Assembly (NCBI GenBank): GCA_018399975.1
Contig: JAGYNU010000003.1
Coordinates: 1-41,977, forward strand
DNA from: Candidatus Omnitrophota bacterium
Lineage (GTDB): Bacteria > Omnitrophota > Gorgyraeia > M55B152
Direction of reading: 5' to 3'
DNA length: 41,977 bases
A model generated the notes under the pieces. The model was not told the origin of the DNA. It did not search any database and saw only the letters and a program-made list of their open reading frames with translations. Numbering within the stretch: the first letter of the stretch is position 1; every line of letters begins with the position of its first letter. Positions 1 to 41,977 of the stretch are shown here, piece after piece. Both the position numbers and the translations under genes were made by a program.

Positions 1-23
1 AAGAATTTAGAAAGCGATTTAAA

Positions 24-2121
24 ATGAATAAATTTATATTTTTAACATTAATTTTATTTTGTTTTGTAACTTTAATAAGTTATTTTATTTTTCCTGCATT
101 TGATTTTTGTAATAAAAACTTTGGGACCACAAGAATAGTTAGAGAATTTTCTATTATGCCATTTATGGATTTTGTAGAAAAAGTATTAGCTGCCCGGATT
201 AGAGAAGAGGTTAAGGTAAATCCTTTATATATTAAGTTTCGAGGAGGACATTTAAATCATTCGCGTAATTTGATTTTAAAAGCGGCTCGTTTGTCCCTTC
301 TTGAACAAGAAGGTGAATCTACAAAAAAAGCACTTGTTATAGGTGCGGGTAATTGTTTGGATATACCTATTTAAAGAGCTTACTGAAATGTTTGATGAAG
401 TTTATTTGTTGGATGTTGCTTATGAAACGACAGGTTCTATTGTAAAAGAAGGAAGATATTTTGAACTTAAAGATACAGATGATGGTTGGCAGGTAGAAGA
501 AAAATACCTTACCGAAGAACAACGGTCTAAACTTAAATTTGTAAATACAGATGCAACAGGAGGTGCTGTATTTGAAATAGTTAAAAGAGTTTACGCATTA
601 GTTGAAAATAATGATACTGTTTTAAAAGAAGATGTTTTAAAAATTTTTCAGGATATTCAAATTTCCGCCTTGCCTTTTGAAGAAAGTATGTTTGATTTAG
701 TTACTTCTTCAACTGTGTTTTCTGATTTTTTGACTCTTGTACAAGATTATATGATGTATGTTTTGTATGAAAAAGATGCTTCATTTTTTGTAAATGATAC
801 TGATGTAAATAAAGTATTAGTTGGACTAAATGAGAAAGTAGGTAAACATCATATAGCAGAAACGCACAGGATACTTAAAAATACCGGTAGGTTTTATTTT
901 TCCGCGTGTGTATTTAAAGGTGAAATTTATAAACCTATAGGAGGAAATGGAGCAAAATCCGGAGAATTTCTTGAGAGCGGCCAACAGATACGTCACCTTA
1001 CAAGGGAAGTAACTATGCCGGAAGATTTAAAAACATTGGTTCCTAATTATTTTCGTATAAAACCAGAAGAACAAGATAAATTGAATCTATGGTTATGGCC
1101 GGGCGAAGATGGTGAAAATGCTCTTGAAGTTCAGGCACTTATTCTATCTAAAAAAGAAAAAATTATACATACACATACAAATGGCGATATTATAAACATT
1201 CCTTTTGGTTCGCAATTATTAGAGACAGTTGATAATATATATACTTATGGTAGTTCTGTTAGGGATATAACAGGGCATCTAATATTTGCTATACCAGATT
1301 ATCTTTTAAATGAAGGGATTTATATATTAAACAACCGTTTGAATCCTTTAATTAGAAGTGAATTTAAAGAAGGTATTGTTTTTGGTGATGATTTTAAGCC
1401 ACATTTATATGCTACTTCTTTAGTGTTTCTTAACAGGAACGATTTAAGAAATATTTTTATCGGTAACGAAAACGGTAAAGTTTCGGGTATTACATTGGAC
1501 GGTAACATAGTATTAACCCGTTTAGCAAGAATATCCAATGATACAGTTCTTAAAAATGTTACTTTTAAAGCTGCTGCTTATGTAGGTAGAGGTTGGAATT
1601 TAGAAAATGTGAATATTGAGAGAAGTATATTATCTGATTGTATAACCCAAGCAGGAGAAGTGCTAAGCGTAAATCTGTCGCATATTAATATCGTTGGGTC
1701 CTATGTAGGAGCAGGAGCCGATATACAAGCTACTTTATTGCAAAACACGGTAATTCCAGAAGGTAGAACTTTTGAAAAAGAAACGGCAAATATAATAGGT
1801 TTAATGAGCGAAGATACTTGTTTAGCAAATTATTTTGAAAAAATTAATTTTGATGAACTTGATGATGGTAATTTATTAACTGGTTTATTAGATGGAGAAA
1901 TTAGAGTGCGTGGTTCCGATATTGATAGCTTGCCTTACTCAGGGAGAATAACAAGTCTTGCTACTGCTTTTTGTATATTATTACAAAAAGGTAATCAGGC
2001 ATTAGTAGAGCGATATTTATATCTATTACCTGAGGATGTTAAAAAGGAAATTAGAGAAAAAATGTCAATTGTAAGTATATTTGTCGATTCTGGTTTATAT
2101 GAAGAATTAAATAAGCAGTAA
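24..2121 (+). CDS. N-terminally membrane-anchored SAM-methyltransferase-like protein with C-terminal beta-helix-like region, interrupted by a frameshift near 360-373
   Basis: ORF 24-374 (hydrophobic N-terminus, then ALVIGAGNCLDIP) continues in the +1 frame in ORF 343-2121 (FKELTEMFDEVYLLDVAY...VNTDATGG...FDLVTSSTVF...ETHRILKNTGRFYFSACVF). The methyltransferase motifs are split across the two frames. Confidence 0.65.
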
Positions 2122-2172
2122 CATTTTCTAAAACTTACCTGAATTTATTCTTTCCTTTTTTATATTTTCACT

Positions 2173-2203
2173 TTGTTGTAGAAAAAAACTCTTATGGTAT
2201 AAT
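2173..2203 (+). promoter_or_regulatory. Sigma70-like promoter with extended -10 (TGGTATAAT)
   Basis: TATAAT at 2198-2203 preceded by TGG; TTGTTG/TTGTAG upstream; lies just before the U32 gene. Confidence 0.5.
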
Positions 2204-2249
2204 AGTACTATATTATTTGGATATTTTTAACGGGAGGTATTTTGAAATT

Positions 2250-3470
2250 ATGAAGGCAGTTAAAAAGCCAGAATTGTTGTCTCCTGCGGGTAATTGGAGT
2301 TCGTTGAAAACAGCAGTTTCAAGTGGTGCGGATAGTGTATATTTTGGCGTTAAAAGTTTAAATATGAGAGATAAAGCTGATAATTTCGATATTCTTGAAA
2401 TTAAAAAAGTGATGGATTATTTACATAAAAATAAAAAAAAAGGATATCTTGCACTTAATATTATAGTAATGAATAACGAAATATATAAAGTCAGAAGAAT
2501 TTTAGAAGAATCGAAAAAAGCTGAAGTAGATGCAGTGATATTGTGGGATATGGCAGTTTTGTCCATGGTTAAAGAATTAGATATGCGTGTGCATTTATCC
2601 ACACAGGCAAGTGTTTCTAATATAGAATCTTTAAAATTTTTTACAAAGTTAGGTGTAAAAAGAATAGTTTTAGCAAGAGAGTGTAATTTAAAAGATATAA
2701 AGGAAATGGTAAATCGGATAGATAAAGAGAATATCGATTGTGAGATTGAAACATTTATACACGGAGCGATGTGTGTAAGCATTTCAGGCAGATGTTTGTT
2801 ATCAGAATATTCTTTTGGTAAATCAGCGAATAGAGGGAAGTGCTTACAACCGTGTAGAAGAGAATACATAATTAAGGATGTGCAAGATGGTATGGAATAT
2901 GTTTTAGGTAAAAATTATATATTAAGTCCCAAAGATTTATGTACTATAGATTTTATCGATGATTTGATAAAATCAGGGGTAAGTGCATTTAAAATTGAAG
3001 GGAGGATGCGCCCATCGGAATATATAAAAATTGTAACATTGTCTTACCGTAAAGCCATAGATTCTTTTTTTGAAAATAAATTAACCACTGATTTAAAAAA
3101 TGACTTAAAGCAAGATTTAAAAGAGGTTTATAATAGGGGTTTTTCAGCTGGATTTTATCTTGGGACTCCTGGAAAAAAAGCAATTAGTAAACAGTTAGAG
3201 CATCTTTACAAAAAAATTTTTGTTGGAGAAGTAAAGAAATTTTATAAGAAAATAAGTGTAGCAGAAGTATTAATTCAAAATGGGTCTTTAATTAAAGGAG
3301 ATAAACTTTTATTTGCAGGCAAAAAAACACAGGCTGAATTTTCGACTGTAAAAGAAATGCAGAAAAATAATGAATTTATAGACCAAGCTAAAAAAGGTGA
3401 TTTTATAGGAATCAAATTGCCTTTTCGTGTAAGGCGTAATGATAAAGTATTTTTATGGAAGAAAAAATAA
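2250..3470 (+). CDS. Peptidase U32 family protein
   Basis: KPELLSPAGNWSSLKTAVSSGADSVYFG, ...HGAMCVSISGRCLLSEYSFGKSANRGKCLQPCRREY. The ATG at 2250 has a GGAGG upstream and is preferred over 2217. Confidence 0.88.
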   Translation: MKAVKKPELLSPAGNWSSLKTAVSSGADSVYFGVKSLNMRDKADNFDILEIKKVMDYLHKNKKKGYLALNIIVMNNEIYKVRRILEESKKAEVDAVILWDMAVLSMVKELDMRVHLSTQASVSNIESLKFFTKLGVKRIVLARECNLKDIKEMVNRIDKENIDCEIETFIHGAMCVSISGRCLLSEYSFGKSANRGKCLQPCRREYIIKDVQDGMEYVLGKNYILSPKDLCTIDFIDDLIKSGVSAFKIEGRMRPSEYIKIVTLSYRKAIDSFFENKLTTDLKNDLKQDLKEVYNRGFSAGFYLGTPGKKAISKQLEHLYKKIFVGEVKKFYKKISVAEVLIQNGSLIKGDKLLFAGKKTQAEFSTVKEMQKNNEFIDQAKKGDFIGIKLPFRVRRNDKVFLWKKK

Positions 3471-3484
3471 AAGGAGTTGTATAG

Positions 3485-6400
3485 TTGAAAAATAAATCTA
3501 ATGTTTCTAAGCTTCCAGAAGTTAGAGTTGTTGAAGCTTCAGCAGGTTCGGGCAAGACATATGCTTTATCGAAACGTTATCTCCAACTTATTTTAAATAA
3601 AGAAGCATCTCCTGAATTAATTAGAGATATTTTAGCGATTACTTTTACAAATGCTGCTGCCCGGGAGATGAAAGAAAATATCCTCGATTTTCTAAAAAGG
3701 ATTGCCTTAGATAGTTTTTCAAATTTAGAAAAAAAACAAGATATTTATTCCTGTCTTAAAATTACTCCTCAAATTGCCCGTCAGAAAGCTACAGATTTAA
3801 TGAATTATATTATACAAAATTATAATTTTTTTCAAATACAAACAATAGATAGTTTTATTAATATACTTTTAGCAGGATGTTCGTATAAACTTGATATTTC
3901 GGCACAATTTAAAATAAAGGAAAATTACAAAGATTATTTGTCCTATAGTTTAGATGAATGTATACAGGAAGCTAATTATAGTAAAAAAGTGAAAAATGTT
4001 TTTGACAATTTTATAAACCAGTATTTGTTTTTAGAGAATAAACATAGTTGGTTTCCTAAAGATAATATTTTAGGTCTTATATATTCTTTGTTTCATTATA
4101 ATACTGTTTATGGGAGGAATTTTTTTAAATTTGGTTTTGAAAAACAAAGTTTATTTGCAAAAAAAAATGAGATACTTAACTCGATTAAAGTTTTAAAAGA
4201 TAAAGCACCTGAAGGAACAAATAAACGTTTCTTAAATAGTATAAATAAATTTTTAGAAAAAAATCAAAAAATTTTCGATTTTGAAGATTTAAGCGATTAT
4301 TTTAAAAGAGAAGTTTTTCCGATAAATAAAGGATATGAAGTTCCTAACGAAATAAAAAAAACATGGGGAAGTGTTAGAAAAAAAATAAAAGAGACATCTA
4401 AAAAGGAAGCATTATCTTTATTTAATTGTTATATTGATATTTTTAACATGGTACACCAATTTTTTAAAAAAACTACAGCTGGAGAGGACATTATATTTTT
4501 AGGAGAACTTAACCGCGAGGCCCGGATGTTATTTGAGAATTCGGGAATTACCGTGCCGGAGCTTTATTATAGGCTTGCTGCTCGTTTTAAACATTATTTG
4601 ATAGATGAATTTCAAGATACTAGTTTGTTACAATGGCAGAATTTAAAACTTATGATAGAAGATGCGCTTTCGTCTGGGGGGTCTTTATTTTATGTTGGTG
4701 ATAAAAAACAGGCAATTTATAGATTTAGAGGTGGGGAAGTTTCTTTGTTCGATGATATAAAAGAGGAATTGTTTAATTTTAATATTAGGACTAGTTCACT
4801 TAATAAAAACTATAGAAGCCAGAAAGCTATAGTGGATTTTAATAATAAATTGTTTTCTAAAAGTAATCTGGCAGAGTTTATCCAAAAATTTCAGTCCTCC
4901 GATAATAATGACCTTGGATATTTTTCTAAAGAAGATGCAGATGAAATTATCGATTCTTTTGCTGAATCCGAACAGATATATAAAAAAGACAAGCAGAATG
5001 GATATGTTAATGTGCAACAAATAGAATGTAATAATAAAGAAGAAAGAAACGAAATAGTTAAAAATAGACTTTTTGATAGAGTTAAAGAATTAAGGAAAAG
5101 ATTTTCATTGAAAGATATAGCGGTTTTATTGCGTAGTAATAAAGATGTTGAATTAATAAGCGGATGGTTGATTGAGCAAGGGATACCGGTTGAATCGGAT
5201 AAGACTTTAAATATTAAAAATAATAAATTTATAAAAGAAATTGTGTCATTTTTAAAATTTTTAAACTCTCCTATTGATAATATCTCATTTGTTTCTTTTA
5301 TATATAGCGATATTTTTTCTAAAGTATCAGGTTTAGATAGAAAAGAAATCGAGGAATTTTTAATAAAACAAAGAGATAATTACATCCATAAAAGTACATT
5401 TTATATATATAGAGAATTTAGAGAAAACTATCAGAAGATTTGGAAAGATTATATAGAAGATTTTTTTAAAAACGTTGGGTTAATCGGGTTTTATGAATTG
5501 GTAATTGATATTTTTCAACAAATGCAGATATTTAAGAATTTTCCGGAGTATCAAGGATTTTTTATGCATTTTCTTGAAATGATAAAAACAAAAGAAGAAG
5601 ATTATCAAAATTTAGATGATTTTCTGGGTTATTTTGAAAATGCAGATGAAACAGACCAGGCATTTTATGTAAATTCATCTGCCACCGATGCAATAAAAGT
5701 TAAAACCATACATAAAGCAAAAGGTTTAGGGTTCCCAGTTGTTATTTTACCATTTTTGGAATTAAATAAATTACAGTTAAGTCCCGGAGGCAGAGGTAAA
5801 TCTTCTTATATAGTGAAAGAGTTTGAAGATAATCTTGTTTTATTAAGATTAGATAAAAAATATGCTAAATTTTCTTCTTTTATAAAAGATTTTTACATTG
5901 ATGAATATAAAAAGTCTTTTATCGATGAGCTTAATACGATTTACGTTGCTTTTACAAGGGCTAAATATGAAATGCATATTTTTATTCCTGTTGGTATTAA
6001 CCACAGGAAAAATTTGGTGAAGTTTCTCGTCCCGGAAAATATATACGAATGTGGGAAGCCACGTTTATATAAAGAATTAAATAATAAAGAGGAGCATAAA
6101 AATATTGAAATACCTGTTGTTGATTACAAAAATTGGATTAGTTTTTTAAAAAATGAGTTTGTAGATATTAATACTATAAAAAACAGAGAGGAAATATTAA
6201 AGGGCAGTATATTGCATTTTATATTATCTTGTATAGGAAATTTAAAAAATAAGTCTAAAGAAGAAATTTTAAAGAAAGCTACAAAAAAAGCAAATACGGA
6301 ATTTCCTGATACAAAAAATTTTTCAGGTGAGAAGTCCATGGTTAACGCATTATTAAAAGATGATGTTTTAAAGAGATTTTTCTATCTTGATAAAAATGAT

Positions 6401-6649
6401 AGTGTTTTTACAGAAAAGGAATTAGTAGATAAAAAAGGACATACTAAAAGAATAGACAGGCTTATTATTAAGGCTGATGAAAATGAAGTTTGGGTAATTG
6501 ATTATAAACTTAAAGGGGCATTATTAAAAGAATATAAAGACCAGATTATAGAATATATTGATTTAGTTAAACAAATATATCCGGAGTTTAAAATAAAAGG
6601 TTTTATAATATTTATACAGGAATTACAGGTAGAGGAAATAAATGGTTAG
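3485..6649 (+). CDS. addA: UvrD/AddA-like helicase-nuclease (RecB superfamily)
   Basis: Walker A EASAGSGKT, motif II YLIDEFQDTS, VGDKKQAIYRFRGG, TIHKAKGLGFPVV, YVAFTRAK; C-terminal nuclease-like IDRLIIKADENEVWVIDYKLKG. Confidence 0.85.
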   Translation: MKNKSNVSKLPEVRVVEASAGSGKTYALSKRYLQLILNKEASPELIRDILAITFTNAAAREMKENILDFLKRIALDSFSNLEKKQDIYSCLKITPQIARQKATDLMNYIIQNYNFFQIQTIDSFINILLAGCSYKLDISAQFKIKENYKDYLSYSLDECIQEANYSKKVKNVFDNFINQYLFLENKHSWFPKDNILGLIYSLFHYNTVYGRNFFKFGFEKQSLFAKKNEILNSIKVLKDKAPEGTNKRFLNSINKFLEKNQKIFDFEDLSDYFKREVFPINKGYEVPNEIKKTWGSVRKKIKETSKKEALSLFNCYIDIFNMVHQFFKKTTAGEDIIFLGELNREARMLFENSGITVPELYYRLAARFKHYLIDEFQDTSLLQWQNLKLMIEDALSSGGSLFYVGDKKQAIYRFRGGEVSLFDDIKEELFNFNIRTSSLNKNYRSQKAIVDFNNKLFSKSNLAEFIQKFQSSDNNDLGYFSKEDADEIIDSFAESEQIYKKDKQNGYVNVQQIECNNKEERNEIVKNRLFDRVKELRKRFSLKDIAVLLRSNKDVELISGWLIEQGIPVESDKTLNIKNNKFIKEIVSFLKFLNSPIDNISFVSFIYSDIFSKVSGLDRKEIEEFLIKQRDNYIHKSTFYIYREFRENYQKIWKDYIEDFFKNVGLIGFYELVIDIFQQMQIFKNFPEYQGFFMHFLEMIKTKEEDYQNLDDFLGYFENADETDQAFYVNSSATDAIKVKTIHKAKGLGFPVVILPFLELNKLQLSPGGRGKSSYIVKEFEDNLVLLRLDKKYAKFSSFIKDFYIDEYKKSFIDELNTIYVAFTRAKYEMHIFIPVGINHRKNLVKFLVPENIYECGKPRLYKELNNKEEHKNIEIPVVDYKNWISFLKNEFVDINTIKNREEILKGSILHFILSCIGNLKNKSKEEILKKATKKANTEFPDTKNFSGEKSMVNALLKDDVLKRFFYLDKNDSVFTEKELVDKKGHTKRIDRLIIKADENEVWVIDYKLKGALLKEYKDQIIEYIDLVKQIYPEFKIKGFIIFIQELQVEEING

Positions 6650-9470
6650 CAAAGTAATTACATATAATTTCAATGAAGATTTTATAGATTGTTTGGTAAA
6701 TTACATACAAAAGGAATTTATTAGTAAAAGTAAATATGATTTATCAAAGCTTGCTGTTATTTTTGGAGGGAAACGGCCTTCTTTATTTGTTAAAAGGCAA
6801 CTTTCTGTTAGTATTGATAAAAGTTTTTATCCGCCTAAGTTTTTTTCCATCGACGAATTTATAAATTATATTGTAAAGAAACAAAAAAATGTTTTACCTA
6901 TAAATGATTTAAATGTTTGTTATATATTGTATAATTTAACTAAAAAGATTGCTCCTGAGGTTTTATCGGGGCGCGAAAAATTTTCGGAGTTTTTACCATG
7001 GGCTAAAGAATTGGCTAGATTTATAGATGAATTAGATTTAGAAATAATAGATAGCGAAGCTTTGAAGAGCATTCAATATAACGCCGAGATTGGTTATGAA
7101 ATTCCGGAAAATGTTAATAAACTTTTAGAGCATATAATTTCGATAAGGCAGGCGTATCATAAAAAACTCAAAGATAATAATACTTATCCACGTAGTTTAA
7201 AATATAATACTGCTGCTAATCTTATTTCTAATATTGAGTTTCCCGAATTCGATAAAATTTTATTTTGCAACTTTTTTTATCTAAGTAAATCAGAAGAGAA
7301 AATTATTAAAAGTCTTTATGATAGAGATAAAACTATTTTGTTTTTTCAGAGAGATGACAGAATTTGGCCTGTTTTTGAAAAGTTGTCCGATAATTTATCC
7401 TGTAAAATAAAACCTGATAGAAAAATAGAACATAAACCTAATATAGAAATACAAAGGGGTTTCGATATCCATTCTCAAATAGGATTAGTTAGAAAATATT
7501 TAAAGAAAAAAGACAATTTCGATGAAACTGTTATTGTATTGCCGGATTCGAATAGTCTTATACCTCTATTATCCGAAATTTCTGTTTTTATCGATGATTT
7601 TAATGTATCGATGGGTTACCCTTTAAATAGGACTACTCTTTATAGTTTATTCCAAGCTATATTTAAATCACAGAGTACCTGTAGAGATAATATGTATTAT
7701 ACCAAGGATTATTTAAAAGTTTTAACGCATCCTTTTATGAAAAATCTTGCTATAATTAATTCTAATTCTTCTATTACCAGAGTATTAGTTCACAAAATAG
7801 AGGAATTATTAAAAGGTGTTGAAAAAACGAATTTAAGCGGTAATTTATTTATAAAACTTTCAAATATACAACAGTATGAAAAATTATATTCTTTAGTTAT
7901 ATCTACTTTAAAAAATATGCATATAGATGTTAATGTTTCTGATTTGAAAACCGTTGTAGAAAAGTTGCATTTCTTTGGGTTTAATCTATGGAGTAAAATA
8001 AAGAATTTTTCTGATTTATCTAAGTCTTTAGATGAATTCCTTAATATACTTATAGACAAAAGTTTTATTGGGTTTTATCCTTTAAATTTAAAAATTTTAG
8101 AAAAAATATTTTCTATTAAAGATAAATTACAAAATGCTTTATTTAATCACGAGGAGTTTGATTTAAATGATATTTTTAAAATTTTTGATGATAAGCTTGC
8201 AAATGAATTAGTTTCTTTTTATGGTTCACCTTTAAAAGGTTTACAGATATTGGGACTTTTTGAAACACGTGCTTTGAGTTTTAAAAACGTTATAGTTATG
8301 AATGTTAACGAATCTGTTTTACCTAAACTTAAAGTTTCTGAACCTTTGATTCCGAGACAGATTATGATAAGTTTAGGGCTTGACCGGCTTGAACAGGCAG
8401 AAGAAATTCAAAGGTATCATTTTATGCGTCTTATTTCATCTGCCGAGAATGTGTATTTAGTTTACAATGATAACCCGGAAAATATAAGAAGTCGTTTTAT
8501 CGAGGAATTAATATGGGACAAACAAGTGCATGAACAAAAACTTTCAGTTTTTTCTGAACCTCAGGCTAAGTTTAAAACAGAAGTTTTATCACATAAAAGT
8601 ACGATACAGAAAACTCCTAAAATGATAGAGGTTTTAAGAAAATTAACATATTCTCCTTCCAGCATTGATACGTATCTTAATTGTCCTTTACGATTTTATT
8701 ATCAATATGTTTTAAAGTTAAAAGAAACAGAAGAGATGTTAGAAGAACCTAAAGGGTCTGATATGGGTAGTTTTATTCATGAATTACTTGAAGAAGCTTT
8801 TAGCGAATTTGTTGGAAGTAAACCTGTTATTGATGAAAATTTCAAAGGCAAATTTTTGAAACTATTTGATAAAAAATTTGATGTTATAATGAAGAAAAGA
8901 ATGAAAGCAGAAGCTTTTATGGTAAAAGATGTGTTGGAATATCGGTTAACTAAATTTTTAGATAAAGAAAAAACAAGAGAAGTTGAGGAAATTGTATCTT
9001 TAGAAGATAGCAGTTTAGGAAGCAATATAGAATTAAGCGGAAATAAATTTGATTTTAAATGTATAATTGATAGATTGGATAAACTTGAAAACGGGAGCTT
9101 TTTGATTATAGATTATAAAACAGGAACGAGTGCCAAAGCTCCTAAAGGAATTAAAAGCTTAAATAATATGGAGTTTAACCGTGAAAGCATAAAAAAAACA
9201 ATCAGGTCTTTTCAATTACCTTTATATTATTATTTTGTCAGAAAAAATTATAAAGAAGCATCTTTAAATGCGGTTTTGTATAACCTTAAAACTTTGGATT
9301 TTACAGCATTTGTTAAAAACATTAAATATGCAGATGATGTTATGCAGAAATGCATACAAGCTTTAGATTGTATTGTTCAGGAGATTTTAGATGTTGATAA
9401 AGATTTTGAAGCAGATGAATCAAAACCTCAAAATTGCAAATATTGTCCGTTTTTTTATTTGTGCAGATAG
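6642..9470 (+). CDS. addB: AddB-like PD-(D/E)XK nuclease with predicted Fe-S cluster
   Basis: YSPSSIDTYLNCPLRFYYQYVLKL, FLIIDYKTGTSAK, C-terminal CKYCPFFYLCR; overlaps the addA-like gene by 8 bp. Confidence 0.8.
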   Translation: MVSKVITYNFNEDFIDCLVNYIQKEFISKSKYDLSKLAVIFGGKRPSLFVKRQLSVSIDKSFYPPKFFSIDEFINYIVKKQKNVLPINDLNVCYILYNLTKKIAPEVLSGREKFSEFLPWAKELARFIDELDLEIIDSEALKSIQYNAEIGYEIPENVNKLLEHIISIRQAYHKKLKDNNTYPRSLKYNTAANLISNIEFPEFDKILFCNFFYLSKSEEKIIKSLYDRDKTILFFQRDDRIWPVFEKLSDNLSCKIKPDRKIEHKPNIEIQRGFDIHSQIGLVRKYLKKKDNFDETVIVLPDSNSLIPLLSEISVFIDDFNVSMGYPLNRTTLYSLFQAIFKSQSTCRDNMYYTKDYLKVLTHPFMKNLAIINSNSSITRVLVHKIEELLKGVEKTNLSGNLFIKLSNIQQYEKLYSLVISTLKNMHIDVNVSDLKTVVEKLHFFGFNLWSKIKNFSDLSKSLDEFLNILIDKSFIGFYPLNLKILEKIFSIKDKLQNALFNHEEFDLNDIFKIFDDKLANELVSFYGSPLKGLQILGLFETRALSFKNVIVMNVNESVLPKLKVSEPLIPRQIMISLGLDRLEQAEEIQRYHFMRLISSAENVYLVYNDNPENIRSRFIEELIWDKQVHEQKLSVFSEPQAKFKTEVLSHKSTIQKTPKMIEVLRKLTYSPSSIDTYLNCPLRFYYQYVLKLKETEEMLEEPKGSDMGSFIHELLEEAFSEFVGSKPVIDENFKGKFLKLFDKKFDVIMKKRMKAEAFMVKDVLEYRLTKFLDKEKTREVEEIVSLEDSSLGSNIELSGNKFDFKCIIDRLDKLENGSFLIIDYKTGTSAKAPKGIKSLNNMEFNRESIKKTIRSFQLPLYYYFVRKNYKEASLNAVLYNLKTLDFTAFVKNIKYADDVMQKCIQALDCIVQEILDVDKDFEADESKPQNCKYCPFFYLCR

Positions 9471-9502
9471 AAGTTATCCGATAAACTTATAAACAAAAAT
9501 AT

Positions 9503-10420
9503 ATGTTAAATAGAATTTTAAATTTTTATAACCGTTTATTTGTAGTATGGGTAATTATAGGAGGTGTAGCAGCTTATTTTTGGTCTGGAACGTTTTTGCA
9601 TTTAAAAAGCTATATGGAGATTTTTTTTGGCATAACGATGTTTGGAATTGGTATGGTGCTCAGTGTTAAGGATTTTGAGAATATTTTTAAACATCCCTGG
9701 GTAGTTTTAGTGGGAGTTGTTGCCCAGTTTACAATTATGCCATTTTCAGCTTATGGAGTCGCGAAATTATTTTCTTTTTCTAAAGAATTTTCTTTAGGCC
9801 TTATTCTTACCGGCTCTGCTCCAGGAGCTATGGCAAGTAATGTATTGAGTTATCTCGCAGGAGCAGATGTAGCTTATTCAGTATCTCTTACTACAGTTTC
9901 TACTTTAATTACACCTATAATGACGCCGGCTTTAACGCTTTTTCTAGCACATACACTTTTTGAAGTGCCTTTTTGGGATATGTTTTTAAGTGTAATAAAA
10001 ATTGTAGTTATTCCTCTTATTTTAGGATTTACAGTTAAAAGGATTTTTGATAAAAAAATAAAGCCTATAGAAAAAATATTTCCTGCTATTTCTACTACAT
10101 TCATTGTTTTTATCTGTGCTCTGGTTATTGCTTTAAATAGGGAATATTTAGAAAACATAAGGTATCTGATATTCGCAGGAGTTTTGTTGCTTAATATATG
10201 TGGTATGATATTTGGGTATATAGTTGGAAAATTTTTTAGATTTGATATATTAAAAAGACGGACTCTTGCTATAGAAATTGGTATGCAAAATGCTGGATTG
10301 GGAAGTGTCTTAGCTTTAAAACATTTTAATGAACGCGTAGCTTTTCCCGCAGTAATTTTTGTTTTTATATGTATTTTTACTGCGTCATTTTTAGTCCAAA
10401 TATGGTCGAAGAATAAATAA
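9503..10420 (+). CDS. Bile acid:sodium symporter (SBF) family transporter
   Basis: Multi-pass membrane protein with GSAPGAMASNVLSYLAGADVAYSVSLTTVSTLITPIMTPALT and IEIGMQNAGLGSVLAL. Confidence 0.88.
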   Translation: MLNRILNFYNRLFVVWVIIGGVAAYFWSGTFLHLKSYMEIFFGITMFGIGMVLSVKDFENIFKHPWVVLVGVVAQFTIMPFSAYGVAKLFSFSKEFSLGLILTGSAPGAMASNVLSYLAGADVAYSVSLTTVSTLITPIMTPALTLFLAHTLFEVPFWDMFLSVIKIVVIPLILGFTVKRIFDKKIKPIEKIFPAISTTFIVFICALVIALNREYLENIRYLIFAGVLLLNICGMIFGYIVGKFFRFDILKRRTLAIEIGMQNAGLGSVLALKHFNERVAFPAVIFVFICIFTASFLVQIWSKNK

Positions 10421-10444
10421 CTAATATAAGAAAGGAGAAATGAT

Positions 10445-10612
10445 ATGTTTGATTTTGATAAATTAGGTGATATGAGCAAAATGGCAAAAGAAGCAAAAGA
10501 AATTCAGAAACAACAAAGTGAGTTCCAAAGCAAACAAATTGAACTGTTAAAAGATATTTCTTTGAAATTAGATAAACTGATTAGTATAATTAAAAGCAAG
10601 GGTTTTGATTGA
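10445..10612 (+). CDS. Small hypothetical protein, 55 aa, coiled-coil-like
   Basis: Not in the supplied ORF track. MFDFDKLGDMSKMAKEAKEIQKQQSEFQSKQIELLKDISLKLDKLISIIKSKGFD; AAAGGAG SD upstream. Confidence 0.6.
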   Translation: MFDFDKLGDMSKMAKEAKEIQKQQSEFQSKQIELLKDISLKLDKLISIIKSKGFD

Positions 10613-10637
10613 TATTTGTAGGAATGATATAAAAAAA

Positions 10638-11258
10638 ATGATTATGAAAAAAATAATTTGTATTTTATTTTTTTTGGTTTTTATTTATTACCCAGATATC
10701 TCTTATTGTTTTTTTTATAGTAGGATTGTTGAGGAAGATACACCATTTGTTTACAAGGTGACCTTAAAAAATTTTAGCGTTTCCTCAGATAAAGGAAAAA
10801 CATGGGAGGTGATTCAAAAAAAACCCATAGCAGTAGATATTGTTAAAAACAATGCGATTGAATCTGTTGCTTATAAAATTCCGCCAGGCAGATATAATAA
10901 GGTAAAATATATGCCAAATGCTACTTTTATTATGAAAGGATATGTAAAGTATAAGGATTTAGTTTATTATACAAGTGTTGAAGCCGAAAATGGAACGGCA
11001 GTAACAGAAAATTTCGATTTGAATAATCCTCCTGTGGATTATGGAGAAGCTGAACTTACTGTTTTCGGATATAACGAATGGGAGTATTTAAGTTTCAAGA
11101 CAGAGAACATTAAATTTTCAGTAAAAGATTCAAAGATTAAAGAGATTTATATAAAAGTTGATTTAACTAATTCTTTAGCATTGTATCAAACCAGAGCAGA
11201 CCCAAATGTCTACCAGCTTATGCCGGTTTCACCTTCTATTATCGTATTTATAGAATAA
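10638..11258 (+). CDS. Secreted hypothetical protein, beta-rich
   Basis: ORF 10605-11258; an internal ATG at 10638/10644 gives a signal peptide (MKKIICILFFLVFIYYPDISYC). Confidence 0.6.
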   Translation: MIMKKIICILFFLVFIYYPDISYCFFYSRIVEEDTPFVYKVTLKNFSVSSDKGKTWEVIQKKPIAVDIVKNNAIESVAYKIPPGRYNKVKYMPNATFIMKGYVKYKDLVYYTSVEAENGTAVTENFDLNNPPVDYGEAELTVFGYNEWEYLSFKTENIKFSVKDSKIKEIYIKVDLTNSLALYQTRADPNVYQLMPVSPSIIVFIE

Positions 11259-11269
11259 TTATTGTTCTT

Positions 11270-11692
11270 TTATATAGTATATAAGATTAAATACCTGCTG
11301 CTATCTTTTAGTATTACTTGCGTATTTTTGTTATTACAGTAACCAGGTTTTTCACTGACCGATAAAAATAATAAATTTCTAATCCCTTCTTCTTCTTTAA
11401 TTTCGAATAGTTTTGAACACAATCGAGTTCCTATTCCATTCGAACGATATTTTTTATTAACTGCTACGTAAAAATCTATTAAAGGAATAGGAGGTTCTGT
11501 TCCGTGTTCAGTTATAACACTTACTATTTCTTCTATTTCATGAGTTTCAAAATATTCTTCGAGGGTTTCTGTTTTATATAATAAACCTCCGATAATATTT
11601 CCGGTTTTTGGGTCTTTTGCAATTATAGCGTCATATTCTTCATTTAGGTTTTCCTGGCCAGGTAATATTCGTCTTTCTTGTCTAAAAATTTC
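11270..11692 (-). pseudogene. 5'-truncated GNAT-like acetyltransferase remnant
   Basis: Reverse frame: EIFRQERRILPGQENLNEEYDAIIAKDPKTGNIIGGLLYKTETLEEYFETHEIEEIVSVITEHGTEPPIPLIDFYVAVNKKYRSNGIGTRLCSKLFEIKEEEGIRNLLFLSVSEKPGYCNNKNTQVILKDSSRYLILYTI*. No Met in the frame and an in-frame TAG immediately upstream. Confidence 0.6.
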
Positions 11693-12020
11693 CTATTTTA
11701 AAAAAACTCCCTACTGTTTTCCTATCTTAGTTATTATTTTTTTTAATCACAAAAACTTGATTTTTTACAGCTGTATCAGGTATACTTAATGTGAGGTGTA
11801 AATATATAAATTTTTTTATAATTTATAACAAAAATTTACTATTTTATTGAAAGCTGCATTTAACACCAAGATATTTTATATTATTTATATCTATAACTTA
11901 TTATATTGCAGTAAGTTATGTTTATATGGTTATTAATGTATATGTATTAATAATTTGGTATAAAAGTTGCTTTTAATGTAAGACTATTGAGCTAAAAATA
12001 TATTAGTTTAGGATAAAAAA

Positions 12021-13025
12021 ATGAAATATTCTAAAATAAGTATAATTATATTTATTTACTTAATATTGTTTGGTAATTTGTATTTTTCTGCCGATGCAAG
12101 GATGGTGAGAGAGAATACTTCCTTTGAACAAGAAATAATTTCTTATTTAATAGAAAACAGCGAGCTTAAGGAATTAGGTTTGTCTCAAACATTTATAAGA
12201 GATATATCTCTATTTATGAGACATTATCTTGAAAAAAGAGCAGAGTCACGACATTTATCTTTAGAAAGATATTTGCAACAAATAAAGACAGATAAACGAG
12301 AATTTGAATTTTTAATAAGCAAAATATCAGATTCTCTAGATATAGATGAATTTTCTTTTTATTCTGCATTTTTTAATTTTAATGTAGGTGTTTTTAGAAA
12401 ATTCTTAAATGAGCTAATTAAGGATAAAGTTAGGCAATCTGATTTAAGCATTAAGATAAAGAGCGTTGCTGGCAATAGGGGGATGGAAGCATATACAGCT
12501 GCTATGGTTGTTTATGATAGATTAGAAAGATATGCTTCTGAAAATTTATTTAGTCATGAAAGTGACTTGGAAAGAAAAAAAGAATTAGTAAAAGATTGGA
12601 TTAAAAAATGGGATATAGAGATTGCCATATATGATGTCGGATTAAGACTTTTAGAACATGCAAAGATAGGAGATTATTTTTATGTTGATATTTTTGGAGT
12701 TATTCCTGAAGGATTTCCACGCGGAAAATATGAACAAAACTTACTTCAAAGATTCTTTATTCCTTATGGAGGAAAAAGGAACGCTTATCAAATTGATTCT
12801 CTACTGCATTCATGGGTAAGAGAAAAATATATTGATTTAACTGATGAGTTTTCAAAAGATATACTTCTAGATGATTCAGGACATGAAATTGCATTTTTCA
12901 TTTCAGAAGGAGCCCCTTATTCAATTGTTAGACTAACTGAGGATATTTTAAAAGACTCTTTGAATTCTATTTATTCGGGGTTACTATTTTTTGCCTTGGA
13001 TGAATACCGAATAATAGAACCGTAA
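12021..13025 (+). CDS. Exported, degenerate CheR-like methyltransferase-fold protein
   Basis: Signal peptide MKYSKISIIIFIYLILFGNLYFSADA; IKSVAGNRGMEAYTAAMVVYDRL and WDIEIAIYDVGLRLLEHAKIGDYFYVD resemble CheR motifs. Confidence 0.5.
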   Translation: MKYSKISIIIFIYLILFGNLYFSADARMVRENTSFEQEIISYLIENSELKELGLSQTFIRDISLFMRHYLEKRAESRHLSLERYLQQIKTDKREFEFLISKISDSLDIDEFSFYSAFFNFNVGVFRKFLNELIKDKVRQSDLSIKIKSVAGNRGMEAYTAAMVVYDRLERYASENLFSHESDLERKKELVKDWIKKWDIEIAIYDVGLRLLEHAKIGDYFYVDIFGVIPEGFPRGKYEQNLLQRFFIPYGGKRNAYQIDSLLHSWVREKYIDLTDEFSKDILLDDSGHEIAFFISEGAPYSIVRLTEDILKDSLNSIYSGLLFFALDEYRIIEP

Positions 13026-13154
13026 TAGAATATTATTACGTCAATTTCTTAAAACCCCTTTCACTTCAAGAATAAATATTTCTTTATATCAAACTTGCTA
13101 TATTGCCTAATTCCTGATATATTCTTATTCAGGAGGTTATATAACACTATAAAA

Positions 13155-14825
13155 ATGAAAGTCTTAGATAATTTGTTTCAGGTCCGAAAACCCGGCAGGT
13201 ATATAAGCAAAGAGTATAATTCTGTAGTAAAAAATTGGGATAAAATAGATTTAAAGGTTTTAATTTCATATCCTGACCTTTACGAAATAGGTATGAGTAA
13301 CTTGGCTATATCTATTTTATATGAATTGCTTAATTCTAAAAAGGGTGTTCTTTGTGAAAGGTGTTTTGCTCCATGGAAAGACATGGAAAATTTTTTAAAA
13401 AACAATAAACAGCCTTTATATAGTCTTGAAAGCAAGAAAAATATAGATGAATTTGATTTAATAGGATTTACTCTTCAACATGAACTAAACTATACAAATA
13501 TACTTACAATACTTGAATTAGGAAATTTGAAAATTTGGCAAAAAGAAAGAAAAAATAAACATCCAATAATAATAGGTGGAGGCCCTTGTACTTTTAATCC
13601 TGAACCGATAGCAGACTTTTTTGATTTTTTCATTATAGGAGATGCTGAAGAAGTAATTTTAAAAATTGTAGAAGAGACTAAAAAATGGAAAAAAAAGGCA
13701 ATTTCTAGAAGGGAATTATTAAAGAATGTAGCTTTATTAAAGGGTGTATATGTTCCATCGTTATATAGTTTAAAAACAACAAGAGAAGAGTTTTTAATAC
13801 CTGAAGTAGATAAAAAAATAGAAAAAGCGACGGTTTCTGATATTAATAAAAGTTTCTATCCAACCACTTTTGTGGTCCCATATGTTCAAACTGTTCATGA
13901 TAGAGTTAATTTAGAAATTATGAGAGGATGTCCTAATTCTTGTAAATTTTGTCAGGCAAGACTTTATTACGGTTTACCCAGGGTTAGAAAGAAAAATAAC
14001 TTAGTTTCTATTGCGAGAAAAAGTTATGATAAAACCGGGTATGAAGAAATTTGTCTTTCTTCTTTGTCTAGTGGTAATTATCCTGGGATTTTAGAATTAT
14101 TAGATGATATAAAAGAGGAATTTAAAGAGGAAAACGTTTTTATAAGTTTGCCATCTTTGTGGGTTGGTAGAAATACTATAAAAGTTTTAAAAAGATTTAC
14201 TGAGTCTAAACGTCCTGGTTTAACTTTTGCTCCAGAGGTTACTTCAAAAAAAATGAAAAAAGTAATTAATAAATATGTAAGGGAAAAAGATTTAAAACAA
14301 GTTGTGCAATTTGCTTTAAATAATGGTTGGAAGAAAATTAAACTATATTATATGATAGGATTGCCAGAGTTGGAAATTGAAGATTTGAAGGAGACTGAGA
14401 AATTTGTATTAGAATTGTTAAATTTAAAGACCAAGAGAAAAGTTAATTTAACTTTAAGTTTTTCAACTTTTATACCAAAGTCACATACACCTTTGCAGAG
14501 GGCTAATTTTGTATCGGAGCAAGAATTTATAAAACAGTATAACTTTATTAAAAATAATCTTTCTAAACCAAGAATTACTTGGAATGTTAGAAGCTATAAA
14601 TTTTCATTGTTGGAAGCAATTTTATCAAGAGGAGATAGAGCATTAGGAAAGGTTATTTATAAAGCATGGCAGAAAAAAGCAAGGTTTGATTCTTGGAGCA
14701 AAGAATTCAATTTTTCCTTATGGGAAGATTCATTTAAAGAATTAAATGTAGAATATGAAAAATATTTGTATCCAGGCTTAAATAAAACTTCTATTTTGCC
14801 CTGGAGTTATATTGATTTATCATGA
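13155..14825 (+). CDS. B12-binding-domain radical SAM protein (TIGR03960-like)
   Basis: MRGCPNSCKFCQARLYYGLPRVRKKN; SYPDLYEIGMSNLAISILYELLN; AGGAGG upstream of the ATG at 13155. Confidence 0.85.
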   Translation: MKVLDNLFQVRKPGRYISKEYNSVVKNWDKIDLKVLISYPDLYEIGMSNLAISILYELLNSKKGVLCERCFAPWKDMENFLKNNKQPLYSLESKKNIDEFDLIGFTLQHELNYTNILTILELGNLKIWQKERKNKHPIIIGGGPCTFNPEPIADFFDFFIIGDAEEVILKIVEETKKWKKKAISRRELLKNVALLKGVYVPSLYSLKTTREEFLIPEVDKKIEKATVSDINKSFYPTTFVVPYVQTVHDRVNLEIMRGCPNSCKFCQARLYYGLPRVRKKNNLVSIARKSYDKTGYEEICLSSLSSGNYPGILELLDDIKEEFKEENVFISLPSLWVGRNTIKVLKRFTESKRPGLTFAPEVTSKKMKKVINKYVREKDLKQVVQFALNNGWKKIKLYYMIGLPELEIEDLKETEKFVLELLNLKTKRKVNLTLSFSTFIPKSHTPLQRANFVSEQEFIKQYNFIKNNLSKPRITWNVRSYKFSLLEAILSRGDRALGKVIYKAWQKKARFDSWSKEFNFSLWEDSFKELNVEYEKYLYPGLNKTSILPWSYIDLS

Positions 14826-14847
14826 ATAAGGAAGATTGTATATTATA

Positions 14848-15144
14848 ATGGAGAAGGAATATTTTGAATATCAATTAGTTTTTAAAAAAGAGGGGTTGTT
14901 GAAATACATTTCTCATTTAGATTTACTTCGTCTTTTTCAACGGGTAGTTAGAAGAGCTAATTTGCCAGTAGTATTTTCTAAAGGTTTTCATCCTCTGCCT
15001 AAGTTAAAAATACAACCTGCTTTAAAATTAGGAATAGAGAGTGATAATTTAAAATTATTTATCAAGTTAAATAAGAATATATCAAATAGAGAGTTAAAAG
15101 ATAGATTAAATTCAGAATTACCTGATGAAATCAAAGTTTTATGA
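14848..15144 (+). CDS. DUF2344/TIGR03936-like radical SAM-linked protein, apparently C-terminally short
   Basis: YQLVFKKEGLLKYISHLDLLRLFQRVVRRANLPVVFSKGFHPLPKLKIQPALKLGIESD; ends at about 100 aa just before the repeat island. Confidence 0.7.
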   Translation: MEKEYFEYQLVFKKEGLLKYISHLDLLRLFQRVVRRANLPVVFSKGFHPLPKLKIQPALKLGIESDNLKLFIKLNKNISNRELKDRLNSELPDEIKVL

Positions 15145-15198
15145 ATAAATACTGTAGGATAAATTTCGTGTTAAAATTTGACATTGGATATTGGGGGC

Positions 15199-15497
15199 TA
15201 TAAAGGATAAAGGAGAAAGGAAAAAGGATAAAGTTCTACGTTTAAAGTCCTACGTCCTAAGTCCTAAGTTAAAAACAGAGGATAAAAGAACAAGGATAAA
15301 GGATAAAGGAAAAAATAGAAGCCTGAAACCTGATGATTAAAAATTAGGTCAACTTGTCATTTGTAATTTGTAACTTGTAATTTACTTGTATCTTGTATCT
15401 TGTTTCTTGTAATTTGTAATTTGTTTGTAATTTGTTATTTGTTATTTGTAATTTGTAATTTACTTGTATCTTGTATCTTGTCTCTTGTATCTTATTT
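15199..15497. repeat. Heptanucleotide (7-nt periodic) short tandem repeat island with several word families
   Basis: GATAAAG/GAGAAAG/GAAAAAG; TCCTACG/TCCTAAG/TCCTAAG; TAAAGGA x2; TTTGTAA/CTTGTAA/CTTGTAT/TTTGTTA arrays in a mostly constant 7-nt register. Confidence 0.9.
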
Positions 15498-15655
15498 AGG
15501 TTTTGTCTATTCAGACTTCATATTTTATTTATGAAAGTGCAAAATATTCTTGACATTACTTATGAATTTTGATACTTGATATTTTCTTTAGTTCTTGATA
15601 TAGTTATAGCTTATTAATTTATAACGGATGTTTGTAAAAAGAAAGGAGTTGCCCT

Positions 15656-17035
15656 ATGTCTGATGATGTTAAAATTTTTCTTAATGAAGAAGATATTCCT
15701 AAACAGTGGTATAACATAGTGCCAGATTTGCCTAATCAACCACCTCCTCCTCTTGGCCCTGATGGCAAACCTATTAAACCAGAGATGTTGTCTAAAGTTT
15801 TCCCAATGAATTTGATTGAGCAGGAAGTTTCACAAGAACGTTGGATAGATATACCAGAAGAAATACTCGAAATTTTATATCGTTGGAGGCCTACTCCTTT
15901 ACGAAGAGCAAGATATTTAGAAAAATATTTAGATACTCCTGCTCGAATTTATTATAAGGATGAGAGTTTTAGCCCTCCGGGTAGTCATAAACCGAATACT
16001 GCGGTAGCCCAAGCTTGGTATAATAAAGAATTTGGTATAAAAAAGCTCACTACTGAAACTGGGGCAGGGCAATGGGGCAGTGCATTAGCTTTTTCTTGTA
16101 AACTATTAGGCCTTGGATGTAAAGTTTATATGGTTAGAATAAGTTTTGACCAAAAACCTTTAAGAAAGAATATGATGCAAATATGGGATGCTAATTGTAT
16201 TCCTAGTCCCAGTAATGAGACAAAAGTAGGCCGTGAAGTTTTAGAAAAAACTCCTGATACTCCCGGAAGTTTAGGTATAGCTATAGCAGAAGCTATAGAA
16301 GAGGCCATAAGTGATGAATCTGGGGAAACACGTTATTCCCTGGGTAGTGTTTTAAACCATGTATTGCTTCATCAAACAATAATTGGGTTAGAAGCAAAAA
16401 AACAGTTAAAAATAGCAGGGGAAAGTAATCCCGATATTGTTATAGGTTGTTGTGGAGGAGGTAGTAACTTTGCAGGTTTATCTTTTCCTTTTCTTTATGA
16501 TAAAATAAATGGCCAGGAGATGACTATTATACCTACAGAACCGACTGCTTGTCCTACTATGACTCGTGCTCCTTATTCTTATGATTTTGGGGATTCGGCA
16601 GGTCAAACTCCTTTATTGGCAATGTATACATTGGGACATAGTTTTGTTCCTCCTCCTATTCATGCTGGAGGTCTTCGTTATCATGGTATGGCTCCTTTAG
16701 TTAGCCAGGGAATTAAGGATGGGCTTTTGGAACCCCGTTCACTTGACCAGGTGAAATGTTATGAATCTGCTTTACTTTGGGCAAGAACCGAAGGGTATAT
16801 ATGTGCTCCGGAAACTAGTCATGCGATTGCTTGTGTAATTGACGAAGCCAAAAAGGCTAAAGAAGAAGGTAAAGAAAAGGTCATTTTATTTAATTATAGT
16901 GGGCATGGATTAATGGATTTAGCAGGATATGAGAAGTTTTTATCTAATGAATTAGTTGATTTTTCATTACCAGAAGAAGATTTAAAAAAATCCTTAAAAT
17001 CAATTGAGGGATTGCCCAAGCCAAATAATAAATAA
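15656..17035 (+). CDS. trpB2: TrpB-like pyridoxal-phosphate-dependent enzyme (TrpB2 type)
   Basis: [76 protein letters not shown]. Confidence 0.9.
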
Positions 17036-17115
17036 TTCTTTCCATAAAAATGATATTTTAGTGATTGTTTTTAGATATTTTTCAATCCCACAATATATTT
17101 TATGTAATAATATTT

Positions 17116-18105
17116 ATGGTTAAAGCAGTGTCTCTATTATCAGGCGGATTAGATAGTATTCTGGCAATAAGAATTATTCAAGAGCAGAAAGTAAATATTG
17201 TTGCGGTACATTTTTCTATTCCTTTTACAAGTAAAAAAGATAAAAATTATAATCTTAGTAAGAAATTATCTGATGAGTTAGGGATACACTTAGAACTTAT
17301 TAAGATAAAAAAAGAATATCTAAGTATAGTTAAAAACCCTAAATATGGATATGGTTCTAATTTTAATCCATGTATAGATTGCCGTATATTTATGGTGAAG
17401 AAAGCTAAAGAATATATGAATAAAATAAAAGCATCTTTTTTAATTACTGGAGAAGTTCTTGGCCAGCGCCCAATGTCTCAAAGAAAAGATGTTTTAACTA
17501 TTATTGAAAAAGAAAGTAAAATGCAAGGATTGATTTTAAGGCCGCTCTCGGCAAAGTTACTAAAACCTACTATTCCTGAAGAGAAAGGTTGGGTTGATAG
17601 AAGTAAATTATTAAATATTAGTGGGCGTTCTCGAAAAAAACAAATTGAATTAGCAAACAATTTCAATATAAAGGATTATCTTACTCCTGCTGGGGGATGT
17701 CTTTTAACTGACCCGGCTTTTTCAAGGAAAATGGCAGATTTGTTGAAATTTAAAGGGGATTTTGGATTACATGAAATTGAATTATTAAAAGTTGGGAGAC
17801 ACTTTAGATTAAATTCTGAAAGTAAACTTATAATAGGCAGAAATGAAAGTGAAAATAGTAAGCTATTGAAATTAGCTAAGATAGAGGATTTGATTTTTAG
17901 TCCTATCAGAGTTAAATGTCCAGTAGCTATTGGAAGAGGTGATTTTAACAAAGAAAATAAAACTTTAGCTTGTAAAATTATAGCGAAATACTGCAAGGAT
18001 TCTTCTTTTCAGACAATAAAATTGCATTGTGGTAAAAATACAGTTGATAATACAATAACAGTTTTACCTATAGAATCTAAAGAGATAAAAAAGTATAGAA
18101 TTTAA
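17116..18105 (+). CDS. PP-loop ATPase, tRNA thiouridylase-like (ThiI/MnmA-related)
   Basis: AVSLLSGGLDSILAIRIIQEQ; NPCIDCRIFMVKKAKEYM; GEVLGQRPMSQ; DYLTPAGGCLLTDP. The ATG at 17116 is preferred. Confidence 0.78.
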   Translation: MVKAVSLLSGGLDSILAIRIIQEQKVNIVAVHFSIPFTSKKDKNYNLSKKLSDELGIHLELIKIKKEYLSIVKNPKYGYGSNFNPCIDCRIFMVKKAKEYMNKIKASFLITGEVLGQRPMSQRKDVLTIIEKESKMQGLILRPLSAKLLKPTIPEEKGWVDRSKLLNISGRSRKKQIELANNFNIKDYLTPAGGCLLTDPAFSRKMADLLKFKGDFGLHEIELLKVGRHFRLNSESKLIIGRNESENSKLLKLAKIEDLIFSPIRVKCPVAIGRGDFNKENKTLACKIIAKYCKDSSFQTIKLHCGKNTVDNTITVLPIESKEIKKYRI

Positions 18106-18153
18106 TCTATCTGTTTTTTTTAAATTCTACCTGCCTTTGTAGAAAGCCATGTT

Positions 18154-18285
18154 CCGTTAAATAAAAAAGCAAAGTATTTTACGGGAGACACCTTTAAAGG
18201 AGTGGATGTGCTTGTCCTGTAAGGATTTCAATCTCTTATAGGGTGAAACCGTAGAGCTTTACTCTTTTAAAGAAAGCATTTAACG
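18154..18285 (+). ncRNA. Candidate structured RNA with nested stems
   Basis: CGTTAAAT (18155-18162)/ATTTAACG (18278-18285); CTTTAAAGGAGT (18192-18203)/ACTCTTTTAAAG (18261-18272, one G-U); TCCTGTAAG (18215-18223)/CTTATAGGG (18235-18243, G-U allowed). Confidence 0.4.
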
Positions 18286-18343
18286 ATATATATAGACAGA
18301 TAAATTTAAATATTGTTGTTTATAAGCTATAATTAACTTTTTA

Positions 18344-18384
18344 TTGACATTAATTTATATTCTGTTATATTGATAACAGAATAT
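18344..18384 (+). promoter_or_regulatory. Promoter with perfect 12-bp-arm operator-like inverted repeat
   Basis: TTGACA 18344-18349, 16 bp, TATATT 18366-18371; IR ATATTCTGTTAT-attg-ATAACAGAATAT at 18357-18384. Confidence 0.65.
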
Positions 18385-18431
18385 GATTATTTAATAATAT
18401 TTGCTTTATTTTTATGATTTAGGAGGTAAAA

Positions 18432-19772
18432 ATGAAGGATACTGATGTATTAATTATTGGTGGAGGCCCGGCAGGAATAGTTAGTGCTTCTACAGTTAAA
18501 CAATATTATCCAGATAAAAGGATAATTTTGATGAAAAGTATTAGAGAGGGTTGTATCCCTTGTGGGATTCCTTATATGTTTTCAAGTTTAAAAGACCCGG
18601 ATGAAGATAAATTAGGCACTGATTCTTTAGAAAAAAAAGGTATTGAAGTTGTTATAGATAAAGCTTTAAAAATAGATAGGGAAAATAAAGTAGTTGAAGC
18701 CGAAAATAATAAATATAGTTATGAGAAATTAATACTTGCTATTGGTTCTTCTCCTATAGTTCCTCCTATCCCGGGCATTGATAAAGAAGGCATTTATTCT
18801 ATATATAAAGATTTGAATTATTTAAGAAATGTTGTAAAAGATGTAAAAAGTAGTAAAGATATTCTTATAATGGGGGGAGGTTTTATTGGGGTAGAATTCG
18901 CAGATGAAATTTCTAATATTGAAGGTATAAATGTTTATTTAGTAGAAATGTTGCCTAATTTGCTTTTAAATTCGTTTGACCATGAATTTTCTGATTTAGT
19001 AGAAGAAAAATTAAAAGCTAAAGGTGTTAATATAATAACTAATGACAAGATTATAGAATTTTTAGGAAAAAAACGTGTAGATAAAGTCAAGTTAGCCAGT
19101 GGTAGAGAATTATCTGTCGATAGGGTTATTTTAGGTATAGGAGCAAAACCAAATGTTAGTTTAGCTGTTAAAGCAGACCTTGATTTAGGAAGGTGCAGTG
19201 GGATATTAGTTGATGAATATATGAGAACTAATGACCCGGATATTTTTGCTGTGGGAGATTGTTCTTGTAAAAGAGAATTTTTTACACGCAAGGCTACACC
19301 TGTAATGCTTGCATCTACTGCTACTGCAGAAGCAAGAATTGCAGGGGCAAATTTATATAAAATAAAAGTTGTTAGAGAACATAAAGGTACTATTGCTATT
19401 TATTCGACTTATATTGATGGTTTAGTTTTAGGTTCTGCGGGCCTTACAGAGCATAATGCCCGAATTGGAGGTTTTGAGATTGAGGTAGGATTCGTCGAAG
19501 GCGTGGATAAACATCCTTCTACTCTTCCTGGTGTTAGTAAAGCTAAAGTTAAATTAGTTTTTTCAAAACAAGCAGGAATTTTATTAGGAGGACAGGTAAG
19601 TTGTGGAATGGCTTGTGCTCAGCTTATAAATATGGTGGGCCTTGCTATACAAAAGAGGATGTCGTTTGTAGAATTGGAAACTTTGCAGGTAGCAACTCAT
19701 CCTTATCTTACAAGTTCGCCTACAAAATATCCTGTAGTTTTAGCTGCCCAGAAGATTTCAAAAAATATGTAA
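18432..19772 (+). CDS. FAD-dependent pyridine nucleotide-disulfide oxidoreductase (CoA-disulfide reductase/NADH oxidase-like)
   Basis: LIIGGGPAGIVSASTVKQ; EGCIPCGIPYMF; MGGGFIGVEFADE; RTNDPDIFAVGDC; AGGAGG SD. Confidence 0.85.
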   Translation: MKDTDVLIIGGGPAGIVSASTVKQYYPDKRIILMKSIREGCIPCGIPYMFSSLKDPDEDKLGTDSLEKKGIEVVIDKALKIDRENKVVEAENNKYSYEKLILAIGSSPIVPPIPGIDKEGIYSIYKDLNYLRNVVKDVKSSKDILIMGGGFIGVEFADEISNIEGINVYLVEMLPNLLLNSFDHEFSDLVEEKLKAKGVNIITNDKIIEFLGKKRVDKVKLASGRELSVDRVILGIGAKPNVSLAVKADLDLGRCSGILVDEYMRTNDPDIFAVGDCSCKREFFTRKATPVMLASTATAEARIAGANLYKIKVVREHKGTIAIYSTYIDGLVLGSAGLTEHNARIGGFEIEVGFVEGVDKHPSTLPGVSKAKVKLVFSKQAGILLGGQVSCGMACAQLINMVGLAIQKRMSFVELETLQVATHPYLTSSPTKYPVVLAAQKISKNM

Positions 19773-19898
19773 TATTACAATTACAAATGCAAATGACGAA
19801 GTTAGATATTGAGAATCCTTAAATAAGGAAACAATATACTGATTTCTTTTAGATAATATTTTATCCGCCTTCGCAGAAAGCCATGGGTTTACCCGTGA

Positions 19899-20138
19899 AA
19901 GAAATTTTGGCATATTGATTATTTACTTTTATCAAAAGATGTCAAGGTAGAAGAAATTTGGTTTAGTAATAAAAGCGAATGTCAAACAGTAGAAAGTTTT
20001 AATAAAAAAGGATATAGTTCTATATATAAATTTGGGAGTTCTGACTGTAGTTGTGTCAGCCATTTGTTTTTTATCCCGTCAGAAAGTTATTTTTTGACAG
20101 AATTTGTTAAAAATATTGCCCAATCAAAGGTTTATTAA
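19899..20138 (+). pseudogene. 5'-truncated DUF123-family domain remnant
   Basis: Open frame KKFWHIDYLLLSKDVKVEEIWFSNKSECQTVESFNKKGYSSIYKFGSSDCSCVSHLFFIPSESYFLTEFVKNIAQSKVY*. The WHIDYLL, EC and FGSSDC.C.SHLF motifs fit DUF123; no start codon, preceded by an in-frame TGA. Confidence 0.65.
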
Positions 20139-20205
20139 ATTAAAATAATCCTTTTATTTAAAATTTTGTTATATATGTTATAAGTTAGGGAGAGGATAAA
20201 TAAAA

Positions 20206-20643
20206 ATGAAAAATACCAAATTTATTTTTCAAGCGAGTGTAAAGTGGACAGAAAATAAAAAAGGTAATGTAAGTAGTCTTAACAAGCCGGATATTGAAAT
20301 TTCTACTCCTCCACAGTTTGAAGGATATGAGGGTTATTGGTCTCCTGAGGAATTGTTTCTTTCTTCTATTAATTCTTGTATTATGACTACATTTTTTTAT
20401 TTTGCTGATAAATTTTCTTTAGAATTTGTTTCATATCATAGTGAAATTGAAGGCGAAGTCTGTTTAGATAAAGGAAGCTTTGTTTTTTCACTTATAACTG
20501 TTCGGCCAATAGTTACTGTTAAAAATATTTATAAAAAAGAAAAGGTTCTTAAGACAATAGAAAAGAGTCATAAATATTGTCTTGTTTCTGCTTCTGTAAA
20601 ATCTGAGATTAAAATTGAGCCTAAAGTTAATATAGTTAAATAA
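20206..20643 (+). CDS. OsmC family protein
   Basis: YWSPEELFLSSINSCIMTTFFYFADKFSLEFVSYHSEIEGEV. Confidence 0.8.
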   Translation: MKNTKFIFQASVKWTENKKGNVSSLNKPDIEISTPPQFEGYEGYWSPEELFLSSINSCIMTTFFYFADKFSLEFVSYHSEIEGEVCLDKGSFVFSLITVRPIVTVKNIYKKEKVLKTIEKSHKYCLVSASVKSEIKIEPKVNIVK

Positions 20644-20712
20644 AAGTTTAATAGTAGTAGAAAATTTTGATAACTATTGCATTAAAAATAGCTTGTTAGT
20701 TTAATAATTTAT

Positions 20713-20765
20713 TTGACATATTCAAGAAAAAGTGGTAACTTAAATGGCAATGAAAATCATTTCCA
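20713..20765 (+). promoter_or_regulatory. Promoter-like TTGACA followed by Fur-box-like palindrome
   Basis: TTGACA 20713-20718; TGGCAATGAAAATCATTTCCA at 20745-20765, near-perfect palindrome with core AATGA-aaa-TCATT. Confidence 0.4.
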
Positions 20766-20911
20766 ATAAAGAATAGTAAAATATTTTTTGTAGTTTTCAT
20801 TTCCCCCAAAATAGTTTTTTATATTACAGTTCAAGGATTAATGTATTTAAATTAATTAAAGTTACTATTTAATTATTTTAATATTTTTAAACAAAAGAGT
20901 TAGGTGAAAAA

Positions 20912-21733
20912 ATGAATGAACAAGAAAGAAAAGAACAGGATAAACGGTTAAAAGAGCGTATATCTCGCATAAAATATAAGGTTATTGTCATAAGTGGAAA
21001 AGGTGGCGTTGGAAAGACTACGGTGGCAGTTAATTTAGCTTGTGGTTTAGCTAAAAAAAATAAACGGGTAGGTATCTTGGATGTCGATATTCATGGACCT
21101 AATATAGCTAAGATGTTGGGGATTGAAGATAAAAAACTTACAGGTGGTGAATTAGGTATTGAACCTATAAAAGTTTCGACTGGTTTAAAAGCTGTAAGCC
21201 TATCCTTTCTCTTAGAAAATAAGGACCGGCCTGTAATATGGAGAGGGCCTCTTAAAATGATTACTATAAAACAGTTTTTATCAGATGTTAATTGGGGCGA
21301 TCTCGATTATTTAATTATTGACTCTCCTCCTGGAACAGGTGATGAACCATTAAGCGTATGTCAGCTTATTCCGGATCTAAATGCAGCTATAGTAGTTACT
21401 ACTCCTCAAGATGTTGCTATTTTAGATTCAAGGAAAAGTATTTTATTTGCAAAAGAACTTAAAGTTCCTTTTATAGGTGTTATTGAAAATATGAGTGGAT
21501 TTATATGTCCGTATTGTAAGAAGGAAATAAATTTGTTTGGAATTGGCGGTGGGGAAAAATCAGCTAAAGATTTTAATGTGCCATTTTTAGGGAGAATCCC
21601 TATTGAAACCGAAATGGTAAAGCTTGGAGATATGGGACAGCCTTTTGTTAATTTTAGAGATAAAACACAAACAGCTAAAATTATAGATGATATATCAAAT
21701 AAAATTACAAATTTTGTAGAAAACAATGGATGA
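20912..21733 (+). CDS. apbC: Mrp/ApbC (NBP35-like) Fe-S carrier ATPase
   Basis: [55 protein letters not shown]. Confidence 0.92.
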
Positions 21734-21929
21734 TAAAAAAATTTGCAAGTGGTATGATGTTTGTCCGATTAAAAGATTTTATGAATATGGTAAATTAGAT
21801 AAAAAGTGGGTTGAAGATTATTGTTGGAACAACTATCTTAAATGTGTGAGATATAAAATGGAAGAGAAGAATTTATATCATCCTGATAATATGTTGCCAG
21901 ATGGAACAATCGATGAAAATTTAAAATAA
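21726..21929 (+). CDS. Small cysteine-containing protein, 67 aa
   Basis: [45 protein letters not shown]; start overlaps the end of apbC. Confidence 0.7.
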
Positions 21930-21951
21930 GGAAAGTTTTTGAATTTTAACA

Positions 21952-22536
21952 ATGATTAAGTGGATTGAAGATTTTGTTCATTTTGGAAAAGTAAAAGAAG
22001 AACATAAAGATTTTTTAGTTTTAATGTTCTATGCAAATTTTTCGCATGGTGCAAAACGTGCTTTAAGTGAGATTGAAAGATTTAGCAAGGAAAACAAAGA
22101 AGTGCCTATTTATATTGTAGACGTTGAAAAAATTAAAGGCATACATAAACAGTTTGAAGTTGAGAATGTTCCTATAGTGTTATTACTTCGTGAGTCAAAA
22201 GTAATAAGACGTATAAAGGGTGTTGAAAGTGCGCAGTTCTATGCACGTGTCATTCTTGGAATACATCCATCTAAATATAAAAAAGAAGGACAAAAGGTTT
22301 TTCATAGAGTAGTTGTATATAGCGGCCCAGGGTGTCCTGCTTGTGGAGCTGCTAAAGCATATTTACGGAAACGAGGAATTAATTTTAGAACAGTGGATAT
22401 ATCTCGTGACCAAAGAGCAGCTGAAAGATTAGTTAAACGTAGTGGACAAATGGCAGTGCCACAAATTGATATAGATGGTCATCTAATAGTAGGATTTGAT
22501 AAGGTAAAAATCGATAGGTTTTTATCAATTAAATAA
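21952..22536 (+). CDS. Thioredoxin-like/glutaredoxin fusion protein
   Basis: N-terminal Trx-like fold without CxxC (VLMFYANFSHGAKRAL); C-terminal Grx domain VVYSGPGCPACGAAKAYLRKRGINFRTVDIS...QMAVPQIDIDGHLIVGFD. Confidence 0.82.
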   Translation: MIKWIEDFVHFGKVKEEHKDFLVLMFYANFSHGAKRALSEIERFSKENKEVPIYIVDVEKIKGIHKQFEVENVPIVLLLRESKVIRRIKGVESAQFYARVILGIHPSKYKKEGQKVFHRVVVYSGPGCPACGAAKAYLRKRGINFRTVDISRDQRAAERLVKRSGQMAVPQIDIDGHLIVGFDKVKIDRFLSIK

Positions 22537-22561
22537 AAGATGTTAAACAATTATTTTTTAT

Positions 22562-22584
22562 TTTGATAAAAAGTAATTATCAAA
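22562..22584 (+). promoter_or_regulatory. Inverted repeat adjacent to the groES ribosome binding site
   Basis: TTTGATAA-aaagtaa-TTATCAAA directly followed by GGAGG; not a CIRCE sequence. Confidence 0.5.
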
Positions 22585-22596
22585 GGAGGTAGTAAA

Positions 22597-22881
22597 ATGG
22601 AATTAAAACCAGTAAACGGTCGTATATTAGTAAAACCTTTAGAGGCAAAAGAAAGAACTTCGGGAGGTATATATCTTCCGGATACCGCTAAAGAAAAGCT
22701 TCAAGAAGGTATAGTTAAAGCAGTAGCAGAAGATGCAACTGACGAAGTTGCAGTTGAAGACCATGTGATCTATAAAGAATTTGTAGGAACAGAAGTCAAA
22801 ATAGAAGGTGAAAATTATATTTTGCTTACCGAAGATGATTTGCTGGCAAAACATGAAGAAGTGAATAAGATTCCAGAATAG
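22597..22881 (+). CDS. groES: Co-chaperonin GroES
   Basis: ELKPVNGRILVKPLEAKERTSGGIYLPDTAKEKLQEGIVKAV...VIYKEFVGTEVKIEGENYILLTEDDLLA. Confidence 0.92.
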   Translation: MELKPVNGRILVKPLEAKERTSGGIYLPDTAKEKLQEGIVKAVAEDATDEVAVEDHVIYKEFVGTEVKIEGENYILLTEDDLLAKHEEVNKIPE

Positions 22882-22954
22882 AAATTCAGGGAAGATTTGT
22901 CTATATAGGTAAGAAAGATTATTATCGTTTAAGATAAAAAAAGAGGGTTTTAGA

Positions 22955-23212
22955 ATGATTAAAGTTAAAGAAGAAAATGAAGGTAAGTTTTTAGTCATAA
23001 TAGGGGAAAAAAATACTGAAACAGAATATAATGTAGAAGTAGATGATGAATACTATCAAAAATTGACTGAAGGTAGAATAACTAAACAAGAATTAATAAA
23101 AAAGTCTTTCCAGTTTCTACTGGAGAGGGAATCTAAAGAATCAATTTTTTCAAGTTTTAATTTAAGAATTATTAAAAGTTATTTTCCTGAATACGAACAA
23201 GTGATAAAATGA
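22955..23212 (+). CDS. Small conserved-looking hypothetical protein (85 aa)
   Basis: MIKVKEENEGKFLVIIGEKN...QELIKKSFQFLLERESKESIFSSFNLRIIKSYFPEYEQVIK. Confidence 0.65.
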   Translation: MIKVKEENEGKFLVIIGEKNTETEYNVEVDDEYYQKLTEGRITKQELIKKSFQFLLERESKESIFSSFNLRIIKSYFPEYEQVIK

Positions 23213-23231
23213 ATCTTTATAGATATAAAAT

Positions 23232-23555
23232 ATGTTGAGTGTAGATAAAGAAAAGTGTATAGGATGCAAGATTTGCCTTAATGTTTGTCCTGTAAAAGCA
23301 GTTTCGATGAATAAAGATAAAGCTGAAATTGATAACGATAAATGTATAGATTGTAGTAAATGTATACAGTTTTGTCCTAAAGATGCCATTTATTCTACGA
23401 CGGAGTCATTTTCTTTTAATTCTAATCAAATGTTTCCTGCTTACGGATTTGGTATGAGAAGAAAACAAGGTAGAGGTTTAGGCCGAGGTATGGGCAGGGG
23501 GTTAGGTAGAGGTTCTCAAGATGGGAGAGGGCGAGGCCGTGGTAGAGGTATATAA
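23232..23555 (+). CDS. 2[4Fe-4S] ferredoxin with Arg/Gly-rich C-terminal tail
   Basis: CIGCKICLNVCPVKAV...CIDCSKCIQFCPKDAI, then RRKQGRGLGRGMGRGLGRGSQDGRGRGRGRGI. Confidence 0.88.
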   Translation: MLSVDKEKCIGCKICLNVCPVKAVSMNKDKAEIDNDKCIDCSKCIQFCPKDAIYSTTESFSFNSNQMFPAYGFGMRRKQGRGLGRGMGRGLGRGSQDGRGRGRGRGI

Positions 23556-23573
23556 AGATAGAAAGATAAAATA

Positions 23574-25433
23574 ATGATTAAAGAGTCAAAGCAAATAAAG
23601 ATTGCAGTTTCCAGTGGAAAAGGAGGAACGGGGAAAACTTTTGTAGCTACTAATTTGGCAAAGGTATTATCTAAAAAATACAGGCAGGTTTGTTACTTAG
23701 ATTGTGACGTAGAAGAACCTAATGGACATTTATTTCTTAATCCTGTTATAAAAAACCAAGAAGAAGTTACTTTAATTGCTCCTATGGGAATAGATGAAGA
23801 AAAGTGTACTTTATGTGGTGAATGTGCAGAGGTTTGTAAGTATAATGCTATAGCAATAGTTAATAAAAAAGTGTTGATATTTAAAGAGTTATGCCATGTA
23901 TGTGGAGCATGTGAAATTGTGTGTCCGGTTAATGCTATTGTTGAAAAAAAAAGGAAAATTGGTATTATAAAAGAAGGAATAAATGAAGGGATAAAGATAT
24001 ATTATGCTCTTTTAGAAACGGCCGAAGGGGGAATGTCTCCCAGGTTAGTAGCAAAAGTAAAAGAATATTTAGGGGAAGGGATTAATATTTTAGATTCTCC
24101 TCCAGGAACAAGTTGCCCAGTGGTAGAAACAGTTAGAGATATGGATTTATGTATTTTAGTTACCGATCCTACTCCTTTTGGGGTAAATGACTTAAAACTC
24201 TCTGTTGATATGGTTAGGGATACAGGTCAAGAACCAGTGATTTTAGTAAATAGAGCAGAATATAAGAATAATGATTTAAAAGATTATTGCTTAAAAGAAC
24301 AACTGGATATTATTGGAGAAATACCAGACGAGCGAAAGATAGCTGAAAGTTATTCACAGGGACAGTTGGCGGTAGAACAGTTTCCTGAAATAAAGAAAAT
24401 ATTTGATAAATTAGCTGATAGAATATTAGTTTTAGCTAAACAGCAGAGAAGAATACCAGAGTTAGTAAAAAGAAAAAACTATTTGTCTGACAAGAAGATT
24501 CCTGAAGAAACAAAAAAATATGATAATTTAGATATTACGAAACCTAAAGAATTAGTGGTTATTAGTGGCAAAGGAGGAACTGGGAAAACTTCTTTAACTG
24601 CATGTTTTACTGCTTTAGCAAAACCGACTGTAATTTCGGATTGTGATGTTGATGCAGCAGATTTATATTTGGTTTTATCTCCGCAAGTAAAAGAAAAAGG
24701 GTTTTTTAGTGGAGGAGTTGAAGTTGATATAAAGCAAGATTTATGTGTCCAATGTGGAGATTGTGAACAAGCTTGTAGGTTTTCGGCTATTAAGGAATAT
24801 GAAGGAGGTGGGAAAAAGCAATATGTAATTGATAAATTAGCTTGCGAAGGATGTGGCACATGCGAATTGGTGTGTGAATATGATGCTATTGAATCTAAAC
24901 CTTCTATAAATGGTGAATGGTTTATATCTGAAACTCGGAATGGGCCAATGAGTCATGCAAAGTTAGGGATAGCAGAAGAAAATTCTGGTAAGTTGGTTAC
25001 TCTAGTTCGTGAAAAAGCAGCTTTGCTTTCAAAACAAAATAAAATAAGTGAAGTTATTATAGATGGAGCTCCGGGGACAGGATGCCCGGTGATATCTTCT
25101 ATTACAGGAGCTGATTATGCTTTAGCAGTTACTGAGCCTACTGTATCGGGTGTGCATGATTTAGAAAGAGTTTTGCAAGTTATTGACCATTTTAAAATTA
25201 AATCTGGTATTGTGGTGAACAAATATGATTTAAATAAAGGATTAACACAAAAAATAAAAGAATTAGCAAAACAATATAATTCAGAATTTATAGGAGTAAT
25301 ACCTTATGGAAAGGAGGTTACAGAAGCACAGATGCAGAAATTATCAGTTGTGGAGTATACAGATACTCCTTTAACAAAAAGCATAAAGGATATTTGGGAA
25401 AAGATAAGTGTACACTGGAAACAAAAAGTTTAA
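23574..25433 (+). CDS. Tandem-fused MinD/Mrp-type ATPase with inserted ferredoxin domains (two complete copies)
   Basis: Copy 1 SSGKGGTGKTFVATNL + CTLCGECAEVC/CHVCGACEIVCP; copy 2 ISGKGGTGKTSLTACF + CVQCGDCEQAC/CEGCGTCELVC, in one 619 aa ORF. Confidence 0.93.
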   Translation: MIKESKQIKIAVSSGKGGTGKTFVATNLAKVLSKKYRQVCYLDCDVEEPNGHLFLNPVIKNQEEVTLIAPMGIDEEKCTLCGECAEVCKYNAIAIVNKKVLIFKELCHVCGACEIVCPVNAIVEKKRKIGIIKEGINEGIKIYYALLETAEGGMSPRLVAKVKEYLGEGINILDSPPGTSCPVVETVRDMDLCILVTDPTPFGVNDLKLSVDMVRDTGQEPVILVNRAEYKNNDLKDYCLKEQLDIIGEIPDERKIAESYSQGQLAVEQFPEIKKIFDKLADRILVLAKQQRRIPELVKRKNYLSDKKIPEETKKYDNLDITKPKELVVISGKGGTGKTSLTACFTALAKPTVISDCDVDAADLYLVLSPQVKEKGFFSGGVEVDIKQDLCVQCGDCEQACRFSAIKEYEGGGKKQYVIDKLACEGCGTCELVCEYDAIESKPSINGEWFISETRNGPMSHAKLGIAEENSGKLVTLVREKAALLSKQNKISEVIIDGAPGTGCPVISSITGADYALAVTEPTVSGVHDLERVLQVIDHFKIKSGIVVNKYDLNKGLTQKIKELAKQYNSEFIGVIPYGKEVTEAQMQKLSVVEYTDTPLTKSIKDIWEKISVHWKQKV

Positions 25434-25489
25434 TAATAATGTTTTTAAATTTGTATATTTTAAATTATAATTAAATAAGGGGTGATGTC

Positions 25490-26542
25490 ATGATAAACAA
25501 AATAACCGATATTTTGGGAAAAGATGCTCAAGATTTATTGAACCACAAATGTAATACAATTTCAAAGGATAGTCTTAATCTTCCCGGGCCTGATTTAATT
25601 GATAGAATATTTAGTATTACGGATAGGCCCAATAGTGTGCTTAAGAATTTACAAGGTGTTTTAAATCATGGTAGATTAAAAAACACTGGGTATCTTTCAA
25701 TTTTGCCAGTTGACCAGGGAATTGAACATTCAGCAGGAGCTTCTTTTGCTCCGAATCCTATTTATTTTGATCCTGAGAATATAGTGAAACTTGCTGTTGA
25801 AGGAGGATGTAATGCTGTTACTTCTACATTAGGAGTATTAGGAGCAGTTTCTCGAAAATATGCCCACAAGATACCTTTTATTGTAAAAATTAATCATAAT
25901 GAGCTTTTAACCTATCCCAATTCTTATGACCAGAGGCTTTTTGCTTCTGTAAAGCAGGCTTTTGATATGGGAGCAGCAGGAGTTGGTGCGACTATTTATT
26001 TTGGTTCACAAGAGTCTCGTAGACAGATAGAGGAAATATCGCAGGTTTTTAAACAAGCCCATGAACTTGGGATGTTTACTGTGTTATGGTGCTATTTAAG
26101 AAATAAAAATTTCAAGAAAGATAATGTCGATTACCATACTTCAGCTGATTTAACTGGTCAAGCTAATCATTTAGGAGCTACGATTGAAGCTGATCTTATA
26201 AAGCAGAAACAACCAACGAATAATGGAGGATATACTGCTTTACAATTTGGCAAAACTGATCCTATTGTATATGAAAAATTGACTTCTGATCATCCAATAG
26301 ACTTAACAAGATATCAAGTGGCTAACTGTTATATGGGTAGAATTGGATTAATTAATTCAGGAGGAGCTTCCGGAGAAAATGATTTACAGCAAGCAGTTAA
26401 AACAGCCGTAATAAATAAAAGAGCAGGTGGAATGGGAATTATATCTGGAAGAAAAACTTTTCAAAAACCTTTAGAAGAAGGTGTTAAAATCTTCAATGCT
26501 ATTCAGGATGTATATCTTACTAAAGAAATAACTATAGCATGA
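25490..26542 (+). CDS. fbaB: Class I fructose-bisphosphate aldolase (FbaB/DhnA type)
   Basis: [90 protein letters not shown]. Confidence 0.9.
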
Positions 26543-26594
26543 TATTATTTTTATTGGATATACAAAATGTATTTAATTAAACATTTATTTTTTT

Positions 26595-27119
26595 ATGTCT
26601 ATTAAAAGAAAAAGTATTGTTACTAAAATTGGAGATAATGGCTATACTTACCCATATTCCGGAGATAAATTAAGTAAAAGTGATTTAAAGCTTGAGGTAG
26701 TGGGTACTATGGATGAGCTTGTTTCTTTTTTGGGAATGGCTAAAAGTTTGATTAAAAATAAAAAGGATAAAAATTTAGTAGAAAAAATTCAGAAAAATTT
26801 ATTTGTTTTAGGAAGTCAAATTTCTGGATTAAATTCTAAAAAGTTAAAAAAAAGAATAACTTCTAAGCATATAGCATATTTAGAGCATGAAATTGAGAAA
26901 TTAGAGGAAAAATTTAGTTTTAAGGATTTCATATTGCCCGGAGATAATTTAGTTTCTTCGACACTACATGTTACTCGTGCTATTATTAGGCGTTTAGAGC
27001 GTAGAACAGTGGCATTTAAAAATAAAACTAAATTTAAAAATAAAAATATTCTTATTTATTTGAATAGACTATCAGATTTATTATTTTTATTAGCTTATAA
27101 ATATAGTCTCAAGGATTAA
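26595..27119 (+). CDS. pduO: Cob(I)alamin adenosyltransferase, PduO type
   Basis: IVTKIGDNGYTYPYSGDKLSKSDLKLEVVGTMDELVSFLGMAKS; TRAIIRRLERRTV; YLNRLSDLLFLLA. Confidence 0.87.
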   Translation: MSIKRKSIVTKIGDNGYTYPYSGDKLSKSDLKLEVVGTMDELVSFLGMAKSLIKNKKDKNLVEKIQKNLFVLGSQISGLNSKKLKKRITSKHIAYLEHEIEKLEEKFSFKDFILPGDNLVSSTLHVTRAIIRRLERRTVAFKNKTKFKNKNILIYLNRLSDLLFLLAYKYSLKD

Positions 27120-27147
27120 AGATTAAATTTTAGGAGGGATTATTAAG

Positions 27148-28890
27148 ATGAAAGAAAGGAAAGTAAATGAGGGTATTGTGAATGTAAGGAAAAAGGGGAG
27201 TAACGTTTTTAGAGAAGGCCCACATATGTTGCCTGGAGTTTCTTTAATGCTTGCTGAGGGAGTTTTAAAATCAATTAAGGATTTAAAAAAGCCTTTTGTA
27301 ACTATAGTGAATTCGTATACCAATCAAATTCCTGGGCATGCCCACCTTGATCAATTAGGTGCTGTTTTAAAAAAAGAATTGGAAAAACAAGGTGTAAATG
27401 TGTGGTATGCTAATATTGGAGGCGCTGTCGGTGATGGTATTGCTATGGGGCATTTTGGAATGAAATATTCTTTACCATCAAGGGAACTTATTACTGACCA
27501 GATTGAAACTATTGTTGGGGCACATCCCACTGATGCTTGGATTGGATTAGGCAATTGCGATAAAATTGTTCCTGCGATGTATAACGCTATGGTAAGAATA
27601 AATATTCCTTCGATGTATGTAAGTGGAGGGCCTATGCTTAGTGGTTTAGACAACACGGATTTGATTTCTGTATTTGAAGCTGTAGGTAAATATAGTGTTG
27701 GTAAAATGAGCGAGAAAGATTTAAAAAAGTTAACTGAGATTGCTTGTCCTGGATATGGAAGTTGTGCAGGCATGTTTACGGCAAATTCTATGAATTGTTT
27801 AGGGGAAGTATTGGGTTTTGCCTTGCCTGGAAATGGAACAATACCAGCTACGCTTAGATTAAAAGGTAAGAAAAGACAATTTCAGTTAAATCCAAAAAGG
27901 ATAAATCTTATTAAAAAAGCAGCTAAGAAAATAGTTTTTCTTATGAAAAATAAGATAAGGCCATTGGATATTTTAAGCAAAGAATCTATTGATAATGCAT
28001 TTATTTTAGATATGGCTATGGGAGGGTCGACTAATACGGTTTTGCATTTATTAGCTTTAGCTCATGAGGCGGGTATTGGATATGACCTTAGTTATCTTAA
28101 TAAATTAGCTTCTACTACTGCAAATGTAGTAAAAATTTCTCCATCACGGCCAGAGATTCATGTTGAGGATGTTAACAGAGTAGGTGGGGTAGGAGCAATT
28201 TTGCGTTCTGTTTATGATGGTAAAAAATCTAAATTGAAACTTAAAGCTAAAACTATATATGGGACATTGGGTGATTATGTATTAAAGTCGCCTAAACCTG
28301 ATGGAGAAGTTATCCGTTCAGTGAAAAATGCTTTTTCTCCTGAAGGAGGATTGGCTGTCCTTTTTGGAAATATTGCTGTAAGTGGTTCAGTATTAAAGAC
28401 AAGTGGAGTAGATAAAGATATGTTTAAGTTTAAAGGCAAAGCTTTAGTTTATAATTCTCAAGAAGAAGCTTTAAATGCTATTTTGAAAAATAAGGTTAAA
28501 GATGGGGATGTAGTTGTAATTAAATATGAAGGGCCTAAAGGCGGGCCTGGTATGCAGGAGATGCTTTCTCCAACTGCTGCAATAAAAGGTGCAAATATAA
28601 GAGCAGCTTTAATCACAGACGGTAGATTTTCAGGTGGGACCAGAGGACTTTGTATAGGCCATGTATCTCCTGAAGCAGCAAGCGGTGGTGAAATTGGTTT
28701 AATTAAAAATAAAGACTTAATTGAGATAGATGTTGATAAAAAAGAAATAAATCTTAAAATTTCAAAGAAAGAGTTAAAAAATAGAAAAAAAGAGCAGGTT
28801 ATTTTTAAATCAAAAGTAACCGGAGGTTGGTTGGCAAGATATTCGGATTTTGTAGAAAGTGCTGATAAAGGAGCGATTTTATCACGCTAA
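27148..28890 (+). CDS. ilvD: Dihydroxy-acid dehydratase
   Basis: GNCDKIVPAMYNAMVRINIPSMYVSGGPM; CPGYGSCAGMFTANSMNCLGE; GGSTNTVLHLLAL; DGRFSGGTRGLCIGHVSPEA. Confidence 0.95.
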   Translation: MKERKVNEGIVNVRKKGSNVFREGPHMLPGVSLMLAEGVLKSIKDLKKPFVTIVNSYTNQIPGHAHLDQLGAVLKKELEKQGVNVWYANIGGAVGDGIAMGHFGMKYSLPSRELITDQIETIVGAHPTDAWIGLGNCDKIVPAMYNAMVRINIPSMYVSGGPMLSGLDNTDLISVFEAVGKYSVGKMSEKDLKKLTEIACPGYGSCAGMFTANSMNCLGEVLGFALPGNGTIPATLRLKGKKRQFQLNPKRINLIKKAAKKIVFLMKNKIRPLDILSKESIDNAFILDMAMGGSTNTVLHLLALAHEAGIGYDLSYLNKLASTTANVVKISPSRPEIHVEDVNRVGGVGAILRSVYDGKKSKLKLKAKTIYGTLGDYVLKSPKPDGEVIRSVKNAFSPEGGLAVLFGNIAVSGSVLKTSGVDKDMFKFKGKALVYNSQEEALNAILKNKVKDGDVVVIKYEGPKGGPGMQEMLSPTAAIKGANIRAALITDGRFSGGTRGLCIGHVSPEAASGGEIGLIKNKDLIEIDVDKKEINLKISKKELKNRKKEQVIFKSKVTGGWLARYSDFVESADKGAILSR

Positions 28891-28917
28891 ATCTAAAAGT
28901 TAGTTGAGGTGATAAAT

Positions 28918-29673
28918 ATGGAAAGATTAAAATTAAGCCATGATTGGTTAAATGAAATTTTGCCGGCAGGATTACCTTATCCTAGTTCTACGTTAATCAG
29001 TGGTCCTGGTGGTTCAGGAAAACCTTTAATAGGTTTTGCTTTTGTTTATGATTGGTTAAAAGCTGGAGGCAATGTTATTTTTATTCCTCTCCAGTATCCA
29101 AAAACAGAGATAATTAAAGTAACATTAAAACAATTATATAATTTAAATGTTGAAGAATATAAAGGGCAGATAACTTATATTCAATTTAATCCTGATTTGG
29201 ATACATACAAAAAGATAAATGATGATACTATAGAAGCTAATTTATTGAAACCAGATGTATGGGATAAAGCAGTTGATGAAGCAGAGGATATTTTAAACAA
29301 AAAAACAGATTTAGGAACTTTAGTTTTTGGTTCAGCCTTAAATCTTTTATTATTTTCGCCTACATATAAAAGTCTCAGTTTGAATAAATTTGAGAAGGTT
29401 ATTAGAGAAGATAAAACGAAAACATATATGTTTAGTGTAAGCACGAGTGCTTTCGGCGAAGAAATAGAAAAATGGGAGAAATTGGCTGATAATTTGATGT
29501 TTGCCCATATGGAAAAACCAATGAATTTATATTTAAAGATAGTAAAAATGGAAAATCAAGAAAATATTTCCAAAGAAATTCAAATACCCATGAGTAAAGA
29601 AATGCTTGAAAGTATTAAAGAAGAAGCTGAAAATACAAGGCAAAGGCAAATTCCTAAATTGTCAAAAATTTAA
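28918..29673 (+). CDS. RecA/KaiC-like ATPase with altered Walker A
   Basis: GLPYPSSTLISGPGGSGKPLIGFAFVYDWLKAGGNVIFI; GAGGTG SD before the ATG at 28918. Confidence 0.65.
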   Translation: MERLKLSHDWLNEILPAGLPYPSSTLISGPGGSGKPLIGFAFVYDWLKAGGNVIFIPLQYPKTEIIKVTLKQLYNLNVEEYKGQITYIQFNPDLDTYKKINDDTIEANLLKPDVWDKAVDEAEDILNKKTDLGTLVFGSALNLLLFSPTYKSLSLNKFEKVIREDKTKTYMFSVSTSAFGEEIEKWEKLADNLMFAHMEKPMNLYLKIVKMENQENISKEIQIPMSKEMLESIKEEAENTRQRQIPKLSKI

Positions 29674-29689
29674 AGATATAAAAAAGGCT

Positions 29690-30637
29690 ATGAATAAAGT
29701 GATATTGGTTTACAGTGATAATTTTAAGAGATTAGATTTTGGTTTTGGGCATCCTATGAGAGGAGATCGATATGCAAGAGCCTTAGAGGAGTTTGAAAAA
29801 ATAAATTTGTTAAACGATATTACTATTATAAATCCCGAAATTATTTCAGATAATATCATTAATCTTTTTCATACATCTGATTACATTGTAAAAGTCCAAG
29901 AGGTTAGTAAAACAGGACAAGGGTCTTTTGGGCAAGAAGTCCCTTCTAATAAAGGTATTTATGATATTGTTTTATTAAGTGTAAGTGCTTCTGTTACAGC
30001 GGCAGATTACCTATTGAAAAATAATAGTTTATATGATGTAGCTATAAATATTTGTGGCGGGTGGCATCATGCTTTTGAAAATACAGGAAGAGGATTTTGT
30101 ATATTTAATGATATAGCTGTGGTTGTTAATTATTTGCTAAAAAAAAAGAATATAAAGAAAGTTATGGTGATAGACTATGACGCTCATCATGGCGATGGGA
30201 CACAGCGTGCTTTTTATAGTAATTCTGAGGTTTATACTATTTCTTTTCACCAAGACCCATTAACGTTTTATCCATTTAAAAGTGGGCATGAAGAGGAAAT
30301 TGGAACAGGAGCAGGAGAAGGATTTAATAAAAATTTTCCGCTTTCTTCTATGTGTAACGACAATGAGTTTATTTCAAAAATTAATCAAATACCTAAGCTA
30401 ATTGACAATTTTACTCCAGAAGTTTTGGTTTTGCAAATGGGAGTTGATGGTTCTAAACAATGTACTATATCTAATATGCAGTTGACTAAAGATGCCTATG
30501 ATTATGCTTCAAAACTTCTTATGGATTTGCAAAAAGAATACAATTTTAAAGTTTTAGCTTTAGGTGGAGGAGGTTTTGTCCATCCTATGTTAGGACAAAA
30601 TTGGGGAGTACAAATTAAGAATTTCATAAGAAAGTAA
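29690..30637 (+). CDS. Histone-deacetylase superfamily hydrolase (AcuC/HDAC-like)
   Basis: FGHPMRGDRYARALEEFEKI; GGWHHAFENTGRGFCIFNDIAV; VIDYDAHHGDGTQRAFY; LALGGGGFVHP. Confidence 0.9.
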   Translation: MNKVILVYSDNFKRLDFGFGHPMRGDRYARALEEFEKINLLNDITIINPEIISDNIINLFHTSDYIVKVQEVSKTGQGSFGQEVPSNKGIYDIVLLSVSASVTAADYLLKNNSLYDVAINICGGWHHAFENTGRGFCIFNDIAVVVNYLLKKKNIKKVMVIDYDAHHGDGTQRAFYSNSEVYTISFHQDPLTFYPFKSGHEEEIGTGAGEGFNKNFPLSSMCNDNEFISKINQIPKLIDNFTPEVLVLQMGVDGSKQCTISNMQLTKDAYDYASKLLMDLQKEYNFKVLALGGGGFVHPMLGQNWGVQIKNFIRK

Positions 30638-30687
30638 GTATATAGAGATTGAAAAACAAAAATAAAAGAGAAAGATAAATAGTAAAA

Positions 30688-30798
30688 ATGACAAAAGAGA
30701 AAGCCATAAATATAAGCAAAAATAAATGTGTTGGTTGCGGGATTTGCGAACAGTAGGTGTTATTTCCGTAGATAAGAAAATAGCGGATCTTTTATAAA
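30688..30798 (+). pseudogene. Decayed ferredoxin remnant
   Basis: MTKEKAINISKNKCVGCGICEQ* followed in another frame by VISVDKKIADLL*; the fourth Cys-Pro region is missing. Confidence 0.6.
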
Positions 30799-30808
30799 GA
30801 TTACTCTT

Positions 30809-31486
30809 ATGGTAAGATACTATCCTAGATCAAAGGTTGAGTTTGGAGGTTTTGCAGCAAGGCATTACGATAGATTAATGGATATTATGACGCTTGGCAG
30901 ATATGGTTTATTTATAAAAAAGGCTATTCAATTAATGGAAATCAAGCCGTTTGACAGGATACTTGATTTAGGAACAGGTAGTGGCAGGAATGCTTATTTA
31001 ATGATGAAATATCTTTCTTCTGAAGGAAGATTGATTGGGATGGATATATCAAAAGAGATGATTCTTGCGTTTAAGAAAAAATGTGCCGGATTTGACAATG
31101 CTGAGGTTGTATACGCAAGAGCTGATAAGTCTTTGCCTTTTAGGGAGAGTTTTGATAAGGTTTTTATCTCTTTTGTTTTTCATGGATTTCCCCAGTTTGT
31201 TAGAGAGACAATTGTAGATAATGTTTGCAAGGTACTGAAGAAAAATGGGAAGTTTTACATTTTGGATTGGAACGAATTTGATTTGAAGAGTCTTCTCTTT
31301 TATCAGCGGACATTGTTTAAACTTATAGAATGCCCTTATGCTTTTGATTTTGTTCGCCGGGATTGGAAAAACATACTGGCAAATCATAAATTTGATAATT
31401 TTAAGGAACATTTTTTCTTTAAGGATTTTGTGAGATTATTAGAAGCCCAAAAAACTTATAATGAGAATAACAAGGAGGTGATTTAA
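30809..31486 (+). CDS. Class I SAM-dependent methyltransferase
   Basis: FDRILDLGTGSGRNAYLMMKYLSSEGRLIGMDISKEMI; FDKVFISFVFHGFPQ; VLKKNGKFYILDWNEF. Confidence 0.87.
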   Translation: MVRYYPRSKVEFGGFAARHYDRLMDIMTLGRYGLFIKKAIQLMEIKPFDRILDLGTGSGRNAYLMMKYLSSEGRLIGMDISKEMILAFKKKCAGFDNAEVVYARADKSLPFRESFDKVFISFVFHGFPQFVRETIVDNVCKVLKKNGKFYILDWNEFDLKSLLFYQRTLFKLIECPYAFDFVRRDWKNILANHKFDNFKEHFFFKDFVRLLEAQKTYNENNKEVI

Positions 31487-31771
31487 ATGCCAAAAGTTGT
31501 ATTTGATTACGCAAAATGCTCAGGATCGAACGATTGCGTGGAAAGTTGTCCTGTCGATATCCTCAAGCTCAGTGAAAACGGAAAATGGTGCACGGCCGTA
31601 GATAAGGAAGTAGAAAATAAAGAAGCAGTTGAGAAATTCCATCAAGAAGTCGAGAATAAAGAACATGGAGAGGCAAACTTGAAGATAGAATTTAGTATGC
31701 CGAATTGTATTCAGTGTCGAGTCTGCGAAGCGGCCTGTCCAGAGGAGGCAATTACTATAGAAGAAGATTAA
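31487..31771 (+). CDS. 4Fe-4S ferredoxin
   Basis: CSGSNDCVESCPVDIL...CIQCRVCEAACPEEAI; strong SD AAGGAGGTGAT directly upstream. Confidence 0.87.
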   Translation: MPKVVFDYAKCSGSNDCVESCPVDILKLSENGKWCTAVDKEVENKEAVEKFHQEVENKEHGEANLKIEFSMPNCIQCRVCEAACPEEAITIEED

Positions 31772-31806
31772 CGTGACTTTTAAAGTTATGTAAGATTTTA
31801 CAAAAT

Positions 31807-31842
31807 ATGAAAGTTACTATAATTGAGGTAATAAAGAGGTAA
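31807..31842 (+). repeat. Duplicated gene start creating an 11-codon upstream ORF (MKVTIIEVIKR*)
   Basis: TATGAAAGTTACTATAATT occurs at both 31806 and 31844, a 38-bp offset. The first copy terminates in TAA, 2 nt before the second ATG. Confidence 0.75.
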
Positions 31843-31844
31843 TT

Positions 31845-32483
31845 ATGAAAGTTACTATAATTTATGATAATACTGTTTCCAATGAAGGCCTAAAATCTGA
31901 CTGGGGTTTTTCTTGTTTAGTAGAGGCAGAGAATACTCCCAGGATTTTATTCGACACAGGAGCTGATGGGGCAATTTTACTTAGCAACATGGAGCAATTA
32001 GGGATATCTCCATCTACAATTTCAGAAGTTTTTATTTCTCATTCTCATTTTGATCATACTGGAGGTTTATCAGCTTTTCTTGGTCAGAATAATAAAGTTA
32101 GAGTTTTTGTTCCTTCTTCTTTTCGAGGAGTCAAAAATGCAAAAGAAGTTGTAACAATAGAAGATTCTATTGAACTTCATGAAGGAATTTATTCAACAGG
32201 AGAATTAGAGGGAATTGAGCAATCACTTTGTGTTAAAACTGAAAAAGGTATAATGGTTATCGCTGGTTGCTCTCATCCTAAAATGGAAAATATTTTAGGG
32301 GCGGCTTCTAAATTCGGTAAAGTATGTGGAATAATTGGAGGGCTACATGGAACTCAACCAGAATCTTTAAAAGGTTTAGATTTAATATGCGCCACTCATT
32401 GCACTCAATATAAGCAAGAAATGAAGAAGCTTTATCCTTCAAGTTATATAGAAGGTGGAGCGGGTAGAGTTATTGAAATATAA
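31845..32483 (+). CDS. MBL-fold metallo-hydrolase
   Basis: FISHSHFDHTGGLSAFL; VIAGCSHPKMENIL; GGLHGTQ; ICATHCTQYKQEM. Confidence 0.88.
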   Translation: MKVTIIYDNTVSNEGLKSDWGFSCLVEAENTPRILFDTGADGAILLSNMEQLGISPSTISEVFISHSHFDHTGGLSAFLGQNNKVRVFVPSSFRGVKNAKEVVTIEDSIELHEGIYSTGELEGIEQSLCVKTEKGIMVIAGCSHPKMENILGAASKFGKVCGIIGGLHGTQPESLKGLDLICATHCTQYKQEMKKLYPSSYIEGGAGRVIEI

Positions 32484-32494
32484 GGTGATATTAT

Positions 32495-32746
32495 ATGCCG
32501 ATTTATAAATATCAGGCGAAAAATAAATCAGAAGGATGTAGTTATTGTAGAAATGGGTTTGAGATTTTACAAAACATAAACGATAAATCTTTAAAAGTTT
32601 GTCCTGAATGCGGATCTGAAGTTAGAAAAGTTTTTTCAGAATTTTCTTTAGGTTTTTCTAAAACTGAATTAGATAGAGAAGCTAAGGAAAAGGGCTTCCA
32701 TAAGTTAAAGAAGATTGATAAAAATAAATATAGAAAGTTGTATTGA
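32495..32746 (+). CDS. FmdB-like zinc-ribbon protein
   Basis: MPIYKYQAKNKSEGCSYCRNGFEILQNINDKSLKVCPECGSEVRKVFSEFSLGF. Confidence 0.8.
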   Translation: MPIYKYQAKNKSEGCSYCRNGFEILQNINDKSLKVCPECGSEVRKVFSEFSLGFSKTELDREAKEKGFHKLKKIDKNKYRKLY

Positions 32747-32784
32747 GAATAGCTGTTACTAATAATTAAATTAAAGGAGCTATA

Positions 32785-33846
32785 ATGAAAAAGGAGTCTT
32801 TAGGATTTTTACAAAGACTTATAGATTCTATAAGTCCTTCTGGTTTTGAGGAAAATGCAGTTAAAGTATGGAGTGAACGAACAGAAAAATTTGCTGATTA
32901 TATTAAGGTAGATATTTTAGGTAATAGTATGGCAGTTTTAGAAAATAATGAAGGCCCCAAAATTATGTTTGCTGGCCATATTGATGAAGTTGGCTTTATG
33001 GTAAAGTACATTAATAAAGATGGATATATATATTTTTCAACTATTGGAGGGATTGATCTTCATCTTGTTCCGGGACAGAGAGTTTGGATTAAAACAAAGA
33101 AAGGTAAGATTTTGGGAGTAATAGGTAAAAAACCTATACATCTTTTAGAAGAAGAAGAGAGAAAAAAGGTTTCGAAAATTGAAGGGTTTTGGATAGATAT
33201 AGGAATAAATGATAAAAAACAAGTTGAATCTATTGTAGATATTGGTGATCCTATTGTACCGGCAGTTGGCCTTGAAACTTTAAGTAAAGATATTATGGTT
33301 GGAAGGGGTTTTGATGATAAATCTGGCGCATTTGTTGTAAGTGAGGTTTTACGTGTCCTTTCAAAAAAGAAGTTTAAATCTTCTATTTATGGAGTTGCAA
33401 CTGTTCAGGAAGAAATAGGCCTTAGAGGTGCGAAAACTTCAGCATATGGAATATCTCCTGATATAGGTATTGCTATTGATGTTACATTTGCTTCGGATTT
33501 TCCTTCTGTAGATAAAAGAAAAACAGGAGATATAAAACTTGGTAAGGGCCCTGTTATAGCAAGAGGCCCTAATATTAATCCAAAAGTATTTAATCTTTTT
33601 GTTGAAACAGCTAAAAAAGAAAAAATACCTTATCAAATTGAAAGTATATCTAGAGCTACCGGTACCGATGCAAATGTTATGCAGCTTACAAAATCAGGAA
33701 TAGCAACTGGATTGATAAGTATTCCTAACAGATACATGCATACACCTGTGGAACTTGTTAGTATTAAAGATTTAGAAAATGTTGTAAAATTACTTAGTGC
33801 TTTTGTGTTAAGAGCCGAAAAAGAAAAAGATTTAGTATCAATATAA
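32785..33846 (+). CDS. M42 family metallopeptidase
   Basis: LIDSISPSGFEENAVKVW; KIMFAGHIDEVGFMVKYI; GRGFDDKSGAFVV; VQEEIGLRGA; RYMHTPVELVS. Confidence 0.92.
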   Translation: MKKESLGFLQRLIDSISPSGFEENAVKVWSERTEKFADYIKVDILGNSMAVLENNEGPKIMFAGHIDEVGFMVKYINKDGYIYFSTIGGIDLHLVPGQRVWIKTKKGKILGVIGKKPIHLLEEEERKKVSKIEGFWIDIGINDKKQVESIVDIGDPIVPAVGLETLSKDIMVGRGFDDKSGAFVVSEVLRVLSKKKFKSSIYGVATVQEEIGLRGAKTSAYGISPDIGIAIDVTFASDFPSVDKRKTGDIKLGKGPVIARGPNINPKVFNLFVETAKKEKIPYQIESISRATGTDANVMQLTKSGIATGLISIPNRYMHTPVELVSIKDLENVVKLLSAFVLRAEKEKDLVSI

Positions 33847-33879
33847 TTTATTTTGTGTAAAGAAAGGTTATTTTAATTT

Positions 33880-34365
33880 ATGGAGTTTAGATTTTGTCCT
33901 TTATGTAGAAATGCCTTAAAACAAAAAAAAGTAGATAATGTTAAAAGATTAGTTTGCTCGAAATGTGGATGGGTGTATTATAGAAATCCTTTACCTATAG
34001 TGATATGTGCAGTAAAAGATAAAGAAAATAAAATACTTGTAGCAAAAAGAAATACTAAGCCAAGTATAAATAAATGGGCATTGCCTGGAGGCTTTATCGA
34101 GTTAGATGAAACTCCTAAAGTTGCTTGTTTAAGGGAATTAAAAGAAGAAACAGGTTTAAAGGGAAAAGTAGAAAGGTTAATAGGCGTTTATATTCAAAAA
34201 TCTAAATATTATGGTTCACTTTTAGTTATTGGTTATGAAGTGAGTATTTCTGAAAATGGTTTATCATTGAATAGTGAATTGAAAGAAGCAAAGTTTTTTG
34301 ATAAAGAAAACTTACCTATTATCCCGTTTTTATCACATAGGAAAGTGATAAAAGAAGTGTTTTAA
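33880..34365 (+). CDS. Nudix hydrolase with N-terminal zinc ribbon
   Basis: FCPLCRNALKQKKVDNVKRLVCSKCGWVYYRNP; GGFIELDETPKVACLRELKEETGL. Confidence 0.9.
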   Translation: MEFRFCPLCRNALKQKKVDNVKRLVCSKCGWVYYRNPLPIVICAVKDKENKILVAKRNTKPSINKWALPGGFIELDETPKVACLRELKEETGLKGKVERLIGVYIQKSKYYGSLLVIGYEVSISENGLSLNSELKEAKFFDKENLPIIPFLSHRKVIKEVF

Positions 34366-34370
34366 AAGAT

Positions 34371-34958
34371 ATGGAAGAATTAAATAGTTTAGAAGAAATT
34401 TTTGAAGCGGTAGAAAATTGTGAAAAATGTAAATTGCATGAGTTCAGGGATAAATGTGTATTTGCTGAAGGTAAAAACAATGCTAATATTATGTTAGTTG
34501 GTTTATCTCCTGGAAGGCAGGAGAATTTAAGTGGAAGGTTATTTGTTGGGCCTTCTGGAGATTTTTTGAATGAACTTTTGCAATTAGCTGGACTGGATAG
34601 GAATGAGCTTTACATAACCAATATTATAAAATGCCATGCTCCTACTTATGCAATAGGGCCAAAAGAAATATCTGCTTGTTCTATATATCTTGATAAACAA
34701 ATAGATATAGTAAATCCTAAAGTAATTATTGCATTAGGGTCTGTAGCTGGACGTTATATTTTAGAAAAATATAATATAGCCAATCAAAAAGTTTCAGATA
34801 TTCACGGACAGGTTTTTTCTGTTTCTATGAAGGATTTGTTTAGTCCAGATAGAACTTTAAAAATAATTCCTATGTTTCATCCAGCTGCAGCATTAAGGTC
34901 TGAGGGATTATTAGAATTGGTTAAAAAAGATTGGCAAAACTTAGGTGAAAAATTATGA
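34371..34958 (+). CDS. Uracil-DNA glycosylase family 4/5-like protein
   Basis: CEKCKLHEFRDKCVFAEGKNNANIMLVGLSPGRQEN...FVGPSGDFLNELLQLAGLDRNELYITNIIKCHAP; MFHPAAAL. Confidence 0.85.
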   Translation: MEELNSLEEIFEAVENCEKCKLHEFRDKCVFAEGKNNANIMLVGLSPGRQENLSGRLFVGPSGDFLNELLQLAGLDRNELYITNIIKCHAPTYAIGPKEISACSIYLDKQIDIVNPKVIIALGSVAGRYILEKYNIANQKVSDIHGQVFSVSMKDLFSPDRTLKIIPMFHPAAALRSEGLLELVKKDWQNLGEKL

Positions 34959-36214
34959 AAAATGATATTCTTAATTACATAGTTAAAAAAGAAAGTATTG
35001 GTATTAATCGATTGAAGAGTAATATTGCACAAGGGTCAGCTGTTATTTTAGCAAATAAAAATCATAAAAATATTCGGCCAGTAGCAATAGGCAAGGGATT
35101 AACAACTAAAGTCAATGCTAATATCGGAGCATCTTCTACAGATTTAAATTTAGAAGCAGAATTAAAAAAACTAAATGTAGCTGTAAAAGCAGGAGCAGAT
35201 ACAATAATGGATTTAACTATAGCTGATGATTTTAAAGATATTGACAAAATAAGAAAAGCTATTATCCAAAATTGCAATCAGCCATTAGGTACTGTTCCTA
35301 TCTATCAAGTAGCTATTGAATCTGGTTCTCTTAAGGATATGACAATAGAGAGTTATCTCAAAGTTTATGAAAAGCAGGCTAAAGAAGGTGTAGATTTTAC
35401 TACTGTGCATGCTGGAGTTACAAAAAAAGCTTTAGAGTTAGTTAGTAAAAGATTAATCCCTGTAGTATCAAGAGGTGGCTCTTTTTTACTTAAATGGATG
35501 TCTAAAAATAATAAAGAGAGTTTTCTTTATGAGTACTTTGATGAAATTTTGGATATTGCCAAAGAATATAATATGACTATAAGTTTAGGTGATGGATTAA
35601 GGCCCGGCTGTATTGCTGATTCTACTGATAAAGCTCAAATCTATGAATTAAAAGTTTTGGGTGAACTTACTTTAAAAGCAAGAGAAAAAGATGTGCAGGT
35701 TATAGTTGAAGGGCCGGGGCATATTCCGCTAAATGAAATTAAGAAAAATATCGAATTAGAAAAAGATATTTGCTCTAATGCTCCTTTTTATGTTTTAGGG
35801 CCTCTTCCAATAGATACAGCAGCAGGTTATGATCATATTGCGTGTAGTATAGGAGGAGCTTTAGCTGCTTATTATGGAGCAGATTTCCTTTGTTACGTAA
35901 CTCCGAAGGAACATATTGGTTTACCTGAAATTGAAGATGTTCATGAGGGAGTGGTAGTTACTAAATTAGCGGCACAAATTGCAGATATTGCGAAGGGAAA
36001 CAAAAAAAGAAATTTTGAGAGTAAATTAATGTCGGAAGCAAGAAGAAATTTTAAATGGAACGATATGGAAAAATACGCTCTTGACCCTAAGAAATTTGAA
36101 GATATGATTAAAGAGAGTCCCAGATTGACGAAAGGAGGTTGTTCTATGTGTGGCGACGAATTTTGTGCATTGAAAGTTTATAGAAAAAAAGAAAGGAGGA
36201 AAAATAGTAAATGA
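34955..36214 (+). CDS. thiC: Phosphomethylpyrimidine synthase ThiC
   Basis: GADTIMDLTIADD; DFTTVHAGVTKKALELV; LGDGLRPGCIADSTDKAQ; VIVEGPGHIPLNEI; C-terminal CSMCGDEFCALK. Confidence 0.94.
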   Translation: MKNDILNYIVKKESIGINRLKSNIAQGSAVILANKNHKNIRPVAIGKGLTTKVNANIGASSTDLNLEAELKKLNVAVKAGADTIMDLTIADDFKDIDKIRKAIIQNCNQPLGTVPIYQVAIESGSLKDMTIESYLKVYEKQAKEGVDFTTVHAGVTKKALELVSKRLIPVVSRGGSFLLKWMSKNNKESFLYEYFDEILDIAKEYNMTISLGDGLRPGCIADSTDKAQIYELKVLGELTLKAREKDVQVIVEGPGHIPLNEIKKNIELEKDICSNAPFYVLGPLPIDTAAGYDHIACSIGGALAAYYGADFLCYVTPKEHIGLPEIEDVHEGVVVTKLAAQIADIAKGNKKRNFESKLMSEARRNFKWNDMEKYALDPKKFEDMIKESPRLTKGGCSMCGDEFCALKVYRKKERRKNSK

Positions 36215-36876
36215 AGTATGTGACTTCGCAACAGATGATGGAAATTGATAAACAGACAATAGAAAAATTTGGGATACCTTCTATTGTTTTGATGGAAAAT
36301 GCAGGTAGAAGTGCTGCTGAGGTCTCAATTAGTATGTTAAAAAATTCGAACAATAAAAAAGCAACTTGTATTTGTGGTAAAGGTAATAATGCTGGAGATG
36401 GTTTTGTATGTGCTAGGCATTTGGTTAATAAAGGGATTGATGCAGAAATTTTTTTGATAGGAGATTCTTTTAAATTGAAACCGGATGCTAAATTAAATTT
36501 TAATATTTTAGAAAAGATGAAGGTAAAAATTAAGGTTTTGAAAAACGATAGGGATTTTAAATTTTTAAAGGAAGAGTTGAAGAAAAGTCAACTTATAATA
36601 GATGCAATATTCGGTATAGGTTTATCTGGAGAAGTAAAACCACCTTATAGTATAGCTATTGATTTAATAAACCAATCTAAAAAATTTGTTTTAGCAATAG
36701 ATGTTCCTTCGGGTTTAGATGCTACAACGGGAAAGAGTTTAGGAGCTTGTATAATGGCAAAAAAAACAGTAACTTTTGGGCTACCCAAAGCTGGATTTAC
36801 TAAAAATGATGGCCCATTGAGTGTCGGGGAATTAGATGTGGTAGATATTTCTATCCCAAATCAACTTTTAAAATAG
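36211..36876 (+). CDS. nnrE: NAD(P)H-hydrate epimerase (YjeF N-terminal domain)
   Basis: VTSQQMMEIDKQTIEKFGIPSIVLMENAGRSAAE; CGKGNNAGDGFVCARHL; AIDVPSGLDATTGK; no fused dehydratase domain. Confidence 0.9.
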   Translation: MKYVTSQQMMEIDKQTIEKFGIPSIVLMENAGRSAAEVSISMLKNSNNKKATCICGKGNNAGDGFVCARHLVNKGIDAEIFLIGDSFKLKPDAKLNFNILEKMKVKIKVLKNDRDFKFLKEELKKSQLIIDAIFGIGLSGEVKPPYSIAIDLINQSKKFVLAIDVPSGLDATTGKSLGACIMAKKTVTFGLPKAGFTKNDGPLSVGELDVVDISIPNQLLK

Positions 36877-36897
36877 ATAAATAAAATAGGAGAATAA

Positions 36898-37677
36898 ATG
36901 GATATTGAAAGAAGGAGAAAAATAGCAATTAAAGCCTGTAAAAAGGCAGGGAAAATATTAAAAGATAATTTTAAAAAGACAATTGAAATTGAGAGTAAAA
37001 CAAATAAAGATTTGGTTACAAATATTGATAAGAAAGCAGATGAAACAACAATAAAATTAATAAAGAAAACATTTCCTAAAGATGGCATTTTATCTGAGGA
37101 AAGTAAAGGTTTGTCTTCTGAAACAGGATACAGATGGGTTATTGACCCTATGGATGGAACACATAATTTTGTTCATAATATAGATATTTTCGGGGTTTCA
37201 ATAGCTGTAGAATTTAAAGGTGAAGTTATTTTAGGAGTAATATATATGCCTTGGACAGATGAATTTTATATTGCTCAAAAAGGAAAGGGAGCTTATTGTA
37301 ATGGTAAAAAAATAGAGGTATCCAAAAGAGAATTAAATAAGGCAACTTTGGTTTATGATAGTAGTATCCGTTATAACAAAGAACAAATGCTTGAAGTTTT
37401 AGGTAAACTTACCGATAAGGTTTTTAATGTGCGTATGTTTGGTTCTTCTGCCAGAAGTTTGACTTATGTTGCTGAAGGTAGGGTTGATGTGGAAGTAGAA
37501 TTTAATGATAAAGTTTGGGATTTTGCTTCAGGACTTCTTTTAATTGAGGAAGCGGGAGGGAAAGTTACTGATTTTGAAGGAAGGCCTTGGAGTCTCGATA
37601 TCAAAGGTTATATTGCTTCAAATAAAACTATTCATCAAGACATTTTAGACACTGTAAGAAATAGCTTAGAAAAATAA
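36898..37677 (+). CDS. suhB: Inositol monophosphatase family protein
   Basis: DLVTNIDKKADE; ILSEESKG; WVIDPMDGTHNFVHNIDIFGVSIA; WDFASGLLLIEEAGGKVTD. Confidence 0.92.
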   Translation: MDIERRRKIAIKACKKAGKILKDNFKKTIEIESKTNKDLVTNIDKKADETTIKLIKKTFPKDGILSEESKGLSSETGYRWVIDPMDGTHNFVHNIDIFGVSIAVEFKGEVILGVIYMPWTDEFYIAQKGKGAYCNGKKIEVSKRELNKATLVYDSSIRYNKEQMLEVLGKLTDKVFNVRMFGSSARSLTYVAEGRVDVEVEFNDKVWDFASGLLLIEEAGGKVTDFEGRPWSLDIKGYIASNKTIHQDILDTVRNSLEK

Positions 37678-37735
37678 GATAAGTAAGGTTTAAAACAAAA
37701 TTTTCTTTTAAAATTTATAAAATAAATAAGCCAAA

Positions 37736-38692
37736 ATGGAAAATGATAATCTAATTGTATTTGGTCCGATTCCTTCAAGACGTTTGGGCCGAAGTTTAGG
37801 TATTAACAATATTCCTCCTAAATTTTGTAGTTATTCTTGTATTTATTGCCAAGCTGGAAGAACTTCACATATGCAGGTTGAAAGGCGCTCTTTTTATAAA
37901 CCCGAAAAGATATTAAAAGCCGTGCAAAGAAAGATTAAAGAAGCAGAAAATAAAGGAGAGCATATAGATTATCTAAGTTTTGTTCCAGATGGGGAGCCTA
38001 CTTTAGATATAAATCTGGGTAAAGAATTAAAGTTACTTAAATCATTTAATATTAAAACCGCGGTTATCTCAAATGCTTCTCTTATATGGCAGAAAAGTGT
38101 TCAGAAAGATTTATATAATGCCGATTGGGTTTCTTTAAAAATAGATGCTGCAAGTAAACATATCTGGAATAAGATTAATAGGCCCCATAAGTCTTTACAT
38201 ATTGATGAAATATTTCAGGGTATTGTTGAATTTTCAAATAGTTTTAAAGGTGATCTAACCACGGAAACTATGCTTATCCGAGGGATTAATGATAACATAG
38301 AAGAAATGCAAAAGGTTGCCAAATTTATTTCTAAATTAAAAGACTCTAAAAGTTACATTTCTATTCCGACTAGGCCACCAGCAGAAAAATGGGTAAATTC
38401 TGCTACAGAACATTCAATAAATATGGCATATCAACTTTTTAAAGAAGAGTCTATTAATGTTGAATATCTTATTGGTTACGAAGGGAATGCTTTTGCATAT
38501 ACAGGGAATGTAGAAGAAGATTTATTAAGTATTACTTCAGTACATCCAATGAAAGAAGAAGCAGTGAGTGAATTTTTAAAAAAAGCTAATGCAGAAAAAG
38601 AAATAATTCAAAAGTTATTAGATGAAAATAAGTTGATGGAAACTAAATATAGAGAGAGTAAATTTTATTTAAGAAAATTTAATATGAAATAG
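37736..38692 (+). CDS. Radical SAM protein (COG0731-like)
   Basis: FGPIPSRRLGRSLGINNIPPKFCSYSCIYCQAGRT; FVPDGEPTLDINLGKEL. Confidence 0.88.
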   Translation: MENDNLIVFGPIPSRRLGRSLGINNIPPKFCSYSCIYCQAGRTSHMQVERRSFYKPEKILKAVQRKIKEAENKGEHIDYLSFVPDGEPTLDINLGKELKLLKSFNIKTAVISNASLIWQKSVQKDLYNADWVSLKIDAASKHIWNKINRPHKSLHIDEIFQGIVEFSNSFKGDLTTETMLIRGINDNIEEMQKVAKFISKLKDSKSYISIPTRPPAEKWVNSATEHSINMAYQLFKEESINVEYLIGYEGNAFAYTGNVEEDLLSITSVHPMKEEAVSEFLKKANAEKEIIQKLLDENKLMETKYRESKFYLRKFNMK

Positions 38693-38712
38693 TAATGTAA
38701 GAAATAATACAA

Positions 38713-39303
38713 ATGTTTAAAGAAACCGAAATTATAAAAATAGTTAGAGAGGATGTTTTAAGAATATTAGGCGAAAAAAAGAAGAGTATTCCTTTAGATG
38801 TAATAGAAAAAGAGATTAGTGTTTCAAATAACTATATTATGCAAGCTATTGAAGAGTTGCTAAAAGAACAATTAATTCGGAGCAGAAATAATTCTTTTGA
38901 GTTAGAGACTAAAGGTTTACAAGTAACAAAGGATATATTAAAGAAGCATCTTGTTTGTGAAGATTATTTTAAACAATCGAGGAATGAAAAAAAGGCTCAC
39001 GAAATAGCAAATATTCTTGAGCATTGTATTTCTCATAAAGTTATTGATAATATAAAAAAATTTTCTACATTAAAAGAAAAAGGTGTACCTTTAACAGAAA
39101 TTGGTCTTAAGAAAAAAGGAATAATTACTGATATTATGTTTTCTGATTATGGATTATTTGAAAGAATAGTTAGTATGGGGATGTGTTTGGGGGAACAAAT
39201 TGAAGTTGTTTATAATATCCCTGATGGTGTTGTTATTAATGTGGGGGGTAAGAATTTTGCTGTAGGTAAAGAAATAGCAAAGAAGATTGAGGTTTTAGTA
39301 TGA
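38713..39303 (+). CDS. DtxR/MntR-like metalloregulator with C-terminal FeoA domain
   Basis: N-terminal wHTH-like region; ALKKHLVCEDYF-type DtxR segment (KDILKKHLVCEDYF, HEIANILEHCIS); FeoA-like RIVSMGMCLGEQIEVV...GVVINVGGKNFAVGKEIAKKIEV. Confidence 0.82.
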   Translation: MFKETEIIKIVREDVLRILGEKKKSIPLDVIEKEISVSNNYIMQAIEELLKEQLIRSRNNSFELETKGLQVTKDILKKHLVCEDYFKQSRNEKKAHEIANILEHCISHKVIDNIKKFSTLKEKGVPLTEIGLKKKGIITDIMFSDYGLFERIVSMGMCLGEQIEVVYNIPDGVVINVGGKNFAVGKEIAKKIEVLV

Positions 39304-41207
39304 AATTTAAAATTCTTCTGGTTGGACAACCTAATGTGGGGAAATCTACACTGCTTAATGCTTTAGTTGGGGCAAAAGTCATAGTATCGAATTATCCTGG
39401 GACTACAGTTGAAGTAACTAAAGCTAAGAAAGTAATTGGTGGGCACGTAATAGAGTTTATAGATACTCCAGGGATATATTCTATTTCTGATATGTCTGAA
39501 GAGGAAAAAGTTACTGAGAAAGCTTTATTTGAAACAGAAATAGATGGAGCAGTAGTGATAGTTGATAGTAGTTCTCTTGAAAGAGGCCTTTATCTTACAT
39601 TTCAGATTTTAGAAGCGGGAAGGCCTGTGGTTTTGGTTTTAAATTTTGTTGAAGGGGCAAAAAAAAGAGGAATAATAATTAACTGCAGTAAGTTAAGTGA
39701 AATATTAAATATTCCAGTTATTCCAGTAAATCCCTTAACAAAAAATCAAATAGGTGAATTTGTAAATACCATTTTAAAAATTAATGAAATTAAGACTAAA
39801 CCTTTCAATATAAGATATGATGGCCATATAGAAAAAGCAATAGAAGATTTATTGCCCCAAATAGTTGGGAATTATTTACCAAAGAGGTTTATAGCCCTTA
39901 GAATATTGGAAGGAGATATTGATTTTTACAAATATTTAAAAGGTAAAAAAGTAATTGAGAAAAATAAAGAAGATTTAGAAAAACATACAGGGGTTAGCCA
40001 AGATATAGCAATAGCTAGATTTGGAACAGCAGCTTTTGTCGCAAAGAAAGTTACCCAATTAACTTCTATAAAAAAAATAAGGAAAAGTTTAGAGCAACGA
40101 ATTGATGAAATTATTCTCCATAGAGTATGGGGCCCGGTTATTACTTTTTTGACTTTTTTTACTATATTTGGTGTATTACTTTATTTTGGTGGTTGGATAG
40201 AAAAAATTCTTATAGGTTTTGCTGAAGGTTCTATCTTTCCGGTTATTAAATTTGGTAGCGGTTTTTTAGGTACGGCGTTAGAAATGGGAATAATAGGGGT
40301 GATGGCTGGTGTTGCTATTGCTTTACCATATGTTTTTTTATTTTATTTTCTTTTTGCCTTAATTGAAGATGTAGGAATTCTTTCAAGGTTTGTGGTTAAT
40401 TTAGAAAGATTTTTAAGAAAATTAAATTTTCCTGGGAAAGCAATGATTCCATTAGCTTTAGGGTTGGGGTGTACTGTCCCAGCTATTAGAGCGACAAGGG
40501 TTTTATCTTCAGAAAAAAGACGCTTTTGCACAGCGTCTCTTTTTACTGCAGTTCCTTGTTCTTCTCGTATTGCTATAGTAATGGGAATAGTTGGACATTT
40601 TGGTGGCAAACTTTTAGCAATTGCTGTTTTTATTTCCATTATTGTGGCTTTTTTAATTTTTGCTTATTTGATAAAAAAAATTATGCGATTAGAAAAAAAA
40701 CCAATACTTTATGAATTGCCTGAACTACCACCTTATAGAATGCCTTCGATTAAAAATATTGTTGCTAAAAGTTGGATAAGGATGAAGACTTTTGTTTATG
40801 TAGTTATACCTTTTTTAATTATAGGAGGAATTATATATGCAGTATTAGATATTTTAGGAGTTACTAAATCTATTATAACTCCATTTTTGCCTATTACATG
40901 GTGGTTGGGATTACCTGCAGTAGCAATTATTCCATGGGCATTTTCTTATTTACAAAAAGATCTTTCTGCAGCAATGCTTTTTTCTGTTTTAGGAAGTGAA
41001 ATAGCTTTAGTTTTATCACCTCTTCAGATATATACATTTGGAGTAGCAACTACTATTGGAATTCCTTGCATGATTGCTTCTGGAATGCTTTGGAAAGAAT
41101 TTGGGTTTAAAAGGGCTTTTCTTTTAACTTTAATATCAGCAGTTTATGGCATTATATTTGCCGGTTTAGCATGGAGAGGAGTTCAATTTTTTAGCAATAT
41201 TAGATAG
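39300..41207 (+). CDS. feoB: Ferrous iron transporter FeoB
   Basis: GQPNVGKSTLLNALVGAKVIVSNYPGTTVEV; FIDTPGIYS; membrane domain IPLALGLGCTVPAIRATRVL...LFTAVPCSSRIAIVMG. Confidence 0.92.
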   Translation: MKFKILLVGQPNVGKSTLLNALVGAKVIVSNYPGTTVEVTKAKKVIGGHVIEFIDTPGIYSISDMSEEEKVTEKALFETEIDGAVVIVDSSSLERGLYLTFQILEAGRPVVLVLNFVEGAKKRGIIINCSKLSEILNIPVIPVNPLTKNQIGEFVNTILKINEIKTKPFNIRYDGHIEKAIEDLLPQIVGNYLPKRFIALRILEGDIDFYKYLKGKKVIEKNKEDLEKHTGVSQDIAIARFGTAAFVAKKVTQLTSIKKIRKSLEQRIDEIILHRVWGPVITFLTFFTIFGVLLYFGGWIEKILIGFAEGSIFPVIKFGSGFLGTALEMGIIGVMAGVAIALPYVFLFYFLFALIEDVGILSRFVVNLERFLRKLNFPGKAMIPLALGLGCTVPAIRATRVLSSEKRRFCTASLFTAVPCSSRIAIVMGIVGHFGGKLLAIAVFISIIVAFLIFAYLIKKIMRLEKKPILYELPELPPYRMPSIKNIVAKSWIRMKTFVYVVIPFLIIGGIIYAVLDILGVTKSIITPFLPITWWLGLPAVAIIPWAFSYLQKDLSAAMLFSVLGSEIALVLSPLQIYTFGVATTIGIPCMIASGMLWKEFGFKRAFLLTLISAVYGIIFAGLAWRGVQFFSNIR

Positions 41208-41252
41208 CATATAAATTATTGTAAATTTGGTTTTACTAATCAGGAGGTAGAA

Positions 41253-41882
41253 ATGTTTAAACAAATTTTTAAAGAATTGAAAAACCATGCCCCTTTTACT
41301 ATTTTTGGAGCAGTTACAGGGATTATAATTATGCTATTTTTTCATAGATTGCCCTCTAATGTTTCTTATAACATATTTTATATACTTCATCCAATTCACG
41401 TCGTTTTGAGTGCTCTTGTTACTGCATCTATGTATAAACTTCATACATGTGAGCATATAAGTGGTAAATGTTTAAAGGGTAAATGTAATCTTTGGCTTTT
41501 GCTTATTATTGGGTATATAGGCGCTATAGGTATTGCTACGTTAAGTGATTCGATTATACCTTATTTGGCTGAGGTAATGTTAGATATGCCTAATAGGGGA
41601 ATTCATTTGGGTTTCATCGAAAAATGGTGGTTAGTAAATCCCTTGGCTATTATAGGTGTTTTTATAGCTGCTTTTAGGCCAACTACGAAATTTCCACATG
41701 CAGGCCATGTTTTATTAAGTACTTGGGCATCGCTTTTTCATATTATTATGTCTGCAGGAGAATCATTAGCTTGGTTTTTATATATTGGTATTTTCTTATT
41801 TCTTTTTCTTGCGGTTTGGATACCTTGTTGTGTAAGTGATATTGTATTCCCTCTACTTTTTGTTAAAAACAAAAATAAATAA
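41253..41882 (+). CDS. Hypothetical multi-pass membrane protein with Cys/His-rich loop
   Basis: Multiple hydrophobic segments; loop KLHTCEHISGKCLKGKC; immediately downstream of feoB with AGGAGG SD. Confidence 0.7.
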   Translation: MFKQIFKELKNHAPFTIFGAVTGIIIMLFFHRLPSNVSYNIFYILHPIHVVLSALVTASMYKLHTCEHISGKCLKGKCNLWLLLIIGYIGAIGIATLSDSIIPYLAEVMLDMPNRGIHLGFIEKWWLVNPLAIIGVFIAAFRPTTKFPHAGHVLLSTWASLFHIIMSAGESLAWFLYIGIFLFLFLAVWIPCCVSDIVFPLLFVKNKNK

Positions 41883-41932
41883 ATTCTAACAGGAAATTCG
41901 GCTTTTTAGCAAATACTATTATATTTTTTTTC

Positions 41933-41962
41933 TTGACATAATGATACTATTTTAGTATCATT
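41933..41962 (+). promoter_or_regulatory. Promoter overlapping a perfect inverted repeat
   Basis: TTGACA 41933-41938, 17 bp, TATCAT 41956-41961; IR AATGATACTA-ttt-TAGTATCATT 41940-41962. Confidence 0.6.
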
Positions 41963-41977
41963 TAATTAATAAAATTA

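What the first reader, a model, noticed from the sequence alone, without database searches (positions are those of the whole stretch)
15178..15497. Heptad-register repeat island built from several unrelated 7-nt words
Seen: from 15199 the sequence parses in 7-nt blocks: TATAAAG GATAAAG GAGAAAG GAAAAAG GATAAAG | TTCTACG TTTAAAG TCCTACG TCCTAAG TCCTAAG | TTAAAAA CAGAGGA TAAAAGA ACAAGGA TAAAGGA TAAAGGA | ... CTTGTCA TTTGTAA TTTGTAA CTTGTAA, then 4-nt spacers (TTTA/TTTG), then CTTGTAT CTTGTAT CTTGTTT CTTGTAA ... The period stays at 7 while the word changes, which single-motif slippage does not explain. Heptanucleotide STRRs are known in cyanobacteria; the switching of word families in register is the unusual part.
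Basis: partly seen in the sequence, partly recalled or inferred. Interest (0 to 1): 0.75.

Follow-up and report, generated by a model that had tools for sequence, protein, structure and literature searches.

The report
Mosaic 7-letter DNA satellite islands
The stretch is a genuine patchwork of 7-letter DNA repeats between two genes, one of dozens of such patches in this bacterium's genome; it looks like bacterial "satellite DNA" that grows and shrinks by whole 7-letter units, mutates, and has pieces copied between patches, so it belongs to a known kind of repeat but is unusually abundant and mixed here.

Summary
Lag-7 identity in 15178-15497 is 0.658, against 0.34-0.35 at lags 6 and 8 and a maximum of 0.39 in 2,000 shuffles. 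The listed words are there, and the first 16 heptads (15199-15310) run in one register.

The island is one of about 45 intergenic heptad islands in 520 kb of this 1.18-Mb draft genome. Period 7 exceeds every period that is not a multiple of 7 by about five-fold or more. Two findings explain the word switching. (1) Part of the switch here (GGAWAAAG>TTCTACG>TTTAAAG>TCCTACG) recurs, 89-96% identical, at two other loci, and non-heptad modules shared by other islands occur only in or near islands, so islands are mosaics of copied modules. (2) In Shewanella isolates, arrays in corresponding intergenic gaps differ by exactly 7, 28 and 35 bp, and neighbouring heptads share point mutations.

So slippage in whole-heptad steps, point mutation, local re-amplification and copying between islands suffice in principle. 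No RNA fold, Rfam family, G4 motif or island-linked reverse transcriptase was found. Heptanucleotide over-representation in bacteria is already published. New are the density, the mosaic make-up and a modest strand bias. Why 7 stays open.

The parts
15199..15233 (+). Heptad block 1: (K/G)ATAAAG-type words (TATAAAG, GATAAAG, GAGAAAG, GAAAAAG, GATAAAG)
   Evidence: Sequence; TRF period 7, 4.9 copies
15234..15268 (+). Heptad block 2: TTCTACG, TTTAAAG, TCCTACG, TCCTAAG x2 (TCCTANG family), same register as block 1
   Evidence: Sequence. The block 1 to block 2 switch 15216-15269 is 96% identical to C18:2168-2221, and 15218-15270 is 89% identical to C25:2301-2249
15269..15310 (+). Heptad block 3: TTAAAAA, CAGAGGA, TAAAAGA, ACAAGGA, TAAAGGA x2, same register
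   Evidence: Sequence. 15257-15294 is 95% identical to C25:2323-2286, where the same pieces stand in permuted order
15311..15352 (.). Weakly periodic spacer, 42 nt (six heptad lengths)
   Evidence: Local lag-7 identity falls to about 0.36 near 15323
15353..15497 (+). Heptad block 4: CTTGTAN/TTTGTAA family with 4-nt TTTA/TTTG spacers
   Evidence: Sequence; TRF. The CTTGTAN x2.5 pattern occurs 24 times in the genome; reversed-pattern control 2
15351..15411 (+). First copy of an internal duplication (offset 78 bp) carrying words and spacer together
   Evidence: BLAST: 15351-15411 against 15429-15489, 61 bp, 91.8% identity; TRF period 78
15429..15489 (+). Second copy of the internal duplication
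14836..15144 (+). Upstream gene: DUF2344 (radical-SAM-linked) protein, 102 aa; the island begins 26-55 bp after its stop
   Evidence: PF10105, E=2e-32. The closest same-class relatives have open frames of about 109 aa, so it is probably not truncated by the island
15656..17035 (+). Downstream gene: PLP-dependent enzyme (TrpB-like), 459 aa
   Evidence: PF00291, E=7.7e-32
15576..15604 (+). Possible promoter of the downstream gene (TTGATA-17-TATAGT), outside the island
   Evidence: Consensus scan, 10 of 12 positions; 3 hits in the region against 4.6 expected by chance, so weak

Best explanation
This is a mosaic heptanucleotide satellite island: non-coding, apparently non-functional repeat DNA filling an intergenic gap. 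Step 1 (shown in Shewanella, inferred here): arrays gain and lose whole 7-bp units, or multiples of them, as replication slippage or unequal recombination would do. Step 2 (shown in Shewanella and within islands): point mutations arise in a unit and are re-amplified into runs of neighbouring units, so the word changes while the register stays. Step 3 (shown here as a pattern, mechanism inferred): composite stretches, with word junctions and non-heptad modules, are copied between islands, probably by recombination, gene conversion or template switching on shared repeats, so unrelated words end up joined. Step 4 (inferred): 7-bp changes are tolerated between genes and selected against inside them because they shift the reading frame. 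Why 7 rather than 5, 8 or 10 is not explained; the published guess is a polymerase-contact length.
For: Period 7 dominates: 66 segments in 438 kb of this genome, against 13 or fewer for any period that is not a multiple of 7, and 4 at period 7 in order-2 Markov sequence. 78% of segments are mostly intergenic although 88% of the sample is coding. The window's switch module recurs at C18 and C25; other islands share further modules, including non-heptad ones; shuffles gave none for the four modules tested. The 78-bp internal duplication copied words and spacer together. Shewanella comparisons at matching intergenic positions: array differences of 35, 28 and 7 bp in conserved flanks, with runs such as TAAGTCC>TAGGTCC>TAGGTTC. 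G307 shows an in-register TCCTAAG>TCATAAG change in an array that starts at the stop codon before purE. Reversed-word arrays are as common or commoner in viral contigs (7 against 32; 28 against 60), so words look arbitrary. No excess RNA folding (z -0.73 and +1.14) and no Rfam match in the island.
Against: No close relative of this genome is held (kinship only at class level), so length changes at this very locus could not be shown. Copying between islands is inferred from shared modules, not observed. The Y-rich words lie mostly on the strand opposite to their flanking genes (14 against 3 independent islands, p=0.013), which neutral slippage alone does not predict; this window is one of the three exceptions. 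The predominance of 7 is left unexplained.
Confidence: 0.72

Rival explanations
1. Mobile composite element: whole islands or hairpin-bounded units insert as discrete elements (MITE- or REP-like), and heptads are their internal filling.
For: Shared non-heptad modules, and REP-like hairpins (GAACCAGAACGAAGTACGGTTC; CCTGTCTGCCGACAGG) embedded in or next to islands; one splits a TCCTA array in C25. In same-class genome G115, heptad words form the arms of inverted repeats about 100-200 bp apart.
Against: No common ends seen: modules appear in permuted order and different lengths between islands. Shewanella arrays differ by whole heptads without added flanks. No transposase was sought systematically.
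Confidence: 0.12
2. Functional regulatory arrays: words are binding sites for a DNA- or RNA-binding protein (as proposed for TAACTGA repeats), or islands act as transcript ends or replication-strand markers.
For: Strand bias relative to genes, 14 against 3. Islands sit closer to the upstream stop (median 43 bp) than to the next start (median 95 bp; p=0.03). In one Shewanella locus the array lies between the stop codon and a hairpin that looks like a terminator.
Against: Words differ within and between islands. Arrays vary from about a dozen units to about two, or are absent, at one locus among Shewanella species. No RNA structure, terminator or Rfam match in the window island. Neighbouring genes seen here have no obvious common theme.
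Confidence: 0.1
3. Templated synthesis by a dedicated enzyme (telomerase-like or reverse-transcriptase-driven heptad addition).
For: A constant 7-nt step with a varying word resembles degenerate telomere repeats; contig ends often lie in islands.
Against: Only one RVT_1 match in the genome, partial, on a chimeric-looking contig with no island link. Islands are internal and mosaic. Contig ends in repeats are the usual result of short-read assembly.
Confidence: 0.03
4. Assembly artefact.
For: The genome is a fragmented draft (109 contigs) and several contigs end in islands.
Against: The island is well inside a 42-kb contig. Similar arrays occur in isolate genomes (Shewanella, Vibrio, Vreelandella), with conserved unique flanks in four Shewanella genomes.
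Confidence: 0.03

Closest known systems
Heptanucleotide simple sequence repeats of bacteria (over-representation reported by Mrazek et al. 2007, cited in PMC4692102 and PMC4679880)
   Same: 7-bp tandem units, intergenic, over-represented; polymerase-related slippage proposed
   Different: Here several word families are joined in one island and composite junctions recur across the genome
GGGNATC / GGGGA(Y)T heterogeneous heptads of Xanthomonas and Nostoc (PMC4692102)
   Same: Dispersed intergenic heptad arrays with degenerate positions, varying in length between relatives
   Different: Those are G-rich and form G-quadruplexes; the window words have no repeated G-tracts
TAACTGA heptad arrays of Beggiatoaceae, cyanobacteria and Bacteroidetes (PMC4679880)
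   Same: Heptad arrays in gaps that are shorter in relatives; in Microcystis often mixed with other heptads
   Different: In the Beggiatoaceae it is one word with almost no one-base variants; here variants and unrelated words dominate
Degenerate heptanucleotide repeats in the P6b helix of the Nostoc tRNA-Leu intron (described in PMC3488679)
   Same: Degenerate heptads, copy-number differences
   Different: There they pair into an RNA hairpin inside an intron; the window island shows no excess folding
Short tandemly repeated repetitive (STRR) sequences of heterocystous cyanobacteria (from memory; PMC4692102 mentions the Calothrix repeats)
   Same: Several heptanucleotide families dispersed in one genome
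   Different: In-register joining of unrelated words within one island was not seen described in what was read
Heptanucleotide-repeat elements of Geobacter metallireducens (PMC2700814)
   Same: 49 dispersed elements of four tandem heptads (GGGACCG / GGACCGG)
   Different: Fixed copy number, interpreted as regulatory RNA elements, also found inside genes

Membership tests
Bacterial heptanucleotide tandem repeats (SSR/STRR) | Tandem 7-bp units well above chance | tested here: met
   Lag 7 = 0.658 against a shuffle maximum of 0.393
Bacterial heptanucleotide tandem repeats (SSR/STRR) | Mostly intergenic, many dispersed loci | tested here: met
   69 segments in 520 kb, 78% mostly intergenic; merged to 45 intergenic islands
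Bacterial heptanucleotide tandem repeats (SSR/STRR) | Copy number varies in unit steps between relatives | tested here: inconclusive
   Met in Shewanella (7, 28, 35 bp); not testable for this genome, no close relative held
Bacterial heptanucleotide tandem repeats (SSR/STRR) | One (possibly degenerate) word per array; usual but not strictly required, since mixed arrays are mentioned for Microcystis (PMC4679880) | tested here: not met
   At least three unrelated word families in this island; hence called a variant of the kind, not a plain member
G-quadruplex heptads (GGGNATC type) | G-tract of 3 or more in each unit | tested here: not met
   No GGG in any heptad of the island on either strand; the one G-run (15194-15198) lies just outside
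REP / MITE elements | Discrete ends and inverted-repeat structure | tested here: not met
   Window island folds no better than shuffles; module order permuted between loci. Separate REP-like hairpins do occur in other islands
Phase-variation (contingency) repeat | Array in a coding region or promoter spacer of a surface gene, length-polymorphic within a population | not testable with these tools
   Neighbours are DUF2344 and a PLP enzyme; the array is not in a reading frame; no population data
Reverse-transcriptase or telomerase-like system | Linked polymerase gene | tested here: not met
   Single partial RVT_1 match on contig C96, not beside an island; the draft is 89% complete

The most novel reading that the evidence does not exclude
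The islands form a self-spreading bacterial satellite family in which an active copying process (in-trans template switching or gene conversion, possibly with a specialised polymerase that favours a 7-nt step) continually transplants composite heptad modules between islands and sets their strand orientation, giving this lineage far more of these islands than its class-level relatives.
Probability: 0.15. Interest if true: 0.75.

Novelty: new variant of a known kind. Interest (0 to 1): 0.42.

Why it matters
Heptanucleotide over-representation in bacteria was noticed in 2007 (as cited in PMC4692102 and PMC4679880), and the papers read here offer no tested mechanism for it. This genome is a concentrated natural example, and the Shewanella isolates make the question testable at the bench: array loci that differ by whole heptads in conserved flanks can be tracked for mutation rate, unit step and effect on transcripts. 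It also shows that "unrelated words in register" can arise from ordinary repeat evolution plus module copying, so such islands need not be read as a new coding or enzymatic system.

Tried and rejected
Structured RNA: no excess folding on either strand, no Rfam family in the island, no terminator. Reverse transcriptase: one partial gene on a chimeric-looking contig, no island link. Interruption of the upstream gene by the island: DUF2344 is of similar length in its closest relatives. Empty-site comparison for this locus: the downstream PLP-enzyme gene was not found beside DUF2344 in the class relatives examined, so none was possible. One universal register for all words: rejected for TCCTA versus YTTGTA (phases 1, 2 and 6), held for YTTGTA versus TTCGTCA in 20 of 23 junctions; the apparent YTTGTA/CTGTYTT phase is an overlap of my own patterns and was discarded. 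A special word shared by horizontal transfer: TCCTANG arrays occur in many phyla, but reversed words are as common or commoner in viral contigs, so word identity carries little signal. Random Shewanella DNA (400 kb) holds no long period-7 segment: islands are sparse there, and the density seen here is not general. Naming the host phylum by matching proteins to named loci was inconclusive. Loss of mismatch repair: a MutS gene is present.

Full report
Observation. Sixteen contiguous heptads run from 15199 to 15310 in one register. After a 42-nt weakly periodic spacer, a second array of CTTGTAN/TTTGTAA words runs from 15353 to about 15497 with 4-nt spacers. Lag-7 identity is 0.658, against 0.344 at lag 6 and 0.346 at lag 8; the highest of 2,000 shuffles was 0.393, and the island holds the best 320-bp stretches of the window. 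Part of the second array is a 78-bp-offset duplication, 15351-15411 against 15429-15489, 92% identical.

Setting. The island fills the gap between a DUF2344 gene (stop at 15144) and a PLP-enzyme gene (start at 15656). A weak promoter-like site lies beyond the island at 15576-15604, but such matches are not above chance in this region. There is no terminator, no Rfam family in the island, and RNA folding is no better than shuffles on either strand.

Genome-wide. The genome is a 1.18-Mb draft in 109 contigs, 30% G+C in the window. CTTGTAN arrays match 24 places in it, with 2 for the reversed control. The TCCTA pattern has 121 matches with 0 for the reversed control, while only two other genomes of 285 drawn from the phylum have any, with 5 and 2. 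In 520 kb of fetched contigs there are 69 period-7 segments of 49 bp or more, 78% mostly intergenic although 88% of the sample is coding; merged, they make 45 intergenic islands. That sample includes a few contigs chosen because they carry islands. Leaving those out (438 kb), period 7 has 66 segments, against at most 13 for any period that is not a multiple of 7, and 4 at period 7 in order-2 Markov sequence. An earlier, stricter count on 232 kb gave 23 against 5 or fewer, after discounting contigs that read all N.

Why the word switches. BLAST shows that 15216-15269, which spans GGAWAAAG, TTCTACG, TTTAAAG and TCCTACG, is 96% identical to C18:2168-2221, that 15218-15270 is 89% identical to C25:2301-2249, and that 15257-15294 is 95% identical to another part of C25. 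In C25 the same pieces stand in permuted order. Other islands share further modules, some of them non-heptad, such as CTCTGATTTTATTTGGTTATTG (6 copies), ATTTGTCATTCTCATGTCCTA (6) and TAGAGCAATTAGAAATTTG (8). All copies of these lie in or near islands. Of these, the first two were also tested in shuffled sequence, as were the switch module and one hairpin, and gave none. Junction phases support copying rather than one ancestral register: YTTGTA against TTCGTCA is fixed in 20 of 23 junctions, but TCCTA against YTTGTA takes about three recurrent phases.

Direct test of the growth step. In Shewanella isolates the arrays can be compared in corresponding intergenic gaps. Between an M13-type peptidase gene and the next gene, S. 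fidelis has about a dozen heptads in runs TAAGTCC, TAGGTCC, TAGGTTC; strain 1CM18E has about two; S. marinintestina has no recognisable array there. At three further positions pairs of species differ by exactly 35, 28 and 7 bp inside conserved flanks, and neighbouring units share point mutations. Word change in register is therefore an ordinary product of whole-heptad gain and loss plus mutation. A small array in same-class genome G307 shows the same: TCCTAAG x4 and then TCATAAG x2, starting at a stop codon.

Words. Those loci also hold arrays of many other heptads. As a control, arrays of the reversed words were counted in viral contigs: 32 against 7 for TCCTANG, 60 against 28 for CTTGTAN. 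The word therefore carries little information, and a special shared element is not supported. These scans do not test period 7 against other periods.

Orientation. Among islands between co-directional genes, the Y-rich words lie opposite to the genes in 14 of 17 independent cases (p=0.013; 20 against 3 if segments are counted). Relative to contig GC skew it is 19 against 8 (p=0.052). This window is one of the exceptions. Replication direction and transcription cannot be separated with these contigs.

Known kinds. PMC4692102 and PMC4679880 report that heptanucleotide repeats are over-represented in bacteria and cite the suggestion that 7 nt is the stretch contacting the polymerase. They describe GGGNATC and TAACTGA arrays, the latter mixed with other heptads in Microcystis. 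PMC3488679 describes degenerate heptads in a Nostoc intron, and PMC2700814 heptad elements in Geobacter. The present island belongs to this kind, in an unusually dense and mosaic form. The Mrazek paper itself was not read.

Limits. No close relative, reads or RNA data are available for this organism, so growth at this locus and module copying are inferred. The host phylum was not identified. The contig-wide ORF calls used to classify islands were simple stop-to-start ORFs, not curated genes. Shewanella comparisons rest on four positions in up to five genomes, and orthology was judged by conserved flanking sequence and gene identity rather than by trees.

Noticed in passing
L266 (G000:C96:215-1018 and 1028-2236): A 2.2-kb contig joins a G+C-rich, reverse-transcriptase-like fragment to an A+T-rich gene; it looks chimeric or contaminated.
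   Followed up: partly
L201-L210 (G000:C3-C12): These contigs appear to read as N throughout (withheld stretches); they had to be discounted from period statistics.
   Followed up: no
C25 about 2300-2430, C24 about 1243, C40 about 11580 of G000: A REP-like hairpin (GAACCAGAACGAAGTACGGTTC) is embedded in or next to heptad islands; in C25 it splits a TCCTA array.
   Followed up: partly
L239-L242 (G115) and L224: In this same-class genome ACAAGNT heptads form the two arms of inverted repeats about 100-200 bp apart, many loci per genome.
   Followed up: partly
L078, L112, L130 and other contigs of Acidobacteria bacterium isolate SJ750: Many TCCTARG arrays alternate with a recurring spacer (GGCAAGAGCTCTTGCC...CCACGA), a second genome extremely rich in heptads.
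   Followed up: no
L087, L093 (Thiohalophilus thiocyanatoxydans): Several CAGAACT and CAGCACT heptad arrays lie within a few kilobases in an isolate genome.
   Followed up: no
L267 about 1497-1545 (G307, before purE): A heptad array begins exactly at the stop codon (TAAGTCC) and ends before the next gene's ribosome-binding site.
   Followed up: no
G000:C66:200-410: TCCTANG units cycle through N = A, C, T, a 21-bp higher-order repeat.
   Followed up: no
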